DNA of 64,000 nt from Geodermatophilus obscurus (lineage in GTDB: Bacteria > Actinomycetota > Actinomycetes > Mycobacteriales > Geodermatophilaceae), in assembly GCF_900115395.1 (NCBI RefSeq), contig NZ_FOWE01000006.1, positions 248,001 through 312,000 on the forward strand, read 5' to 3'. A program made the position numbers and the translations under genes. This document shows, piece after piece, positions 1 through 64,000 of this stretch. The notes beneath the pieces were generated by a model that saw only the letters and a list, made by a program, of their open reading frames with translations, had not been told where the DNA came from and did no database searches. Every line of letters starts with the position of its first letter. Position 1 is the first letter of the stretch.

Positions 1-2
1 GC

Positions 3-305
3 GCCGGGGTCTTCGCGGCCTGCACGCTCGGCCCGGCGTGCGGGCTGGGCTGGCTGCTGTTCGTCGCCGGCACCACCGGCCCCGACGCGGTCGCCCGGCC
101 GGAGGAGACGGTCGAGCAGCTGTGGTGGCAGCGCAGCGCGGCGAGCGCCTTCCTCGACCTGCTGGTCGTGGCGGGCCTGGTGCTGACGGCCCTGGCGGTC
201 ACCGACCTGCGGCTCGACGCCGTCACCGTGCTGACCGGGCTGGTCGTCCTCGGCCTCGCCGACGTCACCGTCCGGCTGGCGGTGCTGCACCGGCGCGAGG
301 CCTGA
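3..305 (+). CDS. Membrane protein, C-terminal part (5' end outside window)
   Basis: The reading frame is open from the window edge and stops with TGA at 303-305, so only about 100 C-terminal residues are visible. It has a hydrophobic segment at the left edge (GWLLFVAG), a short hydrophilic stretch, then two further hydrophobic segments (around LLVVAGLVLTALAV and VLTGLVVLGLADV) ending LHRREA. This fits a small multi-pass membrane protein. It lies 6 bp ahead of a small XRE regulator; small membrane proteins next to such regulators are a common bacterial pairing, so co-transcription is likely. I recognise no specific family. Confidence 0.65.
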   Translation, partial: AGVFAACTLGPACGLGWLLFVAGTTGPDAVARPEETVEQLWWQRSAASAFLDLLVVAGLVLTALAVTDLRLDAVTVLTGLVVLGLADVTVRLAVLHRREA

Positions 306-311
306 GCGGGG

Positions 312-509
312 GTGCGCAACGACCTCTCCGAGCGGCGGCAGGCGCGGGGCTGGTCGCAGGGGCGGCTCGCCGAGGAGCTCGGCGTGTCCCGGCAGACGGT
401 GATCTCGATCGAGAAGGGTCGCTTCGACCCCAGCCTGCCGCTGGCCTTCCGCATCGCCGGGCTGTTCGACTGCCGGATCGAGGACGTCTTCTCCCCCGAC
501 GGGGGGTGA
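312..509 (+). CDS. Small XRE-family helix-turn-helix regulator
   Basis: A 65-residue protein that is almost entirely one Cro/C1-type HTH domain: LSERRQARGWSQGRLAEELGV, then SRQTVISIEKGRFDPSLPLA, ending in the IEDVFSPD tail typical of the short YozG-like DNA-binding proteins. The start is GTG at 312, six bases after the upstream stop, so it is probably translated in the same mRNA as the preceding membrane protein. It is a complete stand-alone DNA-binding protein with no sensor domain. Its target is unknown; autoregulation with the membrane gene is an inference. Confidence 0.88.
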   Translation: MRNDLSERRQARGWSQGRLAEELGVSRQTVISIEKGRFDPSLPLAFRIAGLFDCRIEDVFSPDGG

Positions 510-524
510 CGGGAGACTCCTGCC

Positions 525-827
525 ATGGACGACGACCTGCAGGCCGCCGCTGTGTTCGCCGCCGCGCTGGAGCCGCGACCGGGAGGCCGGCTGCGGCACG
601 GGATCCGCGTGGCCGGCGCGTTCGTCGCCGAGCTGGCGTGGGGGCTGCTGCCCGGGCCGACCGTGTACGACGTCGTGGTGCGCCGGCGCGACGACGGGGA
701 GGTGGTCGTCCGCATCCCCGCCGACGAGCCCGGCGTCCCCGCGCACATGCTCACCGCGGTCCGGGACGAGCTCGGCGCCGTGGCGCCGGAGGAGTTCCTC
801 GCCCGGTGGAGCGTGCCGGCGCACTGA
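525..827 (+). CDS. Hypothetical protein, 100 aa
   Basis: ATG at 525 begins 15 bp after the XRE gene, preceded by a weak GGGAGA purine run. The protein has an acidic N-terminus (MDDDLQAAA), a hydrophobic stretch near residues 35-50 and a C-terminal part rich in charged residues (DDGEVVVRIPADEPG). I recognise no domain. Codon use matches the neighbours (C/G third positions), and no competing frame explains the interval, so I accept it as a gene. It may be the last gene of the small operon starting before the window. Confidence 0.65.
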   Translation: MDDDLQAAAVFAAALEPRPGGRLRHGIRVAGAFVAELAWGLLPGPTVYDVVVRRRDDGEVVVRIPADEPGVPAHMLTAVRDELGAVAPEEFLARWSVPAH

Positions 828-852
828 GCCTTCCGGCTCCGGATGTGCTGGG

Positions 853-1440
853 GTGTGGGTCGTGGCGGACAACTACATCGCGGAACTGCCGTTCGGCGCG
901 CCGGCCATCGACGACGAGGCGTTCGTCGCGCCGACGGCGGTCGTCGTCGGCGCGGTCACCATGGGCCCGCGCTCGAGCATCTGGTACGGGGCGGTCGCCC
1001 GCGCCGACGCCGAGGCGATCGAGATCGGTGAGGGCTCGAACGTACAGGACGGGTCGACCCTGCACTCCGATCCCGGCTTCCCCCTGGTGATCGGCCGCGG
1101 CGTCACCGTCGGGCACCGGGTGGTGCTGCACGGCGCCCGCGTCGACGACGACGTCCTGGTCGGCATGGGCAGCGTGGTCATGAACGGGGCGCACATCGGC
1201 TCGGGCTCGATCGTGGCCGCGGGCGCCGTCGTCACCCAGGGGACCGAGGTGCCGCCCGGCTCGCTGGTGGCCGGCGTCCCGGCGAAGGTGATCCGGCAGG
1301 CGACCGAGGACGACCTGACCCACATCCGGCTCAACGCGCTGAGCTACACCGAGCGGCTGCCCGCGGCGCGGCGGGTGCGGCCGGTGGTGCGCCGCCCGCT
1401 GCCCTCGTCCGGCCACGTCCCCGGCGACGCGGCCGACTAG
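853..1440 (+). CDS. Gamma-carbonic-anhydrase-like hexapeptide-repeat protein
   Basis: A 195-residue left-handed beta-helix protein of the gamma-carbonic anhydrase / PaaY / YrdA family. Hexapeptide turns run from about residue 20 to 150 (AFVAPTAVVVG, VTMGPRSSIWYGAV, GSIVAAGAVV, GSLVAGVPAKVI). The three zinc-ligand histidines of the family are present, in STLHSD, VGHRVV and VLHGA. Family members bind zinc at trimer interfaces; many lack measurable anhydrase activity, so the reaction is uncertain. The start is GTG at 853; GTG at 862 is an alternative. It is convergent with the aldolase-like gene, and the 49 bp between them show no clear terminator. Confidence 0.88.
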   Translation: MWVVADNYIAELPFGAPAIDDEAFVAPTAVVVGAVTMGPRSSIWYGAVARADAEAIEIGEGSNVQDGSTLHSDPGFPLVIGRGVTVGHRVVLHGARVDDDVLVGMGSVVMNGAHIGSGSIVAAGAVVTQGTEVPPGSLVAGVPAKVIRQATEDDLTHIRLNALSYTERLPAARRVRPVVRRPLPSSGHVPGDAAD

Positions 1441-1489
1441 GCGGAGGACCACCCTTCCCCTCACGGGCTCCTGGACGGTGGCCGTTCCC

Positions 1490-2569
1490 TCACCTCGCCG
1501 GTGAGGCGCCCACGAAGCGGGCGACCACCGCGCGGACCTCCTCCGGGGACAGCGCCATCGTGGCGTCGCCCACGGCGAGCTCCACCCGCTGCACCGCCGG
1601 GTCGCCGGTGGGCATCGCGTCGGCCCAGGTCCACAGCCCCTCCTCGGCGCAGGAGCGCGCGGCGGCGCGGAACGCCTCCGGCGTCGTCTCGAGGAGCAGG
1701 TGCAGCATCGGCGTCTGCGGCGGGTCGGGGACCACGCGCACGCCCGGGACGTCGCGCAGGAGGCCGGCGAGGTCGCGGGCCCGCTCCAGGTAGGCCGGCA
1801 TCAGCGGCAGCCGGCGGCGCAGGCAGGTCAGCGCCGACGCCGCGCCCGGCCACAGGCCGAAGAGCGTGCCGCCGAGCCGGTGACGCCACTCGCGCACCTC
1901 GGCGACGGCGTCGGCCGGTCCGGCCAGGCAGCACCCGGCCAGCGCGCCGATGCCCTTGTAGAAGCTGACGTAGACGGTGTCGAACGGCGCGGCGACCTCG
2001 GCCGGCGTCATGTCGTACCCGGCCGCGGCCTCCCACAGCCGGGCGCCGTCGAGGTGGGCCACCGAGTGCACGTCGTGTGCCCACGCCGTCTGCTCGACGA
2101 CGTCGTCCCACGGCGGGAGCTGCCCGCCGAGGTCGCGCTGCGGCAGCTCCACCACCAGCGCGGCCGGCGACTCGGCGACGGCGTCGAGGTCGGCGCGCAC
2201 CAGCATCCGGTTGCGGTCGCCGACCGGACGGGGCACCAGGCCGTGCAGCCGCTCCAGCGCCCCGCCCTCGTGCCGGAACAGGTGGCAGTCGGGGTGGGCG
2301 ACGACGGTGCGCCGCAGCGTGCGCCCGGCGTGCACCCGCAGGGCCGACTGCTGGGCCATCGTGCCGCTGGGCAGGTACACCGCCGCCGGCTTGTCCAGCA
2401 GCGCGACGACCTCGGCCTCCAGCTCGGCGACGACGCCGCCGGCGCCGTACCGGTCGACCGCCGTGTCGGGCGGGACGGTGGCGAGCAGGTCGGCGGCACG
2501 CACGGGGCCGTGTGCGGACAGGGCGCGGTCGCAGGACGACCGCAGTGCCTCGAGGTCGGGGTCGCTCAC
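1490..2569 (-). CDS. Low-specificity L-threonine aldolase-like PLP enzyme
   Basis: A fold-type I PLP enzyme of the beta-eliminating lyase / threonine aldolase family, predicted to cleave beta-hydroxy amino acids (for example L-threonine to glycine and acetaldehyde). Recognisable elements are YGAGGVVAELE near the N-terminus, YLPSGTMAQQ, the cofactor region HLDGARLWE (about residues 172-180) and SFYKGIGAL with the PLP lysine at about K205. I chose GTG at 2569 (MSDPDLEAL). An upstream in-frame ATG at 2620 would place the palindromic repeat array inside the coding sequence and adds only a low-quality Arg-rich extension. Length of 359 aa is normal for the family. Confidence 0.85.
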   Translation of the reverse strand: MSDPDLEALRSSCDRALSAHGPVRAADLLATVPPDTAVDRYGAGGVVAELEAEVVALLDKPAAVYLPSGTMAQQSALRVHAGRTLRRTVVAHPDCHLFRHEGGALERLHGLVPRPVGDRNRMLVRADLDAVAESPAALVVELPQRDLGGQLPPWDDVVEQTAWAHDVHSVAHLDGARLWEAAAGYDMTPAEVAAPFDTVYVSFYKGIGALAGCCLAGPADAVAEVREWRHRLGGTLFGLWPGAASALTCLRRRLPLMPAYLERARDLAGLLRDVPGVRVVPDPPQTPMLHLLLETTPEAFRAAARSCAEEGLWTWADAMPTGDPAVQRVELAVGDATMALSPEEVRAVVARFVGASPAR

Positions 2570-2598
2570 GTGCGCCAGTCTGCCGGGCCCCTCCCGGT

Positions 2599-2699
2599 CG
2601 AGATCACGCGATCTCGGCACGTCGGCCGCTCCTGCCCGCCGAGATCACGCGATCTCGACACGTCGGGCCGCTCCTGCCCGCCCAGATCACGTGATCTCG
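2599..2699. repeat. Palindrome array A: three GAGATCAC-type palindromes with near-identical spacers
   Basis: Three palindromes lie in tandem between metX and the aldolase-like gene. Copies at 2599-2616 and 2640-2657 are identical: arms CGAGATC / GATCTCG around ACGC. The third, 2682-2699, has a perfect core AGATCACGTGATCT. The two spacers (2617-2639 and 2658-2681) are nearly the same as each other, both carrying CACGTCGG followed by CCGCTCCTGCCCGC. The real repeat unit is therefore palindrome plus spacer, about 41-42 bp. The same palindrome recurs at 50172-50235. The stretch 2570-2725 contains nothing else recognisable. Confidence 0.9.
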
Positions 2700-2725
2700 A
2701 CGGGAAGAGGGCGGGAAGGGACGGC

Positions 2726-3847
2726 TCAGGTGCCCAGCAGCTCCCGCACCAGCGCGCCGACGGCGTCGGCTTCGATGAGGAAGCCGTCGTGACCGTACGG
2801 CGAGGACAGCACGCGCAGCGGCACGCCGAGGCCGTCGGCCACCCGCTGCTGCAGCGCCGGCGGGTAGAGCCGGTCGCTGTCGACCCCGGCGACGACGGCG
2901 CGTGCGGTCACCCGGGCCAGCGCCGCCTCCACCCCGCCGCGGCCGCGGCCGACGTCCCAGGTGTTCATCGCCTCGGTGAGCACCACGTAGCTGCCGGCGT
3001 CGAACCGCAGCGCCAGCTTGTCGGCGTGGTGCTCGAGGTAGGAGGCGACGGCGAACCGGCCGTCGTCCTGCACCGTCGTGCCGAACCGCTCCTCGAGCTC
3101 CAGCGCGCTGCGGTAGGTGAGGTGCGCGATCCGCCGGGCGACGCCGAGCCCCGCGACCGGGCCGGGCCCGGGCAGGTGGTCGCCGCCGGCCCAGGCGGGG
3201 TCGGCGCGGATCGCGGCCTGCTGGGTGGTCTGGGTGCCGAGCTGGTCGGCGGTGACCGCGGCGCCGGAGGCCAGGAAGAACAGCCCGGCGACCCGGTCCG
3301 GCAGCGCGACCGCCCACTCCAGCGCCCGCATGCCGCCCATCGACCCGCCGACGACGGCGGCCCACCGGCGGACGCCGAGCGCGTCGGCCAGCGCGGCCTC
3401 GACCAGCACCTGGTCGTTGACGGTCACCTCGGGGAAGCGCGAGCCCCACGGGTGACCGTCGGGCGCCGTCGACGACGGCCCGGTGGTGCCCTGGCACCCG
3501 CCGAGGACGTTCGCGCAGACGACGAAGAACCGGTCGGTGTCCAGCGCCGCGCCCGGGCCCACCAGCGGTGCCCACCAGCCCGGCGTCGCGTGCCCCGGGC
3601 CCGCGGGGCCGGTGACGTGGCTGTCGCCGGTGAGGGCGTGCTCGACCAGCACCGCGTTGCCGCCGTCGGGCGCGAGCGTCCCCCACGTCTCGTAGGCGAC
3701 CCGGACGCCCGGCAGCACCCCGCCGCGCTCGAGGCGGACCGGTCCGTCCAGGTCCAGGAACAGCCGGTCCCCGGCGGGGTCGCCGTCGCGCCACCCGCCC
3801 GTGCGCGGCGGGGTGCGGGACCGGGGCAGGTCCCGCACCCCCGTCAT
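2726..3847 (-). CDS. metX: Homoserine O-acetyltransferase
   Basis: Transfers the acetyl group of acetyl-CoA to L-homoserine, the committed step of methionine synthesis in this pathway. It has the alpha/beta-hydrolase fold of the MetX family: VAYETWGTL, the FVVCANVLGGCQGTTGP loop, nucleophile elbow VVGGSMGGM with Ser at about residue 169, and the late Asp (GVDSDRLYPP) and His (YGHDGFLIE) of the triad. ATG at 3847 gives 373 residues, normal for MetX; longer in-frame extensions run back into metY. It starts 1 bp after the metY stop, so the two genes are translationally coupled and share the SAM riboswitch upstream of metY. Confidence 0.95.
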   Translation of the reverse strand: MTGVRDLPRSRTPPRTGGWRDGDPAGDRLFLDLDGPVRLERGGVLPGVRVAYETWGTLAPDGGNAVLVEHALTGDSHVTGPAGPGHATPGWWAPLVGPGAALDTDRFFVVCANVLGGCQGTTGPSSTAPDGHPWGSRFPEVTVNDQVLVEAALADALGVRRWAAVVGGSMGGMRALEWAVALPDRVAGLFFLASGAAVTADQLGTQTTQQAAIRADPAWAGGDHLPGPGPVAGLGVARRIAHLTYRSALELEERFGTTVQDDGRFAVASYLEHHADKLALRFDAGSYVVLTEAMNTWDVGRGRGGVEAALARVTARAVVAGVDSDRLYPPALQQRVADGLGVPLRVLSSPYGHDGFLIEADAVGALVRELLGT

Positions 3848-3848
3848 G

Positions 3849-5141
3849 TCAGGCCTCCTTGGCGGCCCGGAACCCCGCCTCGAGGTCGGCCAGGATGTCC
3901 TCGATGCCCTCCAGGCCCACGGCCAGGCGCACCAGGCCCGGCGTGACACCGGTGGTGAGCTGCTCCTCGGCGGTCAGCTGCGAGTGCGTCGTGGACGCGG
4001 GGTGGATGACGAGGCTGCGCACGTCGCCGATGTTGGCCACGTGGCTGTGCAGCTCGAGGGCCTCCACGAACCGCTGGCCGGCCTCGCGGCCGCCGTGCAG
4101 CTCGAACGTCAGCACCGCGCCGGCACCCCTGGGCGCGTACCTCTGCTGGGCCGCGTGCCACGGGGAGGAGGGCAGTCCGGGGTAGTTGACCCGCTCCACC
4201 TCGTCGTGCGCCTCGAGGAACTCGGCCACCCGCAGGGCGTTCTGCACGTGCCGCTCCATGCGCAGCGACAGCGTCTCGATGCCCTGGATGACGAGGAAGG
4301 CGTTGAACGGCGAGATCGCGGGTCCCAGGTCCCGCAGCAGCTGCACGCGGGCCTTCAGCGCGAAGGCCGGTGCGCCCAGGTCGGCGTAGACGACCCCGTG
4401 GTAGGTCGGGTCGGGCGTCGTGAACATCGGGTGCCGGCCGCCGGTCCAGTCGAACGCGCCGCCGTCGACGATGACGCCGGCGATGACCGTGCCGTGCCCG
4501 CCCAGGTACTTGGTGGCGGAGTGGACGACGACGTCGGCGCCGGACTCCAGGGGTCGGATGAGGTACGGCGTGGCGATGGTGTTGTCGGCGATCAGCGGGA
4601 CGCCGTTGCGGTGGGCGACGCCGGCGACGGCCTCGATGTCGAGGAGGTCGCCCTTCGGGTTGCCGATCGTCTCCGCGTAGAACGCCCGGGTGTTCTCCTG
4701 GACCAGGGACTGCCAGTTCTCCGGGTCGTCCGGGTCCTCGACGAAGGACACCGTGACGCCGAGCTTCGGCAGCGAGTGGTGCAGCAGGTTGTACGTGCCG
4801 CCGTACAGCGAGGCGGAGGCGACGACGTGGTCACCGGCCTCGGCGACGTTCAGGATCGCCAGCGTCGTCGCCGACTGCCCGCTGGCCACCGCGAGCGCCG
4901 CCACGCCGCCCTCCAGCGAGGCCACGCGCTGCTCCAGCGCGTCCTGCGTCGGGTTCATGATCCGCGTGTAGATGTTGCCCATCTCGGCCAGCGAGAAGAG
5001 GTCCGCGGCGTGCTGGCTGTCGCGGAACTGGTAGGCGGTGGTGGCGTAGATCGGCAGCGCGCGGGCGCCGGTCGTGGGGTCGGGGCTCGTCCCGGCGTGG
5101 ATCTGCCGGGTCTCGAAGCTCCAGCTCTGGGGGTCGGTCAC
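3849..5141 (-). CDS. metY: O-acetylhomoserine sulfhydrylase
   Basis: PLP enzyme of the Cys/Met metabolism family that joins O-acetylhomoserine (made by the adjacent MetX) with sulfide to form homocysteine. Visible are ETRQIHAG at the N-terminus, YTRIMNPTQDALE, the ASGQSATTLA segment, DNTIATPYLIRP, and the cofactor lysine in VVHSATKYLGGHG at about K211. I chose GTG at 5141, preceded by GAGAGGAGAC at proper spacing, giving 430 aa as usual for MetY; in-frame extension upstream would enter the riboswitch. First gene of the metY-metX operon, controlled by the SAM riboswitch leader at 5221-5303. Confidence 0.95.
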   Translation of the reverse strand: MTDPQSWSFETRQIHAGTSPDPTTGARALPIYATTAYQFRDSQHAADLFSLAEMGNIYTRIMNPTQDALEQRVASLEGGVAALAVASGQSATTLAILNVAEAGDHVVASASLYGGTYNLLHHSLPKLGVTVSFVEDPDDPENWQSLVQENTRAFYAETIGNPKGDLLDIEAVAGVAHRNGVPLIADNTIATPYLIRPLESGADVVVHSATKYLGGHGTVIAGVIVDGGAFDWTGGRHPMFTTPDPTYHGVVYADLGAPAFALKARVQLLRDLGPAISPFNAFLVIQGIETLSLRMERHVQNALRVAEFLEAHDEVERVNYPGLPSSPWHAAQQRYAPRGAGAVLTFELHGGREAGQRFVEALELHSHVANIGDVRSLVIHPASTTHSQLTAEEQLTTGVTPGLVRLAVGLEGIEDILADLEAGFRAAKEA

Positions 5142-5220
5142 GGCGCCGTCTCCTCTCGTACCGGAGGACCTGCGGCGCACAGGTGCTCCGTCCTTGCCGC
5201 GCGGCGGGCGCCGCACGGCC

Positions 5221-5303
5221 GGCTCTTCCCCTGGGAGCACCTCAGACGGAGGAAGAGGTTGCCGGGCAGCAAGCCAGGTGCTTGTCGCTGCCTCTCGTGA
5301 GCC
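5221..5303 (-). promoter_or_regulatory. SAM riboswitch aptamer (SAM-IV / SAM-I-IV type) upstream of metY
   Basis: Reading the minus strand from 5303, a P1 helix GGCTC closes with GAGCC at 5225-5221. Between them are the conserved SAM-I-clan elements: GAGAGGCAGCGACAAG, GGCTTGCTGCCCGGCAACC, CTCCG and GGTGCTCCCAGGGGAAGA. The short P1 and GGTGCxCC..GGGGA style resemble the actinobacterial SAM-IV class found before metY. Downstream (5190-5162) is a hairpin CGGAG-ACCTG / CAGGT-CTCCG ending shortly before the RBS. The downstream segment GGAGCACCT (5189-5181) is also complementary to AGGTGCTCC inside the aptamer (5242-5234), giving two mutually exclusive structures. The aptamer call is strong; the switching mechanism is inferred. 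Confidence 0.9.
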
Positions 5304-5324
5304 TGCGCCGACCCTAGCGCGGTC

Positions 5325-6377
5325 TCAGGCCCGGTCGGTCCGGGGGTGCACGCGCGCGAGCGCCGCCCGGGCGTCGTCGTCGAGGCGTCGCACCAGGTCG
5401 GCGGCGGGGACCGCCTCGGCGAGGGGGTGGGCCTGCCCGGCCCACATGTTGTAGCCGCCGTCGTCGCCGGCCTCCCGGGCCGCGGCGCGCAGCGGCGAGG
5501 TCAGGTGGTGGACCTCCGGGTAGGCCGCCGGGGCGCCCGGGTGCTCGGTGAGGAACCGGTTGACCAGCCCGCGGGCGCGGCGGCCGCTGAAGGCGCGGGT
5601 GAGGGCGGTCGGCCCGGACGTGCCGAGCGCCGCGCGGTGGGCGGCGCCGGTGCCGGCCTCGGGGCAGCGCAGGAACGCGGTGCCGAGCTGGGCGGCCTCG
5701 GCGCCGGCGACGAGCACCGCGGCCACCGCGGCGCCGTCGGCGATCCCGCCGGAGGCCACGAGCGGCAGGTCCACGGCGCGGGCGACCAGGCGGAGCAGGG
5801 CGAGCAGCCCGACCTCGCCCTCGCCGTCGCGGTCGGCGAGACCGCCGCGGTGCCCGCCGGCCTCGACGCCCTGGACGACGAGCGCGTCGGCCCCGGTGCC
5901 GCGGGCGGCGACCGCCTCCTCCGGCGTGGTGACGGTGACCAGCACGGTCGACCCGGCGTCGTGGAGCGCGGCCACCATGTCCGGGCGGGGCAGGCCGAAG
6001 GTGAACGAGACCACCGGCACCCGCTCCTCGGCGAGCAGGGCCACCTTGGCCTCCCAGGCGTCGTCGTCCCGCCGGGGCTCGCCCAGCGCGACGCCCCGGC
6101 GCGCGGCCTCGGGCCGGAGCTCCTCGGCGTAGCGGGCGAGCGCCGCCGCGTCCGCGGGCGGGCCGGGGACGAAGACGTTGACGGCGAACCGCTCGCCGGT
6201 GAGCGCCCGGACGGCGCGCACCTCCTCGCGCACCGCGTCCGGCGTCCGGTACCCGGCGGCCAGGGACCCGAGACCGCCGGCCTCCGACACCGCGGCGGCC
6301 AGGGCGGGCGTGGACGGGCCGCCGGCCATCGGGGCCTGGACCACCGGGCGGCGCAGCTGCAGGACCATGCCGGTCAT
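5325..6377 (-). CDS. Nitronate monooxygenase (2-nitropropane dioxygenase family)
   Basis: FMN-binding TIM-barrel protein expected to oxidise alkyl nitronates such as propionate-3-nitronate. Features in order: PVVQAPMAGGPSTPALAAAV at the N-terminus, NVFVPGPPAD, VSFTFGLP, then the FMN-phosphate region with VVQGVEAGGHRG (catalytic-type His) and VASGGIADG, AQLGTAFLRC. Length 350 aa is typical. ATG 6377 is used; an internal ATG at 6368 is possible. It ends 22 bp before the SAM riboswitch of metY, so the metY promoter must lie inside or very close to this gene's 3' end. 13 bp separate it from the upstream PT-rich membrane gene on the same strand. Confidence 0.9.
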   Translation of the reverse strand: MTGMVLQLRRPVVQAPMAGGPSTPALAAAVSEAGGLGSLAAGYRTPDAVREEVRAVRALTGERFAVNVFVPGPPADAAALARYAEELRPEAARRGVALGEPRRDDDAWEAKVALLAEERVPVVSFTFGLPRPDMVAALHDAGSTVLVTVTTPEEAVAARGTGADALVVQGVEAGGHRGGLADRDGEGEVGLLALLRLVARAVDLPLVASGGIADGAAVAAVLVAGAEAAQLGTAFLRCPEAGTGAAHRAALGTSGPTALTRAFSGRRARGLVNRFLTEHPGAPAAYPEVHHLTSPLRAAAREAGDDGGYNMWAGQAHPLAEAVPAADLVRRLDDDARAALARVHPRTDRA

Positions 6378-6390
6378 CCTGCGCCCGGCG

Positions 6391-6894
6391 TCACCCGGTG
6401 GGGGTGGCGCCCGTTGTCGGCTCGTCGGCGGGCGGGTCCCCGGTGGTCGGCCCGGTGTCCTCGGTCGGTGTCGGCCCGGGCGCCGTCTCCTCCGGTGTGC
6501 CGGTGGTCGCCGGTGCCGTCCCGGTGGCCGGCGTCTCGGCAGGCGGCTCCGTCGTCGTCGGGACGGTCTCCTGCGGGGTGGTCTCCTCCGGCGGGTCGGG
6601 AGCCGGCGGCGCGGTGGTCACCGGCGCGGGCGCGGGCGTGGTGACGGTGGTGGTGCCGGCCGGGGCGACCCCGTCGGCCTCGGGCCGGACGTAGAGGTAG
6701 AGCAGCCCCAGGCCGAGGAAGAGGGTGACCAGCACCAGCGTGGACGTGCGCGCCCGGCCGACGTGGCCGGTGCTCTGCGGCAGCGCCTCGGACAGCCCGA
6801 AGCGCCCGCGGGTGGCGGGGTCGCCGGAGCCGTCGGCGGGGCGGCCCGGGTCGCGGCGGCCGGAGTCGGGGCGGGGTGCGCCGGGGACGGTCAC
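6391..6894 (-). CDS. Membrane-anchored Pro/Thr-rich protein
   Basis: 167 residues starting at GTG 6894, which overlaps the stop codon of the mechanosensitive channel gene (GTGA), so the two are translationally coupled. The N-terminal 45 residues are polar, followed by one transmembrane helix (STLVLVTLFLGLGLLYLYV). A long low-complexity tail of Pro, Thr, Glu and Ala (TTTVTTPAPAPVTT, GPTPTEDTGPTTG) makes up the C-terminal two thirds. This is a single-pass protein with a likely disordered extracytoplasmic tail. No catalytic domain is seen. Coupling suggests a role with the channel, perhaps spanning the cell wall, but this is inference. Confidence 0.7.
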   Translation of the reverse strand: MTVPGAPRPDSGRRDPGRPADGSGDPATRGRFGLSEALPQSTGHVGRARTSTLVLVTLFLGLGLLYLYVRPEADGVAPAGTTTVTTPAPAPVTTAPPAPDPPEETTPQETVPTTTEPPAETPATGTAPATTGTPEETAPGPTPTEDTGPTTGDPPADEPTTGATPTG

Positions 6895-7781
6895 TGCTGG
6901 GCCGCCTGTCCGGGGCGTCCGGGCGCGGAGGCCGGCTCGGGTGCCGGTGACAGGGTCATCCCGGCGCGGGCGAAGGCCAGCACGATGCGCTCCCGCAGGT
7001 CGCGGCCGACCTCGAACTGCCGGCCGGGCAGCGTCCGGGCCACCACCCGCACGTTGACCTGGTCGAGGTCGATGCTCTCCACGCCCATGATGCTGGGCTC
7101 GTCGAGCAGCAGCCGGCGCAGGTCCGGGTCGGCGAAGGCCTCCCGGCCGACGTCGCGCAGGATCCCGTTGACCCGCGTGACGTCGAGCGACGTCGGGACC
7201 GGCACGTCGACGACGGCGCGCGCCCAGTCGCGGGAGAGGTTGACCACCTTGACGATCTGCCCGTTCGGCACGGTGACCACCTCGCCGTCGGCCGAGCGCA
7301 GCCGGGTGATCCGCAGCGTGACGTCCTCCACCGTCCCCTCGGCCGGGTCGCCGCCGCCCACGACGGCGATCGAGACGACGTCGCCGAACCCGTACTGCCG
7401 CTCGGTGATCAGGAAGAACCCGGCGAGGACGTCGCCGACGATGCGCTGCGCACCGAAACCGAGCCCGACGCCGAGCACGGTGGCCGGGGCGACCAGCCCG
7501 GTGACCGGGACGCCGAGGCGGTCGAGCACGTAGAACACCGCCACGGTGTAGACCAGCACGATCAGCGCCCACCGGATCACCTGGGTCAGGGAGTGCCGGT
7601 GCTTGGCGGCCTCGGAGCGCACCAGGACGTCGCCGCCGGTGGAGCGGGCGTCGATGCGGTCGGTGATCCGCAGGGCCACCCAGGTGATGAAGCGGGCGAC
7701 CAGCACCGAGGCCAGGATGATCAGGACGATCTCCAGGCCGCGGCCGGCGAGCCAGTCGAGCAGGTCGGTCAGCGGGCCCAT
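6891..7781 (-). CDS. Small-conductance mechanosensitive channel (MscS family)
   Basis: 296 residues. There are hydrophobic helices near residues 17-35 and 68-85. The pore-lining TM3 region VTGLVAPATVLGVGLGFGAQRIVGD shows the Gly/Ala-rich packing of MscS, and is followed by the conserved AGFFLITERQYGFGDVV entry to the beta domain and RSADGEVVTVPNGQIVKVVN. The C-terminal alpha/beta domain ends in a Pro/Ala tail. Such channels release solutes on hypo-osmotic shock in the cytoplasmic membrane. The gene overlaps the downstream Pro/Thr-rich anchored protein by 4 bp. ATG start at 7781. Confidence 0.92.
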   Translation of the reverse strand: MGPLTDLLDWLAGRGLEIVLIILASVLVARFITWVALRITDRIDARSTGGDVLVRSEAAKHRHSLTQVIRWALIVLVYTVAVFYVLDRLGVPVTGLVAPATVLGVGLGFGAQRIVGDVLAGFFLITERQYGFGDVVSIAVVGGGDPAEGTVEDVTLRITRLRSADGEVVTVPNGQIVKVVNLSRDWARAVVDVPVPTSLDVTRVNGILRDVGREAFADPDLRRLLLDEPSIMGVESIDLDQVNVRVVARTLPGRQFEVGRDLRERIVLAFARAGMTLSPAPEPASAPGRPGQAAQQ

Positions 7782-7866
7782 GGCGTGTCAGGTCCTCCCC
7801 GTCCTCGTCGCGTGCCCCCATCCAACCCGCTCCGCCTGGCAGGACGCCCAGCGTGGCCCCGCGGGC

Positions 7867-8646
7867 TCAGCGCGGCTCGACGAACAGCGAGGCGACCGAC
7901 CGGCCGACCCGGCCGCGGACGTCGTACAGGTCGGCGGCGCACTGCCCGACGCCGGCCGGTCCGACCGTGGTGACGGCGTCCATCGCCAGCCACTCCCCGG
8001 CCGGCTGCCGGAACAGCGCGACGACGAGGTCGACGTTGGCGAAGGTCGCCTGCCCCCAGTCCAGCTCGGCGGACACGCCGCTGGCCGCGTCGGTCATGAC
8101 CAGCAGGTGCTGCAGCGGCGTCATCGGCTCGCCGGCCACCAGCGCGCACAGCGGGCGGGTCCAGACGGCGGCCGGCCCCGGTGCCGCGATCGAGCCGGCG
8201 GCCTCCCGCCACTCCAGCGACCGGTGGTAGGCGACCTCCTCGGAGAAGACGGAGAAGGCCGCCGGGCGGCCGTCCTCCGGGCCGGCCGGCAGGCCGGGGG
8301 CGGGGCTCGCGGTCGCTGCGGAGTCGCGGGTGCGCACCCGCCAGGCCGTCGCCCGCATCGCGACCCGCCCGCCGGCCTCCATCGTCGCCTCGACCAGCTC
8401 GACGCGGCGGCCCGGGCGCAGCACCCGCCCGGTCACGCGCACCGGGCCGACCGGCACCGGGCCGAGGACGTCGACGGCCAGCCGCACGGTCTGCCCGTCG
8501 GGGACCGTGCCGGTCCGCTCGACCTCGCGCGCCAGCAGCGCGGCGGGCGGACCGGCGTGCTGCTGGCCCGGGTCCCACGGCCCGATGGTCAGCGCGCTGG
8601 CGAGGAACCGGTCACCGTCGGGGAGGTAGAAGGCGGGCGGCAGCAC
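7867..8646 (-). CDS. Acyl-CoA thioesterase-like double-hotdog protein
   Basis: 259 residues from GTG 8646 (MLPPAFYLPDGDRFLASALT). Two hotdog-like halves are apparent: an N-terminal part with QHAGPPAALLAREVER and RLAVDVLGPVPVGPV, and a C-terminal part with WVRPLCALVAGEP-like sequence (TRPLCALVAGEPMTPLQHL), ELDWGQATFANVDLVV and EWLAMDAVT. This is the layout of TesB-like / acyl-CoA thioesterase family proteins that hydrolyse acyl-CoA thioesters. The start is chosen because the upstream gene stops at 8676 and the sequence before residue 1 is of poor quality. No clear RBS is visible, so the exact start is uncertain. Confidence 0.82.
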   Translation of the reverse strand: MLPPAFYLPDGDRFLASALTIGPWDPGQQHAGPPAALLAREVERTGTVPDGQTVRLAVDVLGPVPVGPVRVTGRVLRPGRRVELVEATMEAGGRVAMRATAWRVRTRDSAATASPAPGLPAGPEDGRPAAFSVFSEEVAYHRSLEWREAAGSIAAPGPAAVWTRPLCALVAGEPMTPLQHLLVMTDAASGVSAELDWGQATFANVDLVVALFRQPAGEWLAMDAVTTVGPAGVGQCAADLYDVRGRVGRSVASLFVEPR

Positions 8647-8675
8647 GTCCGGCAGTCTCGCCGGGGAGGTACCGG

Positions 8676-9044
8676 TCAGCCGCGGCGGGTCAGCCAGACC
8701 GCCGCGGCCACCCACACCGCTCCGGCGGCCGCGGCCAGCCACCACAGCCAGCGCAGCGACTGGCCCTCGGTCGACAGCGCGATCAGGACGGCGACCACGC
8801 ACACCGCGCCGGCCAGCGGCGTGGTCCGCACCAGCTCGCCCAGCGTGTCCGGCCCGGGGATCGCCACGAACACGACGGCGGCGGCGACCAGCAGGAACGC
8901 GCACAGCGCCCCCAGGTAGGCCGCCGTCACCCCGGCCTCGGCGGGCAGCGCGACCGCACCGAGGCCGCCGGCCGCCGCACCGAAGGCGAGCCCGGCCAGC
9001 AGCCGGCGACGACGGCGGGACCACGGCGGACGGGGTTCGGTCAC
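8676..9044 (-). CDS. Small four-helix membrane protein
   Basis: 122 residues from GTG 9044 (MTEPRPPWSRRRRRLLAG). A basic N-terminus is followed by four hydrophobic segments (LAGLAFGAAAGGLGAVAL, AAYLGALCAFLLVAAAVVFVAI, LAGAVCVVAVLIAL, WLWWLAAAAGAVWVAAAVWL) and an RRG end. The positive-inside signal places the N-terminus in the cytoplasm. No family is recognised. It precedes the thioesterase gene by 29 bp on the same strand. Upstream it is divergent from the VOC gene with about 117 bp between starts. Confidence 0.7.
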   Translation of the reverse strand: MTEPRPPWSRRRRRLLAGLAFGAAAGGLGAVALPAEAGVTAAYLGALCAFLLVAAAVVFVAIPGPDTLGELVRTTPLAGAVCVVAVLIALSTEGQSLRWLWWLAAAAGAVWVAAAVWLTRRG

Positions 9045-9161
9045 GGCGTCGAGGGTGCCCGACCTCCCTGTGTGCCACGCGCACCGATGAGTTCTCCGGC
9101 ACCGTGGCGTCTCCCATGCCGACGGGCCCGGTGGCGGGCCCCCGACGAGAGCGAGCTCCCC

Positions 9162-9566
9162 GTGCGCATGATCTTCGTGAACCTGCCGGTCTCCGACGTG
9201 GCGGCCAGCCGCGCGTTCTACACCGCCCTGGGCTTCTCGGTGAACGAGCAGTTCAGCGACGACTCCTCGGTGTCGGTGGTCGTGAGCGACACCATCTTCC
9301 TGCAGCTGCTCAGCCGCGAGCGCTTCGCCTCCTTCCTCCCCGAGGGCCGCCGGGTCGGCGACCCGCGGCAGGCGACGGCGGCGATGCACGCCCTGTCCTG
9401 CGAGGGCCGGGAGGAGGTCGACGCGATGGTGGAGAAGGCGCTCGGCGCCGGCGGCGGCACCTGGATGCCGGCGCAGGACCACGGGTCCATGTACGGCTCG
9501 AGCTTCACCGACCCCGACGGCCACGTCTGGGAGCCGATGTGGATGGACCCGGCCCAGGCGCAGTGA
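9162..9566 (+). CDS. VOC-family (glyoxalase/bleomycin-resistance fold) protein
   Basis: 134 residues. The N-terminal half carries MIFVNLPVSDVAASRAFYTALGF, the classic start of a single-domain vicinal-oxygen-chelate protein, and the C-terminal half ends GSSFTDPDGHVWEPMWMDP, with the DPDGHxWE motif that supplies a metal-ligand Glu. Proteins of this subgroup are often annotated as extradiol-dioxygenase-like or glyoxalase-like without known substrate. Start at GTG 9162 or ATG 9168, two codons apart; I could not separate them by RBS. No catalytic role can be assigned from sequence. Confidence 0.88.
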   Translation: MRMIFVNLPVSDVAASRAFYTALGFSVNEQFSDDSSVSVVVSDTIFLQLLSRERFASFLPEGRRVGDPRQATAAMHALSCEGREEVDAMVEKALGAGGGTWMPAQDHGSMYGSSFTDPDGHVWEPMWMDPAQAQ

Positions 9567-9606
9567 CGCCCCGCGCCCTGTAGGGGTCGTCGATCGCTAC
9601 GACCGC

Positions 9607-9612
9607 TACAGT
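9607..9612 (+). promoter_or_regulatory. Candidate -10 element TACAGT for leaderless EamA mRNA
   Basis: TACAGT lies 7 nt before the GTG start at 9620, and no Shine-Dalgarno-like sequence intervenes. In actinobacteria a TANNNT -10 placed this close to the start codon usually gives transcripts that begin at the start codon itself. The same arrangement recurs at several other genes in this window. Confidence 0.6.
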
Positions 9613-9619
9613 CGTCGTC

Positions 9620-10588
9620 GTGACGCGCGAACGCCGCCCCGCCGTCGGCTACCTGACCACCCTGGCCGCGGCGGGGCTGTTCGCCGTCAACGGCACGGTG
9701 TCCACGCTGGCCCTGCAGGCCGGGGTCCCGCCCACCTGGCTCACCGCCATGCGCTGCGGCGGGGCGGCCGTCGGGCTGCTCGCCGCGCTGGCGCTGGTGG
9801 CACCGCGGCGGCTGCGGCTGAGCTGGTCCGACGTGCCCCTGCTCGCCGCGTTCGGCGTGGTCGGTGTCGCCCTGACCCAGTTCCTCTACTACGTGGCCAT
9901 CGGTCGGCTGCCGGTCGGCATCGCACTGGTCTTCGAGATGACCGCCCCGGTCTGGATCGCCCTGTGGGTCCGGGTGGTGCGCCGCGAGGAGGTGCGCCGC
10001 CGGCTGTGGGCGGCGCTGGCGCTGTCCCTGGGTGGCCTGGTGCTGGTCGCGCAGGTGTGGCAGGGCGGCGGCTCGCTGGACCTGGTCGGCGTCGGCGCGG
10101 GCCTGGCCGCGGCGGTCTGCCTGGCGACCTACTACCTGCTGGGCGAGCGCGGCACCGCCGACCGCGACCCGGTGGCGCTGACCTGCTGGAGCTTCGTGGC
10201 CGCGGCGCTGTTCTGGGCCGTCGTCGCGCCGTTCACCGCCTCGTTCGACCCGGCCGTGCTCGGGACGCCGGTGCCGGTCTCGCTCGGCGCGGTGGAGCTG
10301 CCGCTGTGGGTGCTGGTGCTGTGGATCGTCGTCCTCGGGGCGATCGCGCCGTTCTGGCTGTCCATCGCCGCCCTGCGGCACCTGCCGCCCACCACCGCCG
10401 GGCTGGTGGCCACGGTGGAGCCGGTGTTCGCCTCCGTCGTCGCGTGGCTGTGGCTGGAGCAGGTGCTCACCAGCTGGCAGGTCGCCGGCGGCCTCGTCGT
10501 GTTGACCGGCATCGCGCTGGCCCAGACCGCGCGCGCCGCGGTCCGGCCGGCGCCGGCGCCCGTCGCCGAGGCGCCGGCGCCCGCGTAG
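9620..10588 (+). CDS. EamA / DMT-superfamily transporter
   Basis: 322 residues with about ten hydrophobic helices arranged as two EamA repeats (first repeat about 10-145, second about 150-295). Diagnostic segments are AAAGLFAVNGTVSTLALQ at the N-terminus, FEMTAPVWIALW at the end of the first repeat, and LPPTTAGLVATVEPVFASVVAWLWLEQ near the end of the second. Family members export amino acids, metabolites or drugs; the substrate cannot be read from sequence. It begins with a leaderless-type GTG at 9620. Its stop abuts the stop of the convergent siderophore receptor gene (10588/10589) with no intergenic base, so there is no room for a terminator between them. Confidence 0.9.
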   Translation: MTRERRPAVGYLTTLAAAGLFAVNGTVSTLALQAGVPPTWLTAMRCGGAAVGLLAALALVAPRRLRLSWSDVPLLAAFGVVGVALTQFLYYVAIGRLPVGIALVFEMTAPVWIALWVRVVRREEVRRRLWAALALSLGGLVLVAQVWQGGGSLDLVGVGAGLAAAVCLATYYLLGERGTADRDPVALTCWSFVAAALFWAVVAPFTASFDPAVLGTPVPVSLGAVELPLWVLVLWIVVLGAIAPFWLSIAALRHLPPTTAGLVATVEPVFASVVAWLWLEQVLTSWQVAGGLVVLTGIALAQTARAAVRPAPAPVAEAPAPA

Positions 10589-11590
10589 TCACGCGACCTT
10601 CTCGGCCTCGCCCAGCCAGCCGGCCAGCCGCTCCATGTAGCGGGCCTGGGCGACGTGGTCCATGCCGACGTACTCCCACGGGTGCACCTGCCCCGCCTGC
10701 ACGGCGGGCAGCAGCCGGTAGGTGGGCTGGGCCGACATCTCCTCCGGCGTCATCGCCCCGCGCAGCGAGTACAGCAGGACGTCGCTCGAGTACTGCGGCA
10801 CGGCCTCCCAGCTCGCGGTCTGCCAGAAGTACCCGTCGCCGCCCGGGTCGACGAACTGCACGCCGAGGTCGGCGTAGAGGTGCAGGGACGGGTCGTCGGG
10901 GGCCTTGGCCATGTAGAGGCCCTCGTCGGGGTAGCCGGCCACGGGCAGGACCGTGACGCCGGAGGAGGCGGCCTCGGTGAGCGCCGCGGAGGCGTCCTCG
11001 TAGTCCTGCCGCGCGGCGCTGACCGCCGCACCCTCCATGTCCGCACCGAGGGCGGCCGCCAGTTCGGCGGTGCGCTCGATGACCTCGGCGGCCGACCCGC
11101 GCCAGGCGATGACGACGACCGGCGCGATCTGCGCGACCTGTTCCTGCTGCTCGACGGACTCGAAGCCGTACAGCGGCTGCGTCTCGTCCGGCGTCCCCTC
11201 GGAGTCGACCGGGTAGACGCTGGTGACGATGACGTCGGGGTCGGCGGCGGCCAGCGCCTCGAGGTCGATCGCGCCGTAGCTCTCGCCGACGATCTCGACG
11301 CCGGAGAGATCGCGCCCCTCGAACTGGACGTCGTCGGCGGCCGAGGTCTGGCCGAAGGTGGCCACCGGCTCGATGCCGTGGTTCCACAGCGACGACACGA
11401 CGTCGTTGAGCCCGGCGACCCGCTCCGGCTGCGCGTTGAGCGCCACGGTGGTGCCGAGGTCGTCGGTGAAGGACCAGCCCGTGTCGCCGCCTGCGGCCGC
11501 GGCCTCGTCGTCGGATCCGGCGCACGCGCTTCCGGCCAGCAGCGCCACCAGCGTGAGGGAGGCGCCGAGCAGGCGCGGGGGTCGGGACAC
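10589..11590 (-). CDS. Iron-siderophore ABC transporter substrate-binding lipoprotein
   Basis: 333 residues: a signal peptide with lipobox LLAGSAC (modified Cys23), then a class III periplasmic-binding-protein fold: WSFTDDLGTTVALNAQPERVAGLNDV, AADPDVIVTSVYP, IAPVVVIAW, and a C-terminal lobe with WQTASWEAVPQYSSDVLLY. It resembles FecB/FepB-like ferric-siderophore receptors tethered outside the membrane. It is divergent from the siderophore-interacting reductase gene. The shared 111-bp gap has an IdeR-like box at 11638-11657, so iron repression of both is likely. The matching ATPase and permeases are encoded at 12763-15801. Confidence 0.9.
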   Translation of the reverse strand: MSRPPRLLGASLTLVALLAGSACAGSDDEAAAAGGDTGWSFTDDLGTTVALNAQPERVAGLNDVVSSLWNHGIEPVATFGQTSAADDVQFEGRDLSGVEIVGESYGAIDLEALAAADPDVIVTSVYPVDSEGTPDETQPLYGFESVEQQEQVAQIAPVVVIAWRGSAAEVIERTAELAAALGADMEGAAVSAARQDYEDASAALTEAASSGVTVLPVAGYPDEGLYMAKAPDDPSLHLYADLGVQFVDPGGDGYFWQTASWEAVPQYSSDVLLYSLRGAMTPEEMSAQPTYRLLPAVQAGQVHPWEYVGMDHVAQARYMERLAGWLGEAEKVA

Positions 11591-11637
11591 GGGGTCTCCT
11601 CGTCGATCGGGGCGGGGGTTCCCCCTGCGAGCGGGAG

Positions 11638-11657
11638 GAGGTTAGCCTTGCCTTACT
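11638..11657. promoter_or_regulatory. IdeR/DmdR-like iron box in divergent promoter region
   Basis: Read on the minus strand, the sequence is AGTAAGGCAAGGCTAACCTC. The right half AGGCTAACCT matches the DtxR/IdeR consensus half-site exactly, and the left half (TAAGGCA) is degenerate. It sits between the divergent siderophore receptor (start 11590) and siderophore-interacting protein (start 11702) genes, as expected for an iron-dependent repressor site. Confidence 0.75.
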
Positions 11658-11701
11658 CGCGGTGCGGCACGGGCCGTCCGACCGGCAGAGCGGAGACCGC
11701 A

Positions 11702-12649
11702 GTGACGACGACCGCAGTCACGACGACTGAGGCCCCGCCCGCGGTACTGGCCCCGCAGTGGCTGTTCTTCGAGACCGTCGTCGCCCGGGTGCAGGCGCTC
11801 GGCCCCTCGATGCGGCGGATCACCCTCACCGGCCCCCGTCTGGGGGACTTCGGCGTCGCCGGGGACGACCAGCGGGTCAAGCTCGTCCTCGCGCCCGACC
11901 CCTCCGCGTTCGCCGAGCTGCGGGCCGCCGGCGCCGAGTGGTATCCGGCGCTCTGCGCGTTGTCCGAGGAGCGCCGGCCGGTGCTGCGCACCTACACCGT
12001 GCGGGCGGCCCGGCCGGAGCTGGCGGAGGTCGACCTCGACGTCGTGCTGCACGGCGTCGACGACGGGCACGCCGGCCCCGCCGCCACCTGGGCCGCGCAG
12101 GCCGTCGTCGGCGACCCGGTGGTGCTCATGGGCCCCGACCGGCCAGGCCGCGGGCGTGCCTGGGGCGTGGAGTGGGCCCCGCCGGTGACCGCCTCGTGCC
12201 TGCTCCTGGCCGGCGACGAGACCGCGCTGCCCGCTGTGGGCGCGATCCTGGAGTCCCTGCCGGCCGGGCGGCGCGCCGTCGCCGTGCTGGAGGTGCCGCA
12301 GGCCGGCGACGTGCAGGACCTGCGGCTGCCCGAGGGCGTGAGCGTGCGCTGGCTCGCCCGGGCCGACCGGCCGCGCGGTGAGCTGCTCGTCCCCGCCGTC
12401 CACGCGGCGCTGGTCGAACTCGGGGTCGCCGCCGCGCCGGCCGCCGTCCCCGAGGACGTCGACCTCGACGCCGAGCCGCTGTGGGAGGTCCCCGAGGACC
12501 CGGCGGCGGGCGCCGGCTGCTACGCGTGGCTGGCCGGTGAGGCCGGGGTGGTCAAGCGGCTGCGCCGGCACCTGGTCGCCGACCTCGGCGTCGACCGGCG
12601 CTCGGTGGCCTTCATGGGCTACTGGCGCGAGGGCCGCGCGGAGTCCTGA
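11702..12649 (+). CDS. Siderophore-interacting protein (ViuB-like FAD reductase)
   Basis: 315 residues from GTG 11702, with GGAG about 8 bases upstream. It has an FAD-binding beta-barrel (MRRITLTGPRLGDF, then RTYTVRAARPE with the RxYT flavin motif, and VDLDVVLHG) and a C-terminal SIP domain (LLLAGDETALPAVGAILESLP, WLAGEAGVVKRLRRHLV, FMGYWREGRAE). Family members reduce Fe3+-siderophores in the cytoplasm to release iron. The N-terminus contains a short imperfect repeat TTTAVTTTEA. Iron regulation through the IdeR-like box at 11638 is likely. Confidence 0.93.
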   Translation: MTTTAVTTTEAPPAVLAPQWLFFETVVARVQALGPSMRRITLTGPRLGDFGVAGDDQRVKLVLAPDPSAFAELRAAGAEWYPALCALSEERRPVLRTYTVRAARPELAEVDLDVVLHGVDDGHAGPAATWAAQAVVGDPVVLMGPDRPGRGRAWGVEWAPPVTASCLLLAGDETALPAVGAILESLPAGRRAVAVLEVPQAGDVQDLRLPEGVSVRWLARADRPRGELLVPAVHAALVELGVAAAPAAVPEDVDLDAEPLWEVPEDPAAGAGCYAWLAGEAGVVKRLRRHLVADLGVDRRSVAFMGYWREGRAES

Positions 12650-12655
12650 CGCGCC

Positions 12656-12747
12656 CCCGACGATCAGGGTCCCTGATCGTCGGGCGTCCTCCCTCACGGT
12701 GGGACGTGCGGGAGGACGCCCGGGGATCAGGTCACCTGATCCCCGGG
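12656..12747. repeat. Compound palindrome locus B: three perfect inverted repeats in 92 bp
   Basis: Three back-to-back inverted repeats fill the gap between two convergent genes. First: arms of 14 bp, 12656-12669 and 12671-12684, containing GATCAGGG / CCCTGATC. Second: arms GGGCGTCCTCCC (12682-12693) and its complement (12710-12721). Third: arms of 14 bp, 12719-12732 and 12734-12747, containing GGATCAGGT / ACCTGATCC. The first and third share the GATCAGG core and end within the second's arms, giving a symmetric three-leaf design. It could act as a bidirectional terminator for the siderophore-interacting protein gene and the ABC operon. Confidence 0.9.
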
Positions 12748-12762
12748 CATGGAGCGCGGGCG

Positions 12763-13605
12763 TCAGCGGTGCAGGCGGCGGACGGGGACGACCATCGGGG
12801 TGCCGGCCACCGGGTCGGGCACCACGCGGGCCTCGAGGTCGAAGACGTCGGCGAGCAGCTGCTCGGTGAGCACCTCGTGCGGCGTGCCGGAGGCCACCAG
12901 GGCGCCGTCGCGCATGGCCACCAGCCGCTGGGCGTAGCGGGCGGCGAGGTTGAGGTCGTGCAGCACGACGACGACCGTGCGCCCCCGCTCGGTGTGCAGC
13001 CGCGCCACCAGCTCCAGGACGTCGATCTGGTGCGACAGGTCGAGGTAGGTCGTCGGCTCGTCGAGCAGGATGAGGTCGGTCTCCTGCGCCAGCGCCATGG
13101 AGATCCAGGCCCGCTGCCGCTGCCCGCCGGAGAGCTCGTCGACCGGCCGGTCACCGAGGTCGGCCATGTCGGTCCAGGTCAGCGCCTCGGCCACCACGGC
13201 CTCGTCCTCGCGCGACCACTGCCGCAGCCAGCTCTGGTGCGGGTGCCGGCCGCGGGCCACCAGGTCGGCCACGGTCAGGCCGGCCGGCGCCACGGGCGTC
13301 TGGGGCAGCAGGCCCAGCACGCGGGCGACATCGCGGGTCGGCGTCCGGGCGATCGAGCGGCCGTCGAGCAGCACCCGGCCGGCCGCCGGGCGCAGCAGCC
13401 GGCCCAGGGCGCGCAGCAGCGTGGACTTGCCGCAGCCGTTGGGGCCGACGATCGCGGTGAACGAGCCGTCCGTGAGGGCGAGGTCCAGGCCGTCGACGAC
13501 GACGCGGTCGTCGTAGGCCAGCCGCAGGTCCTCCGCGGCCAGGCGGACCGGGGGCGCGGGCGGAGCGGGCAGGTGCACGGGCGCCTCGGAGGTGGAGGTG
13601 GTCAT
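12763..13605 (-). CDS. Iron-siderophore ABC transporter ATP-binding protein
   Basis: 280 residues from ATG 13605. ABC ATPase of the FecE/FepC group: Walker [10 protein letters not shown] (Lys at about 60), Q-loop LLPQTPVAP, signature [11 protein letters not shown], Walker [14 protein letters not shown], and switch His in [14 protein letters not shown]. It energises ferric-siderophore import through the two permeases encoded just upstream. Its ATG overlaps the permease stop by 4 bp (ATGA), so translation is coupled. It is the last gene of the operon that begins under the iron box at 15825-15843. Confidence 0.95.
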
Positions 13606-14708
13606 GCGGTGGTCCGCCTCCCGCGGACGAGCAGCCAGAGCAGGTAGGGCGCGCCGATGGCGGCGGTGAGGATGCCGACCGGGAGCGCCTCGGGCAGGAC
13701 GGTGCGGGTGAGCAGGTCGGCGACGGTGACCAGCGCCGCGCCGAGCAGGCCCGACGCGAGCAGGGGCGGCCGCCAGCCGCCGGTCAGCCGGACGGCGATC
13801 TGCGGGACGATCAGGGCGACGAAGGCGATCGGCCCGGCCGCGGCCACCGCCGCCGCCACCAGCAGGACCGCGACGACGACCACGGCCGCCTGCGCGGAGG
13901 CCAGCCGGACCCCCAGGCCGCGCGCGGTGTCGTCGCCGAACTGCAGGACGCCCAGGACGCGGCCGGCGGCCAGCGCGAGCGGCACGAGGACGAGCAGTGA
14001 GATCCCCAGCTGCGCGGCCTGGTCCCAGGTGCGGGCGTTGAGCGAGCCGGTGATCCACACGTAGGCGGCCGCGGCGTCGTAGATCTGCGCGCGGGTGAGC
14101 AGGTAGTCGGTGAGGGCGTTGCCGCTGGTCCACAGCGCGATGCCGACGAGCACCAGGCGGAAGCCGTCGAGCCCGGCGCGCCAGGCGAGGGCGAACAGCA
14201 GGGCGCCGGCGACCAGCGCACCCAGCAGCGCGGCCAGCGGCACGCCCAGCCCACCCAGCAGCGCACCGGCCGAGCCGCCGCTGAGCACGATCGCCGCGAC
14301 CGCCCCGACCGAGGCCCCCTGGGTGATGCCGAGGACGTCGGGGGAGGCCAGCGGGTTGCGGGCGAAGGTCTGGAACAGCGCCCCGGCCAGGCCGAACGCC
14401 AGCCCCACGAGCACCCCGACCAGCGTCCGCGGGGCGCGCAGCTCGAGCACGACGAACCGCTGGCTCACCTCGCCGGCGCCGGCCAGCGTGCGCAGCACGT
14501 CGGCGACGCCGAGGGGGTAGTCGCCGCGACCGAGGCTGACCGCCGCGAGCAGCACGACGACGACGAGCGCCACCACCGGGACGACGACCGAGCGCCAGCG
14601 GAACCGCGCCGACACCCGGCCGACCCGGACGGTGACGGCGCGGCCGGCCGGGCGCCCGCCGGGCTCGGGCGGCGTCGTCCCGCGGAGGGTGTCGACGGTG
14701 GCGGTCAC
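13602..14708 (-). CDS. FecCD-family iron-siderophore permease (second permease)
   Basis: 368 residues from GTG 14708, beginning 10 bp after the other permease gene. It is a multi-helix membrane protein (about 9-10 helices) with FecCD hallmarks: [39 protein letters not shown], and [16 protein letters not shown] (the coupling helix region contacting the ATPase). It would pair with the permease at 14719-15801 to form the translocation channel. A longer in-frame extension exists upstream but overlaps the neighbouring permease and has no membrane-protein character at its start, so I rejected it. Confidence 0.93.
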
Positions 14709-14718
14709 GGTGCGGTCC

Positions 14719-15801
14719 TCACAGCGTCGTCGTCCTCCGCCGGCGGACCAGCGCCACGAAGAACGGGCTGCCGACGAGGGCGAGCACGATGCCCACCTGC
14801 AGCTCGCCCGGCCGCGCGACCACCCGGCCGAGGACGTCGGCGGACAGCAGCAGCACCGCACCGAGCAGGCCCGAGCAGGGCACCAGCCACCGGTGCGAGG
14901 GCCCGGTGAACGCCCGGACCACGTGCGGGACCACCAGACCCACGAAGGCGATGGGCCCGCAGGCCGCGGTGGCCGCGCCGGCCAGCAGGGTGGTGGCGGC
15001 CAGCCCGACCACGCGGGCCAGCCACACCCGCTGGCCCAGGCCCCGGGCGACGTCCTCGCCCATGCCGAGCAGGTCCAGCGCCGGCGCGTTGAGCAGCGCG
15101 AGCACCAGGCCGGCGGCGATGAACGGAGCCACCTGCCAGGCGACGTCGGCCCCCCGCCCGGCGAGCGCGCCGACCACCCAGAACCGGAAGGCGTCGAGGG
15201 AGTCGGAGTCGGTGACCAGCATCGCGCGGACCAGCGCGAACAGCAGCGCGGTGAGCGCCGAGCCGGCCAGCGCGAGGGTGACCGGCGTGGCCCCGCCCCG
15301 CCCGGCCGAGCCGAGCACGAAGACCGCGACGGTGCCGGCCAGCGCGCCGGCGAAGGCGAACCAGACGTAGCCCGCCGGCGTCCCGACGCCGAACAGCGTG
15401 ATCGCCAGGACGACGGCGAACGAGGCCCCGGCCGTGACGCCGAGGAGCCCGGGGTCGCCCAGCGGGTTGCGGGTGTGACCCTGCATGAGCGCGCCGGAGA
15501 CCCCGAGCGCCGCGCCGACCAGCAGGCCCAGCGCCGTCCGCGGGACCCGCAGGTCCCAGACGATCACCGCCTCCTCGGTGCGCAGCGAGCGGTCGGTGAG
15601 CGCGTCCCACACGGTGCCCAGGCCCAGCGGGCGGGTGCCGACGGCGATGCTCGCGGCGCACGCGGCGACCACCAGCACGAGGAGGGCCAGCAGCCCGAGC
15701 GTGCGGCGCCGGGTCCGCGCCGTCCGCGCGCCGGCCGCCGTCGGCGCCGCGGGCGTCCCCGGGGTCGCCGCGGGGGCGCGGGTGGCGCTGGGGAGGGACA
15801 C
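14719..15801 (-). CDS. FecCD-family iron-siderophore permease (first permease)
   Basis: 360 residues from GTG 15801. The N-terminus is Ala/Pro/Thr/Arg-rich and cytoplasmic, followed by multiple hydrophobic helices with WDLRVPRTALGLLVGAALGVSG, HTRNPLGDPGLLGVTAGAS and FVGLVVPHVVRAFTGP, all FecCD-family motifs. It heads the permease-permease-ATPase operon. An IdeR-like box (15825-15843) lies only 24 bp upstream of the start codon, consistent with iron-dependent repression of the whole uptake system. Confidence 0.94.
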   Translation of the reverse strand: MSLPSATRAPAATPGTPAAPTAAGARTARTRRRTLGLLALLVLVVAACAASIAVGTRPLGLGTVWDALTDRSLRTEEAVIVWDLRVPRTALGLLVGAALGVSGALMQGHTRNPLGDPGLLGVTAGASFAVVLAITLFGVGTPAGYVWFAFAGALAGTVAVFVLGSAGRGGATPVTLALAGSALTALLFALVRAMLVTDSDSLDAFRFWVVGALAGRGADVAWQVAPFIAAGLVLALLNAPALDLLGMGEDVARGLGQRVWLARVVGLAATTLLAGAATAACGPIAFVGLVVPHVVRAFTGPSHRWLVPCSGLLGAVLLLSADVLGRVVARPGELQVGIVLALVGSPFFVALVRRRRTTTL

Positions 15802-15824
15802 CGGCGGACTCCGGGCGGCAGGGG

Positions 15825-15843
15825 CTAGGTGAGGCTCACCTTA
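15825..15843. promoter_or_regulatory. IdeR/DmdR-like iron box upstream of siderophore permease operon
   Basis: CTAGGTGAGGCTCACCTTA: 15 of 19 positions agree with the DtxR/IdeR consensus, including both AGGT/ACCT half-sites around AGGCT. It is 24 bp from the permease GTG and probably overlaps the promoter. It is the better of the two iron boxes in the window. Confidence 0.85.
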
Positions 15844-15872
15844 GTCGGCCTGCGGGAGGGCCGACAGTCCGC

Positions 15873-16589
15873 TCACCTCTTCTGCCGGCGGCTGCCCTGG
15901 TGCCAGTCCTCCTGCACGCCGACCTCGCCGGGGTCCACACCGGCCGCGACCAGCTGCGGCCGCTCGCGCAGGCTCCGCTTGAGCTCGGCGAAGCCGGGGA
16001 AGCGCGCCAGCCCGACGACGTGGTCCCACAGCTCGACGGCGCGGTCCTCGGCGGGCAGCCGGCTGATCACGGGGCCGAAGAACGCGACGCCGTCCGGGGG
16101 CTCGAAGTGCAGGATCGGCGTCCCGACGTCGCGGCCGGTCAGCGCGAGCGCCTCGTCGGTCTCGGCCTGCACGACGGCGTCCCACCGGTCGTCGTCCAGC
16201 GCCGACGCGAGGTCGCGGGGCAGCCCCGCGCGGTCGAGGACGGGCTCGAGGTAGCCGCGCGTGCCGCGCTCGGCGGCGCTGTCCGGCCGGTCGGGCTCGG
16301 TGTCGAACACCCGGTGGCCGAGGTGCTCGTAGAGGACGCCGACCGCCGACCGCCCGTGCTCCTCGCGGGTCCGGGCACACACCCGCAGCAGCCGCAGGCC
16401 GGCGGTGTGGCCCTCCTCGTACTCGGGCGGGAAGTGCGTGGCGTAGTCGACGTGCGCGTTGAGCAGCCGCAACGAGACGAACCGCCAGTCGACGTCGTAC
16501 TCCCGCTGCGCGGCGACCGTGCGCACCCACCGGCTGGTCAGCCAGGCGAACGGGCAGACGGGGTCGAGGTAGAAGTGCAGATCGGCCAC
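15873..16589 (-). CDS. DsbA-family oxidoreductase, Rv2466c-like, with CPFA instead of CPWC
   Basis: 238 residues starting MADLHFYLDPVCPFAWLTSR. The thioredoxin fold with helical insert, SLRLLNAHVDYATHFPPEYEEG, VGTPILHFEPPDGVAFFGPV and FAELKRSLRERP all match the mycobacterial mycothiol-dependent nitroreductase Rv2466c family. That family normally carries CPWC at the active site. Here only the first Cys (about residue 12) remains and the resolving position is Ala, so a two-Cys disulfide cycle is impossible; a monothiol mechanism using mycothiol is conceivable. GTG 16589 is chosen as start. It ends close to, but is transcribed away from, the iron operon promoter. Confidence 0.82.
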   Translation of the reverse strand: MADLHFYLDPVCPFAWLTSRWVRTVAAQREYDVDWRFVSLRLLNAHVDYATHFPPEYEEGHTAGLRLLRVCARTREEHGRSAVGVLYEHLGHRVFDTEPDRPDSAAERGTRGYLEPVLDRAGLPRDLASALDDDRWDAVVQAETDEALALTGRDVGTPILHFEPPDGVAFFGPVISRLPAEDRAVELWDHVVGLARFPGFAELKRSLRERPQLVAAGVDPGEVGVQEDWHQGSRRQKR

Positions 16590-16638
16590 GGCTCCATGCT
16601 GGCCCCGTCGCGGCCGCCCGGCGAGGCGGTGCGCCGTC

Positions 16639-16870
16639 GCTCCCGGGGTCCTGCTCGTGCTCCCGGGGTCCTGCAGCACCCCGGCAGCACGAGGAGCACT
16701 CCAGGAGCGGCGTCGCTCCGTCGGCATCGGGTCGCCGGTGCTCCCCCCGCGCGTTGCCCGTGCTGCAGCGGGCGGTTGCGCGGGAACCCGGGCAGTACCG
16801 GCTCTCGCGGTGCCCTCCGCGGTCTCGCGGTGGTGCGGCACCGCAGGAGCGTGCGGGACACCGCAGGAGC
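16639..16870. repeat. Non-coding region with three direct-repeat pairs of 20-bp period
   Basis: The 311-bp gap 16590-16900 has no convincing gene. It carries three separate direct repeats, each offset by exactly 20 bp: GCTCCCGGGGTCCTGC at 16639-16654 and 16659-16674; TCTCGCGGTG at 16803-16812 and 16823-16832; CACCGCAGGAGC at 16839-16850 and 16859-16870. Between them are imperfect inverted motifs around GCAGCAC and GGAGCACTCC. It precedes the DsbA-like gene (start 16589) and follows the end of the peroxidase gene (16901), so it may be that gene's promoter and operator region. No function is assigned. Confidence 0.7.
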
Positions 16871-16900
16871 CCTCGACCACCCGCGAGTCGAGGAGTGGCG

Positions 16901-17395
16901 TCAGCGGGGGAGGAGCGCCTCGATCGCGGTGCGCACCTCGGGGGCACCCGGGTCGGTGGTGGGCCGGAACCGCGCCACGACAGAGCCGTCGCCGTCGAGC
17001 AGGAACTTCTCGAAGTTCCACTGCACCGGACCGGCCTCCCCGGTCACGTCCGGCGTCGCCGTCAGCTGCCGGTACACCGGGTGCGCGCCGTCGCCGTTGA
17101 CCTCCAGCTTCTCGGTGAGCGGGAAGGTGACGCCGTAGGTGGCCGAGCAGAAGCCGGCGATCTGCTCGGCGGTGCCCGGCTCCTGCCCGGCGAACTGGTT
17201 GCACGGCACCCCGACGACGGTGAACCCGCGCGGGCCGTACTCCCGCTGCAGCTCCTCGAGCTGGGTGTACTGCGGGGTGAGGCCGCAGCGGCTGGCCACG
17301 TTGACCAGCAGCGCCGGCCGGCCGCCGGTCAGTGCGCCGAGGGTGGTGTCCTCGCCCTGCAGGGTCGCCACGGGCAGGTCGAGCAGGTCGGTCAC
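16901..17395 (-). CDS. Glutathione peroxidase-family thiol peroxidase
   Basis: 164 residues from GTG 17395, with GAGGAG about 8 bases upstream. Catalytic tetrad elements are NVASRCGLTPQY (peroxidatic Cys at about 37, not selenocysteine), VPCNQFAGQEP (Gln), and VQWNFEKFLLDGDG (Trp, Asn). A further Cys in IAGFCSATYGVTFP could act as resolving residue. Bacterial members of this type usually reduce H2O2 or lipid peroxides with thioredoxin rather than glutathione, which actinobacteria lack. It is 60 bp downstream of the DUF2237 gene on the same strand. Confidence 0.92.
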   Translation of the reverse strand: MTDLLDLPVATLQGEDTTLGALTGGRPALLVNVASRCGLTPQYTQLEELQREYGPRGFTVVGVPCNQFAGQEPGTAEQIAGFCSATYGVTFPLTEKLEVNGDGAHPVYRQLTATPDVTGEAGPVQWNFEKFLLDGDGSVVARFRPTTDPGAPEVRTAIEALLPR

Positions 17396-17455
17396 GGGTG
17401 CTCCTCGGTGCGGTGGGGCGCCCGCTGCCGGCGGACGCCGGCCTCGATCATCCCC

Positions 17456-17854
17456 TCACTCGAGGCTGCTGATGTCGTCGGGGACGTCGACGGCGTGCTG
17501 GCGCAGCGCCTCCAGCGGCACGACGTCCAGCGTCCGGGCGTGGGTGGCCGCCAGCACGACACCCGCCGCCGCCCCGGCGCGGTAGGCCTGCAGCCAGCGC
17601 ACCGCCACGACGCACCAGCGGTCGCCCGGCCGCAGGCCCGGGAACCCGTACTCCGGCCGCGGGGTGGTGAGGTCGTTGCCGAGCTGACGCTGCACGGCGA
17701 GGAACTCCTCCGACACGACTGCGCACACGGTGTGGCTGCCGAGGTCGTCCGGACCGGTGCGGCAGGACCCGTCGCGGAAGAAGCCGGTCACCGGTTCGGT
17801 GCCGCACGGCTGCAGCTCGCCACCCAGCACGTTGCGCTCGCCCGGCTCGGTCAC
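17456..17854 (-). CDS. DUF2237 family protein
   Basis: 132 residues from GTG 17854. It shows the DUF2237 pattern: RNVLGGELQPCGTEPVTGFFRDGSC near the N-terminus, HTVCAVVSEEFLAVQRQLGNDLTTP in the middle, and FPGLRPGDRWCVVAVRWLQAY with VVLAATHARTLDVVPLEAL towards the end. The three conserved Cys (in QPCG, GSC, TVC) and RWC suggest a metal or thiol role, but the family has no established function. The gene is separated from the upstream surface-protein operon by the strong hairpin at 17894-17933. Confidence 0.9.
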   Translation of the reverse strand: MTEPGERNVLGGELQPCGTEPVTGFFRDGSCRTGPDDLGSHTVCAVVSEEFLAVQRQLGNDLTTPRPEYGFPGLRPGDRWCVVAVRWLQAYRAGAAAGVVLAATHARTLDVVPLEALRQHAVDVPDDISSLE

Positions 17855-17893
17855 CCCCGGATCGTCGCAGAGCGACGGCGTCGGCGCGCCCGT

Positions 17894-17933
17894 GCGCGGG
17901 CCCGGCCGGCGGTACGGCCGGCCGGGCCCGCGC
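17894..17933 (-). terminator. Perfect 17-bp stem hairpin terminator
   Basis: Arms 17894-17910 and 17917-17933 are perfect complements (GCGCGGGCCCGGCCGGC) around a 6-nt loop GGTACG. It lies 8 bp beyond the stop of the chaplin-like gene on the minus strand, without a U tract, as is usual for actinobacterial intrinsic terminators. Confidence 0.8.
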
Positions 17934-17940
17934 GGGATCC

Positions 17941-19098
17941 TCAACGCATGCGGCCCGGACGGCGCGAGGCCAGGGCCAGGCCGGTGCCGAGGAGCAGGGT
18001 CAGCAGCCCCACGCCCAGGACCGCGCCCACGTCCGCGCCGGTGTAGGCCAGCCGGGAGCCGCCGGAGCCGGCGCTCCCGCCGGTGCCGTCGGCGCCGGTG
18101 AGGTGCCGGACCACGGACGCCGTCCGGCCGTGACCGGTGTCCGCCGCCGTCACCGGGCCCGGACGGCCCGCCGGCAGCCCGCCGCCGTGGTGCCCGCCGC
18201 CGGGCTGCGCACCGGTGCGGGGCCGCACCGGCGTCCCGGGCTGCATCGGGGTGCCGGGCTGCGCCGGCGTCCCGGGCTGCTGCGGTTCGGTCGGCTGCTG
18301 CGGGCCGGTGGGTCCGGTCGGGGGCGCGCAGCCACCCGTGGCGTCGCCGAGCAGGCCGACACCGTTGCCGCAGACGGTGACCGGGACGTCGACGTCGAGG
18401 CCGCCGTCGGTGCCGCCGGTGGCGGGGGTGGCCGGCGCCGTGCAGCCGCCGGTCGCGTCGCCGAGCAGGCCCACACCGTTGCCGCAGACGGTGACCGGGA
18501 CGTCGACGTCGAGGCCGCCGTCGGTGCCGCCGGTGGCGGGGGTGGCCGGCGCCGTGCAGCCGCCGGTCGCGTCGCCCAGCAGGCCCACACCGTTGCCGCA
18601 CACGGTGACCGGCACCGTGACCGCACCCGCCGGCGCGGTGGGCGCGGTGCCGGTGGCCTCCGCGTCCCCGAGGACGCCGACCGCGTTGCCTGACACGGTC
18701 ACCGGGACGGCGACGTCGGCCGGCTCGGACGGCGCGGGCGTGGACGGTCCGGGAGACGACGGCGGGGGAGTGGACGGGCCGGGAGCGGGCGAGGTGGGCG
18801 GCTGGCTCACACCTCCGCCCGCGACGGCGGCGTCGTTCCCGGCGACGGTCACCGGCACCGAGACGGTGGCCGGGCCGAGGTCGACGCTGAGGTCCGCCGA
18901 GAGCGCGGGCAGCTCGAGGCCGACGTCGGCCGGGGCGTCGCCGAGGACGGCCAGTGCGTTGTCGGTGACGGTGACCGGCACGGTCACGTCGAGGTCGTCG
19001 GCCGGGTGGTCGGACGCGGCGGCGACACCGGTCCCGACGGCCACGAGGCCGCCGGTCAGCAACGCCACGCGCAGGGCGCGGGTGGCCCAGGTGGTCAT
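17941..19098 (-). CDS. Chaplin-like repeat protein with LAxTG sortase anchor
   Basis: 385 residues from ATG 19098. Signal peptide (MTTWATRALRVALLTGG..GVAAAS) leads into six modules of the form VPVTVxxNxxxxLGD (about residues 38, 79, 129, 161, 199, 237). The last three are near-identical VPVTVCGNGVGLLGDATGGC units with paired Cys (167/181, 205/219, 243/257). This resembles the chaplin domain (VPVNVCGNSVNVIGLL..) of streptomycete aerial surface proteins. A Pro/Gln/Gly linker follows, then a sorting signal LAYTG (350-354), a membrane helix and tail RRPGRMR. It is predicted to be wall-anchored and aggregation-prone. It is the second gene of an operon with the Pro-rich protein upstream. Confidence 0.85.
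   Translation of the reverse strand: MTTWATRALRVALLTGGLVAVGTGVAAASDHPADDLDVTVPVTVTDNALAVLGDAPADVGLELPALSADLSVDLGPATVSVPVTVAGNDAAVAGGGVSQPPTSPAPGPSTPPPSSPGPSTPAPSEPADVAVPVTVSGNAVGVLGDAEATGTAPTAPAGAVTVPVTVCGNGVGLLGDATGGCTAPATPATGGTDGGLDVDVPVTVCGNGVGLLGDATGGCTAPATPATGGTDGGLDVDVPVTVCGNGVGLLGDATGGCAPPTGPTGPQQPTEPQQPGTPAQPGTPMQPGTPVRPRTGAQPGGGHHGGGLPAGRPGPVTAADTGHGRTASVVRHLTGADGTGGSAGSGGSRLAYTGADVGAVLGVGLLTLLLGTGLALASRRPGRMR
18328..18615. repeat. Tandem 114-bp coding repeats in the chaplin-like gene
   Basis: The three Cys-containing modules and linkers (TAPATPATGGTDGGLDVD) recur with a 38-codon (114-bp) period and are almost identical in DNA as well as protein, implying recent duplication or gene conversion. 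The repeat number may therefore vary between strains. Confidence 0.85.
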
Positions 19099-19191
19099 GG
19101 GGATCTCCTGACTGGGTGCTGTGAGCCCCGGTCCCGGACGGGACGGCGGGGGTCGTGCGCTCGGCCGGCGGGGGAGCCGGCGGCGCGGCAC

Positions 19192-20139
19192 TCAGTCGGG
19201 GGAGGTGGCGGGGTCGACCGGATCGGCGGCCGCGGCGTCGCGGGCACCGGCGGAGGCCGCACCGGCCGCCGCGAGGAGGGCGGCGGGGACGGCCCCCGCG
19301 AGGTCGGCGGAGGGCTGGTCGCGGTCGGTGCCGCTGCCCGGTGCCGCGGTGACCGCCGGTGCCGGAGGAGCCGGGGCCACGGGCACCGCGGGGCCGGCCG
19401 GCGCGGCCGGCAGCGGCCCCGCGGGCACGTCGGCGGCGGACGCGGCGACCGGCTCGCCCACGACGGCGCCGATGGCGGCGGACGTGCCGGCGGACGTGGC
19501 GGCGGACGTGGCGACCGGCGGCCCCGGGAGCGGGGTCGCGGCGCCCGGGGCCGCCGGGACGGAGGGCTCGAGCGCCGCGCCGGCAGGCGAGGGGGCGCCG
19601 GGCGTCGCGTCGCCGTCGACCGGCGGAGCCGGCACGACGGGGTCGACGACCGGGGGGGCCGGGGGGAGGACGTCGGGAACGGGCCGCACGACGGGGTCCA
19701 CGACCTCGGGCACGGCGGGCAGCACGGGCTCCAGCGCGTCGGTGACCGGAGCGAGCACCTCCCGGACCGGGGCCAGCACCCCACCGACGGGCGCCAGGGC
19801 CTCGCCGACCGGTGCCAGGGCCTCGCCGACCGGTGCCGGGGCCTCGCCGACCGGCTCGAGCACCGGGGTGGTGACCTCGCGCAGCGGCTCGGTGACCGGG
19901 GCCGCCGCCTCGACGGCGGGGGTGAGGACCGGTTCGAGCGGGGCGGTCGCCCGCTGCAGGACCTCTCCCACCGGGGCGGTGACGGACCCGAGCAGCGAGC
20001 CGGGCGGGGGCTCGTCGGCGGAGGCGGGGGCCTGGCCGGCCAGCCACACCCCGGCGCCGATGCCGGCCAGGACCAGCGCACGACCGCCCCACCGGGACAG
20101 GCGGGTACGACGGCGCACCTGCACGCTCTGCTCGGCCAT
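19192..20139 (-). CDS. Secreted Pro/Val/Ala-rich repetitive protein
   Basis: 315 residues from ATG 20139. A signal peptide (basic MAEQSVQVRRRTRLSRWGGR, then ALVLAGIGAGVWLAG, cleavage near APASA-DEPPP) leads to a low-complexity mature protein. It has short repeats of the type APVGEALAPVGEALAPVG and EPVLPAVPEVVDPVV over about residues 50-160, then Ala/Pro/Gly-rich sequence (VPVAPAPPAPAVTAAPG) to an acidic end PVDPATSPD. No Cys, no catalytic motif and no sorting signal are visible. It precedes the chaplin-like gene by 93 bp on the same strand, so a joint role at the cell surface is a reasonable inference. Confidence 0.75.
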   Translation of the reverse strand: MAEQSVQVRRRTRLSRWGGRALVLAGIGAGVWLAGQAPASADEPPPGSLLGSVTAPVGEVLQRATAPLEPVLTPAVEAAAPVTEPLREVTTPVLEPVGEAPAPVGEALAPVGEALAPVGGVLAPVREVLAPVTDALEPVLPAVPEVVDPVVRPVPDVLPPAPPVVDPVVPAPPVDGDATPGAPSPAGAALEPSVPAAPGAATPLPGPPVATSAATSAGTSAAIGAVVGEPVAASAADVPAGPLPAAPAGPAVPVAPAPPAPAVTAAPGSGTDRDQPSADLAGAVPAALLAAAGAASAGARDAAAADPVDPATSPD

Positions 20140-20308
20140 CGCACCTCCCCGGCGTCCGCTGTGACGCTGTGCACGCCGAGTGCAACTGACGGTCACCGGA
20201 AGCGACAGTCCCCGGACGGGGGACCGCCGGTGACCCCGCGTCACGGGCCGGTCCGTCGTCGACCGCCCCGGCCCCCCGATGGGGGCACCCCGGTGGCAGA
20301 GTCCCCGC

Positions 20309-22282
20309 GTGACCGACGACACTCCCGCCGTCCTCTGGCAGCCGACGCCGGAGTCCGCCCGCGCGACCCGGCTGGCGGGGTTCGCCCGCGAGGTGGCCGC
20401 CCGGCGCGGGCTCGACCTCGACCCCACCGACTACGACGCGATCTGGCGCTGGTCGGTCGAGCACCTCGACCAGTTCTGGGCCGACGTCGCCGCGTGGTCC
20501 GGCGTGCTCCCCGGTGTCCCCGACGAGCGGGTGCTCACCCGGCGCGGGATGCCCGGCGCCGAGTGGTTCCCGGGCACGAGCGTCAACTACGCCGAGCAGG
20601 CGCTGCGGCACGCCACGGACGAGCACCCGGCGCTCGTCGCCGTGGCCGAGGACGCCGAGCCGGTCGAGATCCCCTGGGCCGACCTGCGCAGGCAGGTCGG
20701 CGCGTTCGCCGCCACACTGCGTCGGCTCGGCGTGCGGCGCGGCGACCGCGTGGCCGGCTACCTCCCCAACGTCCCCGAGGCCGTCGTCGCCTTCCTCGGG
20801 GCCGCCGCCATCGGCGCGGTGTGGTCCTCCTGCGCTCCCGACTTCGGCACCCGCGCCGTCCTCGACCGCTTCGCCCAGATCGAGCCGACCGTGCTCGTCG
20901 CCGTCGACGGGTACCGGTTCAACGGGCGGGCCCACGACCGGCGTGACGTCGTCGCCGAGCTGCGCGCCGCCCTGCCGACCGTGCGGACGACGGTCGCCGT
21001 TCCCCGCCTGTTCCCCGGTGAGGTGCTCGACGGCGCGCTGGCCTGGGCCGACGCCGTCGCCGGGCCCCGGGAGCCGGAGTTCGAGACGCTGCCGTTCGAC
21101 CACCCGCTGTGGATCGTCTACTCGTCGGGCACCACCGGGCTGCCCAAGGGGATCGTGCACGGGCACGGCGGGGTGGTCCTCGAGCAGCACAAGCAGCTGG
21201 GCCTGCACGGCGACGTCGGCCCGGGCGACCGCTTCTACTGGTACGCCTCGACCGCCTGGATCATGTGGAACATCGCCACCTCGGCGCTGCTGCGCGGCGC
21301 CACCGTGGTGGTCCACGACGGCGCCCCGGCGTACCCCTCGGTCGACGCGCAGTTCGCCCTCGCCGCGCGCACCGGCATCACCTACCTCGGTACCAGCGCC
21401 GGCTACCTCATCGCCTGCGAGAAGGCCGGCATCCGGCCGGGGGAGACGCACGACCTCTCGGCGCTGCGCACGATCGGCTCGACCGGCTCTCCCCTGCCGG
21501 CCTCGGCCTACGCCTGGGTGTACGACGCCGTGCGGCCCGACGTCTTCCTCAGCTCGGCGTCGGGCGGCACCGACGTCGCCACCGGCTTCATCGGCAGCAC
21601 GCTGCTGCTCCCGGTGACCGCCGGGGAGCTGCAGCGGCCGATGCTCGGCGTCGCCGCGGCGGCGTGGGGCGAGGACGGCACCCCGGTGGTCGGCGAGCTG
21701 GGGGAGCTGGTGATCACCGAGCCGATGCCCTCGATGCCGCTGTACTTCTGGAACGACCCCGACGGCACCCGCTACCGCGAGGCCTACTACGACCCGTGGC
21801 CGGGGGTGTGGCGGCACGGCGACTGGATGGAGGTCACCGAGCGCGGCACCTGCGTCATCACCGGGCGCTCGGACTCCACCCTCAACCGCGGCGGCGTGCG
21901 CATGGGCACCGCCGACATCTACGCCGCCGTCGAGAGCTTCCCCGAGGTCGCCGACTGCGTCGTCCTCGGCGTCGAGCAGCGCGACGGCGGCTACTGGATG
22001 CCGCTGTTCGTGCAGCTGGTGCCCGGCGCGGAGCTCACCGACGAGCTCGCCGACCGCATCCGCGCCGCCATCCGCAGCTCGGCCAGCCCGCGGCACGTGC
22101 CCGACGAGATCCTCGTGGCGCCCGGCGTGCCGCACACCCGCACCGGCAAGCGGCTGGAGGTGCCGCTCAAGCGGCTGTTCCAGGGCGTTCCGCCCGAGAA
22201 GGCGGTCAACCCCGGGGCCGTCGACGACGCGTCACTGGTCGAGCACTACGTCGCCCTCGCCCGGGAGCGCGGGGTCCGCTAG
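20309..22282 (+). CDS. Acetoacetyl-CoA synthetase (acetoacetate-CoA ligase)
   Basis: 657 residues from GTG 20309. It is an ANL-superfamily adenylating enzyme: an N-terminal ACS-like segment (YDAIWRWSVEHLDQFWADVAAWS, VNYAEQAL), AMP-binding signature YSSGTTGLPKGIVHGHGG at about 271-288, WYASTAWIMWN, SSASGGTDVATGF, GDWMEVTERG, and the C-terminal lysine in HTRTGKRLEVPLKRL. The length and the WSS-C-PDFG pattern fit acetoacetate-CoA ligases rather than acetyl-CoA synthetase. It activates acetoacetate for ketone-body or leucine-derived carbon recovery. Its stop overlaps the stop of the convergent Nudix gene by 4 bp. Codon 11 of a longer frame is used because nothing supports the extra residues. Confidence 0.92.
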   Translation: MTDDTPAVLWQPTPESARATRLAGFAREVAARRGLDLDPTDYDAIWRWSVEHLDQFWADVAAWSGVLPGVPDERVLTRRGMPGAEWFPGTSVNYAEQALRHATDEHPALVAVAEDAEPVEIPWADLRRQVGAFAATLRRLGVRRGDRVAGYLPNVPEAVVAFLGAAAIGAVWSSCAPDFGTRAVLDRFAQIEPTVLVAVDGYRFNGRAHDRRDVVAELRAALPTVRTTVAVPRLFPGEVLDGALAWADAVAGPREPEFETLPFDHPLWIVYSSGTTGLPKGIVHGHGGVVLEQHKQLGLHGDVGPGDRFYWYASTAWIMWNIATSALLRGATVVVHDGAPAYPSVDAQFALAARTGITYLGTSAGYLIACEKAGIRPGETHDLSALRTIGSTGSPLPASAYAWVYDAVRPDVFLSSASGGTDVATGFIGSTLLLPVTAGELQRPMLGVAAAAWGEDGTPVVGELGELVITEPMPSMPLYFWNDPDGTRYREAYYDPWPGVWRHGDWMEVTERGTCVITGRSDSTLNRGGVRMGTADIYAAVESFPEVADCVVLGVEQRDGGYWMPLFVQLVPGAELTDELADRIRAAIRSSASPRHVPDEILVAPGVPHTRTGKRLEVPLKRLFQGVPPEKAVNPGAVDDASLVEHYVALARERGVR

Positions 22283-22941
22283 GCCCGGAACGGCCCGCGC
22301 AGCGCCGCCCACTGGAGGAGCAGGACGGTCTTGGCGTCGGCGATCCGGCCGTCGTCCACCATGGCCAGCGCCTCCTCGAACGGCAGCTCGAGCACCTCGA
22401 TGTCCTCGCCCTCCTCGGCGAGCCCGCCCCCGGCCGACACCCGGTCGGCGGGGGAGTACGGGCCGGCGAAGAAGGCCAGCCGCTCGGTCACCGACCCGGG
22501 GCTCATGAAGAGGTCCGGCAGCCGGGTGAGCGCCCCGACGACGACGCCGAGCTCCTCCTCGGCCTCCCGGCGGACCGCGGCCTCGGCGTCCTGCTCGTCG
22601 AGCAGCCCGGCCGCGGTCTCGACGAGCATCCCGTCGGGGGAGCCGTTGACGTAGGCCGGGAAGCGGAACTGGCGGGTGAGCAGCACCGTGCGGCGCGCGG
22701 TGTCGTACAGCAGCACCGTGGCGCCGTTGCCGCGGTCGTGGGTCTCGCGCTGCTCGGTGCGCCAGACGCCGTCGCGCCCGCGCCGGGCGAACGTCGTCCG
22801 CCGGTTGACGTACCAGGAGCTGGAGAGCACCTCGACGTCGCGGACCACGACGTCGGGGTTGCCGGTCAGGTCGCGACCCACCAGGTCCAGCCCGGTCCGG
22901 CCCCGCGCGTCGGGCAGGTCCACACCCAGGACGCCGGTCAC
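22279..22941 (-). CDS. Nudix hydrolase (ADP-ribose / sugar-nucleotide pyrophosphatase type)
   Basis: 220 residues from GTG 22941. An N-terminal beta-rich segment (DVEVLSSSWYVNRRTTFARRG) and the RQFRFPAYVNGSPDGMLVE lead-in match the NudF/NudK dimeric ADP-ribose or GDP-mannose pyrophosphatases. The Nudix box follows as GLLDEQDAEA-AVRREAEEELGV, with the REAEEELG metal-binding core intact. The expected reaction splits a nucleoside diphosphate sugar to NMP and sugar phosphate. Its GTG overlaps the preceding stop by 4 bp, making it the third gene of a tightly coupled operon with a deoxyribosyltransferase-like protein and a DeoR regulator. Confidence 0.9.
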   Translation of the reverse strand: MTGVLGVDLPDARGRTGLDLVGRDLTGNPDVVVRDVEVLSSSWYVNRRTTFARRGRDGVWRTEQRETHDRGNGATVLLYDTARRTVLLTRQFRFPAYVNGSPDGMLVETAAGLLDEQDAEAAVRREAEEELGVVVGALTRLPDLFMSPGSVTERLAFFAGPYSPADRVSAGGGLAEEGEDIEVLELPFEEALAMVDDGRIADAKTVLLLQWAALRGPFRA

Positions 22942-23309
22942 GAGGTCACCGCCGGCACCTGGTCGACGCTCGTGTAGACCGCCGCGCCGCGCGCCCGCGC
23001 GAGCGCCACCATCTCGTCGGACCCGGCCGAGGCGCCGGGCAGCCGCAGGACGGCGTCGACGCGAGCGACCAGCCGCCGGCCCATCGGGTGGAACACCTCG
23101 TCGAACGCCGCGTCGCCGACCCGGGTGGACCCGGCGAGCGCCGCGAGCGGCAGCGCCAGGTCCTCCCCGTTGACGGCGAGGTGGCCGGCGCGGAAGAGCT
23201 CGAGGCAGGCGAGCTGGATGGCGCGGTGGTTGGCCGCGATCTTCTGCGGGTCGTCGCCGGTGCCCCCGCGGTAGGGGCCGGCGACCAGGATCATCAGGGG
23301 CTGACTCAT
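22938..23309 (-). CDS. Nucleoside 2-deoxyribosyltransferase-like protein (DUF4406 type)
   Basis: 123 residues from ATG 23309. The N-terminal MILVAGPYRGGTGDDPQKI, the helix NHRAIQLACLELFRAGHLAVNGE, and the motif LPGASAGSDEMVALARARG fit the Rossmann-like fold of nucleoside 2-deoxyribosyltransferases and the N-glycosidase DNPH1/RCL. The SxGSDxEM-like motif supplies the nucleotide-binding and catalytic acidic residues in that superfamily. It could cleave or transfer a (deoxy)ribosyl group of a nucleotide. ATGA overlap with the DeoR gene and GTGA overlap with the Nudix gene indicate obligate co-translation. The substrate is unknown. Confidence 0.75.
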   Translation of the reverse strand: MSQPLMILVAGPYRGGTGDDPQKIAANHRAIQLACLELFRAGHLAVNGEDLALPLAALAGSTRVGDAAFDEVFHPMGRRLVARVDAVLRLPGASAGSDEMVALARARGAAVYTSVDQVPAVTS

Positions 23310-24115
23310 GCGAGCACGACCTCCACGTCGGCGTCGTCGAGCGCGGCGAGGGTGTCCTGCGCCGCAGGGGTGAGGTGCGGGTCGCGGGCGCCGGCGTCGG
23401 TGACCAGGCGCCCGACGGCGGACAGCGGCGCGACCGAGGCGAACGCGCGCACGCCGAGCTTCGAGGCGTCGGCGACCACCAGGCTGCTGCGCGCCTGCTC
23501 GAGGCCGACCTGCTTGACCGCGGCGTCCTCGAGGGTGAACTCCGACCAGCCGGCCCGGGCGTCGGCGGCCCCGATCGACATGACGAACAGGTCGACGGTG
23601 AGCTGCCGCAGCACCGCGGCGGTCAGCGGCCCGGCCAGGCTGCCCTCGCCCGGCCGCACCTCGCCGCCGGCGACCAGCAGCCGGACGCCGGGCCGGTCGG
23701 CCAGCGCCCCGGCCACGGGCAGGCTGACGGCGGCGACGGTGAACGGGCCCTCCCCGGCGGCGGCGCGGTCGGCGAGGGCGCGGGCCACGGCCACCGTCGT
23801 CGTGCCGGCGTCGAGCAGCACCGTGGCGCCCGGCTCCACCAGCGCGGCCGCGGCCCGGCCGATGCGGTCCTTGAGGCCGGCCTGCCAGCCGGCCCGGGCG
23901 GTGAACCCGGCCGCGCTCTCCGGCTCGGCGACGGCGACCGCCCCGCCGCGCACGCGCTCGACCAGCCCGCGGCCCTGCAGCGCGTCGAGGTCGCGGCGCA
24001 CGGTCATCTCCGAGACGCCGAGCCGGGCGGCGAGGTCGGCGAGCGACACCCGGCCGGCGTTGCGCACCAGCCGCAGGGTGACGTCGAGTCGGTCGGGGAC
24101 GGCCACGGCACCCAC
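23306..24115 (-). CDS. DeoR/GlpR-family transcriptional regulator
   Basis: 269 residues. An N-terminal DeoR winged HTH (RLDVTLRLVRNAGRVSLADLAARLGVSEMTVRRDLDALQGRGLVERVRGGAV) is followed by a ribose-5-phosphate-isomerase-like sensor domain with LLDAGTTTVAVARAL, VAGGEVRPGEGS, DLFVMSIGAADA, AAVKQVGLEQARSSLVVADASKLG. The family usually represses operons and is released by phosphorylated sugars. First gene of the DeoR / deoxyribosyltransferase-like / Nudix operon; direct repeats just upstream (24128-24158) are candidate operators. Start GTG 24115; GTG 24106 is an alternative. Confidence 0.92.
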   Translation of the reverse strand: MGAVAVPDRLDVTLRLVRNAGRVSLADLAARLGVSEMTVRRDLDALQGRGLVERVRGGAVAVAEPESAAGFTARAGWQAGLKDRIGRAAAALVEPGATVLLDAGTTTVAVARALADRAAAGEGPFTVAAVSLPVAGALADRPGVRLLVAGGEVRPGEGSLAGPLTAAVLRQLTVDLFVMSIGAADARAGWSEFTLEDAAVKQVGLEQARSSLVVADASKLGVRAFASVAPLSAVGRLVTDAGARDPHLTPAAQDTLAALDDADVEVVLA

Positions 24116-24127
24116 CTAACACCAGTA

Positions 24128-24158
24128 TGTGAGATCTGTGAAGTGATTGTGAGATGTG
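24128..24158. promoter_or_regulatory. Direct-repeat candidate operator upstream of DeoR operon
   Basis: TGTGAGATCTGTG at 24128-24140 and TGTGAGATGTG at 24148-24158 are spaced 20 bp start to start, about two helical turns. This is an unusually AT-rich patch for the window. It lies 13-43 bp upstream of the DeoR gene start and about 100 bp upstream of the divergent acyl-CoA dehydrogenase start, so it could control either. Confidence 0.55.
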
Positions 24159-24257
24159 CGTGCGGTTCGTCACGCTGCCGCGGCCGTGCGGAGCGCGGCC
24201 GGGTCGTGGCGCGCAAAGTGGGCGGGGACCCCGCCCGCGGACGAGAGGCACCCGACG

Positions 24258-25514
24258 ATGACGTCGACCCAGGACCGCCCCGCCCGGCTGCTCGAGCCGG
24301 CGCCGCCGGTGCTGCTGCCGCCCTGGCACACCCCCGAGCGGGAGGCGCTGCAGGAGCGGGCCCGCCGGTTCGCCCTCGAGGAGGTGCTGCCGGTCGCGAA
24401 CGAGCTCGACCCGCAGAAGGGTCTGCTGCCGGAGTCGCTGCTGCGGCGGATGGCCGAGCTGGGCTGGTTCGGCATCACCGTCCCGGCCGAGCACGGCGGG
24501 ATGGGCCTGGGCGTCTTCGAGTACTGCACGGTCTCCGAGGAGCTGGCCCGCGCCTGGATGAGCAGCGCCAGCATCCTGGCGCGCGCACAGGGACTGGGGA
24601 CGGCGGTGGCCGACCCGGCGCGGCGCGCGGAGCTGCTGCGCCGCAGCGCCCGGGGCGAGTGGATCGGCGCGATCGCGCTGTCGGAGCCCGACGCCGGCTC
24701 CGACCTCGCCGGCGTCACCACCCGCGCGGTGCCCGACGGCGACGAGTGGGTCGTCACGGGCCACAAGCGCTGGTGCGGCAACGCCGAGGCCGCCGACTTC
24801 ATCCAGGTGCTCGTGCGCGAGCGCGACCCCGCGCCGGGGGAGTCGCGCTCCCGCGGCCTGGTGAACCTGCTGCTGGAGAAGGAGCGCGGCTCCTTCCCGC
24901 CCGGGCTCACCGGCACCCCGATCGACAAGATCGGTTACCACGGCTTCCTCACCTGGGACCTCGTCTTCGACGGCGTCCGCATCCCCCGGGGCAACGTCGT
25001 CGACGAGGCGGCGGCGAGCGACGCCGACGGCGCGGCCGCCGAGCGCGCCGGCTTCCTGCAGGCGCAGCGCTTCCTCGACACCGCGCGGGTGCACACCGCC
25101 GCGCGCGCCGTCGGCCTGGCCCGCGCCGCGCTGGAGGACTCGATCGTCTACCTGCAGGAGCGCGAGCAGTTCGGCCACCCGATCGCCGACTTCCAGGCCC
25201 TGCGGTTCGCCGTCGCCGAGATGGCCGCGCAGATCGAGCAGGCCCGCGCCTTCTACCGGCAGGTGGCGCACCTGGTGGACCTCGGCGTGCGCTGCGACAA
25301 GGAGGCCTCGATGGTCAAGCTCGAGGCCACCGAGATGGCGGTGCGGGTGACCAACCAGGCCATGCAGCTGCACGGCGGCAACGGCTACACCACCGAGCGG
25401 CAGGTCGAGCGGCACTGGCGCGACGCCCGGCTGACCACGATCTTCGAGGGCACCAGCGAGATCCAGAAGCGCATCGTCAGCGACCGCCTGCTCCCCCGGT
25501 CGCCGCTGACCTGA
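24258..25514 (+). CDS. Acyl-CoA dehydrogenase
   Basis: 418 residues from ATG 24258. FAD-dependent acyl-CoA dehydrogenase fold: FGITVPAEHGGMGLG, the first signature IALSEPDAGSDLAGV with TGHKRWCGNA, YLQEREQFGHPIADFQALRF, CDKEASMVKLEATEMA, and the second signature QLHGGNGYTTERQVERHWRD. The catalytic base is the Glu in IFEGTSEIQ at about 397. It would introduce a 2,3-double bond into an acyl-CoA, passing electrons to ETF; chain length or branching specificity cannot be read. It is divergent from the DeoR operon. Confidence 0.93.
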   Translation: MTSTQDRPARLLEPAPPVLLPPWHTPEREALQERARRFALEEVLPVANELDPQKGLLPESLLRRMAELGWFGITVPAEHGGMGLGVFEYCTVSEELARAWMSSASILARAQGLGTAVADPARRAELLRRSARGEWIGAIALSEPDAGSDLAGVTTRAVPDGDEWVVTGHKRWCGNAEAADFIQVLVRERDPAPGESRSRGLVNLLLEKERGSFPPGLTGTPIDKIGYHGFLTWDLVFDGVRIPRGNVVDEAAASDADGAAAERAGFLQAQRFLDTARVHTAARAVGLARAALEDSIVYLQEREQFGHPIADFQALRFAVAEMAAQIEQARAFYRQVAHLVDLGVRCDKEASMVKLEATEMAVRVTNQAMQLHGGNGYTTERQVERHWRDARLTTIFEGTSEIQKRIVSDRLLPRSPLT

Positions 25515-25687
25515 AAGGGGGCACACCCGTCCGGGGGACGGCGGGGTGGGCCGCACACGGGACCGGTGACGGCACGCAGGCGTTCCGCTACCTTCCCGGC
25601 CGGCCCGCCGCCGACCGCCTCCCGCGCGGCGGCGCGGGCCGGTCCCGGGCGGTCACCCCGGGGCCGGACGACGCCCCGAGGAGACCC

Positions 25688-26170
25688 GTGCGCCCTACCG
25701 ACCCGACCGCGCGCCGCGCCCTCGCCGGCGTGCTGCTCGGCGCCACCCTGCTGCTGTCCGCCTGCGGCGCGCGCGAGGCCGACGACCTGGCCGCCGCGGG
25801 CGCCGGCGACGCGCTCGGGGCCGACGTGCCCGAGGAGTGCACCGCGCCCTTCCCGCTGGCCGTGGGGACCGCCGACGTCGCCGACCTCGACTCCGTCCCC
25901 GCCGGCTTCCCGGACGCCCCGGCCGGGTCGGTCCTCTGCGAGACCGGCAGGGCGGCCGACGGCGGCCAGGAGTACGCGAACTACGCCTCCGACCTCCCCG
26001 CCGAGGAGGTCCTGGCGTACTACGGGTCGAGCGCCCCCGAGGCCCGGCGCAGCCTCACGGGCCTCGGCCGGCCGGCGGTCTCCGGCACCCTCGGCGGCGT
26101 CTTCTGGCAGGTGGAGCCGGTCGACGGCGGCTTCCGGCTCGTCCTCGCCCCGGGAGCCGACCTCGCCTGA
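25688..26170 (+). CDS. Hypothetical lipoprotein
   Basis: 160 residues from GTG 25688, with CCGAGGAGAC just upstream as RBS. A lipoprotein signal (RRALAGVLLGATLLLSACG, modified Cys at about 26) precedes a soluble domain with two further Cys (EECTAPFPLAVG, SVLCETGR) that may form a disulfide, and ends GGVFWQVEPVDGGFRLVLAPG. No known family is recognised. A TACCTT -10-like element lies about 100 bp upstream (25588). The 172 bp before the gene otherwise hold only GC-rich sequence. Confidence 0.75.
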   Translation: MRPTDPTARRALAGVLLGATLLLSACGAREADDLAAAGAGDALGADVPEECTAPFPLAVGTADVADLDSVPAGFPDAPAGSVLCETGRAADGGQEYANYASDLPAEEVLAYYGSSAPEARRSLTGLGRPAVSGTLGGVFWQVEPVDGGFRLVLAPGADLA

Positions 26171-26184
26171 CCCCCGCGGCGGCC

Positions 26185-27426
26185 TCAGCCGGCCCGCACC
26201 GCGGCGTCGTCGGCGTGGGCGATGTGCGCGAGCTCCCGCCAGATGAGGGCGAGGATGACCGCCGAGCCGACGAAGGCGAACCAGAACGGGCCGGTGACGC
26301 CCCAGATCCGCGCGATCACCCCGCCGAGGGCCTGGCCCGCGACGATGCCGCCGAAGACGCCGATCGAGTAGAGGCTGCCCACCCGGCCCTGCAGGGAGGC
26401 GGGCACCGCGCGCATGCGGACGGTGCGCGACGTCGTCCCCCAGACGAACGCGTGGGCCCCGAAGACGAACACGATGGTCATGGCGACCCAGGGGGTCGTG
26501 GTGAGCGCCAGGCCCAGGTGGGTCAGCGTCTCGATCACCAGGCCCACCCGCATGATCCACGCCAGGCTCACGAGCCGCTCCAGCCGGTCGTAGCCCGCCG
26601 TCCCGACGATCCCGCCGAGGGCGCCCACCGTGCTGAGCAGGCCGAAGCCGACCGGCCCGAGCCCGAGGCGCTCGGCGGCGTAGAGGACGAGGACCGACCA
26701 CGCGGCGCCCCAGGTGACGTTGAAGGTGACGATCGTGAGGGTCAGCGTCCGGACGGCGGGGTTGCCCCACGTCCACCGGAAGCCCTCGGCGATGTCGCGC
26801 CGCACGTGCCGCGGGCCCTCCGGGGCCGGCAGCGGCGGCACCACCATCCGCGAGACGAGCAGGGCGGCGAGCAGCAGGCACACGGCCTGGACGGCGAACG
26901 GCCAGGCCGTGCCGATCGCGAAGAGCACGGCGCCCACCGCCGGCCCGACCAGCTGGTTCATGGTGATGCGGCCGGCCATCAGCCGGGCGTTGCCGACGCC
27001 GAGGTCCGCGCGCGGCACCACCATCGGCAGCAGCGTCGCGCTGGTGGTGTCGGCGAAGACCTCGGCGGTCCCGAGCAGGAACACCGTTCCCAGGACGACG
27101 GGGACGCTCACCGCGCCGGTGAGCAGCGCGCCGACCAGGACGGCGAGCACGCACGCGCGGACGACGTCGACCGCGACCACGACGCGGCGGCGGTCGAGGC
27201 GGTCGGCGAGCACGCCGGCGTGCAGGCCGAACAGCAGCCAGGGCAGGCGCTGCAGGAGGCCGGCGAGCGCGACCAGGACCGGGTCGGACGTCTGCGACGC
27301 GACCAGCAGCGGCCCGGCGGCGACCGCCAGGCCGTCGCCGAGGTCGCTCGCCCAGGAGGACCCGACCAGCCAGCGGAACGGGGTTCCCATGCGGGCCGGG
27401 AACACCGCCTCGACCACCCGTGCCAC
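26185..27426 (-). CDS. MFS transporter (MFS_3 / enterobactin-exporter-like)
   Basis: 413 residues with about 11-12 hydrophobic helices. Features include FRWLVGSSWASDLGDGLAVAAGPLLVASQ at the N-terminus, the motif-A-like loop LLFGLHAGVLADRLDRRRVVV, FADTTSATLLPMVVPRADLGVGNARL, and the second-half loop GTAGYDRLERLV. This is the pattern of the EntS-like MFS_3 group, often drug or siderophore exporters. GTG 27426 follows a TACGGT element by 8 nt, suggesting a leaderless mRNA. It is divergent from a second MFS gene at 27552. Confidence 0.9.
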   Translation of the reverse strand: MARVVEAVFPARMGTPFRWLVGSSWASDLGDGLAVAAGPLLVASQTSDPVLVALAGLLQRLPWLLFGLHAGVLADRLDRRRVVVAVDVVRACVLAVLVGALLTGAVSVPVVLGTVFLLGTAEVFADTTSATLLPMVVPRADLGVGNARLMAGRITMNQLVGPAVGAVLFAIGTAWPFAVQAVCLLLAALLVSRMVVPPLPAPEGPRHVRRDIAEGFRWTWGNPAVRTLTLTIVTFNVTWGAAWSVLVLYAAERLGLGPVGFGLLSTVGALGGIVGTAGYDRLERLVSLAWIMRVGLVIETLTHLGLALTTTPWVAMTIVFVFGAHAFVWGTTSRTVRMRAVPASLQGRVGSLYSIGVFGGIVAGQALGGVIARIWGVTGPFWFAFVGSAVILALIWRELAHIAHADDAAVRAG

Positions 27427-27434
27427 GGCCGGGG

Positions 27435-27440
27435 ACCGTA
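27435..27440 (-). promoter_or_regulatory. Candidate -10 element TACGGT for leaderless MFS mRNA
   Basis: On the minus strand TACGGT is followed by 8 nt and then the GTG start at 27426, with no Shine-Dalgarno-like sequence between them. This is one of several such arrangements in the window. Confidence 0.6.
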
Positions 27441-27510
27441 CCCGCGGACCGTTCCTGCGCTCTCGGCGATAACCGGCTGCCCCCGTCGGTGCCGTGGGCG
27501 AGCATGGGGG

Positions 27511-27533
27511 ACGGCGCCCGGACCGGGCGCCGT
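27511..27533. promoter_or_regulatory. 10-bp inverted repeat before MFS gene
   Basis: ACGGCGCCCG and CGGGCGCCGT flank a 3-nt centre, ending 18 bp before the ATG at 27552 and immediately ahead of the GAGGAGG ribosome-binding site. It may be an operator or a leader hairpin affecting the RBS; the sequence alone cannot decide. Confidence 0.5.
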
Positions 27534-27551
27534 CCCCCGAGGAGGACCCCG

Positions 27552-28829
27552 ATGGCCGGCCTGCCGCGCGCGCTCGCGCCCCTGCGGCACCGCTCCTACC
27601 GGCTGCTGGCCGCCTCGATGGCCCTGTCGCTGCTCGCCCAGGGGCTGTGGACCGTCGCGCTGGTGTGGCAGGTCGTCGCGCTGGGCGGTGGCCCGGGCGC
27701 GCTGTCGCTGGCCACGGCCCTGTCGGCCGGCGGCATGCTGGCCAGCACCCTGCTCGGCGGCGCCCTGGCCGACCGGGTGCCGCAGCGGCGGATCCTGCTC
27801 GGCGTCGCGCTCCTGCAGACGGCGGCGGTCGGACTGGTCGCCGTCCTCTCCCTGACCGGCACGCTGGCGCTCGGGCCGCTGGCCGCCGCCTCGCTCGCCG
27901 GCGGGGTGGCCACCGGGCTCTACTATCCGGCCTACTCCGCGCTGGTCCCCGGCGTGGTGCCGCCGTCGGACCTGCTGGCGGCCAACGGCCTGGAGGGCGT
28001 CGTCCGCCCCGCGCTGGCGATGGCGGCGGGGCCCGCGGCCGGCGGCCTGCTGGTCGGCGCGTTCTCGCCGGGTGCCGCTCTGCTCGCGACGGCGCTGACC
28101 TCCGCCGCCGCGGCCGCCTGCGTGGCCGCGCTGCCGACGCTGCCGGTGCGCCGCGAGGACATCGGCGCCGGCCTGTTCGCCGACGTCCGCGAGGGCGTGG
28201 CCTACATGGTCCGCACGCCGTGGCTGCTGGCCACCCTGCTGTTCGCCTCGCTGATGGTGCTCGTGGTGATCGGGCCCTTCGAGGTGCTCGTGCCCTTCGC
28301 CATCCGCGACCAGGCCGGCGGCGGCCCGTCGCAGCACGCGCTGGTGCTGGCCGCGTTCGGGCTCGGCGGTGCGGCCGGGTCGGCCGTCGTCGCCTCGCTG
28401 CGGCTGCCGCGGCGCTACCTGACGGTGATGATCCTGCTGTGGGGCACCGGGTGCGTCCCGCTGGTCGTCTTCGGCTGGACGTCGTCGCTGTGGCTGATGG
28501 TCGCGGCCGCCGCGGTGCTGGGGGCGGCGTTCGAGTCGGCCACCGTCATCTGGGGCACGCTGCTGCAGCGGCGGGTGCCCCCGGCGCTGCTGGGCCGGGT
28601 CTCCAGCCTCGACTTCTTCGTCTCGCTGGCCTTCATGCCGCTGTCGATGGCGCTGGCCGGGCCGGTGAGCGGCGTGGTCGGGCTGACCGGCACCTTCCTG
28701 CTCGCCGGGCTGGTGCCCACGGTGCTCGCCGTCGTCGCGATCCTCGCCTGGCGGCTGCGGGCCGACGAGATCGCGAACCCGCTCGACCTGCCCGAGGAGG
28801 AGCCGGTGCTCAGGGAGCCGGTCGCATGA
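27552..28829 (+). CDS. MFS transporter
   Basis: 425 residues from ATG 27552, with GAGGAGG at good spacing. About 12 helices. The first-half loop GGALADRVPQRRILLGVALLQ is motif A; later segments YYPAYSALVPGVVPPSDLLAANGLEG, LVVIGPFEVLVPFAIRD and WGTLLQRRVPPALLGRVSSLDFF follow the same MFS_3 plan as the divergent gene at 26185. The two may be diverged exporters under one control region; they are not close paralogues by eye. The convergent gap to the alpha-glucosidase (28830-28907) has only an imperfect GGCCCCGTCC / GGACGGGGTCC pairing. Confidence 0.92.
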   Translation: MAGLPRALAPLRHRSYRLLAASMALSLLAQGLWTVALVWQVVALGGGPGALSLATALSAGGMLASTLLGGALADRVPQRRILLGVALLQTAAVGLVAVLSLTGTLALGPLAAASLAGGVATGLYYPAYSALVPGVVPPSDLLAANGLEGVVRPALAMAAGPAAGGLLVGAFSPGAALLATALTSAAAAACVAALPTLPVRREDIGAGLFADVREGVAYMVRTPWLLATLLFASLMVLVVIGPFEVLVPFAIRDQAGGGPSQHALVLAAFGLGGAAGSAVVASLRLPRRYLTVMILLWGTGCVPLVVFGWTSSLWLMVAAAAVLGAAFESATVIWGTLLQRRVPPALLGRVSSLDFFVSLAFMPLSMALAGPVSGVVGLTGTFLLAGLVPTVLAVVAILAWRLRADEIANPLDLPEEEPVLREPVA

Positions 28830-28907
28830 GCAGTCCGCCCCGCTCCTCGGCCCCGTCCCGGGTCCCGCCCCGAGCGTGCGAGGGGTGGGGAGGACGGGGT
28901 CCTTCGT

Positions 28908-30614
28908 CTACGGCAGGCGCAGGACTCGCGCCTCCCAGGGCCTGAGCACCGCGGGGTCGTCCTCGGGCAGGTTGCCGAGGACGACCTCCGCGGACACCGC
29001 CTCGGGCAGCAGGTCGCCCAGCGGCTGTGGGCTGCCGCCGAGGTTGCAGACGACGAGCAGCGTGTCGCCGTCGAGGCTGCGGGTGAAGGCGTAGACCTCG
29101 TCGTGCTGGGGCAGCAGCATGGCGAAGTCGCCCAGCGCGACCACCGGGTCCTCGTGCCGCAGCGCGATCAGCCGCCGGTGGTGGGCCAGCACCGATGCCG
29201 GGTCCTCCCGCTGCGCGTCGGCGTTCCACTCCGTGTGGTCGGGGTTGACCGCGATCCACGGCGTCCCGGTGGTGAACCCGGCGTTGGGGGAGGCATCCCA
29301 CTGCACCGGCGTGCGGGCGTTGTCCCTGCTCATCCGGCGCATCACGGTGAGCACCTCGCCGGGGTCGGCGCCATGCGCGACCGCCTGCACGTGGTGGTTG
29401 AGCGACTCGACGTCGCGGAACTGCTCGAGGGCAGCGAACGGGAAGTTGGCCATCCCGATCTCCTCGCCCTGGTAGACGTAGGGCGTCCCGCGGTGCAGGT
29501 GCAGCAGCGTGGCCAGGCAGGTGGCGGAGTCCCGCCGGTACCGGGGGGAGTCGTCACCGAAGCGCGACACCGCCCGCGGCTGGTCGTGGTTGTCCCAGTA
29601 GAGGCTGTTCCAGCCGACGTCGGCGAGCCCGGCCTGCCAGCGGCCGAAGGACGCCTTGAGGTCGCGCATCCGCAGCGGCCGGGGGTGCCACTTGTCGCCG
29701 TCGAGGTCCAGCTGCACGTGCTCGAACTGGAACACCATGTCCACCTCGGCCCGCGCCGGGTCGGTGTAGAGGCGCGCCTGCTCGGGCGTCACGCCGGGCA
29801 TCTCCCCGACCAGCAGCAGGTTGTCCCGGCGCTCCTCGAACACCTCGCGGTGCATCTCCTGCAGGTACTCGTGGATGCGGGGGCCGTTGGAGAAGTACGG
29901 CGTCCCGTCGCCGTAGGGGAGGCCGGGCAGCGGCGGGCCGTCCTGCAGCGAGCCGTCCGGGGCGACGTCCTTGCTGATCATGTTGATGACGTCCATGCGG
30001 AAGCCGTCGACCCCGCGGTCGAGCCACCACCGCATCATCGCGTACACCGCCTGCCGGACCTCGGGGTTCTCCCAGTTGAGGTCGGGCTGCTTCCACGCGA
30101 ACAGGTGCAGGTAGTACTCGCCGCTGGCCTCGTCGTACTGCCACGTCGAGCCGGAGAAGTGCGAGTGCCAGTTGGTCGGCTCGGCGCCGGGCTGTCCCGC
30201 CGCCATCCCCTCCCGCGGCGGCCGCCACCAGTACCAGTCGCGCCGGGGGGAGTCCCTCGACGACCGGGACTCCACGAACCACGGGTGCTCGTCGCTGGTG
30301 TGGTTCACGACCAGGTCCATGACCAGCTTCATCCCCCGCGCGTGCAGCGCGGCCACGAGCTCGTCGAGCTGCTCCAGGGTGCCGAAGAGCGGGTCCACGC
30401 CCCGGTAGTCGCTGATGTCGTAGCCGTTGTCGGCCTGCGGTGACGGGTACACCGGCGACAGCCAGACGACGTCGACGCCGAGGTCGGCCAGGTGGTCGAT
30501 GCGCTGCAGCACCCCGCCGAGGTCGCCGACGCCGTCGCCGTCGGAGTCCTGGAACGACCGCGGGTAGACCTGGTAGACGACGGCGCGGGTCCACCACGGG
30601 GGCTGCTCGGGCAC
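28908..30614 (-). CDS. GH13 alpha-glucosidase
   Basis: 568 residues from GTG 30614. It is a GH13 (alpha-amylase family) TIM-barrel enzyme of the oligo-1,6-glucosidase / alpha-glucosidase type: WWTRAVVYQVYPRSFQDSDGDGVGDLGG, VNHTSDEHPWF, GVDGFRMDVINM with nucleophile Asp about 208, LLVGEMPG with acid/base Glu about 271, and YWDNHDQPRAVSRFGDD with the third Asp about 344. No signal peptide is seen, so it probably hydrolyses maltose- or isomaltose-type oligosaccharides inside the cell. It is divergent from the SDR gene with 57 bp between starts. Confidence 0.94.
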   Translation of the reverse strand: MPEQPPWWTRAVVYQVYPRSFQDSDGDGVGDLGGVLQRIDHLADLGVDVVWLSPVYPSPQADNGYDISDYRGVDPLFGTLEQLDELVAALHARGMKLVMDLVVNHTSDEHPWFVESRSSRDSPRRDWYWWRPPREGMAAGQPGAEPTNWHSHFSGSTWQYDEASGEYYLHLFAWKQPDLNWENPEVRQAVYAMMRWWLDRGVDGFRMDVINMISKDVAPDGSLQDGPPLPGLPYGDGTPYFSNGPRIHEYLQEMHREVFEERRDNLLLVGEMPGVTPEQARLYTDPARAEVDMVFQFEHVQLDLDGDKWHPRPLRMRDLKASFGRWQAGLADVGWNSLYWDNHDQPRAVSRFGDDSPRYRRDSATCLATLLHLHRGTPYVYQGEEIGMANFPFAALEQFRDVESLNHHVQAVAHGADPGEVLTVMRRMSRDNARTPVQWDASPNAGFTTGTPWIAVNPDHTEWNADAQREDPASVLAHHRRLIALRHEDPVVALGDFAMLLPQHDEVYAFTRSLDGDTLLVVCNLGGSPQPLGDLLPEAVSAEVVLGNLPEDDPAVLRPWEARVLRLP

Positions 30615-30659
30615 CGGATCACCCCAGCACGTCCGGCGGCGCCCCGCACCCGCTCGCGC

Positions 30660-30665
30660 TACGTT
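30660..30665 (+). promoter_or_regulatory. Candidate -10 element TACGTT for leaderless SDR mRNA
   Basis: TACGTT is 6 nt ahead of the GTG at 30672 and there is no ribosome-binding site between them, as in leaderless actinobacterial transcripts. Confidence 0.6.
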
Positions 30666-30671
30666 CCGCCC

Positions 30672-31418
30672 GTGCCCCCGGGTGTGCTCCTCGTGACCGG
30701 TGGCAGCCGCGGCATCGGCGCCGCCACCGCCCGCGCCGCCGCGGAGGCCGGCTGGTCGGTGGCCCTCACGTACCGCGACGACGAGGCGGCGGCGGCGGCC
30801 GTCGTGGCCGACGTCGAGGCAGCCGGCCGGGCCGCGGTCGCGGTGCGCGCCGACGTGGCGGTGGAGGGGGACGTGCTCGCCGCGTTCGCCGCCGCCGAGC
30901 GCCTCGGGCCGCTGACCGGTCTGGTGGCCAACGCCGGCGTCGTCGCCCCGAGGGCGAGGGTGGACGAGTACACCGCCGAGCGCGTGCAGCGGCTCCTGGC
31001 GGTCAACGTGCTGGGCACCGTGCTGTGCTGCCGCGAGGCCGTGCGCCGGATGTCGACCCGGCACGGCGGCGCGGGGGGCTCGGTCGTCCTCGTCTCCTCG
31101 GCGGCCAGCCGGCTCGGCTCACCGGGGGAGTACGTGGACTACGCCGCGACCAAGGGGGCGGTCGACACCCTCGGCCTCGGCCTGGCGCGCGAGGTCGCCG
31201 GCGAGGGCATCCGGGTCAACGTCGTCCGCCCCGGCATCGTCGACACCGGCATCCACGCCGCCGGCGGCCAGCCCGACCGGGTCGCGCGCTTGGCACCGAC
31301 CGTGCCCATGGGCCGGGCCGGCCGGGCCGACGAGGTGGCCGCCGCCGTCGTCTGGCTGCTCGGCGAGGGGTCCGGCTACTGCACCGGCAGCGTGCTCGAC
31401 GTCGCCGGGGGCCGCTGA
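30672..31418 (+). CDS. Short-chain dehydrogenase/reductase (glucose-1-dehydrogenase-like)
   Basis: 248 residues from GTG 30672. Classical SDR: cofactor loop VTGGSRGIGAATA at residues 8-20 with a following YRDDE (Arg/Asp context suggests NADP preference, inferred), VANAGVV, catalytic Ser in VLVSSAASR, and YVDYAATKGAVDTL with the YxxxK pair. RVNVVRPGIVDTGIH and the C-terminal GSVLDVAGGR complete the fold. The substrate is unknown. It probably has its own leaderless promoter; the FKBP gene follows 93 bp later. Confidence 0.92.
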   Translation: MPPGVLLVTGGSRGIGAATARAAAEAGWSVALTYRDDEAAAAAVVADVEAAGRAAVAVRADVAVEGDVLAAFAAAERLGPLTGLVANAGVVAPRARVDEYTAERVQRLLAVNVLGTVLCCREAVRRMSTRHGGAGGSVVLVSSAASRLGSPGEYVDYAATKGAVDTLGLGLAREVAGEGIRVNVVRPGIVDTGIHAAGGQPDRVARLAPTVPMGRAGRADEVAAAVVWLLGEGSGYCTGSVLDVAGGR

Positions 31419-31511
31419 GCGCCGCGACCCGGCGGGCCGGACGTCCGGTCCCGCTGTTTGGATGGACCCGACCCGTCGGGAGCCGCCCGGCGCACGATGC
31501 GAGGAGATCCG

Positions 31512-31892
31512 ATGTCGCAGCCGCTGAGCCGTCCCGACGTCGAGCCGCCCACCGGCCCCGCGCCCGACGACCTGGTGATCGAGGACCTGGTGGTCGGCGA
31601 GGGGCAGGAGGCGAAGGCCGGCGACCTGGTCAGCGCGCACTACGTCGGCGTCACCCACGACGGCGGCGAGCAGTTCGACGCGTCCTGGGACCGCGGCGAC
31701 CCGCTGGAGTTCCGCCTCGGCGTCGGCATGGTCATCCAGGGCTGGGACGAGGGCATCCAGGGCATGCGCGTGGGCGGCCGCCGCCGGCTGACCATCCCGG
31801 CGCAGAAGGCCTACGGCGACCGCGGTGCCGGTGGCGTCATCGCGCCCGGCGCGACGCTCGTCTTCGTGGTGGACCTCGTCGGCGTCCGCTGA
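31512..31892 (+). CDS. FKBP-type peptidyl-prolyl cis-trans isomerase
   Basis: 126 residues from ATG 31512, with GAGGAG upstream. It is a single FKBP domain without signal peptide: LVVGEGQEAKAGDLVSAHYVG, GEQFDASWDRGDPLEFRLGVGMVIQGWDEGIQGM (with the FD, VIxGWD active-site residues), RRLTIPAQKAYGDRGAG, and ATLVFVVDLVGVR. It is a cytoplasmic folding helper that isomerises Xaa-Pro bonds. It stands alone between an SDR gene and the cation efflux gene. Confidence 0.95.
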   Translation: MSQPLSRPDVEPPTGPAPDDLVIEDLVVGEGQEAKAGDLVSAHYVGVTHDGGEQFDASWDRGDPLEFRLGVGMVIQGWDEGIQGMRVGGRRRLTIPAQKAYGDRGAGGVIAPGATLVFVVDLVGVR

Positions 31893-31966
31893 GACCCCCC
31901 GGCCGCGCCGTCCGGCGCTGAGGTCCCGACGGTTGCGCCGGGCAACCAGGGGGAACCGGTGCGCCC

Positions 31967-32971
31967 ATGAGCGAGCCGGTCCCCACCCGTGAGCACGCGC
32001 TGGCGACCGAGGCGACGGAGGACACGGGCGGCAGCGAGTCGACCGCGACCGTCGTCGTCGCGGGCCTGGCCAACCTGGGCATCGCCGTCGCCAAGCTGGT
32101 CGGCGGGCTGATCAGCCACTCCTCGGCGATGCTGTCGGAGGCCGCGCACTCGCTGGCCGACACGATCACCGAGGTACTGCTCTTCGTCGCCCTGAAGCGT
32201 GGCGGGCGGGCCCCCGACGCCCGCCACCCCGTCGGCTACGGCCGCGAGACCTACTTCTGGGCGCTGCTGGCCTGCCTGGCCACCTTCACCCTCGGCGCCG
32301 GCTTCTCCTTCTACCAGGGCGTCGAGACGATCCTCGAGGGCGAGGAACAGGGCTCCCCGACCGTCGCCTACGTCGTGCTGGCGGTGTCCTTCGTCCTCGA
32401 GGGCGCGTCCTGGCTCAAGGCCGTCCGCCAGGTCCGCCGCTCGGCGCGCCGGTGGGGGACGACGCCGCGGCGCTACCTGGCCGAGACCACCGACACCACG
32501 GTCAAGGCCGTGACGTTCGAGGACAGCGCCGCACTCGTCGGCCTGGTGCTCGCCGCGCTGGGGCTCTTCCTCGAGCAGGTGACCGGCGACCCGGTGTGGG
32601 ACGGCCTGGCGGCGATCCTCATCGGGCTCCTGCTGCTCCTGGTGGCGGGGTCGCTGGCCCGGGCGAACGTGTCCCTGCTCATCGGCCGGTCGATCTCCCC
32701 GCGGCTGCAGGACGAGCTCCGCGCCGAGATCGCGGGGCTCCCGCAGGTCGAGGGCGTCCCCGTCCTGCTCACCTCGGTCATCGGGCCCGGTCAGCTCGCC
32801 GTCATGGCCAAGGTCGACTTCGCCGACACCGCCACCGTCGCCGACGTCGAGCGGGCCTCCGACGAGGCCGAGCGGCGGCTGGTGGCCCGGCACGGCGGCG
32901 TGCGGTTCGTCTTCCTCGACCCCACGCCCGGCGACGGCCGCGCCCGCGCGGAGGTGCGCCGGCCGGAATGA
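31967..32971 (+). CDS. Cation diffusion facilitator family transporter
   Basis: 334 residues. The N-terminal 30 residues are polar and acidic, then come about five to six helices. Metal-site motif SEAAHSLADTITE (HxxxD) lies in TM2 and the TTVKAVTFEDSAALVGLVLAALG segment is TM5. PVGYGRETYFWALLA is typical of the CDF group that exports Zn, Co or Mn with proton antiport. The C-terminal cytoplasmic domain (about 230-334) has the small ferredoxin-like fold. Metal specificity cannot be set from sequence. A short GGTTGC/GCAACC inverted repeat lies upstream at 31931-31947. Confidence 0.92.
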   Translation: MSEPVPTREHALATEATEDTGGSESTATVVVAGLANLGIAVAKLVGGLISHSSAMLSEAAHSLADTITEVLLFVALKRGGRAPDARHPVGYGRETYFWALLACLATFTLGAGFSFYQGVETILEGEEQGSPTVAYVVLAVSFVLEGASWLKAVRQVRRSARRWGTTPRRYLAETTDTTVKAVTFEDSAALVGLVLAALGLFLEQVTGDPVWDGLAAILIGLLLLLVAGSLARANVSLLIGRSISPRLQDELRAEIAGLPQVEGVPVLLTSVIGPGQLAVMAKVDFADTATVADVERASDEAERRLVARHGGVRFVFLDPTPGDGRARAEVRRPE

Positions 32972-32999
32972 CGGCGCCACGCGCCCGGTTGAGCGGGCC

Positions 33000-33692
33000 G
33001 TGCGCATCGAGGTCTGGTCCGACGTCGTCTGTCCGTGGTGCTACATCGGCAAGCGCCGCCTCGAGGCCGCCCTGGAGCGGTTCCCGCACCGCGACGAGGT
33101 CGAGGTGGTGTGGCGGTCCTTCCAGCTCGACCCGTCGGTCCCTGAGGGCGAGACGCACGCGACCCTGCCGACGCTGGCCGCCAGGTACGGCCGCCCGGTC
33201 GAGGAGATGCGGGCGATGATGCGGCACGTCGAGGAGACCGCCGCCGGTGAGGGCCTGACCTACGACCTCGCGAACGGCGTCGGCGGCAACACCCTGCTGG
33301 CGCACGAGCTGACCCACCTCGCCGCCGAGCGGGGGCTGCAGGGCGCGATGGAGGAGCGGCTGTTCTCCGCGTACTTCCAGGAGGGCCGCCCGGTCTTCGA
33401 CGTCGACTCGCTCGTCCCGCTCGCCGTCGAGGTGGGTCTCGACGAGGCGGAGGTGCGCGCCGCCCTGGCCGACCACCGGTACCGGCCCACCGTGCTGGAG
33501 GACGCCGGCACGGCCCGCGCGCTGGGCGCCACCGGGGTCCCGTTCTTCGTGGTGGACCGTCGCTACGGCGCCGCGGGTGCCCAGCCGGCCGACCTGCTGC
33601 TGCAGCTGCTCGAGCGCGCCTGGGCCGACGCGCACCCGCTGACCACCGTCCCGGCGGCCGACGGCTGCGAGGGCGACAGCTGCGCGGTCTGA
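33000..33692 (+). CDS. DsbA-family protein, FrnE-like
   Basis: 230 residues from GTG 33000. Thioredoxin-fold oxidoreductase of the FrnE / 2-hydroxychromene-2-carboxylate-isomerase-like group: MRIEVWSDVVCPWCYIGKRRLEAAL with intact CPWC at 11-14, WRSFQLDPSVPEG, a helical insertion (about 55-160), and GATGVPFFVVDRRYGAAGAQ with the cis-Pro loop. The C-terminus ends CEGDSCAV with two extra Cys, a feature of some FrnE homologues. No signal peptide, so cytoplasmic thiol chemistry is expected. A strong convergent terminator follows. Confidence 0.9.
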   Translation: MRIEVWSDVVCPWCYIGKRRLEAALERFPHRDEVEVVWRSFQLDPSVPEGETHATLPTLAARYGRPVEEMRAMMRHVEETAAGEGLTYDLANGVGGNTLLAHELTHLAAERGLQGAMEERLFSAYFQEGRPVFDVDSLVPLAVEVGLDEAEVRAALADHRYRPTVLEDAGTARALGATGVPFFVVDRRYGAAGAQPADLLLQLLERAWADAHPLTTVPAADGCEGDSCAV

Positions 33693-33701
33693 GCGACGTG
33701 C

Positions 33702-33749
33702 ACGACGGAGGGCCCCCCACCCGGCGCGGGTGAGGGGGCCCTCCGTCGT
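33702..33749. terminator. Bidirectional hairpin terminator, 16-bp perfect stem
   Basis: ACGACGGAGGGCCCCC (33702-33717) pairs perfectly with 33734-33749; the loop region holds a further CACCCG/CGGGTG pairing. It lies between convergent genes (33692 on plus, 33749 on minus) and touches the minus gene's stop codon. Confidence 0.88.
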
Positions 33750-33991
33750 CACTGGGTGGCGGGGCCGCCCTGCTCGGTGCCGGAGATGTTCCGGAGCAGC
33801 TCGTGGCACCGCCGCGCCCGTGCGGAGTCCTGCTCCATGACCTCGCGGAAGAAGGCGGCGACGTCGTCGAGCCCCGCGTTCTCGGCATCCCGGACGTACT
33901 GGCCGTAGTCGTGCCCGGCCTTCAGCGAGTGGTACTGCACGGAGATCAGGTCGAAGGTGACGTCCTCGAATCCGGTCTCACCGGTGGCCAT
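33749..33991 (-). CDS. Small helical protein, 80 aa, function unknown
   Basis: ATG 33991 with GAGGAGGG upstream. Two amphipathic helices are evident: VTFDLISVQYHSLKAGHDYGQYVRDAENAG and DDVAAFFREVMEQDSARARRCHELL. The spacing of Tyr, His, Asp and Glu recalls half of a ferritin-like four-helix bundle, so a dimer could form a bundle, but metal ligands cannot be confirmed. A longer in-frame ATG exists 17 codons upstream and lacks a better RBS. Small proteins of this type are common in actinobacteria without assigned role. Confidence 0.75.
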   Translation of the reverse strand: MATGETGFEDVTFDLISVQYHSLKAGHDYGQYVRDAENAGLDDVAAFFREVMEQDSARARRCHELLRNISGTEQGGPATQ

Positions 33992-34066
33992 GGGGCCCTC
34001 CTCGTCGTCGGGGGATGCGCGTCCGGACGGGTTCCCCGCCATCCCGGCCCGAAACGAACCGCTCCG

Positions 34067-34300
34067 TCACGGAGCGCCGGAGGACGCCCCGCCCGTGACG
34101 TCGCCTCCGCCGGCGTCGTCGGCCAGGGTCTGCCCGGCCGTCGTCTCCGGGTCGTCGGCGGTCAGCTCGTCCTCCCCGGCCGACAGCGGGTCGTCGCCGG
34201 CCGAGGCCAGGTCGGCGCCCTGGCCGGGCGCGCCGGGGTCGGCCTGCGTCGTCCGGGGGTCGTGCAGCGGGTCCGGGACGTCGGGGTCGGTCACGGTCAT
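34067..34300 (-). CDS. Small acidic low-complexity protein, 77 aa
   Basis: ATG 34300 (MTVTDPDVPDPLHDP) with GGAGGGG upstream as a good RBS. The protein is rich in Asp, Ala, Gly, Thr and Pro (LASAGDDPLSAGEDELTADDPETT) and lacks hydrophobic core residues, so it is probably disordered and soluble. It has no recognisable domain. It lies upstream of the small helical protein gene on the same strand, 75 bp apart, and could be co-transcribed with it. Divergent from the ArsR gene. Confidence 0.6.
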   Translation of the reverse strand: MTVTDPDVPDPLHDPRTTQADPGAPGQGADLASAGDDPLSAGEDELTADDPETTAGQTLADDAGGGDVTGGASSGAP

Positions 34301-34354
34301 GGACCCCTCCTGCCCGGGCCGTCCCGGCGGCAACCCCTCGCCGATGCGTAAGCC

Positions 34355-34367
34355 ATGTGTTACACAT
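34355..34367. promoter_or_regulatory. Palindrome ATGTGT-T-ACACAT at the ArsR gene start
   Basis: A perfect 6-bp-arm inverted repeat, AT-rich against its surroundings, coincides with the first candidate start codon of the ArsR gene. It is the kind of dyad ArsR/SmtB repressors bind, so autoregulation is likely. Confidence 0.65.
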
Positions 34368-34714
34368 CCGTCGTGGAGGCCCTGGCTGCGCTCGCCGACC
34401 CGACCCGGCGTCGGCTCCTGGCGCTGCTGCGCGACGGCGAGCGGCCGGCCGGGGAGCTGGCCGGTCGGTTCGCGGTGAGCCGGCCGGCCATCAGCCGGCA
34501 CCTGCGCGTGCTGCGCGAGGCCGGCCTGGTCTCCAGCCGGGTCGAGGGGCGACGTCGCCTCTACGCGCTCGACCCCGCCCCGCTGCGGGCGATCGACGAC
34601 TGGCTGGACCCCTATCGCGACCTGTGGGCCCAGCGCCTCGACGCCCTGGACACCGAGATCGCGCGGGGCCGCCGGTCCCGGGCCGCTCCCCCGACGGACG
34701 GAGATCGACCGTGA
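34355..34714 (+). CDS. ArsR-family winged-helix repressor
   Basis: Up to 119 residues. Core sequence VEALAALADPTRRRLLALLRDGERPAGELAGRFAVSRPAISRHLRVLREAGLVSSRVEGRRRLYALDP is a complete ArsR HTH with winged hairpin (given here in description; key helix is SRPAISRHLRVL). The subgroup is the one paired with SRPBCC proteins, which follows here with a GTGA overlap. No metal-binding Cys cluster is seen. Start is ambiguous: ATG 34355 lies inside a palindrome and lacks an RBS, while GTG 34373 would leave the palindrome upstream as an operator. I list the longer form. Confidence 0.88.
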   Translation: MCYTSVVEALAALADPTRRRLLALLRDGERPAGELAGRFAVSRPAISRHLRVLREAGLVSSRVEGRRRLYALDPAPLRAIDDWLDPYRDLWAQRLDALDTEIARGRRSRAAPPTDGDRP

Positions 34715-35238
34715 CCGAGCAGCAGACCCCCGCCGACCCGCCGATCAGCCGCCGCGGCGTCGTCACCGAGCTCCCCGACGGCCGGCTCCGGCTGGAGTTC
34801 CGCCGCTCGTGGCCCGACGGCCCCGACGAGATCTGGGCCGCGCTCACCGAGCCCGACCGGCTGGGCCGCTGGTTCGGCACCTACGAGGGCGACCGGGCTC
34901 CCGGCGCCCGCGGCACGCTGACGATGACCCACGAGGCCGAGCCCGTGGGCGAGGCCGTACGGATCGCCGAGTGCGACCCGCCGCGCCGGCTGGTGGTCGA
35001 GTGGGCCGAGCAGCAGGACTGGCGGATCGAGCTGGCCCTGGCCGTGGAGAGCGGCCGCACGACGCTGCACTTCGTGCAGGTCTTCGCCGCCGGCACCGAC
35101 GTCACCGACTTCGCCCTCGGCTGGCACTGGTACCTCGACAAGCTCGACGCCGAGGCCGGCGGCCGGCCGGACCCCGGCGACTGGGACACCTTCCTCGCCG
35201 CGAGCGGCCCCGACTACGGCCGCACGCCGGGGGCCTGA
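34711..35238 (+). CDS. SRPBCC (AHSA1-like) domain protein
   Basis: 175 residues from GTG 34711, overlapping the ArsR stop (GTGA). START/Bet v1-like fold of the AHSA1 group: LRLEFRRSWPDGPDEIWAALTEPDRLGRWFGTYEG at the N-terminal half, then GTLTMTH, RLVVEWAEQQ, and FALGWHWYLDKLDAEAGG, the usual end helix. Such proteins bind hydrophobic ligands and are typically encoded next to an ArsR repressor. The biological ligand is unknown. The gene's 3' end overlaps the convergent membrane-protein gene by 25 bp. Confidence 0.9.
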   Translation: MTEQQTPADPPISRRGVVTELPDGRLRLEFRRSWPDGPDEIWAALTEPDRLGRWFGTYEGDRAPGARGTLTMTHEAEPVGEAVRIAECDPPRRLVVEWAEQQDWRIELALAVESGRTTLHFVQVFAAGTDVTDFALGWHWYLDKLDAEAGGRPDPGDWDTFLAASGPDYGRTPGA

Positions 35239-35636
35239 GCGCCGAGCACGGCCATGACGGCGGCGGACGCCAGGCCGACGACGGCCGCCGCCGTCTCCGC
35301 GCGCTCGGCGCCCGCCGGGGTGAGCCGGTGCCGGACGAGCCGCTCCTGCAGGTAGCCGGGGACCAGCGCGGCACCGACCCAGCCCAGGACGGCCGCCGCG
35401 CGCGGGTCGGGCCGCGCCGCCAGCCGGGCCAGTGCGGCGGCGTGCACGGCCACCGTCCACGCCGGTGGGCTCAGCGCCGTCCCCGCCCACCACCAGTCCC
35501 GGCCGACCGTGCGCGGGGAGCCGGCGAGCAGGGGGGTGTCGAACGCGCGCCGGCGGCGCAGGGCGAGCGCCTGGCCGGCGAGGCCGGCGCCCAGCTGGAC
35601 GGCCGACACGGCCACCAGCGCCCGGCGCGCGCCCAC
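35214..35636 (-). CDS. Membrane protein, function unknown
   Basis: 140 residues from GTG 35636 (MGARRALVAVSAVQLGAG). About three to four hydrophobic segments: ALVAVSAVQLGAGLAGQALAL, WTVAVHAAALARLA, AAVLGWVGAALVPGYLQE, and AAAVVGLASAAVMAVLGAQ. A WWWAGTALSPPAW loop is conserved-looking. No family name comes to mind. It ends with TAG at 35214, inside the 3' end of the convergent SRPBCC gene. An in-frame extension upstream is Arg/Pro-rich and has no membrane character, so it is not used. Confidence 0.65.
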   Translation of the reverse strand: MGARRALVAVSAVQLGAGLAGQALALRRRRAFDTPLLAGSPRTVGRDWWWAGTALSPPAWTVAVHAAALARLAARPDPRAAAVLGWVGAALVPGYLQERLVRHRLTPAGAERAETAAAVVGLASAAVMAVLGAQAPGVRP

Positions 35637-35637
35637 C

Positions 35638-35853
35638 TCACACCCGCCCGCGCGGCCGCACCGGGTCCGGGCCGGTCTCCGGGCCGGGCGTCCCCGGGAG
35701 GGCGCCCCGGCGGTCGAGTCGCTCGGCGGCCTGCGCCGGCGCGCACCGCCACGGCGGGGCGACGACGAGTCGGTCCGGGAGGGGCGCCGCACACCGCGTC
35801 CGAGAGGTGGACCGGGCGGGGGACGGCCCGGTCCCGGCCGTGAGGCTGGTCAC
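35638..35853 (-). CDS. Possible small gene, 71 aa, stop adjacent to next start
   Basis: An open frame from GTG 35853 to TGA at 35640-35638, ending one base before the GTG of the membrane-protein gene (a coupling-like arrangement). Nearly all third codon positions are C or G. The predicted protein is Arg/Pro/Ala-rich with segments LPDRLVVAPPWR and AAERLDRRG, and has no recognisable domain. In DNA this GC-rich, open frames arise easily, so it may be spurious. Confidence 0.28.
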   Translation of the reverse strand: MTSLTAGTGPSPARSTSRTRCAAPLPDRLVVAPPWRCAPAQAAERLDRRGALPGTPGPETGPDPVRPRGRV

Positions 35854-35883
35854 GTCGGGCAGTCAACACCGCGCTCATCTGCA

Positions 35884-35935
35884 CTCCTCCCGGTGGTGGG
35901 AGGAGGCTGGAGTAGACGTCCTAGACGTAACGTCT
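35884..35935. promoter_or_regulatory. pckG upstream region: hairpin and AGACGT palindrome
   Basis: The 35637-36074 gap precedes pckG. Its left part is featureless GC-rich DNA (possibly the small frame on the minus strand). At 35884-35905 CTCCTCCC and GGGAGGAG form an 8-bp inverted repeat. At 35923-35935 AGACGTAACGTCT is a perfect palindrome, with a further TAGACGT copy at 35913. This more AT-rich patch is a candidate promoter and operator for pckG, 140-190 bp ahead of its start. Confidence 0.5.
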
Positions 35936-36074
35936 CTCACCGTTACAGGCGGAGGTCCCCGCTTGTACGCTGACCCGACCCGGACGGCCGGACCAGTTCC
36001 GCCGCCCCGGTCGACAGCACGCACCGGCGCCGGTGTCCTGACACCCGGCGTGCGCCCCAGAGGATGGAGACGCC

Positions 36075-37889
36075 GTGACTTCCGTGGCCACCCCCGGTCT
36101 CGAGAACGCCCCGACCACCCACGCCCGGCTCCTCGCCTGGGTGCAGGAGATGGCGGAGCTGACCACCCCGGACCGGGTCGTGTGGGTCGACGGCAGCGAC
36201 GAGGAGTGGGAGCGGCTCACCGGGAAGCTGGTCGACGCCGGCACCTTCACCCGCCTGGAGAAGAAGTCCAACTCGTTCTGGTGCGCCTCCGACCCCAGCG
36301 ACGTCGCGCGCGTCGAGGACCGCACCTTCATCTGCTCGGTCGACGAGGCCGACGCGGGGCCGACCAACAACTGGATGGCCCCCGACGAGATGAAGGCCGT
36401 GATGACCGAGCTGTACCGCGGCTCGATGCGCGGCCGGACCATGTACGTCATCCCGTTCTGCATGGGGCCGGTCGAGGCCGAGGACCCCATGTTCGGCGTC
36501 GAGCTCACCGACTCCGAGTACGTCGTCGTCTCCATGCGGGTCATGGCGCGCATCGGCTCACGGATCCTCGAAGCCATGGGCACCGACCGGCCCTTCGTGC
36601 CGGCCATGCACTCCCTCGGCGCCCCGCTGCAGGAGGGTCAGCAGGACGTCCCGTGGCCCTGCAGCGACACCAAGTACATCGTGCACTTCCCCGAGGAGCG
36701 GGCCATCTGGTCCTACGGCTCGGGCTACGGCGGCAACGCCCTGCTGGGCAAGAAGTGCTACTCGCTGCGGATCGCCTCGGTGATGGCCCGCGACGAGGGC
36801 TGGCTCGCCGAGCACATGCTGATCCTCAAGCTGACCAGCCCGCAGCAGAAGACGTACTACGTCGCCGCCGCCTTCCCGAGCGCCTGCGGCAAGACCAACC
36901 TGGCGATGCTCGAGCCGACCATCCCCGGCTGGCAGGTCGAGACCCTGGGCGACGACATCGCCTGGATGCGGTTCGGCGAGGACGGCCGGCTGTACGCGCT
37001 CAACCCGGAGTACGGCCTGTTCGGCGTCGCGCCGGGCACCGGCTGGGACACCAACCCCAACGCGATGCGGACCATCGACAAGGGCAACTCGGTGTTCACC
37101 AACGTCGCGCTCACCGACGACGGCGACGTCTGGTGGGAGGGCATGACCGAGGAGCCGCCGGCCCACCTCACCGACTGGAAGGGCCGCGACTGGACGCCGG
37201 ACAGCGACGAGCTGTCCTCGCACCCGAACTCGCGGTTCTGCACCCCGATCACCCAGTGCCCGATCCTCGCGCCGGAGTACGACGACCCGAAGGGCGTGCC
37301 GATCTCGGCGATCCTGTTCGGTGGCCGCCGCAAGACCACGATCCCGCTGGTCACCGAGGCGCGGGACTGGAACCACGGCGTCTTCATGGGCGCCACGCTG
37401 TCGTCGGAGACGACGGCCGCGGCCACCGGCGCCGTCGGCGTCGTCCGCCGCGACCCCTTCGCCATGCTGCCGTTCATCGGCTACAACGCCGGCGACTACT
37501 TCGGCCACTGGGTCGAGACCGGCAAGATGCACGACGCCACCAAGCTGCCGCGGATCTTCTACGTCAACTGGTTCCGCCGGGACGCCGACGGCGGCTTCCT
37601 GTGGCCGGGCTTCGGCGAGAACAGCCGCGTCCTCAAGTGGGTCGTCGAGCGCCTCGAGGGGACGGCGGCCGCGGTCGAGACCGCCGTCGGCCACGTGCCC
37701 ACCGTCGACTCGCTGGACGTCTCCGGCCTGGACATGACCCCGGAGCGGGTCGAGCAGGCCCTCGCCGTCAAGCCCGAGGAGTGGCGCGAGGAGATCCCGC
37801 AGATCACCGAGTGGTTCCAGCGGTTCGGCGACAAGCTGCCCAGCACCCTCTGGGACGAGCTCGCCATCCTCGAGAGCCGCCTCGCCTAG
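36075..37889 (+). CDS. pckG: Phosphoenolpyruvate carboxykinase (GTP)
   Basis: 604 residues from GTG 36075, with AGGATGGAGA upstream. It converts oxaloacetate and GTP to PEP, CO2 and GDP, the entry step of gluconeogenesis. GTP-PEPCK features: [32 protein letters not shown], the metal and substrate loop [16 protein letters not shown], the P-loop [12 protein letters not shown] with reactive Cys about 271 and Lys about 273, and DDIAWM; the later nucleotide-binding region includes SSETTAA and [14 protein letters not shown]. Length is that of the monomeric GTP class. It is followed by two strong terminator hairpins. Confidence 0.97.
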
Positions 37890-37932
37890 CCGCCCCGTCC
37901 AGAGGCGGCCCCTGCGAGGAGGCCACCCGACT

Positions 37933-38001
37933 CCCGTCGCGTGCGCACGCGACGGGTTCCTGCGGGCCCCGCACCGGACAGCGTCGTCCGGTGCGGGGCC
38001 C
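37933..38001 (+). terminator. Tandem terminator hairpins after pckG
   Basis: First, a 24-bp perfect palindrome 37933-37956 (CCCGTCGCGTGC and complement). Second, arms 37964-37979 and 37986-38001 (GGGCCCCGCACCGGAC) with a 6-nt loop AGCGTC, a perfect 16-bp stem. Two consecutive stems suggest efficient transcription stop. Confidence 0.88.
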
Positions 38002-38102
38002 GTGTCCGTCCCTGTACACACCGGAGCCGTCCGGCGGCCGGGGACGAGGTGGTCGGTTAGCGTGGGAGGAACCCGCGTCCCCTGACGACAGGTCCTCTCC
38101 CG

Positions 38103-39329
38103 GTGCTCAGTCCCTACTTCCACGTGCTGCGCACGCCACACGCGCGGCCCATGGTGCTCGCCGCCTTCATCGGCCGGCTCCCCCTGTCGATGGTCGGCCT
38201 GGGGTGCGTGCTGCTGGTGGCGGCGGAGACCGGCTCCTACTGGCTGGGCGGCACCGTCGCGGCCGCCGGGGCCGTGACCACCGCCCTGGCCGGCCCGGTC
38301 CTCGGACGGCTGGCCGACACGTACGGCCAGCGACGCGTCCTGCTGCCGGTCGTCGCGGTCTTCGCCGCCGCCGGCGCGGCCTTCCTGGCCGCGGTCAAGG
38401 ACGACTGGCCGCGCTGGACGTTCTTCGTCACCGCCGGCCTCGCCGGCGCGTGCATCCCGCCGGTCGCCTCGATGATCCGCGTGCGCTGGACCCACCTGCT
38501 CCGCGGCACCACGCGGCTGCCGGCGGCCCTGGCCATGGAGTCGGTGGTCGACGAGCTCGTCTTCATCGTCGGGCCGGTGCTCGTCACCTTCCTGTCCACC
38601 ACGGGGCACGCCACCTCCGGCGTGGTCACCGCCTTCACCCTCGCCGTCGTCGGGGCGCTGCTCTTCGCCGCGCAGGGCAGGACCGAGCCGCCACCGCACG
38701 GCCACGAGGCGCGCCGGGGCCCCTCGGCCATCCGCACGCCCGGCCTGCGCGTGCTGTTCGTCGTGGGCGCCGCCGTCGGCTCGGTCCTCGGCACGCTGGA
38801 GATCACGCTGGTCGCCTTCGCCGACGAGGTCGGGGCCATGGGCCTCTCCGGCGTGCTCATCGCGAGCCTGGCGCTCGGCTCCATGGCCAGCGGGATCGGC
38901 TGGGGCGCGGTGCACTGGCGGCACCCGCTCCGGCACCGCCTGCTCGTCGTCCTGGTGGGCCTCACCGTGCTGTCGGTGCCGCTGGTCCTCATCGGCAACG
39001 TGTGGGTCATGATCCCGTTCGTCGTGGTAGCCGGGGTGGCCGTCTCGCCGTCGCTGATCAGCTCGTTCACCCTCGCCGAGCTGATCGTGCCGCGGTCGGC
39101 CGTCACCGAGGCGTTCACCTGGATCGGCACCGCGCTGGGCCTGGGGGTCGCCGTCGGCACGTCGATCGCCGGGAAGGTCGTCGACACCGTCAGCGCCAAC
39201 GCCGCCTTCCTGGTCGCGACGGTGTCGGCCGGGCTGGCCGCGCTCGTGGTGCTGGCGGCCCAGCGGCTGCTGCACGTGCCCGCCGAGAACATCGCCGAGC
39301 CGGTCCTGGCCGGGGAGACGACCGGCTGA
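38103..39329 (+). CDS. MFS transporter
   Basis: 408 residues from GTG 38103. Roughly 12 helices. Segments LAAFIGRLPLSMVGLGCVLLVA at the N-terminus, GPVLGRLADTYGQRRVLLPVV as motif A, and VVDELVFIVGPVLVTFL as the TM5 region fit an MFS drug-exporter-like protein. A TAGCGT -10-like element at 38058 precedes a short leader containing GGGAGGA. The downstream Vms1-like gene starts 4 bp after this gene's stop, so the two are very likely co-transcribed, an unexpected pairing. Confidence 0.88.
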   Translation: MLSPYFHVLRTPHARPMVLAAFIGRLPLSMVGLGCVLLVAAETGSYWLGGTVAAAGAVTTALAGPVLGRLADTYGQRRVLLPVVAVFAAAGAAFLAAVKDDWPRWTFFVTAGLAGACIPPVASMIRVRWTHLLRGTTRLPAALAMESVVDELVFIVGPVLVTFLSTTGHATSGVVTAFTLAVVGALLFAAQGRTEPPPHGHEARRGPSAIRTPGLRVLFVVGAAVGSVLGTLEITLVAFADEVGAMGLSGVLIASLALGSMASGIGWGAVHWRHPLRHRLLVVLVGLTVLSVPLVLIGNVWVMIPFVVVAGVAVSPSLISSFTLAELIVPRSAVTEAFTWIGTALGLGVAVGTSIAGKVVDTVSANAAFLVATVSAGLAALVVLAAQRLLHVPAENIAEPVLAGETTG

Positions 39330-39333
39330 GCCG

Positions 39334-40005
39334 GTGACCCGTCCCCGGCCGGCCGCGGGCGGCGGCCGCGTCCTCGGTGTGGCCCCCGAGCGGCTGGGCC
39401 GGTGGCTCGACGGCGTCGTCGCCCGGCACGGAGCCCTCGAGGCCAGGGCCGACGACGACGGCGCGGTGCACGTCGCCTGCGCGGACGGCACCACGCTCAC
39501 CCTCCGCGGTCCCTTCGGCTGGACGCCGTCGGCGCCGCTGCTGACCACGTTCACCGCCGCGGCCCGCCGGCCCCGCCGCGCCGCGGTGCTGCTCGTGCGC
39601 CGCGGCCGGTGGGCGACCGGGGTGTTCGACGGCGCGGACCTCGTCGTCTCCAAGGTCGACACCCGGCTGGTGCAGGGGCGCAGCGCGGCCGGCGGCTGGA
39701 GCCAGCAGCGGTTCGCCCGCCGCCGCGCCCACCAGGCCGACGCCGTGGTGGACGCCGCCGTCGCGACCGCCGCGCGAGTGCTGCTGCCGCACGCAGGGGC
39801 GGCCGAGGCGCTGTTCACCGGCGGGGACCGGCCCATGGTCGACGCCGTGCTCGCCGACCCCCGCCTGGCCCCCCTGGCGGCGCTGCGCCGGGAGCCGGCG
39901 CTGGAGGTCGGCGAGCCGACGAAGGAGGTCCTGCTGTCCACCCCGGGCCTGTTCCGGGCGGTGCAGATCCACATCGTGGAGCCCGGCGACCTGGGGGGCC
40001 GTTAG
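39334..40005 (+). CDS. Vms1-like release factor / acVLRF1-family peptidyl-tRNA hydrolase
   Basis: 223 residues from GTG 39334. An eRF1-like fold: a variable N-terminal part, AAVLLVRRGRWATGVFDGADLVVSKVDTR, then the key motif LVQGRSAAGGWSQQRFARRR, which carries the catalytic-loop Gln of the Vms1/VLRF1 superfamily in place of the eRF1 GGQ. Family members are proposed to release nascent chains from stalled peptidyl-tRNA in ribosome rescue. It ends LFRAVQIHIVEPGDLGGR. It is 4 bp downstream of an MFS gene; no direct functional link is known. Confidence 0.85.
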   Translation: MTRPRPAAGGGRVLGVAPERLGRWLDGVVARHGALEARADDDGAVHVACADGTTLTLRGPFGWTPSAPLLTTFTAAARRPRRAAVLLVRRGRWATGVFDGADLVVSKVDTRLVQGRSAAGGWSQQRFARRRAHQADAVVDAAVATAARVLLPHAGAAEALFTGGDRPMVDAVLADPRLAPLAALRREPALEVGEPTKEVLLSTPGLFRAVQIHIVEPGDLGGR

Positions 40006-40020
40006 CGCTACGAAGGCTCC

Positions 40021-41034
40021 TCAGCCGTTCGGCAGCAGGACCAGGCGGATCGGGTCGCCCTCCTTGCGCTCGAGCATCTCGATGCCGCGAGCGGCCTCCT
40101 CCAACGGCAGCGTCCCCGAGATCGACCGCGACAGGTCCAGCCGGCCGTGCCGGATCAGCGCGACCAGCTGCTCGACGTGCTGCGGCTCGGAGCCGTAGTG
40201 GCCGAGCAGCCGCTGACCGAAGTAGCTGAACTGCGTGCCGTTGCGGATGGTCAGCGGCTGGTCGGTGAGGCCGACCAGGACCAGCCCGCCGTCGCGCTCC
40301 AGGCAGCGGACCGCCTGCTCGCGCACCGGGGGCACCCCGGCGAAGTCGAAGGCGTACGCCAGCCCCGCGCCGCCGGTCAGCTCGCGCACGCGGGCGGCGA
40401 CGTCCTCCGACGGGTCGAGCGCGAGATCGGCGCCGAGGTCGAGGGCCCGCTGCCGCGCCGACCCCACCGGGTCGACGGCGACGATCGGCGCCGCCCCCGC
40501 CAGCCGCAGCAGCTGCACGGCGTGCGCCCCCAGGCCGCCGATGCCCCACACGCCCACCGGCTCGCCGGCCCGCACGCCGGCCGTCCGCACGATCGAGGCC
40601 CAGGGCGTGGAGACGGCGTCGGGGACGATGCACGCCTGCTCGAACGGCAGGCTGTCGGGGATCGGCACCAGCGTGCCGACGGTCGACAGCGCGTACTGCG
40701 CCCAGCCGCCGTCGTAGTCGACGCCGCGGGTGTGGATCCACCCGCCGATCTCCTCGCCGGCCTGCAGGGTGACCCGCCTGCCCGCCCAGCCGCTGACGCC
40801 CTCGCCCTCCTCGGCGACGACGCCGGCGACCTCGTGGCCGAGGGTGACCTGGTCGCCCCGGAGGAACAGCGGGTTCAGGGTGCCGTCGACGAGGTGGACG
40901 TCGGACAGGCAGATGCCGGCGGCCCGCACCTCCACCAGCACCTGGCCGGGGCCGGGTGTCGGCCGCGGCACCTCCGTCACCTCGAACCGCTTGGTGCGCA
41001 CGTCGAGCCGGCCGGCGAGCATCGAGTCGGTCAT
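40021..41034 (-). CDS. Zinc-type alcohol dehydrogenase (MDR family)
   Basis: 337 residues from ATG 41034. Medium-chain dehydrogenase/reductase: GQVLVEVRAAGICLSDVHLVDG (catalytic-Zn Cys about 43), GHEVAGVVAEEG (His-Glu), ACIVPDAVSTPW, and a Rossmann fold with GVWGIGGLGAHAVQLLRLAG and VAVDPVGSARQRALDLGAD. The lobe that normally carries the four-Cys structural zinc (after residue 85) reads RRVTLQAGEEIGGWIHTRGVDYDGG and has no Cys, so the structural zinc is absent. The substrate alcohol is unknown. Confidence 0.9.
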   Translation of the reverse strand: MTDSMLAGRLDVRTKRFEVTEVPRPTPGPGQVLVEVRAAGICLSDVHLVDGTLNPLFLRGDQVTLGHEVAGVVAEEGEGVSGWAGRRVTLQAGEEIGGWIHTRGVDYDGGWAQYALSTVGTLVPIPDSLPFEQACIVPDAVSTPWASIVRTAGVRAGEPVGVWGIGGLGAHAVQLLRLAGAAPIVAVDPVGSARQRALDLGADLALDPSEDVAARVRELTGGAGLAYAFDFAGVPPVREQAVRCLERDGGLVLVGLTDQPLTIRNGTQFSYFGQRLLGHYGSEPQHVEQLVALIRHGRLDLSRSISGTLPLEEAARGIEMLERKEGDPIRLVLLPNG

Positions 41035-41125
41035 GTCCCGGATCCTCCCCACCGCGCCCGCGTCCCACACCGCCGGTCCCGCCTCCCGCGTGCGAAAGGC
41101 GGGCGACGGCGGGCCGACGAGGGCG

Positions 41126-41131
41126 TAGCGT
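41126..41131 (+). promoter_or_regulatory. Candidate -10 element TAGCGT upstream of helR
   Basis: TAGCGT lies 9 nt before the GTG at 41141 with no Shine-Dalgarno-like sequence between, consistent with a leaderless or near-leaderless mRNA. Confidence 0.5.
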
Positions 41132-41140
41132 CCACCGACC

Positions 41141-43180
41141 GTGTCCGCGACACCGACCGACACGACCGGGACCGCCACTCCGACCGACCCCGTCCTCGCC
41201 GCCGAGCGCGCCCACCTGGGCCTCGCCGGGGACTGCCTGACCGAGATGCGCGCCGCCGCCTCCGCCGTCGCCGACGCCGGCGTCGACGCCTGGGCCTCCG
41301 AGCGGCTGGGCGCCGCCCGCGCCGAGCGGCTGCGCGCCCTGGCCGCCGATCCCCACGTCCCGCCCTTCTTCGGGCGCACCGACACCGGGACGGAGACCTT
41401 CCACATCGGCCGCCGGCACGTCCGCGACTCCGCGGGCCGGCCGGTGGTCATCGACTGGCGCGCGCCGATGAGCCGGCCGTTCTACCGCGCCACCGCCGCC
41501 GACCCGCAGGGCCTGGTGCGGCGCCGCCGGTTCGGGTTCTCCGGCGGCGAGCTCACCGGCTACGAGGACGAGCTCCTCGGCGCCGGTGAGGAGGGCGACG
41601 GCGCCCTGCTCCGGGCCGAGATCGAGCGCCCGCGCAGCGGCCCCATGCGCGACATCGTCGCCACCATCCAGCCCGAGCAGGACGAGATCGTGCGCGCCCC
41701 GCTGACCGAGTCGGTGTGCGTGCAGGGCGCGCCCGGCACCGGGAAGACGGCGGTCGGCCTGCACCGGGCCGCCTACCTGCTCTACACCCACGGCGGCCAG
41801 CTCGCCCGCACCGGCGTCCTCGTCGTCGGCCCCAACCGGGCGTTCCTGCGCTACATCGAGCAGGTGCTGCCCACCCTCGGCGAGGTCGACGTCGAGCAGA
41901 CCACGGTCGCCGGGCTGACCGCGCACGTGCCGGTCCGCGCCCAGGACCGCCCCGAGGTCGCCGTCGTCAAGGGCGACGGCCGCATGGCGCAGGTGCTCGA
42001 GCGGGCGCTGTGGGGCGTGATCGCCAAGCCCACCGACGACGTCCTCGTCCCCCTCGCCGGCCGCCGGTACCGGGTCCCGGTCGAGCGGCTCAAGCGGTAC
42101 GTCGACGACCTGCGCCGGCGCGGCCGCGTCCCCGACGACCAGCAGCGGCTGCACTACGCCGCCGGACGCGAGCGGCTCGCGCTGCTGCTGGCCGAGGACG
42201 CCCGCCGGCAGAAGGAGGAGGGCGGCGGCAGCCCGGACGACGCCGAGACCCGGCGCGCCGCCCGCAGCGCCGAGGTGCGCGCCTTCTGCGATGCCGTCTG
42301 GCCCGCCCGCGACGCCGCGGCCGTGGTCGCCGCGCTGCTCACCGACCCCGCCGTCCTGGCCCGGGCCGCCCGCGGTGTGCTCGACGAGGCGGAGCAGGCG
42401 CTGCTGCTGCGCCCGGCCGCCCGCTCGGTCCGCGCCACCGCGTGGACCCCGGCCGACGCCGTCCTGGTCGACGAGGCGGCCGGGCTGCTGGGCCGCACGG
42501 CCGGGTACGGGCACGTCGTCGTCGACGAGGCACAGGACCTCTCGCCGATGCAGTGCCGGGCGGTCGCCCGCCGGCTGGCCGCCGGGTCGCTGACCGTGCT
42601 CGGTGACCTCGCGCAGGCCACCGGCCCCTGGTCGCCGGCGGACTGGGCGTCGACGCTCGCCGACCTGGGCCGCCCGCGGACCGCCGTCCGCCCGCTGACG
42701 CGGGGGTACCGGGTGCCGGGGGAGGTGCTCGACTACGCCAACCGGCTGCTCCCGGTGATCGCCCCCGGCCTCGAGCCGGCCACCGCGGTGCGCCGCGACC
42801 CCGGCGCGCTGCGCGTCCGCCCGGTCACCGACCTCGCCGGGCCGCTGACCGACGTCGTGCGCGAGCTGGCGGCCGCGCCGGGGTCGGTCGGCGTCGTCTG
42901 CGCCGACGGTGCCGTGCCCGCTGTGGTGCGGCTGCTGGCCGACGCCGGGCTGCCCGCCACGGAGCTCGCCGACGACGGATCGGCGGCCGGGCGGGTCGCC
43001 GTCGTCCCCGCGACGCTGGCCAAGGGCCTGGAGTTCGACGCCGTCGTGGTCGCCGACCCCGCCGCGATCGTGGCGGCCGAGCCACGCGGGATCAACCGCC
43101 TCTACGTGGTGCTGACCCGGGCCGTGAGCACCCTCGTGGTCCTCCACCGCGACGACCTCCCCGCCCCGCTGACCGGCTGA
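41141..43180 (+). CDS. helR: HelD-family RNA polymerase recycling ATPase (HelR type)
   Basis: 679 residues from GTG 41141. UvrD-like superfamily 1 ATPase: an N-terminal helical arm (about 1-65), the VVIDWRAPMSRPFYRAT segment conserved in HelD proteins, Walker A GAPGTGKTAVGLHRAAYLLYTH (Lys about 202), DEAQDLSPMQ (about 462-471), and C-terminal motifs LTRGYRVPGEVLDYA and LAKGLEFDAVVV, NRLYVVLTRA. It rescues stalled or inactive RNA polymerase; actinobacterial HelR members also remove rifamycin-bound enzyme. I looked for a rifamycin-associated dyad in the 106 bp upstream and found none. A GC-rich hairpin follows. Confidence 0.88.
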   Translation: MSATPTDTTGTATPTDPVLAAERAHLGLAGDCLTEMRAAASAVADAGVDAWASERLGAARAERLRALAADPHVPPFFGRTDTGTETFHIGRRHVRDSAGRPVVIDWRAPMSRPFYRATAADPQGLVRRRRFGFSGGELTGYEDELLGAGEEGDGALLRAEIERPRSGPMRDIVATIQPEQDEIVRAPLTESVCVQGAPGTGKTAVGLHRAAYLLYTHGGQLARTGVLVVGPNRAFLRYIEQVLPTLGEVDVEQTTVAGLTAHVPVRAQDRPEVAVVKGDGRMAQVLERALWGVIAKPTDDVLVPLAGRRYRVPVERLKRYVDDLRRRGRVPDDQQRLHYAAGRERLALLLAEDARRQKEEGGGSPDDAETRRAARSAEVRAFCDAVWPARDAAAVVAALLTDPAVLARAARGVLDEAEQALLLRPAARSVRATAWTPADAVLVDEAAGLLGRTAGYGHVVVDEAQDLSPMQCRAVARRLAAGSLTVLGDLAQATGPWSPADWASTLADLGRPRTAVRPLTRGYRVPGEVLDYANRLLPVIAPGLEPATAVRRDPGALRVRPVTDLAGPLTDVVRELAAAPGSVGVVCADGAVPAVVRLLADAGLPATELADDGSAAGRVAVVPATLAKGLEFDAVVVADPAAIVAAEPRGINRLYVVLTRAVSTLVVLHRDDLPAPLTG

Positions 43181-43182
43181 GC

Positions 43183-43232
43183 ACCACCCGTCCCGTGCGC
43201 CACCGGTCGGGGGACGGCACGGCGCGGGTGGT
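43183..43232 (+). terminator. Hairpin downstream of helR
   Basis: ACCACCCG (43183-43190) pairs with CGGGTGGT (43225-43232), with inner GTGC/GCAC pairing. It is a plausible but imperfect terminator immediately after the helR stop and 50 bp before the penicillin-binding-protein start. Confidence 0.55.
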
Positions 43233-43281
43233 TGTGGGCGGAGGTGATCTCTGTTGCAGTGGGCGACCGAGGAGGGATCCC

Positions 43282-45750
43282 ATGGACCGGCACAGCCCGG
43301 CCCGGACGCTGGTGCGCCTGGCCGCGACCATCGTCGTGGCCGGGGCGCTGGTGGCGGGTCTGCTCCTCCCGTGGATCGGCGGGCCGGCGGTCGCCGCCCA
43401 GCAGTCCACCGGCCTCCTCGGCGACCTGCCCACCGAGTTCACCGCCGAGGCGCCGCCCGGCAACACCGTGCTGCTCGCCGCCAACGGGGAGCCGATCACC
43501 TCCTTCTACGACGAGAACCGCGCGCCCGTGGCCTCCGAGCAGATCGCCGACGTCGTGAAGCAGGCGATGGTCGCCATCGAGGACTCGCGGTTCTACTCGC
43601 ACAACGGCCTCGACGTGCAGGGCACCCTGCGCGCGCTGGCGGCCAACATCGCCGCCGGCGGCGTGGCGGAGGGCGGCTCGACGCTGACCCAGCAGCTGGT
43701 CAAGCAGACGCTGCTGCAGGCCGCCGACACCCCGGAGGAGCGCGAGGCCGCCACCGAGCAGACGGTGGGCCGCAAGGTGCGCGAGGCGCAGCTCGCGCTG
43801 GCGGTCGAGGACCTCTACACCAAGGACGAGATCCTCACCCGCTACCTCAACGTCGTGTACTTCGGCCAGAACGCCTACGGCGTGCAGCCGGCCGCCCGCG
43901 CCTACTTCGGCGTCGACGCCTCCGCCCTCACCCTGTCGCAGGCCGCGCTGCTCGCCGGCCTGGTGCAGAGCCCCACCGACGACGACCCGTTCCTCGACCC
44001 GGCGCCGGCCACCGCCCGGCGCGACGAGGTCCTCTCGCGGATGGCCGAGCAGGGCATGGTCACCGCCGCCGAGGCCGCGGCCGCGCAGGCCGAGCCGCTG
44101 GTCCTGGCGCCGGCGCCGGCGCCGCCGCGCGGGTGCGCGGAGGCCACCGTCGGGCCGTTCGTGTGCGACTTCGTGCAGCGCTACCTCGTCCAGGAGCTCG
44201 GCCTCACCCAGGAGCAGCTCGACGAGGGCGGGTACGTCGTCCAGACGACGCTGGACCCCGAGCTGCAGCGCGCCGGGGACGCCGCGGTGCTGAACACCCT
44301 GCCGCTGGAGGAGTCGCTGGCGGGCATGTTCACCGCCGTTGAGCCGGGCACCGGGCACCTGCTGGCGATGAGCGTCAACCGGAGGTTCGGATACGACCGC
44401 ACCGACCGGACGCAGGAGTCCTACAACCTCAACGTCGCGCCCAGCCAGGGCTCCGGGTCGACGTACAAGGTGTTCGTGGCCGCCGCGGCGCTGGCCCGCG
44501 GGTACTCCTCCTACTACACGCTCACCGCGCCCGAGCCCTACGTCTCGCGGGTCTACTCTGGCCCCTGCCAGGGCCGCGACACCGACGGCCGGTACTGCGT
44601 GCGCAACGCCGGCAACTACCGCTCCACGCTGGACCTCACGACGGCGCTGTACCAGTCCTCCAACACCTACTTCCTGGCGCTGGAGGACGCCCTGGGCACC
44701 GTCGAGGAGCCGGTTCGCATGGCCGAGGCGGCGGGGCTGTTCCAGTTCAGCCCCCCGGAGCTGCCGCAGCAGATCATCGACGAGAACCGCGGCTCGTTCA
44801 CCTTCGGCGCCGAGGCCACCAGCCCGCTCGCGCTGGCCAGCGCCTACTCGACGTTCGCCGCGAGCGGCACGCAGTGCGACGTCGTCCCGGTGACCGCCGT
44901 CCTGGACTCCACCGGGCAGCCGGCGGTCGGCGCCGACGGCGAGCCGCTGCCGGTGGGCGACCGCTGCACCCCGGAGGCGATCCCGCCCGGCGTCGCCAAC
45001 ACGATGAACCAGATGCTGCGCAAGGACGTCGAGCCCGGGAGCCCGGGACAGACGGGGTCGCGCGCCTACGTCCGCGGGCACCAGATCGCCGGCAAGACCG
45101 GGACGTCGCAGGACAACTTCTCGGTGGCCTTCGTCGGCTACACGCCCGAGATCGCCGCCAGTGTCATGGTCCTCAACCCCAAGGAGAACGAGGACGTCGG
45201 CGGCTTCGGTGGCGGCAAGGGCGCGACTATCTGGCGCGACGCCATGGCGCCGATCCTCACCGCCCGCGGCAGCGGGGAGTTCCCGCCGGCCGACGAGACC
45301 GTGCAGAACGGCAACACCCGCCCTGTCCCCGAGTGCCGCAACGCGTACCAGTGCGCCCAGGCGCTCCGGGACGCCGGGTTCTCCTCGCGCACCGTGCGCG
45401 TCGACGGCGACGAGCCGGAGGGGACCCTGCTGGGCACCAGCCCGCCGCGCGGTGCGCGGGCCGTCCCGGGCCAGGAGATCTCCATCCTGGTCAGCAACGG
45501 CAGCGACTACGTCGAGCCCGCCCCCGAGCCGCCGCCCGCGCCCGACCCGGCACCCGCGCCGGAGCCGGCACCCGAGCCCGAACCCGAACCCGAACCTGCG
45601 CCCGAGCCTGCGCCCGAGCCCGAGCCGGCCCCGGAGCCGCCGCCCGCCCCCGAGCCGGAGCCGGAGGCGCCCGACGCGCCGGCCGAGGGAGAGCCCGGAC
45701 CCGCCGAGGGCGGGTTCCCCGGCGGCTTCCCCGGCCGGCCGGTGGGCTGA
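43282..45750 (+). CDS. Class A penicillin-binding protein with C-terminal PASTA domain and Pro/Glu tail
   Basis: 822 residues from ATG 43282. One N-terminal membrane helix (about 10-33). GT51 glycosyltransferase: VAIEDSRFYSHNG with catalytic Glu about 100, GGSTLTQQLVKQ, and LNVVYFGQNAYGVQ. Transpeptidase: SGSTYK (Ser 393, Lys 396), SSN at 459-461, KTGT at 605. A PASTA-like domain follows (about 675-735, CAQALRDAGF to VSNG), then about 90 residues of Pro/Glu/Ala repeats (PEPEPEPEP). It polymerises and crosslinks peptidoglycan at the membrane. Its last 244 bp overlap the convergent YihY gene on the other strand. Confidence 0.95.
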   Translation: MDRHSPARTLVRLAATIVVAGALVAGLLLPWIGGPAVAAQQSTGLLGDLPTEFTAEAPPGNTVLLAANGEPITSFYDENRAPVASEQIADVVKQAMVAIEDSRFYSHNGLDVQGTLRALAANIAAGGVAEGGSTLTQQLVKQTLLQAADTPEEREAATEQTVGRKVREAQLALAVEDLYTKDEILTRYLNVVYFGQNAYGVQPAARAYFGVDASALTLSQAALLAGLVQSPTDDDPFLDPAPATARRDEVLSRMAEQGMVTAAEAAAAQAEPLVLAPAPAPPRGCAEATVGPFVCDFVQRYLVQELGLTQEQLDEGGYVVQTTLDPELQRAGDAAVLNTLPLEESLAGMFTAVEPGTGHLLAMSVNRRFGYDRTDRTQESYNLNVAPSQGSGSTYKVFVAAAALARGYSSYYTLTAPEPYVSRVYSGPCQGRDTDGRYCVRNAGNYRSTLDLTTALYQSSNTYFLALEDALGTVEEPVRMAEAAGLFQFSPPELPQQIIDENRGSFTFGAEATSPLALASAYSTFAASGTQCDVVPVTAVLDSTGQPAVGADGEPLPVGDRCTPEAIPPGVANTMNQMLRKDVEPGSPGQTGSRAYVRGHQIAGKTGTSQDNFSVAFVGYTPEIAASVMVLNPKENEDVGGFGGGKGATIWRDAMAPILTARGSGEFPPADETVQNGNTRPVPECRNAYQCAQALRDAGFSSRTVRVDGDEPEGTLLGTSPPRGARAVPGQEISILVSNGSDYVEPAPEPPPAPDPAPAPEPAPEPEPEPEPAPEPAPEPEPAPEPPPAPEPEPEAPDAPAEGEPGPAEGGFPGGFPGRPVG

Positions 45751-46592
45751 CGGCGCCCGAGCCGCTCGTCGAGCGACTGCGTGAGCAGCCACCCGCTCAG
45801 CAGCACCAGGTGCAACAGGAACAGCCACAGCCCGACGGCGACCACCGCGCCGACCACCACCAGGCCGCCGAACGGGGCGCCGAGGTCCAGCGGCAGGGAC
45901 AGGAACACCACGAAGCCCTGCAGGAAGCCCGACAGGCACGCCGCGGTGAACAGCGCGCCGCTGGTGAGCGCGCCCCAGCGGTGCCGGCCGCCGGCCACGA
46001 CACCGAAGCCCCACAGCAGCGGCACGGTGAGGACGAACAGCACCGAGTAGTACCCGACGGCCAGGCGGCCGACCGCCGGCCCGACGCCGTCCTCGCGCGC
46101 CAGGTCGGCCATGACCCGGGCCGCCAGCAGCAGCGGGTACAGCAGCACGGGGGTGGCCACGACCAGCGGCAGGGTCAGCAGCCGGCCGCGCCAGCCGGTG
46201 AGGTTCTCGCGGCGCTGGCTGAAGCGCAGCAGCGCCCGGCGCAGGCCCTCCCCGTAGAAGGTCAGCGGGACCACGGCGAGCACGAAGCCCAGCAGGTCCA
46301 GCCGGACGCCGGCGGCGACCAGGCGCTCCACCGCCTCCGGCGCCCCCAGCGGGGTCGGCAGCAGCTCGGCGAGCCGGGCGGTCAGCGCCCGCACCTCCTC
46401 CGCCGAGGTGACCAGCGCGGTCAGGCGCACCGCGACCAGCAGCAGCGGTACCACCGCGATGCCGGCGTAGAAGGTCAGCCCGGCCGCGATCAGGGCGAGG
46501 TCGCGTCCCCGCAGCAGCCGCCGGGCGCCGGCCAGGACGGCCCGGGTCTCGGTGCGCAGCCGGGTCGCCGTCCACCTGTGTCCCGGGGTCAC
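45507..46592 (-). CDS. YihY/BrkB-family inner-membrane protein with Gly/Ser tail
   Basis: 361 residues from GTG 46592. About six helices with YihY features: ALIAAGLTFYAGIAVVPLLLV, the loop LAFYGEGLRRALLRF-like sequence (VPLTFYGEGLRRAL), GWRGRLLTLPLVV, and LWLFLLHLVLLSGWLLTQSL at the last helix. Despite the old ribonuclease BN label, the family is of unknown membrane function. After the last helix a tail RQPTGRPGKPPG changes into GSGSGAGGGSGAGSGSG repeats. These are the antisense reading of the Pro/Glu repeats at the 3' end of the penicillin-binding-protein gene. The stop codon lies 244 bp inside that gene. Confidence 0.85.
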   Translation of the reverse strand: MTPGHRWTATRLRTETRAVLAGARRLLRGRDLALIAAGLTFYAGIAVVPLLLVAVRLTALVTSAEEVRALTARLAELLPTPLGAPEAVERLVAAGVRLDLLGFVLAVVPLTFYGEGLRRALLRFSQRRENLTGWRGRLLTLPLVVATPVLLYPLLLAARVMADLAREDGVGPAVGRLAVGYYSVLFVLTVPLLWGFGVVAGGRHRWGALTSGALFTAACLSGFLQGFVVFLSLPLDLGAPFGGLVVVGAVVAVGLWLFLLHLVLLSGWLLTQSLDERLGRRQPTGRPGKPPGNPPSAGPGSPSAGASGASGSGSGAGGGSGAGSGSGAGSGAGSGSGSGSGAGSGAGAGSGAGGGSGAGST

Positions 46593-46653
46593 CCGCCCAT
46601 GCCACCAGCCCCCGCGGCCGGGCGCCCGTCGGGGCCGTCCTCCGCCGCGGTGG

Positions 46654-46887
46654 TCAGTCGTCGGAGGTGTCGTCGGTGGTGGGTGCGTCGTTGCCGGGGT
46701 TCGGGCCGGTCTCCTGGCAGCTGGCGTCGTTCTCGTTGCTGGCGTTCTCGCCGCTGGCGTCGCAGTTCGTCGGGCCGCGCGAGAAGTCGGTGTTGTCACC
46801 GCAGGCGGTGAGCGAGCCGAACAGCGCGAGCACGAGGAGCGGCCGGGCCAGGCGCATCCGGGTGCGCATCCGGGTGGAGGAGGACAT
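46654..46887 (-). CDS. Small lipoprotein, 77 aa
   Basis: ATG 46887 (other in-frame ATGs at 46869 and 46857). A signal segment RMRLARPLLVLALFGSLTAC with lipobox L-T-A-C precedes a short polar, Asn/Asp-rich mature part (CDASGENASNENDASCQETG) with two Cys and an acidic end DDTSDD. It has no recognisable fold. It lies 61 bp upstream of the YihY gene on the same strand and is divergent from the c-di-AMP-riboswitch-controlled hydrolase. Confidence 0.7.
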   Translation of the reverse strand: MSSSTRMRTRMRLARPLLVLALFGSLTACGDNTDFSRGPTNCDASGENASNENDASCQETGPNPGNDAPTTDDTSDD

Positions 46888-46982
46888 GACCCCCGTCCTG
46901 CTCGTCACGGAGCCGTCCCAAACGACCGGACCCGTTGCGGATCGTGAGGGCACATGTCACCTAAGTGGTCACACGCGGGGGA

Positions 46983-47012
46983 TTGTCACGACCGGGGGAC
47001 GCCCCTTACTCT
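46983..47012 (+). promoter_or_regulatory. Candidate sigma-70-type promoter for the NlpC/P60 transcript
   Basis: TTGTCA (46983-46988) and TACTCT (47007-47012) are separated by 18 bp, close to housekeeping consensus, and lie just before the riboswitch aptamer. Position fits a start of transcription near 47019. Confidence 0.65.
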
Positions 47013-47035
47013 CAGTGCGTCCAATGGGGCGCTCC

Positions 47036-47202
47036 GTCACCGACCTGGGTGACACCCCGAGGACGCCGTCGAGCCGGTCGCCCTCCTGGGGCGCCGGGCC
47101 GGGGACCCATCGCAGTCCTGGGGTGCAGCGCGTGTCCGCACGCGCCGGGCGAGTCCACGCCCGAACCCGTCAGCTAACCCGGTAGGCGGCCTGGGAAGAG
47201 GA
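47036..47202 (+). promoter_or_regulatory. c-di-AMP riboswitch (ydaO-yuaA motif)
   Basis: The leader of the NlpC/P60 gene contains the ydaO hallmarks in order: GGGTGACACCCCG, GGGCCGGGGACCCA, GCAGTCCTGGGGTG, then GCCCGAACCCGTCAGCTAA followed by CCCGGTAGGCGGC and a purine-rich GGGAAGAGGAG. This combination is highly characteristic of actinobacterial ydaO riboswitches upstream of Rpf/RipA-like cell-wall hydrolases. Binding of c-di-AMP typically turns expression off. Borders are approximate. Confidence 0.92.
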
Positions 47203-47212
47203 GAACCGCCAC

Positions 47213-48337
47213 GTGGCGTCCCTGCGCACGACCGTCCCCGGCATGCCCGGACCCGCCTCCCCGCACCGTCGTCCGCGGCGTCGCGCGGCGCTCGTGCTCG
47301 CCGGCGCGCTGGGCCTGGGCCTCGGGGTCGGCGCCGTCCCATCCTCGGCGCTGGCCGAGGAGCCGACGAGCGCGGCCGAGGCCGCGCAGCTGGTCGCCGC
47401 CCGCGGGCACGAGCTCGAGGCCGTCACCGAGCGGTTCAACGAGGCGCGCGAGGGGCTGGCCGCGCAGCAGGCCGCGGCCGAGGCCGCCGCCGCCACCCTC
47501 GCCGAGGCGCAGGCCGCCGTCGACGCCGCCCGCCGGCAGGTCGTCGGCATCGCCCGGTCGGCCTACACCGGCGACAGCATGGGCTCCCTGCAGGCCCTCA
47601 TGACCAGCGAGGACGCCGACGAGTTCGTCAACCGGGTCACCCTGCTGCAGGGCGTCGCCGGCTACCAGGGCGAGCTGCTGGGCCGGGCGGCCGCGGCGAC
47701 CGAGGTCGCCACCGCGGCCCAGACCACCGCCGCCGAGGCCGCCGCCGAGGCGCAGCGCCAGTACGGGGCCGTCGCCGCCCAGCAGGCCGACCTCGAGGCC
47801 CAGATCGCTGCCTACCAGGCCGACTTCACCCGCCTGAGCGCCGAGGAGCGGCGCGCCGCCCTCGAGGCCGCCGCCGCGGCGCACGCGGCGGAGGAGGGCC
47901 AGCGGGCCAGCCGGGACGGGGAGCGCGAGGAGCCCGCCGCCGCGGAGGCGCAGGAGCCGTCCGCCGCGGCCGCCCCGGCGGCCAGTGGCGTCGCCGGGGA
48001 GGTCGTCGCGGCCGCCATGGCCCAGCGCGGCAAGCCCTACGTCTGGGCGGCGTCGGGCCCCGGGTCCTTCGACTGCTCGGGCCTCACGCAGTACGCGTTC
48101 CGGGCCGCCGGGATCAGCCTCCCGCACTCCAGCCGCATGCAGTCGCAGATGGGCGCCGCGGTGTCCCGCTCCGCCCTGCAGCCCGGTGACCTCGTCTTCT
48201 TCTACAGCCCGGTCAGCCACGTGGGCATCTACGTCGGCAACGGCCAGATGGTGCACGCGCCCACGTCGGGCGACGTCGTCAAGGTGGCGAGCATCGACTC
48301 GATGGGCGGCTACGCCGGCGCCCGCCGCATCGGCTGA
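47213..48337 (+). CDS. Secreted NlpC/P60 peptidoglycan endopeptidase (RipA-like)
   Basis: 374 residues from GTG 47213. Signal peptide (RRPRRRAALVLAGALGLGLGVGAVPSSALA), a long Ala/Glu/Gln-rich coiled coil (about 50-230), an Ala/Glu linker, then a C-terminal NlpC/P60 domain (about 260-374) with catalytic GSFDCSGLTQYAF (Cys 288), SHVGIYVGNGQMVHAP (His 336, His 348). Such enzymes cleave D-Glu to meso-diaminopimelate bonds in the peptidoglycan stem and are involved in cell separation; the coiled coil usually restrains or localises activity. Expression is controlled by the ydaO riboswitch upstream. Confidence 0.95.
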   Translation: MASLRTTVPGMPGPASPHRRPRRRAALVLAGALGLGLGVGAVPSSALAEEPTSAAEAAQLVAARGHELEAVTERFNEAREGLAAQQAAAEAAAATLAEAQAAVDAARRQVVGIARSAYTGDSMGSLQALMTSEDADEFVNRVTLLQGVAGYQGELLGRAAAATEVATAAQTTAAEAAAEAQRQYGAVAAQQADLEAQIAAYQADFTRLSAEERRAALEAAAAAHAAEEGQRASRDGEREEPAAAEAQEPSAAAAPAASGVAGEVVAAAMAQRGKPYVWAASGPGSFDCSGLTQYAFRAAGISLPHSSRMQSQMGAAVSRSALQPGDLVFFYSPVSHVGIYVGNGQMVHAPTSGDVVKVASIDSMGGYAGARRIG

Positions 48338-48343
48338 GGGAGG

Positions 48344-48393
48344 ACCTCCCTGCCCCCACCGCTCGCACGCTCGCGGCGGGTCCCTGCAGGGAG
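48344..48393 (+). terminator. Hairpin terminator after the NlpC/P60 gene
   Basis: CCTCCCTGC (48344-48352) pairs with GCAGGGAGG (48385-48393) around a GC-rich loop that can fold further. It begins seven bases after the stop codon. Confidence 0.6.
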
Positions 48394-48498
48394 GCCGTTC
48401 CAGCACGTCGCCCGGCTCACACCGCCGGGCGGGACCCCGCGAGGTCCTGCCGCGTTGGTCCCTGCGGAACCGCCCCCCGACGCCCGAGGACCACACCG

Positions 48499-48816
48499 AT
48501 GAACCCCCGCACCGTCGCTCTCGCCTTCCGCGCCGTCGCCGTCGCCGAGGGCCTGTCCTGGGTGGGCCTGCTCGCCGGGATGTACGTGAAGTACGTCCCC
48601 GAGACCTCCGAGCTGGGTGTGCAGGTGTTCGGCCCCGTCCACGGGGCGGTCTTCGTCGCCTACGTCGTCGTCGCGCTGGTCGCCGCCCGGGTGCTCGGCT
48701 GGTCGCGGTGGACGGCCCTGCTCGCGCTGGCCGCCTCGATCCCGCCCCTGGCCACCGTGGTGTTCGAGCGCTGGGCCGGGCGGACCGGGAGGCTGCAGGC
48801 GCCCGCCCGCGCCTGA
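48499..48816 (+). CDS. DUF3817 integral membrane protein
   Basis: 105 residues from ATG 48499. It shows the DUF3817 pattern: FRAVAVAEGLSWVGLLAGMYVKY at the N-terminal helix, GPVHGAVFVAYVVVALVAARVLGW in the second, and a third helix LLALAASIPPLATVVFERWAG, ending in a short polar tail. The family consists of small three-helix membrane proteins of unknown role, some homologous to the N-terminus of transporter-associated proteins. It ends 15 bp before the beta-lactamase-fold gene. Confidence 0.88.
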   Translation: MNPRTVALAFRAVAVAEGLSWVGLLAGMYVKYVPETSELGVQVFGPVHGAVFVAYVVVALVAARVLGWSRWTALLALAASIPPLATVVFERWAGRTGRLQAPARA

Positions 48817-48818
48817 CC

Positions 48819-48824
48819 TACGGT
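48819..48824 (+). promoter_or_regulatory. Candidate -10 element TACGGT for leaderless serine hydrolase mRNA
   Basis: TACGGT lies 7 nt before ATG 48832 and begins just after the preceding gene's stop. There is no ribosome-binding site in the interval. Confidence 0.6.
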
Positions 48825-48831
48825 TCCGGGC

Positions 48832-50169
48832 ATGCCCGAGTCCGTGCTGCCCGCCACCGCCCGCGCCCTGCTGGCCCGCACCGCGCGCGTGCAGCGCGAC
48901 GGCCGCGCGCCGAGCCTGGTGGCCGGGGTCGTCCGGGACGGGGGGCTCGCCTGGTCGGCCGGCCGCGGGGACGTCGCCGGGCCGCACACCGACGTCCAGT
49001 ACCGGCTGGGCTCGATCAGCAAGACGGTCACCGCCGTCGCGGTCCTGCGGCTGCGCGACGAGGGCCGGCTGCACCTCGACGACCCGCTGGACCGGCACGT
49101 CCCCGGCACGCCGCTGGGCGACCGGTCGGTCGGGCAGCTGCTGTCGCACCTGGCCGGCGCGTCCGCGGAGAGCCCCGGTGGCTGGTGGGAGCGGGTGCCC
49201 GGGGGGTCGCTGGAGGACCTGGCGCTGGGCGGCGAGGACGTCGTCCTCGGCGAGGCCCGGCGGTTCCACTACTCCAACCTGGGCTTCGGCCTGCTCGGTG
49301 AGCTGGTGGCGCGGCTGCGCGGGCGGTCGTGGGACGACGTCGTCACCGGCGAGGTGCTGCTCCCGCTCGGCATGACCCGCACGACGCCGCGCCCCTCCGG
49401 CCGCGCTGCGCAGGGGTACGCCGTCCACCCGTGGGCCGACGTCGTCCTGGCCGAGCCCGAGCACCACGCCGGGGTGATGGCCGCGGCCGGCCAGCTGTGG
49501 GCGACGCTGGCCGACCTGGCCCGCTTCGCGGCGTTCCTGCTCGGGGACACCGGCGACGTGCTGGACCCCGGCACGCTCGAGGAGATGGCGGTGCCGGCCG
49601 GCGTCGACCCGTCGTCGCCCGCCTGGTCGGCCTACGGGCTGGGGCTGCAGGTGCTGCGGGTCGACGGCCGGACCCTGACCGGGCACGGCGGCTCGATGCC
49701 GGGCTTCCTCGCCGGGGTCCTCGTCGACCGCGAGGAGGGCACCGGTGGGGTGTCGCTGGCCAACACCACCAGCGGGCTGGACCCCGGGCTGGTGCCGGGC
49801 CTGCTGGCCGACCTGCGCGCCGCCGAGCCCCGGGTGGCCGAGCCCTGGCGCCCCTCGCCGCCGCCGGTGCCGCTGGACCAGCTGGGCGTCTGGTACTGGG
49901 GCCCGGCGCCGTCCCTCCTGCGCGCGGTCGCCGGCGGCCTGCTCCACCTGGGGCCGCTGCCGGGACGCCCCGGGCGGGCGAGCCGGTTCCGCGGCCGCGA
50001 CGACGGCACGTGGGTCGGCCTGGACGGCTACTACGCCGGCGAGGTCCTGCGGATCGCGCCCGACCACCTCGACCTGGGCACGTTCGTCCTCACCCGCGAG
50101 CCCTACGACCCCGACGCCCCCGTCCCCGGCGGCGTCGACGAGCGCGGCTGGACCTCGCCGGACAGCTGA
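48832..50169 (+). CDS. Serine hydrolase, class C beta-lactamase / DD-peptidase fold
   Basis: 445 residues from ATG 48832. Active-site motifs of the beta-lactamase family are SISK (Ser 61, Lys 64), YSN at 147-149 and HGG at 285-287. There is no signal peptide, so this is likely a cytoplasmic esterase or peptidase rather than a resistance enzyme. The C-terminal 110 residues (after PPPVPLDQLGVWYWGP) form an extra domain with RFRGRDDGTWVGLDGYYAGEVL, often seen in such hydrolases. It ends just before palindrome array C. Confidence 0.9.
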   Translation: MPESVLPATARALLARTARVQRDGRAPSLVAGVVRDGGLAWSAGRGDVAGPHTDVQYRLGSISKTVTAVAVLRLRDEGRLHLDDPLDRHVPGTPLGDRSVGQLLSHLAGASAESPGGWWERVPGGSLEDLALGGEDVVLGEARRFHYSNLGFGLLGELVARLRGRSWDDVVTGEVLLPLGMTRTTPRPSGRAAQGYAVHPWADVVLAEPEHHAGVMAAAGQLWATLADLARFAAFLLGDTGDVLDPGTLEEMAVPAGVDPSSPAWSAYGLGLQVLRVDGRTLTGHGGSMPGFLAGVLVDREEGTGGVSLANTTSGLDPGLVPGLLADLRAAEPRVAEPWRPSPPPVPLDQLGVWYWGPAPSLLRAVAGGLLHLGPLPGRPGRASRFRGRDDGTWVGLDGYYAGEVLRIAPDHLDLGTFVLTREPYDPDAPVPGGVDERGWTSPDS

Positions 50170-50171
50170 TC

Positions 50172-50235
50172 CGCCGAGATCACGTGATCTCGGCGCGGCG
50201 GGCCGCCCGTACGGTCGAGATCGCGTGATCTCGAC
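50172..50235. repeat. Palindrome array C: two GAGATCAC-type palindromes
   Basis: A 24-bp perfect palindrome at 50172-50195 (CGCCGAGATCAC and complement) and a second at 50214-50235 with 9-bp arms GTCGAGATC / GATCTCGAC around GCGT. The second core is the exact reverse complement of the copies in array A (2599-2657). The 18-bp spacer contains GGGCCGC as in array A. It lies between convergent genes (50169 and 50253), where it could also act as a bidirectional terminator. Confidence 0.9.
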
Positions 50236-50252
50236 GGGGAGGACGCCTACCG

Positions 50253-50771
50253 TCAGGGGCGGTCGAAGGCGTCCATCGTGGTCTTGACGACGGCGCCGTA
50301 GGCCAGGTGCGGCACGACGTCGCTGACCCAGTCGGTGGCCGACCACGTGCGCGGGTCGGTGATGCCGAGCACCGTCATGGGGCCGTTGGAGGCGACCAGC
50401 ACGCCGAGCGTCGTGAGCAGCGTGCCCACCACCGGCTGCGACCGGAAGCCCGACGCCCGGGCCAGCCCGACCAGCGCGCCGACGCCGAGGCCCGCGACCA
50501 GCCCCGTGAGCGGTCCGAGACCCTGCACGCGGTTCTGCCGGTGCTCCTCGTCGCCCGGGATCGGCACGTGCGCCTTCCGCGCCAGCGCCTCCACCGTCTG
50601 CTCGGGCGTGGAGCTGGTGCCGCGCCCGCGGACGGTCATGTCCAGGTAGGTGACGGCGTTGAGCGCGGTGGTGCCGGCCGCGCCCGCCGCCGCCCCCCGC
50701 ACCGCCCAGCCGAGCGTGCTGATGCCCCGCTTGCCCTTCCCGAACGTCCCCACCGGGGTGCGCCTGGCCAT
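50253..50771 (-). CDS. Membrane-associated protein, function unknown
   Basis: 172 residues from ATG 50771 (MARRTPVGTFGKGKRG); GTG 50798 would add nine residues. A basic N-terminus is followed by RGAAAGAAGTTALNAVTYLDMTVRGRG, a polar stretch TPEQTVEALARKAHVPIPGDEEHRQNRVQGLGPL, then hydrophobic GLVAGLGVGALVGLARA and TLLTTLGVLVASNGPM. This suggests two to three membrane helices. I recognise no family. It is divergent from the DUF3253 gene with about 50 bp between starts. Confidence 0.7.
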   Translation of the reverse strand: MARRTPVGTFGKGKRGISTLGWAVRGAAAGAAGTTALNAVTYLDMTVRGRGTSSTPEQTVEALARKAHVPIPGDEEHRQNRVQGLGPLTGLVAGLGVGALVGLARASGFRSQPVVGTLLTTLGVLVASNGPMTVLGITDPRTWSATDWVSDVVPHLAYGAVVKTTMDAFDRP

Positions 50772-50824
50772 GGCGACCGCGGTACCCGTCGCGTCCACCA
50801 GCGCAAACGGCGCACCATGGTCGG

Positions 50825-51079
50825 GTGGACGACGCCGCCAGCGCCCTCGAGCGGGCCATCGACGCGCTGCTGGACGCCCGCCGTCCCGGGGCCACGATCT
50901 GCCCGTCGGAGGCCGCCCGCACCGTCGACCCGGAGGGCTGGCGGGACCTCGTGGCGCAGGCCCGTGCCGTCGCCGGCCGGCTGGCCGCGCGGGGCGAGGT
51001 CGAGGTCACCCAGCGCGGCGCGGTGGTCGACGTCGCCACCGCCCGCGGGCCGGTCCGGATCCGCCGGGTCAGTCGCTGA
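50825..51079 (+). CDS. DUF3253 protein
   Basis: 84 residues from GTG 50825. DUF3253 pattern: ALERAIDALLDARRPGATICPSEAARTVDPEGWRDLV, then ARAVAGRLAARGEVEVTQRG and VRIRRVSR at the end. The arrangement is a winged-helix-like small domain (helix, helix, then beta hairpin), consistent with possible nucleic-acid binding, although the family is uncharacterised. Its 3' end overlaps the convergent Lrp/AsnC gene by 11 bp. Confidence 0.85.
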   Translation: MDDAASALERAIDALLDARRPGATICPSEAARTVDPEGWRDLVAQARAVAGRLAARGEVEVTQRGAVVDVATARGPVRIRRVSR

Positions 51080-51572
51080 CCGGCGAGGGGCGCTCCCCGG
51101 CCGCGATCTCGAGCAGGGGGTCGACCCGGTGGTCGACGTAGCGGCGCAGCGCCAGCGCGGTGTCGGTGCGCTCGACCCCCGGCAGGGCGAGCACCTGCTC
51201 GGTCAGCCGCCACAGGTCGTCGGCGTCGACGGCGACCACCCGCACCAGCAGGTCCGCCGCCCCCGACAGCGCCGTCACCTCCAGGACCTCCGGCAGCGCG
51301 GCGAGCGCGGCGGCGACCTCCTCGAGGCTGCGCTGGACGACCTGCACGGTCACGTAGGCGCCGAGGCGGTAGCCGAGGGCCTCGGGGCGCACGCGGGAGG
51401 CGAAGGGGGCGAGCAGGCCGCCGGACTCCAGCCGCGCCAGCCGTGCCTGGACGGTGTTGCGGGCCAGCCCCAGCTGCTGGGACAGCGCCAGCACGGTGGC
51501 CCGCGGGTCGGCCGTCAGCGCCTGCACCAGCCGCACGTCGGTGGCGTCGAGGCGCTCGGGGCCGGGGGGCAC
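51069..51572 (-). CDS. Lrp/AsnC-family transcriptional regulator
   Basis: 167 residues from GTG 51572. An N-terminal AsnC HTH (RLDATDVRLVQALTADPRATVLALSQQLGLARNTVQARLARLESGGLL in description; recognition helix RNTVQARLARL) and a C-terminal RAM ligand-binding domain (GAYVTVQVVQRSLEEVAAAL, EVTALSGAADLLVRVVAVD, LPGVERTDTALALRRYVDHRVDPLL). These regulators sense amino acids. It is divergent from the E1alpha-E1beta-E2 operon with 217 bp between starts, so control of branched-chain keto acid breakdown (a BkdR-like role) is the natural inference. Confidence 0.9.
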   Translation of the reverse strand: MPPGPERLDATDVRLVQALTADPRATVLALSQQLGLARNTVQARLARLESGGLLAPFASRVRPEALGYRLGAYVTVQVVQRSLEEVAAALAALPEVLEVTALSGAADLLVRVVAVDADDLWRLTEQVLALPGVERTDTALALRRYVDHRVDPLLEIAAGERPSPVSD

Positions 51573-51789
51573 GCTGCTCAGTCTGGCACGCGCCGGCGCC
51601 TGCACGGTCGCATCCTGCTCAGTCCACCGCCCGGGGCTTGCGCATCCCGATCGGGGGGTGGTGTGCTCCCGAGCGGCCTGGGACGTGTCACGATGTGTGA
51701 GTGGAGCCACAACCCCGGCGCCACAGGACGTCCAGCACCGCGACCGGCCGGCGACCCCGGCAGCGCGGCCGACGGCGAGGAGCACCCGC

Positions 51790-52929
51790 GTGAGCGTGTC
51801 CAGCGCGACCACCGAGATGGTCGACCCCGTACCCGGGGCGGCCGCGCCCCACCTGCCGCAGCAGCCGGACCTGGTGCAGCTGCTCAGCCCCGAGGGCGAG
51901 CGGCTCGAGCACCCCGAGTACTCCATCGACGTCTCCGCCGAGGAGCTGCGCGACCTCTACCGCGACCTCGTGCTGGTGCGCCGGTGGGACGTGGAGGCCA
52001 CCGCGCTGCAGCGCCAGGGCGAGCTCGGCATCTGGGCCTCGCTGCTGGGCCAGGAGGCCGCGCAGATCGGCGCCGGCCGGGCGATGGCCGCCGAGGACAC
52101 GGCGTTCCCCACCTACCGCGAGCACGGCGTCGCCTGGACCCGCGGCGTCGACCCGCTGCACGTCATCAGCCTCTTCCGCGGCGTGGACAACGGCGGTTGG
52201 GACCCGGTGGCCACCCGCTTCAACCTCTACACCGTCGTCATCGGCGCACAGTGCCTGCACGCGACCGGCTACGCCATGGGCCTGCAGCGCGACGGCGCCG
52301 AGAGCGCCACGCTGGCCTTCCTCGGCGACGGCGCGACCAGCCAGGGCGAGGTCAACGAGGCGATGATCTGGGCGGCCAGCTTCTCGGCGCCCGTCGTCTT
52401 CTTCTGCCAGAACAACCAGTACGCGATCAGCGTGCCGCTGGAGCGGCAGTCCCGCGTGCCGCTGTACCAGCGCGCGGCCGGCTTCGGCTTCCCCGGCGTC
52501 CGGGTCGACGGCAACGACGTCCTCGCCGTCCTCGCCGTCACGAGGGCGGCGCTCGCCGCCGCCCGCGACGGCCAGGGCCCCACCTTCATCGAGGCGTTCA
52601 CCTACCGGATGGGTGCGCACACCACCTCCGACGACCCCACCCGCTACCGCCTGGCCAGCGAGCTGGAGGAGTGGAAGCTGCGCGACCCGATCGCGCGCGT
52701 GAAGGCCTACCTCTCGCGCACCGGCGTCGCCGGCCCCGAGTTCTTCGACGCCGTCGAGGCCGAGGCCGACGAGCTCGCCGCGCGCATCCGGTCGGGCACC
52801 ACGGAGATGCCCGACCCGCCGGGGACGGCGATGTTCGACCGGGTGTACGCGGAGCAGACGCCGCACCTGGCCGCGCAGCAGGCGCAGTTCGAGGCCTACC
52901 AGGCGTCGTTCGAGGGGGGCGGGCACTGA
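51790..52929 (+). CDS. bkdA: Branched-chain 2-oxoacid dehydrogenase E1 alpha subunit
   Basis: 379 residues from GTG 51790 with GAGGAG upstream. ThDP-dependent decarboxylating subunit: LYRDLVLVRRWDVEATALQRQGELG, TYREHGVAWTRGVD, ThDP motif GDGATSQGEVNEAMIWAASFSAPVVFFCQNN starting at about 179 (GDG..NN), and FTYRMGAHTTSDDPTRYR, the typical phosphorylation-loop region. It decarboxylates 2-oxoacids derived from Leu, Ile and Val and passes the acyl group to E2. Pyruvate as substrate cannot be excluded, but the divergent Lrp regulator favours branched-chain acids. First gene of a three-gene operon. Confidence 0.9.
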   Translation: MSVSSATTEMVDPVPGAAAPHLPQQPDLVQLLSPEGERLEHPEYSIDVSAEELRDLYRDLVLVRRWDVEATALQRQGELGIWASLLGQEAAQIGAGRAMAAEDTAFPTYREHGVAWTRGVDPLHVISLFRGVDNGGWDPVATRFNLYTVVIGAQCLHATGYAMGLQRDGAESATLAFLGDGATSQGEVNEAMIWAASFSAPVVFFCQNNQYAISVPLERQSRVPLYQRAAGFGFPGVRVDGNDVLAVLAVTRAALAAARDGQGPTFIEAFTYRMGAHTTSDDPTRYRLASELEEWKLRDPIARVKAYLSRTGVAGPEFFDAVEAEADELAARIRSGTTEMPDPPGTAMFDRVYAEQTPHLAAQQAQFEAYQASFEGGGH

Positions 52930-53906
52930 TGACCGAGACGCTCACGATCGGCAAGGCCCTCAACCTGGGTCTGCGCCGCGCCATGGAGGACGACGCCAAG
53001 GTCGTGCTCATGGGCGAGGACATCGGCCGGCTCGGCGGGGTCTTCCGGATCACCGACGGCCTGCAGAAGGACTTCGGCGAGGACCGCGTCGTCGACACCC
53101 CGCTGGCCGAGGCCGGCATCCTCGGCACCGCCGTCGGGCTGGCCATGCGCGGCTACCGGCCGGTCTGCGAGATCCAGTTCGACGGCTTCGTCTTCCCGGC
53201 CTACAACCAGATCGTCACCCAGGTCGCCAAGATCCACGCCCGCTCCCGCGGCCGGCTGCCCATGCCGATCGTCATCCGCATCCCCTTCGGCGGCGGCATC
53301 GGCGCCGTCGAGCACCACAGCGAGAGCCCGGAGGCGTACTTCGCGCACACCCCGGGCCTGAAGGTGGTCGCCGTCAGCAACCCGGTCGACGCCTACTGGG
53401 GCATCCAGCAGGCCATCGCCCACCCCGACCCGGTCGTCTTCCTCGAGCCCAAGCGGCGCTACTGGGAGAAGGCCGAGGTCGACACCGACGCGACGCCCGG
53501 CCCGCTGTTCGCCTCCCGCGTCGTCCGCGGCGGCGACGACGTCACCGTGCTGGCCTACGGCCCGATGGTGAAGACGGCCCTGCAGGCCGCCGAGGCCGCC
53601 GCCGAGGAGGGCCGCTCGATCGAGGTCGTCGACCTGCGGACGCTCTCGCCGCTCGACCTCGACCCGGTGTTCGACTCGGTGCGGCGCACCGGCCGCTGCG
53701 TCGTCGTCCACGAGGCGCCGCTCACCCTCGGGCTGGGCGCGGAGATCGCCGCCCGGGTCACCGAGACGTGCTTCCACTCGCTGGAGGCTCCGGTGCTGCG
53801 GGTCGGCGGCTACGACACCCCGTACCCACCGTCGAAGCTGGAGGAGGAGTACCTCCCCGACCTCGACCGCGTGCTCGACGCCGTCGACCGGGCGGTGTCC
53901 TTCTGA
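52929..53906 (+). CDS. bkdB: Branched-chain 2-oxoacid dehydrogenase E1 beta subunit
   Basis: 325 residues from ATG 52929, whose A is the last base of the E1 alpha stop (TGATG), so translation is coupled. Transketolase-like pyrimidine domain: MTETLTIGKALNLGLRRAMEDD, VLMGEDIGRLGGVFRITDGL, TPLAEAGILGTAVGLAMRGYRPVCEIQF, FGGGIGAVEHHSESPEAYFAHTPGLKVV, then a C-terminal domain with RSIEVVDLRTLSPLD and YPPSKLEEEYLPDLDRVL. It forms the alpha2beta2 E1 heterotetramer with BkdA. Confidence 0.94.
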   Translation: MTETLTIGKALNLGLRRAMEDDAKVVLMGEDIGRLGGVFRITDGLQKDFGEDRVVDTPLAEAGILGTAVGLAMRGYRPVCEIQFDGFVFPAYNQIVTQVAKIHARSRGRLPMPIVIRIPFGGGIGAVEHHSESPEAYFAHTPGLKVVAVSNPVDAYWGIQQAIAHPDPVVFLEPKRRYWEKAEVDTDATPGPLFASRVVRGGDDVTVLAYGPMVKTALQAAEAAAEEGRSIEVVDLRTLSPLDLDPVFDSVRRTGRCVVVHEAPLTLGLGAEIAARVTETCFHSLEAPVLRVGGYDTPYPPSKLEEEYLPDLDRVLDAVDRAVSF

Positions 53907-55462
53907 TGGGGCAGCTGCGCCAGTTCAAGCTCCCCGACGTCGGCGAGGGCCTCACCGACGGCGAGATCCTGCAGTGGCTCGTCAGCGTGGGCGACACCGT
54001 CACCGTGAACCAGCCGCTGTGCGAGGTGGAGACGGCCAAGGCCGCCGTCGAGCTGCCCTCGCCCTACGCCGGCACGGTCACCGAGCTGCTGTTCGAGGCG
54101 GGCACCACCGTCGACGTCGGCACGCCGATCATCACGATCGACACCGGCGGGGACGCCCCGGCGCCCGCGCCGGCCGGTGACGGCGCCGAGCCGGCCGCCG
54201 GCCTGATCGGCGGGGCCGCCCCGGGTGGCCGGACGGCGGTGCTCGTGGGCTACGGCCCGCGCACCACCGAGGCCCGCCGCCGCCCGCGCCGTGCGGTGCA
54301 CGGGGTGCCCGCACCGTCGTCGTCCCCGTCCCCGTCCCCGTCCCCGTCCCCGGCCCCGGTCGGTGCCGACTACGGCTCGGGCGGGCAGGAGCGGCCCCCG
54401 CTGCTGGCCACCGCGCCGGACATGACCACCAAGCCGGTGCGGCACGGCGGGCTCGAGGTCGGCCGGCAGGCCGAGGCGCACGCGATCGCCGAGGGGGCGG
54501 CGCCGTCGAGCGCGGCCGTGCCCGGGCGGGGGCGGCAGCGCCCGCTGGCCAAGCCGCCGGTGCGCAAGCTGGCCCGCGACCTCGGCGTCGACCTGACCGC
54601 GCTGACCGGCAGCGGGCCCGGCGGGGTCATCACGCGCGAGGACGTCACCGCCGCGGCCGCCGGCCCGCAGGCCCCCGCCGTCGACCCGGCGCCCGACCTG
54701 ACGACGGACCTGACGACGGACCTGGTGCCCGCCGTCGCGGCGGTCCCGTCGTCGGCCGTCCCGTCGCCGGGCGAGCGGGTGCCGGTCAAGGGCGTGCGCA
54801 AGGCGACGGCGGCCGCGATGGTGGCCAGCGCCTTCACCGCGCCGCACGTGACCGAGTTCCTCACCGTCGACGTCACGCGGATGATGAAGCTGCGCTCGCG
54901 GACCGCCGCCCGGCCGGAGTTCGCCGGGGTGAAGGTCAGCCCGCTGCTGTTCGTGGCGAAGGCGCTGCTGCTGGCGGCGCGCCGGCACCCGATGGTCAAC
55001 AGCTCCTGGGACGAGGCCGCGCAGGAGATCGTCGTCCACGGGCAGGTGAACCTCGGCATCGCCGCGGCCACCCCGCGCGGACTGATCGTGCCCAACGTCA
55101 AGGGCGCCGACCGGCTCTCGCTGGTCGAGCTGGCCGCGGCGCTGGGCGAGCTGACCGAGACCGCCCGGGCCGGGCGCACCGCCCCGGCCGACATGACCGG
55201 CGGGACGATCACGATCACCAACGTCGGCGTGTTCGGCGTCGACACCGGTACGCCGATCCTCAACCCCGGCGAGTCGGCGATCCTCGCCTTCGGCGCCGTG
55301 CGCGAGATGCCGTGGGTGCACAAGGGGAGGATCCGGATCCGGCAGGTGACCCAGCTGGCGCTGTCCTTCGACCACCGGGTCGTCGACGGGGAGCTGGGCA
55401 GCCGGTTCCTCGCCGACGTGGGCACCCTGCTGTCCGACCCCCGGACGGCGCTCGCCTACTGA
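53906..55462 (+). CDS. bkdC: Dihydrolipoamide acyltransferase (E2) of the branched-chain complex
   Basis: 518 residues from ATG 53906, again in a TGATG overlap. An N-terminal lipoyl domain (FKLPDVGEGLTDGEI, lipoyl-Lys 45 in CEVETAKAAVELP), a long linker with SPSPSPSPSPAP and a short LTTDLTTDL duplication, a peripheral-subunit-binding domain (PPVRKLARDLGVDLTALTGSGPGGVITREDV, about 214-246), and a C-terminal catalytic domain (about 285-518) with VNLGIAAATPRGLIVPNV and the active-site SFDHRVVDG. It transfers acyl groups to CoA. No E3 gene is in the operon; a shared one is presumably elsewhere. Confidence 0.95.
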   Translation: MGQLRQFKLPDVGEGLTDGEILQWLVSVGDTVTVNQPLCEVETAKAAVELPSPYAGTVTELLFEAGTTVDVGTPIITIDTGGDAPAPAPAGDGAEPAAGLIGGAAPGGRTAVLVGYGPRTTEARRRPRRAVHGVPAPSSSPSPSPSPSPAPVGADYGSGGQERPPLLATAPDMTTKPVRHGGLEVGRQAEAHAIAEGAAPSSAAVPGRGRQRPLAKPPVRKLARDLGVDLTALTGSGPGGVITREDVTAAAAGPQAPAVDPAPDLTTDLTTDLVPAVAAVPSSAVPSPGERVPVKGVRKATAAAMVASAFTAPHVTEFLTVDVTRMMKLRSRTAARPEFAGVKVSPLLFVAKALLLAARRHPMVNSSWDEAAQEIVVHGQVNLGIAAATPRGLIVPNVKGADRLSLVELAAALGELTETARAGRTAPADMTGGTITITNVGVFGVDTGTPILNPGESAILAFGAVREMPWVHKGRIRIRQVTQLALSFDHRVVDGELGSRFLADVGTLLSDPRTALAY

Positions 55463-55470
55463 GCGCGGAC

Positions 55471-55504
55471 AGCGGCCCCCGCCGGACGACCGGCGGGGGC
55501 CGCT
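55471..55504. terminator. Terminator after the 2-oxoacid dehydrogenase operon
   Basis: AGCGGCCCCCGCCGG (55471-55485) pairs perfectly with 55490-55504 around a 4-nt loop ACGA. It lies between convergent genes and likely serves both strands. Confidence 0.88.
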
Positions 55505-55523
55505 GCGCCGTGCGGCGGGAGGG

Positions 55524-56102
55524 TCAGGCCCGCCGGGCGTCGAGCTGGCCGCGGAGCAGGAGCAGGCCGAGGCTGGCCAGGTAGGCGCCGGCGAGGATGC
55601 CGCCGCCCATCTGGGACAGGAAGATCGTGCACGGCATCACGAGCACGAGGAGGGCCGCCACGGGCCGCGGCACCCGGCCGGCGCGCCACAGCGACACGGC
55701 CAGGGCGACCGAGCCGAGGAACCACAGCGCGTTGGCCACCGTGGCGACGGCGGGGAAGAACGCCAGGTCCTCGCCGTTGACGGCGCTCGAGACCATCCCG
55801 GCGCCGAGCAGGACCGCGCCGGCCGAGGCCACCCGAGCACCCCACGGGCCGCGCGCCGCCGAGGCGAGGCGGGCGTGCAGGAGGGGCAGCGTCCACAGCA
55901 CGACTGCGGTGGCGACGAGCAACCCCCGGGTGCGCGGCTCGATGGCGGCGAGGGTGTCCTGCGGGAACAGCAGCTGGGTGGTGCCGACGCCCGCGGACAG
56001 GACCGCACAGCCGAGCGCGGCGACCCCCGTGCGCCGGTCGGTGCCGGCGACCGGACGCCGGGTCGGGGGTGTCGGGCGGACGGGGGCGGACGCGGTGGTC
56101 AC
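55524..56102 (-). CDS. Multi-pass membrane protein, function unknown
   Basis: 192 residues from GTG 56102, with GAGGAG upstream. A polar Pro/Thr/Arg-rich N-terminus is followed by about six hydrophobic helices: GVAALGCAVLSAGVGTTQLLF, LLVATAVVLWTLPLLHARL, VASAGAVLLGAGMVSSAVNG, AVATVANALWFLGSVALAVSLW, PVAALLVLVMPCTIFLSQMGGGILAGAY and LASLGLLLLRGQ. No named family is recognised. It is divergent from the two-component sensor gene with about 200 bp between starts. Confidence 0.75.
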   Translation of the reverse strand: MTTASAPVRPTPPTRRPVAGTDRRTGVAALGCAVLSAGVGTTQLLFPQDTLAAIEPRTRGLLVATAVVLWTLPLLHARLASAARGPWGARVASAGAVLLGAGMVSSAVNGEDLAFFPAVATVANALWFLGSVALAVSLWRAGRVPRPVAALLVLVMPCTIFLSQMGGGILAGAYLASLGLLLLRGQLDARRA

Positions 56103-56287
56103 GGGTGCTCCTCTTCGTGGTGGGCCGGCCCCGGGCGGGCCGTCGCCGCAGAGCCTGCGGCCGGCCGCCCGTCCGCCACGTCGGCCTGCGGTCCACATCC
56201 GCGGGGCGGCGGGTCGCCGCCGGGTGTCGACGATGGTCGACACCCGACCGCTCCTGCGGGTTGACGCCGGGTGGGGGCCGGCCGACC

Positions 56288-56293
56288 TAGATT
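56288..56293 (+). promoter_or_regulatory. Candidate -10 element TAGATT for leaderless sensor kinase mRNA
   Basis: TAGATT lies 7 nt before the GTG at 56301, with no ribosome-binding site between, matching the leaderless pattern seen at other genes here. Confidence 0.65.
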
Positions 56294-56300
56294 CGCGTCC

Positions 56301-57521
56301 GTGACCGCCCTCGCCGGCTCCGCCGGCCCGTCCGCCACCAGGACGCGGACCCCGTCGTGGCTCCCGTCGTGGACCCGGTCCTGGACCGCCGGCGTCGACC
56401 TCGGCATCGCCGGCGGGCTGGCCGCGTGGGGGCTGGCCGAGGTGGTCCTCGCCCCGCTGCCCCCGGTCGGGGGGACGGCGTTCGTCCTGCTCGCGACGCT
56501 GCCGCTGGCGCTGCGCAGCCGGTTCCCCGCCGCCGTCCTGGTGGCGGTGTCGCTGGTGGTCGTCGTCTCCTCGGCGCTCCTCAGCGGCACCGTGGGCGCC
56601 ACGTTCACGCCGTTCCCCAGCCTGCTGGTGGGCGCCTTCACCGTCGCTGCGCGGGTCGCCGCCCTCCCGCTCGCCGCCGTCCTGGGCACGCTGCCGGTCC
56701 TGGCCATGGGCGCGGCCGGCCAGTTCGGCTACTTCGGCGCGGACGGGGCGGAGCCGCGGGCGCTGGCCATCGCCCTGTTCTTCGTGGCCGGTGCCTGGAC
56801 CGGCGGCCGGGTCGTGCGCACCCGGGCGCTCGCCGCGCTGGCGGCCGAGCGGGGGTCGGCCGCCGCGGCCGGCGAGGCGGTGACGCTCGAGCGGGCCCGC
56901 ATCGCCCGCGAGCTGCACGACGTCGTCGCGCACTCGGTCTCGGTCGTGGTGCTGCAGACCGGCGCCGCGGAGCAGTTCGTCGTCCGCGACCCCGACCGCG
57001 CGCTGGCGCACCTGGGGATGGCGCGGCGGACGGCGGTCGAGGCGATGCGCGAGATGCGCCACCTGCTCGACGTGCTGCGCGAGGGGCACCCCGACTACGC
57101 GCCGCAGCCGGGCATCGCGCGGCTGGAGGACCTCGCCCGCGACGCCCGCGACGCCGGCCTGCACGTCGACCTCGACGTCGTCGGGGAGGTCGACGGCGTG
57201 CCCGACGGCCCCTCGCTGGCGGTCTACCGGCTGGTGCAGGAGTCGCTGACCAACGTGCTCCGGCACGCCCCGGGTGCGCGGGTCGGCGTGCGGGTCGAGC
57301 GGACCGCGCAGGAGGTGCGGCTGCGGGTGCGCGACGACGGCGGCCGGCGAGCAGCGGGGACCCCGGCCGTCCCCGGCGGCGACCTCGCCGACGGCGGGGG
57401 CGGGCACGGCGTCCCCGGCATGCGCGAGCGGGTGCGGGTCTACGGCGGCTCGCTGACCGTCGGCCCGGTCGACCCGGCCGGCTGGGAGGTTCGCGCGGTG
57501 CTCCCGCTGGGGGAGGCGTGA
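56301..57521 (+). CDS. Sensor histidine kinase (HisKA_3 / DesK type)
   Basis: 406 residues from GTG 56301. Membrane half (about 35-190): six or so hydrophobic helices including GIAGGLAAWGLAEVVLAPL and FVLLATLPLALRSRFPAAVLVAVSLVVVV. The HisKA_3 dimerisation helix has the phospho-acceptor His about 206 in ARELHDVVAHSVSVV. Then MREMRHLLDVLR and an HATPase domain (about 290-400) with RLVQESLTNVLRHAPGA (N box) and GHGVPGMRERVRVYGG (G box). It probably senses an envelope signal and phosphorylates the response regulator encoded immediately downstream (GTGA overlap). Confidence 0.92.
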   Translation: MTALAGSAGPSATRTRTPSWLPSWTRSWTAGVDLGIAGGLAAWGLAEVVLAPLPPVGGTAFVLLATLPLALRSRFPAAVLVAVSLVVVVSSALLSGTVGATFTPFPSLLVGAFTVAARVAALPLAAVLGTLPVLAMGAAGQFGYFGADGAEPRALAIALFFVAGAWTGGRVVRTRALAALAAERGSAAAAGEAVTLERARIARELHDVVAHSVSVVVLQTGAAEQFVVRDPDRALAHLGMARRTAVEAMREMRHLLDVLREGHPDYAPQPGIARLEDLARDARDAGLHVDLDVVGEVDGVPDGPSLAVYRLVQESLTNVLRHAPGARVGVRVERTAQEVRLRVRDDGGRRAAGTPAVPGGDLADGGGGHGVPGMRERVRVYGGSLTVGPVDPAGWEVRAVLPLGEA

Positions 57522-58189
57522 GCGCGCCGCGCCCGCTGCGGGTGGTGGTGGCCGACGACCACGCGCTGGTCCGCTCGGGCGTCGTCGGCGTGCTGGAGGG
57601 CGGTGGGCTGGAGGTGGTGGGCGAGGCCGCGGACGGGCAGCAGGCCGTCGAGCAGGCGCTGGCGCACCGGCCGGACGTCGTCCTCATGGACGTGCGGATG
57701 CCGCGGACCGACGGCATCGAGGGCACCCGGCGGCTGCGCCGGCTGGCCGAGCCGCCGCACGTGCTGGTGCTGACCACCTTCGACCTCGACGAGTACGTGT
57801 TCCGGGCGCTGGAGGCCGGCGCGGCGGGGTTCCTGCTCAAGGACGCACCGCCGGACCGGCTCGTCGAGGCGGTGCGGACCGTCGCCGCGGGAGAGGCGCT
57901 GCTGGCGCCTGCGATCACCCGGCGGCTCATCGAGCGCTACCTCCAGACCCCGCCGTCCGTGCCGGGGCCCGACCCGGCCGCCGACCTCAGCCCCCGGGAG
58001 CGCGAGGTGTGGCAGCTGCTGGCGCAGGGGCTGTCCAACACCGAGATCGCCGCCGCGCTCGTCGTCACCGAGGCGACGGTCAAGGCGCACGTGACGCGGC
58101 TGCTGGCCAAGCTGGGGGTGCGCGACCGGGTCCAGGCGGTGGTGCGCGCCTATGAGAGCGGCCTGGTGCGGCCCGGGCGAGCAGGATGA
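57518..58189 (+). CDS. NarL/FixJ-family response regulator
   Basis: 223 residues from GTG 57518. The receiver domain has acidic pocket VVADDHALVRSG, phospho-acceptor Asp 58 in VVLMDVRMPRTDG, Thr in LTTFDLDEYV and Lys in FLLKDAPPDR. A LuxR-type HTH (about 158-215) carries LSPREREVWQLLAQGLSNTEIAAALVVTEATVKAHV in description, with recognition helix TEATVKAHVTRLL. It is partner of the overlapping sensor kinase. Targets are unknown; the divergent membrane-protein gene at 55524 and the pair's own promoter are plausible. Confidence 0.94.
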   Translation: MSAPRPLRVVVADDHALVRSGVVGVLEGGGLEVVGEAADGQQAVEQALAHRPDVVLMDVRMPRTDGIEGTRRLRRLAEPPHVLVLTTFDLDEYVFRALEAGAAGFLLKDAPPDRLVEAVRTVAAGEALLAPAITRRLIERYLQTPPSVPGPDPAADLSPREREVWQLLAQGLSNTEIAAALVVTEATVKAHVTRLLAKLGVRDRVQAVVRAYESGLVRPGRAG

Positions 58190-58193
58190 CCGC

Positions 58194-59372
58194 GTGACCG
58201 ACCTCGACCGGCTGCTGGCCGCCGCCGCCCGCGCCGCACTGCCCGGCGGCGGCTTCGGGTACCTCGGCTCCGACGGCGCGGTGCTGCCGGACCGGCCGCA
58301 GGAGAGCTGGATCGTCGCCCGGATGACCCACGTGTTCTCCCTCGCGCACCTGCTGGGCCGCCCCGGCGCGGAGGAGCTCGCCGTCTCCGGCGTCGCCGCC
58401 CTGAGGGAGGGGCCGCTGCACGACGCCGCGCACGGCGGCTGGCGGGCCGCGGAGGACGACGGCACGAAGTCGGCCTACGTGCACGCCTTCGCCGTCCTGG
58501 CCGGCGCGACGGCGGCCACCGCAGGGGTCGACGGCGGGCGGGCGCTCCTGGAGGAGGCGCTGGACGTCTGGGACCGCCGGTTCTGGGACGACGCCGAGGG
58601 CCTGGGCGTCGAGGAGTGGACCGCCGACTGGTCGCAGCTGTCGGACTACCGCGGGGCCAACGCCAACATGCACGGCGTCGAGGCGACGCTGGCCGCCGCC
58701 GACGCGCTCGGCGGGGCGGACGCCGCCCGGTTGCGGCACCGCGCCCTGCGCACCGTGGAGCGGGTGGTGCACGGCTGGACGCGGGAGCGCGACTGGCGGC
58801 TGCCCGAGCACTTCACCGCCGACTGGACGCCGCTGCCGGAGCACAACCGCGACCGCCCGGCCGACCCGTTCCGGCCCTACGGCATCACCGTCGGCCACCA
58901 GTTCGAGTGGGCGCGGCTGTCCCTCCACCTGCGCGCGGCCCTGCACACCCAGGGCGGGGAGGACCCGCCCGGGTGGCTGCTCGACGACGCCGTCGCGCTG
59001 TTCGACGCCGCCGCCGGCCGGGGCTGGGCCGCCGACGGTGCCCCCGGGTTCCCGTACACGCTGGACTGGGACGACCGGCCGGTCGTGTCCGCACGCATGC
59101 ACTGGGTGCTGTGCGAGGCGGTCGCCGCCGCGGAGGCGCTGGCCGCGGTCACCGGGGAGCCGCGGTACGCCGAGCTGGCCGCCGCCTGGTGGGCGCACGG
59201 CGAGGAGCGGTTCGCCGACCCGGCCACCGGCAACTGGCACCACGAGCTGACGCCGTCGGGGGAGGTCGCCTCCGGCACCTGGGCCGGGCAGCCCGACGCC
59301 TACCACCTGGCGCAGGTGCTGCTGCTGCGCGGGCGCCCGGTGCGGGGGAGCGTCGCGGCCGCCCTGCGCTGA
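58194..59372 (+). CDS. AGE-family epimerase/isomerase
   Basis: 392 residues from GTG 58194, five bases after the response regulator stop. An (alpha/alpha)6-barrel protein of the N-acylglucosamine 2-epimerase / sugar isomerase superfamily: PQESWIVARMTHVFSLAHLLG, HGGWRAAEDDGTKSAYVHAFAVLAGA, YRGANANMHGVEATLAAADA, GHQFEWARLSLHLRAA, and WWAHGEERFADPATGNWHHELTPSGEV. Conserved His residues (ANMHGVEA, GHQFEWAR, NWHHEL) are the catalytic and metal-independent acid/base set. It likely interconverts aldose/ketose sugars such as mannose/fructose; the substrate is uncertain. Confidence 0.92.
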   Translation: MTDLDRLLAAAARAALPGGGFGYLGSDGAVLPDRPQESWIVARMTHVFSLAHLLGRPGAEELAVSGVAALREGPLHDAAHGGWRAAEDDGTKSAYVHAFAVLAGATAATAGVDGGRALLEEALDVWDRRFWDDAEGLGVEEWTADWSQLSDYRGANANMHGVEATLAAADALGGADAARLRHRALRTVERVVHGWTRERDWRLPEHFTADWTPLPEHNRDRPADPFRPYGITVGHQFEWARLSLHLRAALHTQGGEDPPGWLLDDAVALFDAAAGRGWAADGAPGFPYTLDWDDRPVVSARMHWVLCEAVAAAEALAAVTGEPRYAELAAAWWAHGEERFADPATGNWHHELTPSGEVASGTWAGQPDAYHLAQVLLLRGRPVRGSVAAALR

Positions 59373-59451
59373 CCGGGGTGTGTCCTCCCGGGGAGGGAGG
59401 GGTAGGGCGACATCGACCGCTTCGAGACCCCGAGCGAGGAGGAGCATCCCC

Positions 59452-59919
59452 GTGGCCAGCGTGCAGGAATCCGTCGACGTCGACGTCCCCATCCGCGTCG
59501 CCTACGACCAGTGGACGCAGTTCGAGTCGTTCCCCCAGTTCATGGGCGGGGTCGAGCGCATCACGCAGATCGACGACACGCGCACCCACTGGATCACCAA
59601 CATCGACGGCGTCAAGCGCGAGTTCGACGCCGAGATCACCGAGCAGCACCCCGAGGAGCGGGTCGCCTGGGCCAGCACCGGCGGTGACGCCAAGCACGCC
59701 GGCGTCGTCACCTTCCACCGCCTCGACGACGACAAGACGCGCGTCATGATCCAGATCGACTGGGAGCCGACGGGCGTGGTGGAGAAGGTCGGCGCCGCGC
59801 TGGGGTTCGACGACCGGCAGGTCAAGGCCGACGCCAAGCGGTTCAAGGAGTTCATCGAGAGCCGCGGCAGGGAGACCGGCGCCTGGCGCGGCGACGTCCC
59901 CCGCCCCGACCAGCGCTGA
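59452..59919 (+). CDS. SRPBCC (polyketide cyclase/dehydrase-like) protein
   Basis: 155 residues from GTG 59452, with a strong GAGGAGGAG ribosome-binding site. START-like fold: VQESVDVDVPIRVAYDQWTQFESFPQFMGGVERITQID, WITNIDGVKREFDAEITEQHPEERVAWAS, GVVTFHRLDDDKTRVMIQIDWEPTGVVEKVGAALGF, and a C-terminal helix with FKEFIESRGRETGAWRG. Common in actinobacteria and often stress-induced; ligand unknown. It is monocistronic, ending at a very strong terminator. Confidence 0.92.
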   Translation: MASVQESVDVDVPIRVAYDQWTQFESFPQFMGGVERITQIDDTRTHWITNIDGVKREFDAEITEQHPEERVAWASTGGDAKHAGVVTFHRLDDDKTRVMIQIDWEPTGVVEKVGAALGFDDRQVKADAKRFKEFIESRGRETGAWRGDVPRPDQR

Positions 59920-59937
59920 GCGCACCGGCCGCCACAC

Positions 59938-59984
59938 GACGACGGCGCCCGTCCCCTCCGCGAGAGGGGACGGGCGCCGTCGTC
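59938..59984. terminator. Terminator with 21-bp perfect stem
   Basis: Arms 59938-59958 and 59964-59984 are perfect complements (starting GACGACGGCGCCCGTCCCC) with a 5-nt loop CGCGA. It lies between the plus-strand SRPBCC gene and the minus-strand ptsH, terminating both. Confidence 0.9.
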
Positions 59985-60027
59985 TGCGGGCCCCGCTACG
60001 GGGCCGTGCCTCACCCGGCGTCGAGGC

Positions 60028-60288
60028 TCACTCCGCGTCGAGGTCCTGCGCGACCAGGCCGGCGATGTGGTCGACGACGGCCTGGTCGTCGCTGGTGACG
60101 GTGACCTCGGTGCCCTTCTGGGCGCCGAGCGTCATGATCATCAGCGGTGAGCCAGCGTCGACGGGAGCACCGCCGGGGGTGGCCAGCGTGACCGGGACCC
60201 CGGCCTTGCCGACGGCCTCGGCGATGAGCGCGGCCGGACGGGCGTGCAGGCCGACCCGGGAGCCGACGGTGACGGTCTGACTGGGCAT
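60028..60288 (-). CDS. ptsH: HPr phosphocarrier protein of the PTS
   Basis: 86 residues from ATG 60288. HPr relays phosphate from enzyme I to the EIIA domain. The active-site His15 lies in VGLHARPAA, and the regulatory Ser region is DAGSPLMIM (Ser about 47). Length and fold match HPr. It is the last gene of the fructose PTS cluster, 55 bp downstream of fruA. No enzyme I gene is in the window. Confidence 0.96.
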   Translation of the reverse strand: MPSQTVTVGSRVGLHARPAALIAEAVGKAGVPVTLATPGGAPVDAGSPLMIMTLGAQKGTEVTVTSDDQAVVDHIAGLVAQDLDAE

Positions 60289-60343
60289 TCGACGTCCTCG
60301 CTTCTGGGCGATCGGTGGATGGGTTTGCTGGCAGCCTGCCCTG

Positions 60344-62467
60344 TCAGGCGCGAGCGGGCGCGCCGACGGTGGCTGCGGAGGCCCCGGCGTGGGTGTGCGC
60401 GAGGTCGACGGCGTCCTCGGGGACGTCCGCCTTGGGCCGGCTGATGCTCTTGGCGACGGTGACCGCGAGCGCGCCGACGATCGTGCCCACGATCAGCGCG
60501 ACCACGAACATGAGCACGCCGTTCATCGCGAAGAACACGAAGATGCCGCCGTGCGGGGCGCGCAGCTCCACGCCGCTGGCCGCGACGATCGCGCCGGTGG
60601 TGGCGCCGCCGAGCATCATCGACGGGATGACCCGGAACGGGTCGGCCGCCGCGAACGGGATCGCGCCCTCGGAGATGAACGAGGCGCCCAGCAGCCAGGC
60701 GGCCTTGCCGTTGTCCCGCTCGGCCGGGGTGTACAGCTTCGGCCGGATCGCGGTGGACAGCGCCATCGCCAGCGGCGGGACCATGCCGGCGGCCATGACC
60801 GTGGCCATGATGACCAGCGGGGCGCCGCTGCCGGCGGCGAGGCCGGTGGTGGCGAAGACGTAGGCCGCCTTGTTGACCGGGCCGCCGAGGTCGAAGCACA
60901 TCATCAGGCCGAGGATGATCCCGAGCAGGACCGCGGAGGTGCCGGTCAGGCCGTTGAGCCAGTTGCCGAGGCCCTCGAGCGCGGCGGCCAGCGGGCGGCC
61001 GAGCAGGACGGCCATGATGCCGCTGGAGATCAGCGTGGCCAGCAGCGGGATGATCACGACCGGCTGGAGGCCGCGGACACCGGTGGGCAGCTTCCAGGAG
61101 GCGATCCAGCGGGCCGCGAAGCCGGCGATGATGCCGCCGACCAGGCCGCCGATGAAGCCGGCACCGACGGTCACCGACACGGCGCCGACGACGAAGCCGG
61201 GGACGATGCCCGGGCGGTCGGCGATCGCGTAGGCGATGTAGCCGGCCAGCGCCGGGACGAGGAAGCCGAAGGCCGCCTGGCCGAGCACGGTGCAGACCGC
61301 CCCGAGGTAGCCGAGGAAGCCGTCGTTGAGACCCTCCGTGGGCGCCGCCGTCGGCAGGTCGAGGAAGGAGTTGTTGAGGACCCAGCTCAGCGCGTAGCTC
61401 TGGCCCTCGACGTCGGGGTTGCCGTTGACGATCTGGTAGCCGCCGAAGAGGAAGCCCAGCGCGATGAGCAGACCGCCGGCCGCGACGAACGGGATCATGT
61501 AGCTCACGCCGGTGAGCAGCCAGCGGCGGATCTCCGCGCCGGTGCCCGGCCGCCCGCCCGAGCCCGCCCCACCGGCGGCGGCCGCCGCGCCGGCACCGGA
61601 GCCGGACACCCGCCGGGCGTTCGGGTCGTCGGCGGCGGCGAGCGCCTCGCGGATCATGACGTCGGGCTCGTTGATCGCCCGCTTGGTGCCCGACTGGATC
61701 ACCGGCTTGCCGGCGAACCGGTCCTGGTCCCGGACACCGACGTCGACGGCGAAGATGACCGCCTCGGCGTTCCGGACGACCGCGGGGTCCAGCGGCGTGG
61801 CGCCAGAGGAGCCCTGCGTCTCGACCTGCAGGTCGACGCCCGCGGCCTGCGCGGCGGCGGTCAGCTTGTCGGCGGCCATGTAGGTGTGCGCGATGCCGGT
61901 CGGGCAGGCGCTGACCGCGACGATGCTGCGGCGGGCCGGGGCCTTCCCGGTCGACACGGCCGGGGTGGTCGAGGGGACCGGCGTGCTGGTCGCGGCGGAA
62001 GCCCCGGTGCTCGGCTTCGGCGAGACCACGTCCTCGACCAGCGCGACGACGTCGGCCGGCGTGGCGGCGGCGCGCAGGGCGGCGACGAAGTCCGGCCGGA
62101 CCAGCGCGCGGGCCAGCGCCGACAGCAGGGTGAGGTGGTCGGCGTCCCCGGCCGCGGGCGCGGCGATGAGGAAGACGAGGTCGGCCGGGCCGTCGGCGGC
62201 ACCGAAGTCGACCCGCGGGGTGAGCCGCCCGAACGCCAGCGACGCCTGCGTGACGGCGGCCGACCGGCAGTGCGGGATGGCGATGCCGCCGGGCAGGCCG
62301 GTGGCGGCCTGGGCCTCGCGGGCGAGGGCGTCGCCGGCGAGACCCTCCGCCGAGGTGGCCCGGCCCGCGTCGGCCACGAGCGTGGCCAGCCGTCGGACGA
62401 CGGCGGCCTTGTCCGAGCCGAGGTCGGCGTCGAGGACGACCAGCTCTGGGGAGATCAGTGCTGACAT
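60344..62467 (-). CDS. fruA: PTS fructose-specific EIIABC transporter
   Basis: 707 residues from ATG 62467. EIIA domain (about 1-150) with phospho-His 66 in GGIAIPHCRSA; Pro/Ser/Thr linker; EIIB domain (about 180-280) with phospho-Cys 188 in VAVSACPTGIAHTYMAA; membrane EIIC domain (about 310-680) with GVSYMIPFVAAGGLLIALGF, GGPVNKAAYVFATTG and FISEGAIPFAAADP. It imports fructose and phosphorylates it to fructose-1-phosphate, substrate of the FruK encoded just upstream. Domain order A-B-C is the usual actinobacterial form. Confidence 0.96.
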   Translation of the reverse strand: MSALISPELVVLDADLGSDKAAVVRRLATLVADAGRATSAEGLAGDALAREAQAATGLPGGIAIPHCRSAAVTQASLAFGRLTPRVDFGAADGPADLVFLIAAPAAGDADHLTLLSALARALVRPDFVAALRAAATPADVVALVEDVVSPKPSTGASAATSTPVPSTTPAVSTGKAPARRSIVAVSACPTGIAHTYMAADKLTAAAQAAGVDLQVETQGSSGATPLDPAVVRNAEAVIFAVDVGVRDQDRFAGKPVIQSGTKRAINEPDVMIREALAAADDPNARRVSGSGAGAAAAAGGAGSGGRPGTGAEIRRWLLTGVSYMIPFVAAGGLLIALGFLFGGYQIVNGNPDVEGQSYALSWVLNNSFLDLPTAAPTEGLNDGFLGYLGAVCTVLGQAAFGFLVPALAGYIAYAIADRPGIVPGFVVGAVSVTVGAGFIGGLVGGIIAGFAARWIASWKLPTGVRGLQPVVIIPLLATLISSGIMAVLLGRPLAAALEGLGNWLNGLTGTSAVLLGIILGLMMCFDLGGPVNKAAYVFATTGLAAGSGAPLVIMATVMAAGMVPPLAMALSTAIRPKLYTPAERDNGKAAWLLGASFISEGAIPFAAADPFRVIPSMMLGGATTGAIVAASGVELRAPHGGIFVFFAMNGVLMFVVALIVGTIVGALAVTVAKSISRPKADVPEDAVDLAHTHAGASAATVGAPARA

Positions 62468-62486
62468 GACGGACCCTCCGGGGGCG

Positions 62487-63503
62487 TCAGGGGACGTCGC
62501 GGCCGGCGGCCGGGACGGGTTCCGGGGTGGACGGGGGAGTCCCGGGCAGGCCCGGGGAGACGGTCACGGCGGCCGGGTCGACCTGGTCCGGCGTCGGCAC
62601 GGCCGAGCCCGGCAGGGCGGCGGCCGCCGAGCCGGTGGCGACCGCGCGGGCCAGCCGGTCGGCGGGGGCCGCGCCGGCGAGGTCGGCGAGCAGGTGCCCG
62701 GCCAGGCTGGAGTCGCCGGCACCGACGGTGCTGCGGACGGCGATCCGCGGCGCGCGGGCCGACCACACCTCGCCCGCGGCGGTCGACAGCACGGCGCCGT
62801 CGCCGCCGAGGGTGAGCAGCACCTCGCCGACGCCGCGCTCGTGCAGCTGCGCGACCGCGGCCGTGAGCGCCGCGGGGTCGGCGAGCAGGTCGGCCTCGCT
62901 GGTGCCGGTCACCTGCGCCAGCTCCTCGGCGTTGGGCTTGAGCAGGTCGGGGGCGGCGTCGGGGCCGGCGGCCAGCAGCGCCCGCAGGGGGGCCTCGGAG
63001 GTGTCGACGGCGACCCGCGCACCGGTGCCGCGGACGGCGCGGACCAGCTCGGCGTACCAGCCCTCGGGGGTACCGGGGGGCAGCGACCCCGACAGCACCA
63101 CCCAGCGGGCACCCACGGCCGCGGCGGCCACCGCGGCGGCGAGCGCGGCGCGGAGGCCGGCGTCGAGCGCCGTGCCCGGCTCGTTGAGTTTGGTGGTCGT
63201 GCCGTCGGGCTCGGTGAGCGAGTAGTTGGTGCGCACCGGGGCGCCGGTGGGGACGGTGACCAGCGGCAGCCGCAGCGCCTCCAGGGCGGTGACCAGCGGG
63301 TCGGTGGGGTCGGCCGGCACGACGGCGAGGACGTCGGCCCGGGCCGCGGCCAGCGCCCGGGCGACGTTGACGCCCTTGCCGCCGGGCTCGGTGGAGCTCG
63401 GGCCGAGGCGGGCGACCTCGCCGCGGGCCAGCGGGCCGGGCAGGGCGAGGGTGCGGTCCAGGCTCGGGTTGGCCGTCAGGGTGACGACCCGGCCGCCGGT
63501 CAC
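62487..63503 (-). CDS. fruK: 1-phosphofructokinase
   Basis: 338 residues from GTG 63503, overlapping the DeoR stop by 4 bp. PfkB-family kinase: VVTLTANPSLDRTLALPGPLARGEV, STEPGGKGVNVARALAA, SGSLPPGTPEGWYAELV, LLKPNAEELAQVTG and the anion hole/catalytic base GAGDSSLAGHLL. It phosphorylates fructose-1-phosphate (made by FruA) to fructose-1,6-bisphosphate. The C-terminus extends about 25 residues in a Pro-rich tail (GLPGTPPSTPEPVPA). Operon order DeoR-fruK-fruA-ptsH. Confidence 0.95.
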   Translation of the reverse strand: MTGGRVVTLTANPSLDRTLALPGPLARGEVARLGPSSTEPGGKGVNVARALAAARADVLAVVPADPTDPLVTALEALRLPLVTVPTGAPVRTNYSLTEPDGTTTKLNEPGTALDAGLRAALAAAVAAAAVGARWVVLSGSLPPGTPEGWYAELVRAVRGTGARVAVDTSEAPLRALLAAGPDAAPDLLKPNAEELAQVTGTSEADLLADPAALTAAVAQLHERGVGEVLLTLGGDGAVLSTAAGEVWSARAPRIAVRSTVGAGDSSLAGHLLADLAGAAPADRLARAVATGSAAAALPGSAVPTPDQVDPAAVTVSPGLPGTPPSTPEPVPAAGRDVP

Positions 63504-64000
63504 GCGACCAGGACCTCGACGCCGGCGTCGGCCAGCCGCTCGACGACCGCGGGGTCGGCGCCGCCGTCGGTGACCACGACGTCGACGTCCTCGAGGGCGG
63601 CGAAGCGGACCAGGTGCTCGCGGCCGAGCTTGCTGCTGTCGGCGAGCACCACGACCCGCTGGCCGGCCCGGACCATGGCCCGTTTGACCGCGGCCTCGGC
63701 CTCGTCCGGGGTGGTCAGGCCGTGGCCGGGGGTGATCCCGTTGGTGCCGAGGAAGGCGACGTCGGCGCGCAGGTCGGCCAGCGCGCGCACCGGGGTGTCG
63801 CCGACGGCGCACTGGGTGAGCCCCCGCACCCGCCCGCCCAGCACGTGCAGCGTGATGCCCGGCGCGGTGGCCAGCCGCGCGGCGATCGGCACCGAGTTGG
63901 TGGCGACGAAGAGGGTGCGGTCGACGGGGAGCACGTCGGCCAGCGCGGCGGTCGAGCTGCCGCCGTCGAGCAGCAGGCTGCCGCCCGGGCCCGGCAGCAG
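63500..64000 (-). CDS. DeoR-family fructose operon repressor, C-terminal part (5' end outside window)
   Basis: About 166 C-terminal residues; the frame is open to the window edge. It covers the sugar-phosphate sensor domain: LLLDGGSSTAALADVLP, LFVATNSVPIAARLA, LHVLGGRVRGLTQC, DVAFLGTNGITPGHGLTTPDEAEAAVKRAMVRAGQRVVVLADSSKLG. The DNA-binding domain must lie beyond 64000. By position it is the likely FruR/GlpR-type repressor of the fructose operon, released by fructose-1-phosphate. Confidence 0.92.
   Translation of the reverse strand: MLPGPGGSLLLDGGSSTAALADVLPVDRTLFVATNSVPIAARLATAPGITLHVLGGRVRGLTQCAVGDTPVRALADLRADVAFLGTNGITPGHGLTTPDEAEAAVKRAMVRAGQRVVVLADSSKLGREHLVRFAALEDVDVVVTDGGADPAVVERLADAGVEVLVA

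Follow-up and report, generated by a model that had tools for sequence, protein, structure and literature searches.

The palindrome array at positions 2599 to 2699 of the window, a stretch of 64,000 nucleotides of the Geodermatophilus obscurus genome, is probably one of 22 dispersed REPIN-like doublets that serve a nuclease cassette elsewhere in the same genome as its cognate recognition element. The repeat is termed F1 in the following, and its two occurrences in the window are termed site A and site B.

Palindrome arrays in the window

Site A had been described in a sequence-only reading as three palindromes with two nearly identical spacers of 23-24 bp, located between two genes of the same strand and recurring near 50172-50235. 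All of this was borne out. Two palindromes are exact matches to CGAGATC-N4-GATCTCG (CGAGATCACGCGATCTCG, at 2599..2616 and 2640..2657), and the third, CCAGATCACGTGATCTCG (2682..2699), deviates by one mismatch. The first spacer (2617..2639) has 23 bp and yields a unit length of 41; the second (2658..2681) is near-identical to it and has 24 bp. The triplet has the appearance of a unit of 41-42 bp duplicated in tandem. Both neighbours are encoded on the minus strand, a beta-eliminating lyase gene (1490..2569, PF01212), presumably threonine-aldolase-like, and a gene of the alpha/beta hydrolase fold (2726..3847, PF00561), which we take to be metX. Site B is an exact doublet of CGAGATCACGTGATCTCG (50175..50192) and CGAGATCGCGTGATCTCG (50216..50233) around a spacer of 23 bp (50193..50215; unit length 41). 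It fills a gap between convergent genes, a plus-strand gene of the beta-lactamase fold (48832..50169, PF00144), whose stop codon lies 6 bp upstream of the first 16-mer of the doublet, and a minus-strand gene for a protein of 181 aa (50253..50798) that matched no Pfam family.

Five matches to the palindrome with up to two mismatches were present in the window, compared with a mean of 0.30 in shuffled sequences, and none of 100 shuffles reached five. None of the Rfam families covered site A or site B, and the 18-mer CGAGATCACGTGATCTCG was absent from the open-licence PMC literature. The window also holds a SAM-IV riboswitch (5185-5302, minus strand, 84.2 bits) close to the gene that precedes the metX-like one and a c-di-AMP (ydaO/yuaA) riboswitch (47069-47205, plus strand, 62.3 bits).

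Copies across the genome

The whole genome (4.96 Mb, 22 contigs) contains 46 exact copies of GAGATC-N4-GATCTC in 22 clusters, and the centre of every copy reads NCGN. The reversed control pattern had no copy in the same genome, which refutes a copy number at chance level. When partners with one mismatch were included, 27 adjacent pairs of palindromes were counted, 11 spaced at 41 bp and 16 at 42 bp. Further triplets with near-identical spacers occur in the genome and look like tandem duplications; apart from these, the spacers differ between doublets. The two ends of a spacer are complementary to each other at 79 of 108 positions, as compared to a mean of 58.0 and a maximum of 77 in 2000 shuffles. 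Complementarity was at chance level from loop to loop within a doublet (77 of 108, shuffle mean 76.9) and between the flanks of a single palindrome (117 of 196, mean 116.5). Each of four doublets folded in silico, site B among them, was predicted to form one long hairpin.

According to gene calls made with our own crude codon model, nine clusters are in convergent, twelve in co-directional and one in divergent setting; the gaps of at least 60 bp in the window comprise 6 convergent, 15 co-directional and 11 divergent ones. At 14 of the 22 clusters the left-hand gene lies on the plus strand and its stop codon is at most 30 bp away from the element. The family is dispersed and mostly intergenic, with one co-directional cluster inside a called gene and one overlapping a gene edge, and it is structured and partly amplified in tandem, with long-hairpin doublets of which some are extended to triplets. 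On these points the initial description of the array proved accurate.

A putative nuclease gene between matched flanks

About 66 kb beyond the window, a gene located between purC and purS is bracketed by two F1 doublets (C20:377882 and 378871) that lie 1 kb from each other. Its DUF559 domain was detected with 36.5 bits (36.5 and 39.9 bits are reported against a Pfam cut-off of 20.6), and the N-terminal half of the protein matches AbiEi models. For the AlphaFold model of the Geodermatophilus aquaeductus orthologue (pLDDT 94.2), the best solved fold neighbour was the catalytic domain of the homing endonuclease I-Bth0305I (probability 1.00, E 0.02-0.04, TM by target 0.70-0.73), with no structure match reaching E 0.001; the nearest solved structure by sequence was 3hrl, an endonuclease-like protein. 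None of 75 sequences varies at E194, D226 or D252, which indicates that the nuclease has been kept, and H243 is nearly invariant. We take these four positions to be the active-site residues of a DUF559/Vsr-like nuclease. Judged from sequence and model, the gene product is a putative DNA-cutting Vsr-like nuclease with an AbiEi-like winged helix.

The cassette has the order doublet, TGTGGAC box, gene, stop codon, doublet. Of 52 loci, 47 have the box in the stretch from the upstream doublet to the gene; among control genes it precedes 3 of 149. It mostly lies about 47-114 bp before the matched gene start and is a candidate promoter or operator.

Classical REPINs, which are moved by a RAYT (a Y1/HUH transposase), have the same doublet-hairpin form (PMC3116915). 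The gene flanked by the repeats in this genome is, however, a DUF559 gene, and a search at Pfam sensitivity for the RAYT-type domain Y1_Tnp was positive in none of 26 genus genomes and in 5 of 14 control genomes. A RAYT partner was rejected on this result, and we attribute next to no probability to an origin of the doublets as classical REPINs.

An orthologue of the gene at the purS locus was present in 18 of the 25 genus genomes in which purC was found. All 18 have one repeat family on both sides by eye, weakly so in G006 and G008. The family labels F1-F7 were assigned from the flank sequence with the loci known: F1 in G000, G002, G004 and G010; F2 (GAGATCGSCGNTCTC) in G001, G018, G022 and G023; F3 (GAGATCTGCACAGTGG and its inverse) in G003, G006, G009 and G024; F4 in G012, G016 and G021; F5 in G008 and G017; and F7 in G007.

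The similarity between upstream and downstream flank was scored for 76 loci out of the best 80 of 281; L207, L257, L259 and L263 were dropped as short or cut. The threshold of 17 was the highest score among 73 control genes, none of which exceeds it, and was then checked on 134 other genes of the source genome, of which three exceed it. Scores above 17 were obtained for 50 of 52 Geodermatophilaceae loci, one of them from a MAG named only Frankiales, with L213 and L230 as the failures, and for 3 of 24 other actinobacterial loci. Under a stricter control with flanks taken from other loci, 20 of 76 loci exceed the 99th percentile, a low number because that control holds loci of the same repeat family. 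The own downstream flank was the best of all in 21 of the 52 loci and within the top tenth in 42.

Six of the 14 distant DUF559 paralogs tested in the genus, a set without L101, also scored above 17 (L094, L097, L098 and L100 in the source genome, L176 in G019 and L182 in G024). Matched flanks with scores of 24 to 35.5 were seen outside the Geodermatophilaceae in L285-L287 (plasmids of Arthrobacter and Tsukamurella), L243 (Virgisporangium) and L253 (Arthrobacter echini). Such genes outside the family hint at a wider range. All four plasmid DUF559 genes examined, out of 15 records, scored above 17 (24.5-32) in a comparison made without control genes from those genomes; the Azospirillum repeat among them resembles a T-tailed terminator, and the gene start of another was guessed. 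Viral contigs, examined for a possible carriage by phages, yielded 120 relatives; in the 80 listed, the match mostly covers the nuclease domain alone, with 26-45% identity.

Repeat family, gene clade and copy number

The repeat family fits the tree of the DUF559 proteins better than that of purC. The six family labels can be placed on the tree of the 18 proteins with five changes, the fewest possible, a value that none of 200 shuffles reached. For purC from the same genomes, with a tree of weak resolution (4 of 15 inner branches starred), ten changes are required, and 22 of 200 shuffles needed no more than that. A profile search in 26 genomes retrieved 23 subfamily genes (at least 425 bits; next 180), five of them away from purS. 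By eye, each of the five is flanked upstream and downstream by the repeat family of its clade (in G013 the downstream copy lies inside the extended frame; this gene was scored as L220), and with them in the tree the labels still need five changes. The branch supports are 97/87 for F1, 98/96 for F3, 100/100 for F4, 100/99 for F5 and 99/98 for F7; F2 is not one clade, since F5 nests within it.

The genome G003 has F3 at purS, yet it contains 36 copies of F2. Two of its F2 clusters are 1 kb apart, so a second DUF559 gene was sought between them and then found; its product is nearest to the F2-type protein of G001 (78%). Five genomes have two cassettes each, and in 9 of the 10 comparisons a cassette's own flank was a better match than that of its mate.

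Each repeat family is commonest in genomes with its cognate gene, with exceptions. For F1, genomes that contain the cognate gene have 14, 26, 46 and 47 copies and the remaining ones 0-6 (26 genomes, p 0.00029), and the same comparison in 26 genomes gave p 0.0018 for F2 and p 0.0036 for F3; these p values treat genomes as independent. F2 was counted as forward hits and F3 as the sum of both strands. G012 was counted as F3-cognate although its variant misses the F3 pattern, and G014 as F2-cognate despite the internal stop of its gene. The tests cover F1, F2 and F3, as F4 and F5 yielded too few pattern matches. A pair of sister genomes points in the same direction: G010 with the F1 gene has 14 F1 and no F2 copies, and G018 with the F2 gene has 2 F1 and 21 F2 copies. 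An extra cognate gene was predicted beforehand in six genomes and was found in one, G014, as the copy with the internal stop. By profile search the predicted gene was absent from G017 (34 F2), G016 (9 F3), G025 (10 F3) and G019 (6 F1), and the extra gene of G013 (14 F2) was of the F4 type, against the prediction. In these genomes the repeats may have persisted after the loss of their gene, or a related gene may read them.

Single doublets could also be footprints of a cassette that is mobile as a whole and loses its gene by recombination between the flanking repeats. The flanks are indeed long direct copies, cassettes of one clade occur at different loci, and at the purS locus G015 (F5) and G025 (F3) have a single doublet and no gene where relatives have doublet, gene and doublet. 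As a general origin of the dispersed copies this scenario appears unlikely, given that no DUF559 remnant was found near other F1 clusters, the cassette itself being the only hit in the 39 stretches examined, and that a genome has at most two subfamily genes versus up to 22 clusters.

Co-variation with the N-terminal half

Co-variation between repeat and protein was analysed in the 50 loci with matched flanks; the family labels F1-F7 were not used. The similarity of the upstream repeats correlated with that of residues 1-170 (r 0.48, reached in 0 of 999 permutations) and less with that of the C-terminal part (r 0.18, 2 of 999); the partial correlations were 0.46 for the N-terminal and -0.03 for the C-terminal half. 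For the downstream repeat, the partial correlation was 0.56 with the N-terminal half given the C-terminal half (0 of 499 permutations) and -0.08 in the converse case (456 of 499). By segment, the correlation with the downstream repeat was 0.50 for residues 1-60 and fell to 0.13 for the nuclease. Since the downstream repeat adjoins the end of the gene that codes for the nuclease and yet tracks the N-terminal half, physical linkage does not explain the pattern. The higher conservation of the nuclease half may weaken its co-variation signal.

A co-variation of this kind needs binding only and would also be expected from a regulatory function, in which an AbiEi-like autorepressor uses the flanking doublets as operators or terminators, the dispersed doublets form a regulon or are spare terminators, and the nuclease acts elsewhere, for example on foreign DNA. 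AbiE is a type IV toxin-antitoxin system whose AbiEi proteins bind inverted repeats, and antitoxins of the AbiEi type repress their own operons (PMC7319586). The match to AbiEi over the N-terminal half, the positions at 3' ends and the strong hairpins all agree with such a function. Autorepression, however, needs no doublet downstream of the stop codon, the dispersed copies are mostly located at 3' ends with only 1 of 22 clusters in a divergent gap, and the invariant acidic residues argue for a nuclease that has been kept. A purely regulatory function is hence improbable in our view. Both regulation and footprints of lost cassettes may be true together with the preferred reading of the doublets as recognition element of the nuclease.

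What the comparisons show for this preferred reading are associations between sequences, from which direct binding, cleavage and a nuclease-driven spread of the doublets are inferred. The N-terminal winged-helix half would bind the palindromes, and the spacing of 41 or 42 bp, about four helical turns, would bring both members of a doublet to the same helical face. The nuclease would nick or cut at or near the palindromes, and repair or gene conversion would keep the copies alike and spread doublets to other intergenic sites. The doublets would land mostly at 3' gene ends, where the harm is presumably least.

The repeat in relatives

An F1 copy was present in 22 of 118 genomes searched, the source genome included. 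Within the genus the counts were 46 in the source genome, 47 in G004, 26 in G002, 14 in G010, 6 in G019, 4 in G023, 2 in both G009 and G018 and 1 each in G013, G016 and G022. The range over the 25 genus relatives is thus 0 to 47, and 15 of them have no F1 copy; an identical conservation in all relatives, which the sequence-only reading had named as the observation that would speak against dispersal, was not encountered.

The orthologues of site A in G004, G002 and G010 hold F1 doublets as does the source genome, those in G001 and G023 hold decayed remnants, and no doublet was found at those in G006, G007 and G011. The orthologue in G018 (L041, downstream of metX) is a hybrid doublet of one F2-type and one F1-type palindrome; the cassette of this genome is F2, and the hybrid is perhaps a conversion in progress. 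Site B has F1 in the source genome only, and many relatives carry other palindromes there. The orthologous gaps (L064-L089, downstream of the 181-aa gene) contain several other inverted-repeat families, among them a repeat around CACTTCCGCGGAAGTG in G004, G007, G010 and G014 and a long GGCATAGGAAGC hairpin in G001 with a near-identical one in G011. These may be further families with partner genes of their own.

Of 20 regions around F1 copies of relatives, nine align across a copy of the source genome, which indicates that many F1 copies are old; of the other eleven, two align only elsewhere in the stretches compared and nine remained unaligned. No clean new insertion together with its empty site was observed in the comparisons with relatives. 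The dispersal of F1 is real, yet many of its sites are old. The original attribution of the array to REP/BIME-like or miniature mobile elements is therefore upheld for the doublet-hairpin form and not for a recent burst of a mobile element, which did not show in a family with many old copies.

Ordinary bidirectional terminators that share a sequence and are unrelated to the DUF559 gene would likewise be found at 3' ends and in convergent gaps and would form strong hairpins. Many actinobacterial terminators have no T run, so termination may take place at site A even though no T-tailed terminator was detected between 2400 and 2900 of the window. The missing T run at site A nevertheless counts against this explanation, as do the arms of site A, which are kept across relatives while spacers and loops change, and the families themselves, which follow the clade of the nuclease gene and its N-terminal half. 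We regard it as very improbable that the doublets are terminators of this ordinary kind.

Comparison with known systems

In the REPIN-RAYT system, REP doublets occur with a REP-associated tyrosine transposase (PMC3116915). F1 and its relatives share with this system the short palindromes, the inverted hairpin doublets, the intergenic dispersal and some tandem clusters, as well as families that match the repeats beside one single-copy gene and a co-variation of gene and repeat. Unlike the REPIN-RAYT system, the gene associated with F1 combines the AbiEi-like winged helix with the Vsr-like DUF559 nuclease in a genus where no Y1 transposase was detected. A tally of the bases beside the palindromes showed no GTAG tag, and F1 copies number tens and not the hundreds given for REPINs in the source cited.

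CGTC-tagged REPs are short palindromes, mostly dimers at 3' gene ends, for which the authors report no dedicated transposase; they are defined by an unpaired CGTC, TGTC or CCTC tag at one end, a stem of 8-9 bp with A-T as first and second pair, and a CCA tail (PMC3733652). The main text of that paper mentions neither "Geodermatophil" nor "Actinobacteria". F1 resembles these elements in being mostly dimeric and at 3' gene ends, and CGTC or CGCC often precedes its palindromes. The bases before the F1 16-mer are mostly [CG]G[TC]C, but they pair with the other side. The arm CGAGATC starts with G-C pairs, and there is no CCA tail.

The likeness to AbiE is confined to the N-terminal half of the DUF559 protein, which differs from AbiE in being fused to a nuclease; no AbiEii toxin gene lies beside the DUF559 gene, whose neighbours are purC and purS. 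DNA damage in cells can result from a DUF559 protein, as Caulobacter VsrA demonstrates (PMC12907096). The predicted catalytic fold links the protein to I-Bth0305I of the Vsr-like/DUF559 group. We know of no report in which a dispersed family of palindromes surrounds I-Bth0305I or VsrA or is paired with either of them. An earlier description of DUF559-linked palindromes or of such repeats in Geodermatophil genomes was not found among the open-licence PMC papers listed, judged by title or abstract start, and no paper there joined REPINs and RAYTs to Actinobacteria or REP elements to a Vsr endonuclease; an earlier description may exist elsewhere.

Taken more broadly, and as a tentative proposal that we deem possible rather than probable, the doublets may represent a second, RAYT-independent class of REPIN-like elements. 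In this class a winged-helix-guided Vsr-like nuclease would drive the copying of its own doublets, the repeat families would be paired with gene clades, and the cassettes would be exchanged between species as units. Related nucleases would perhaps be the enzyme of other REP classes, for example of the CGTC REPs.

In the papers considered here, the enzyme associated with REP elements is the RAYT (PMC3116915). A palindrome family that borders a nuclease gene and co-varies with it would establish that REP-like repeats have arisen together with another enzyme, too. The coupling would suggest a role for a part of the DUF559 family, and it would make the question testable of what moves or keeps REPs that have no transposase. 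It would also provide many natural pairs of protein and site from which to learn how winged helices of the AbiEi type read DNA.
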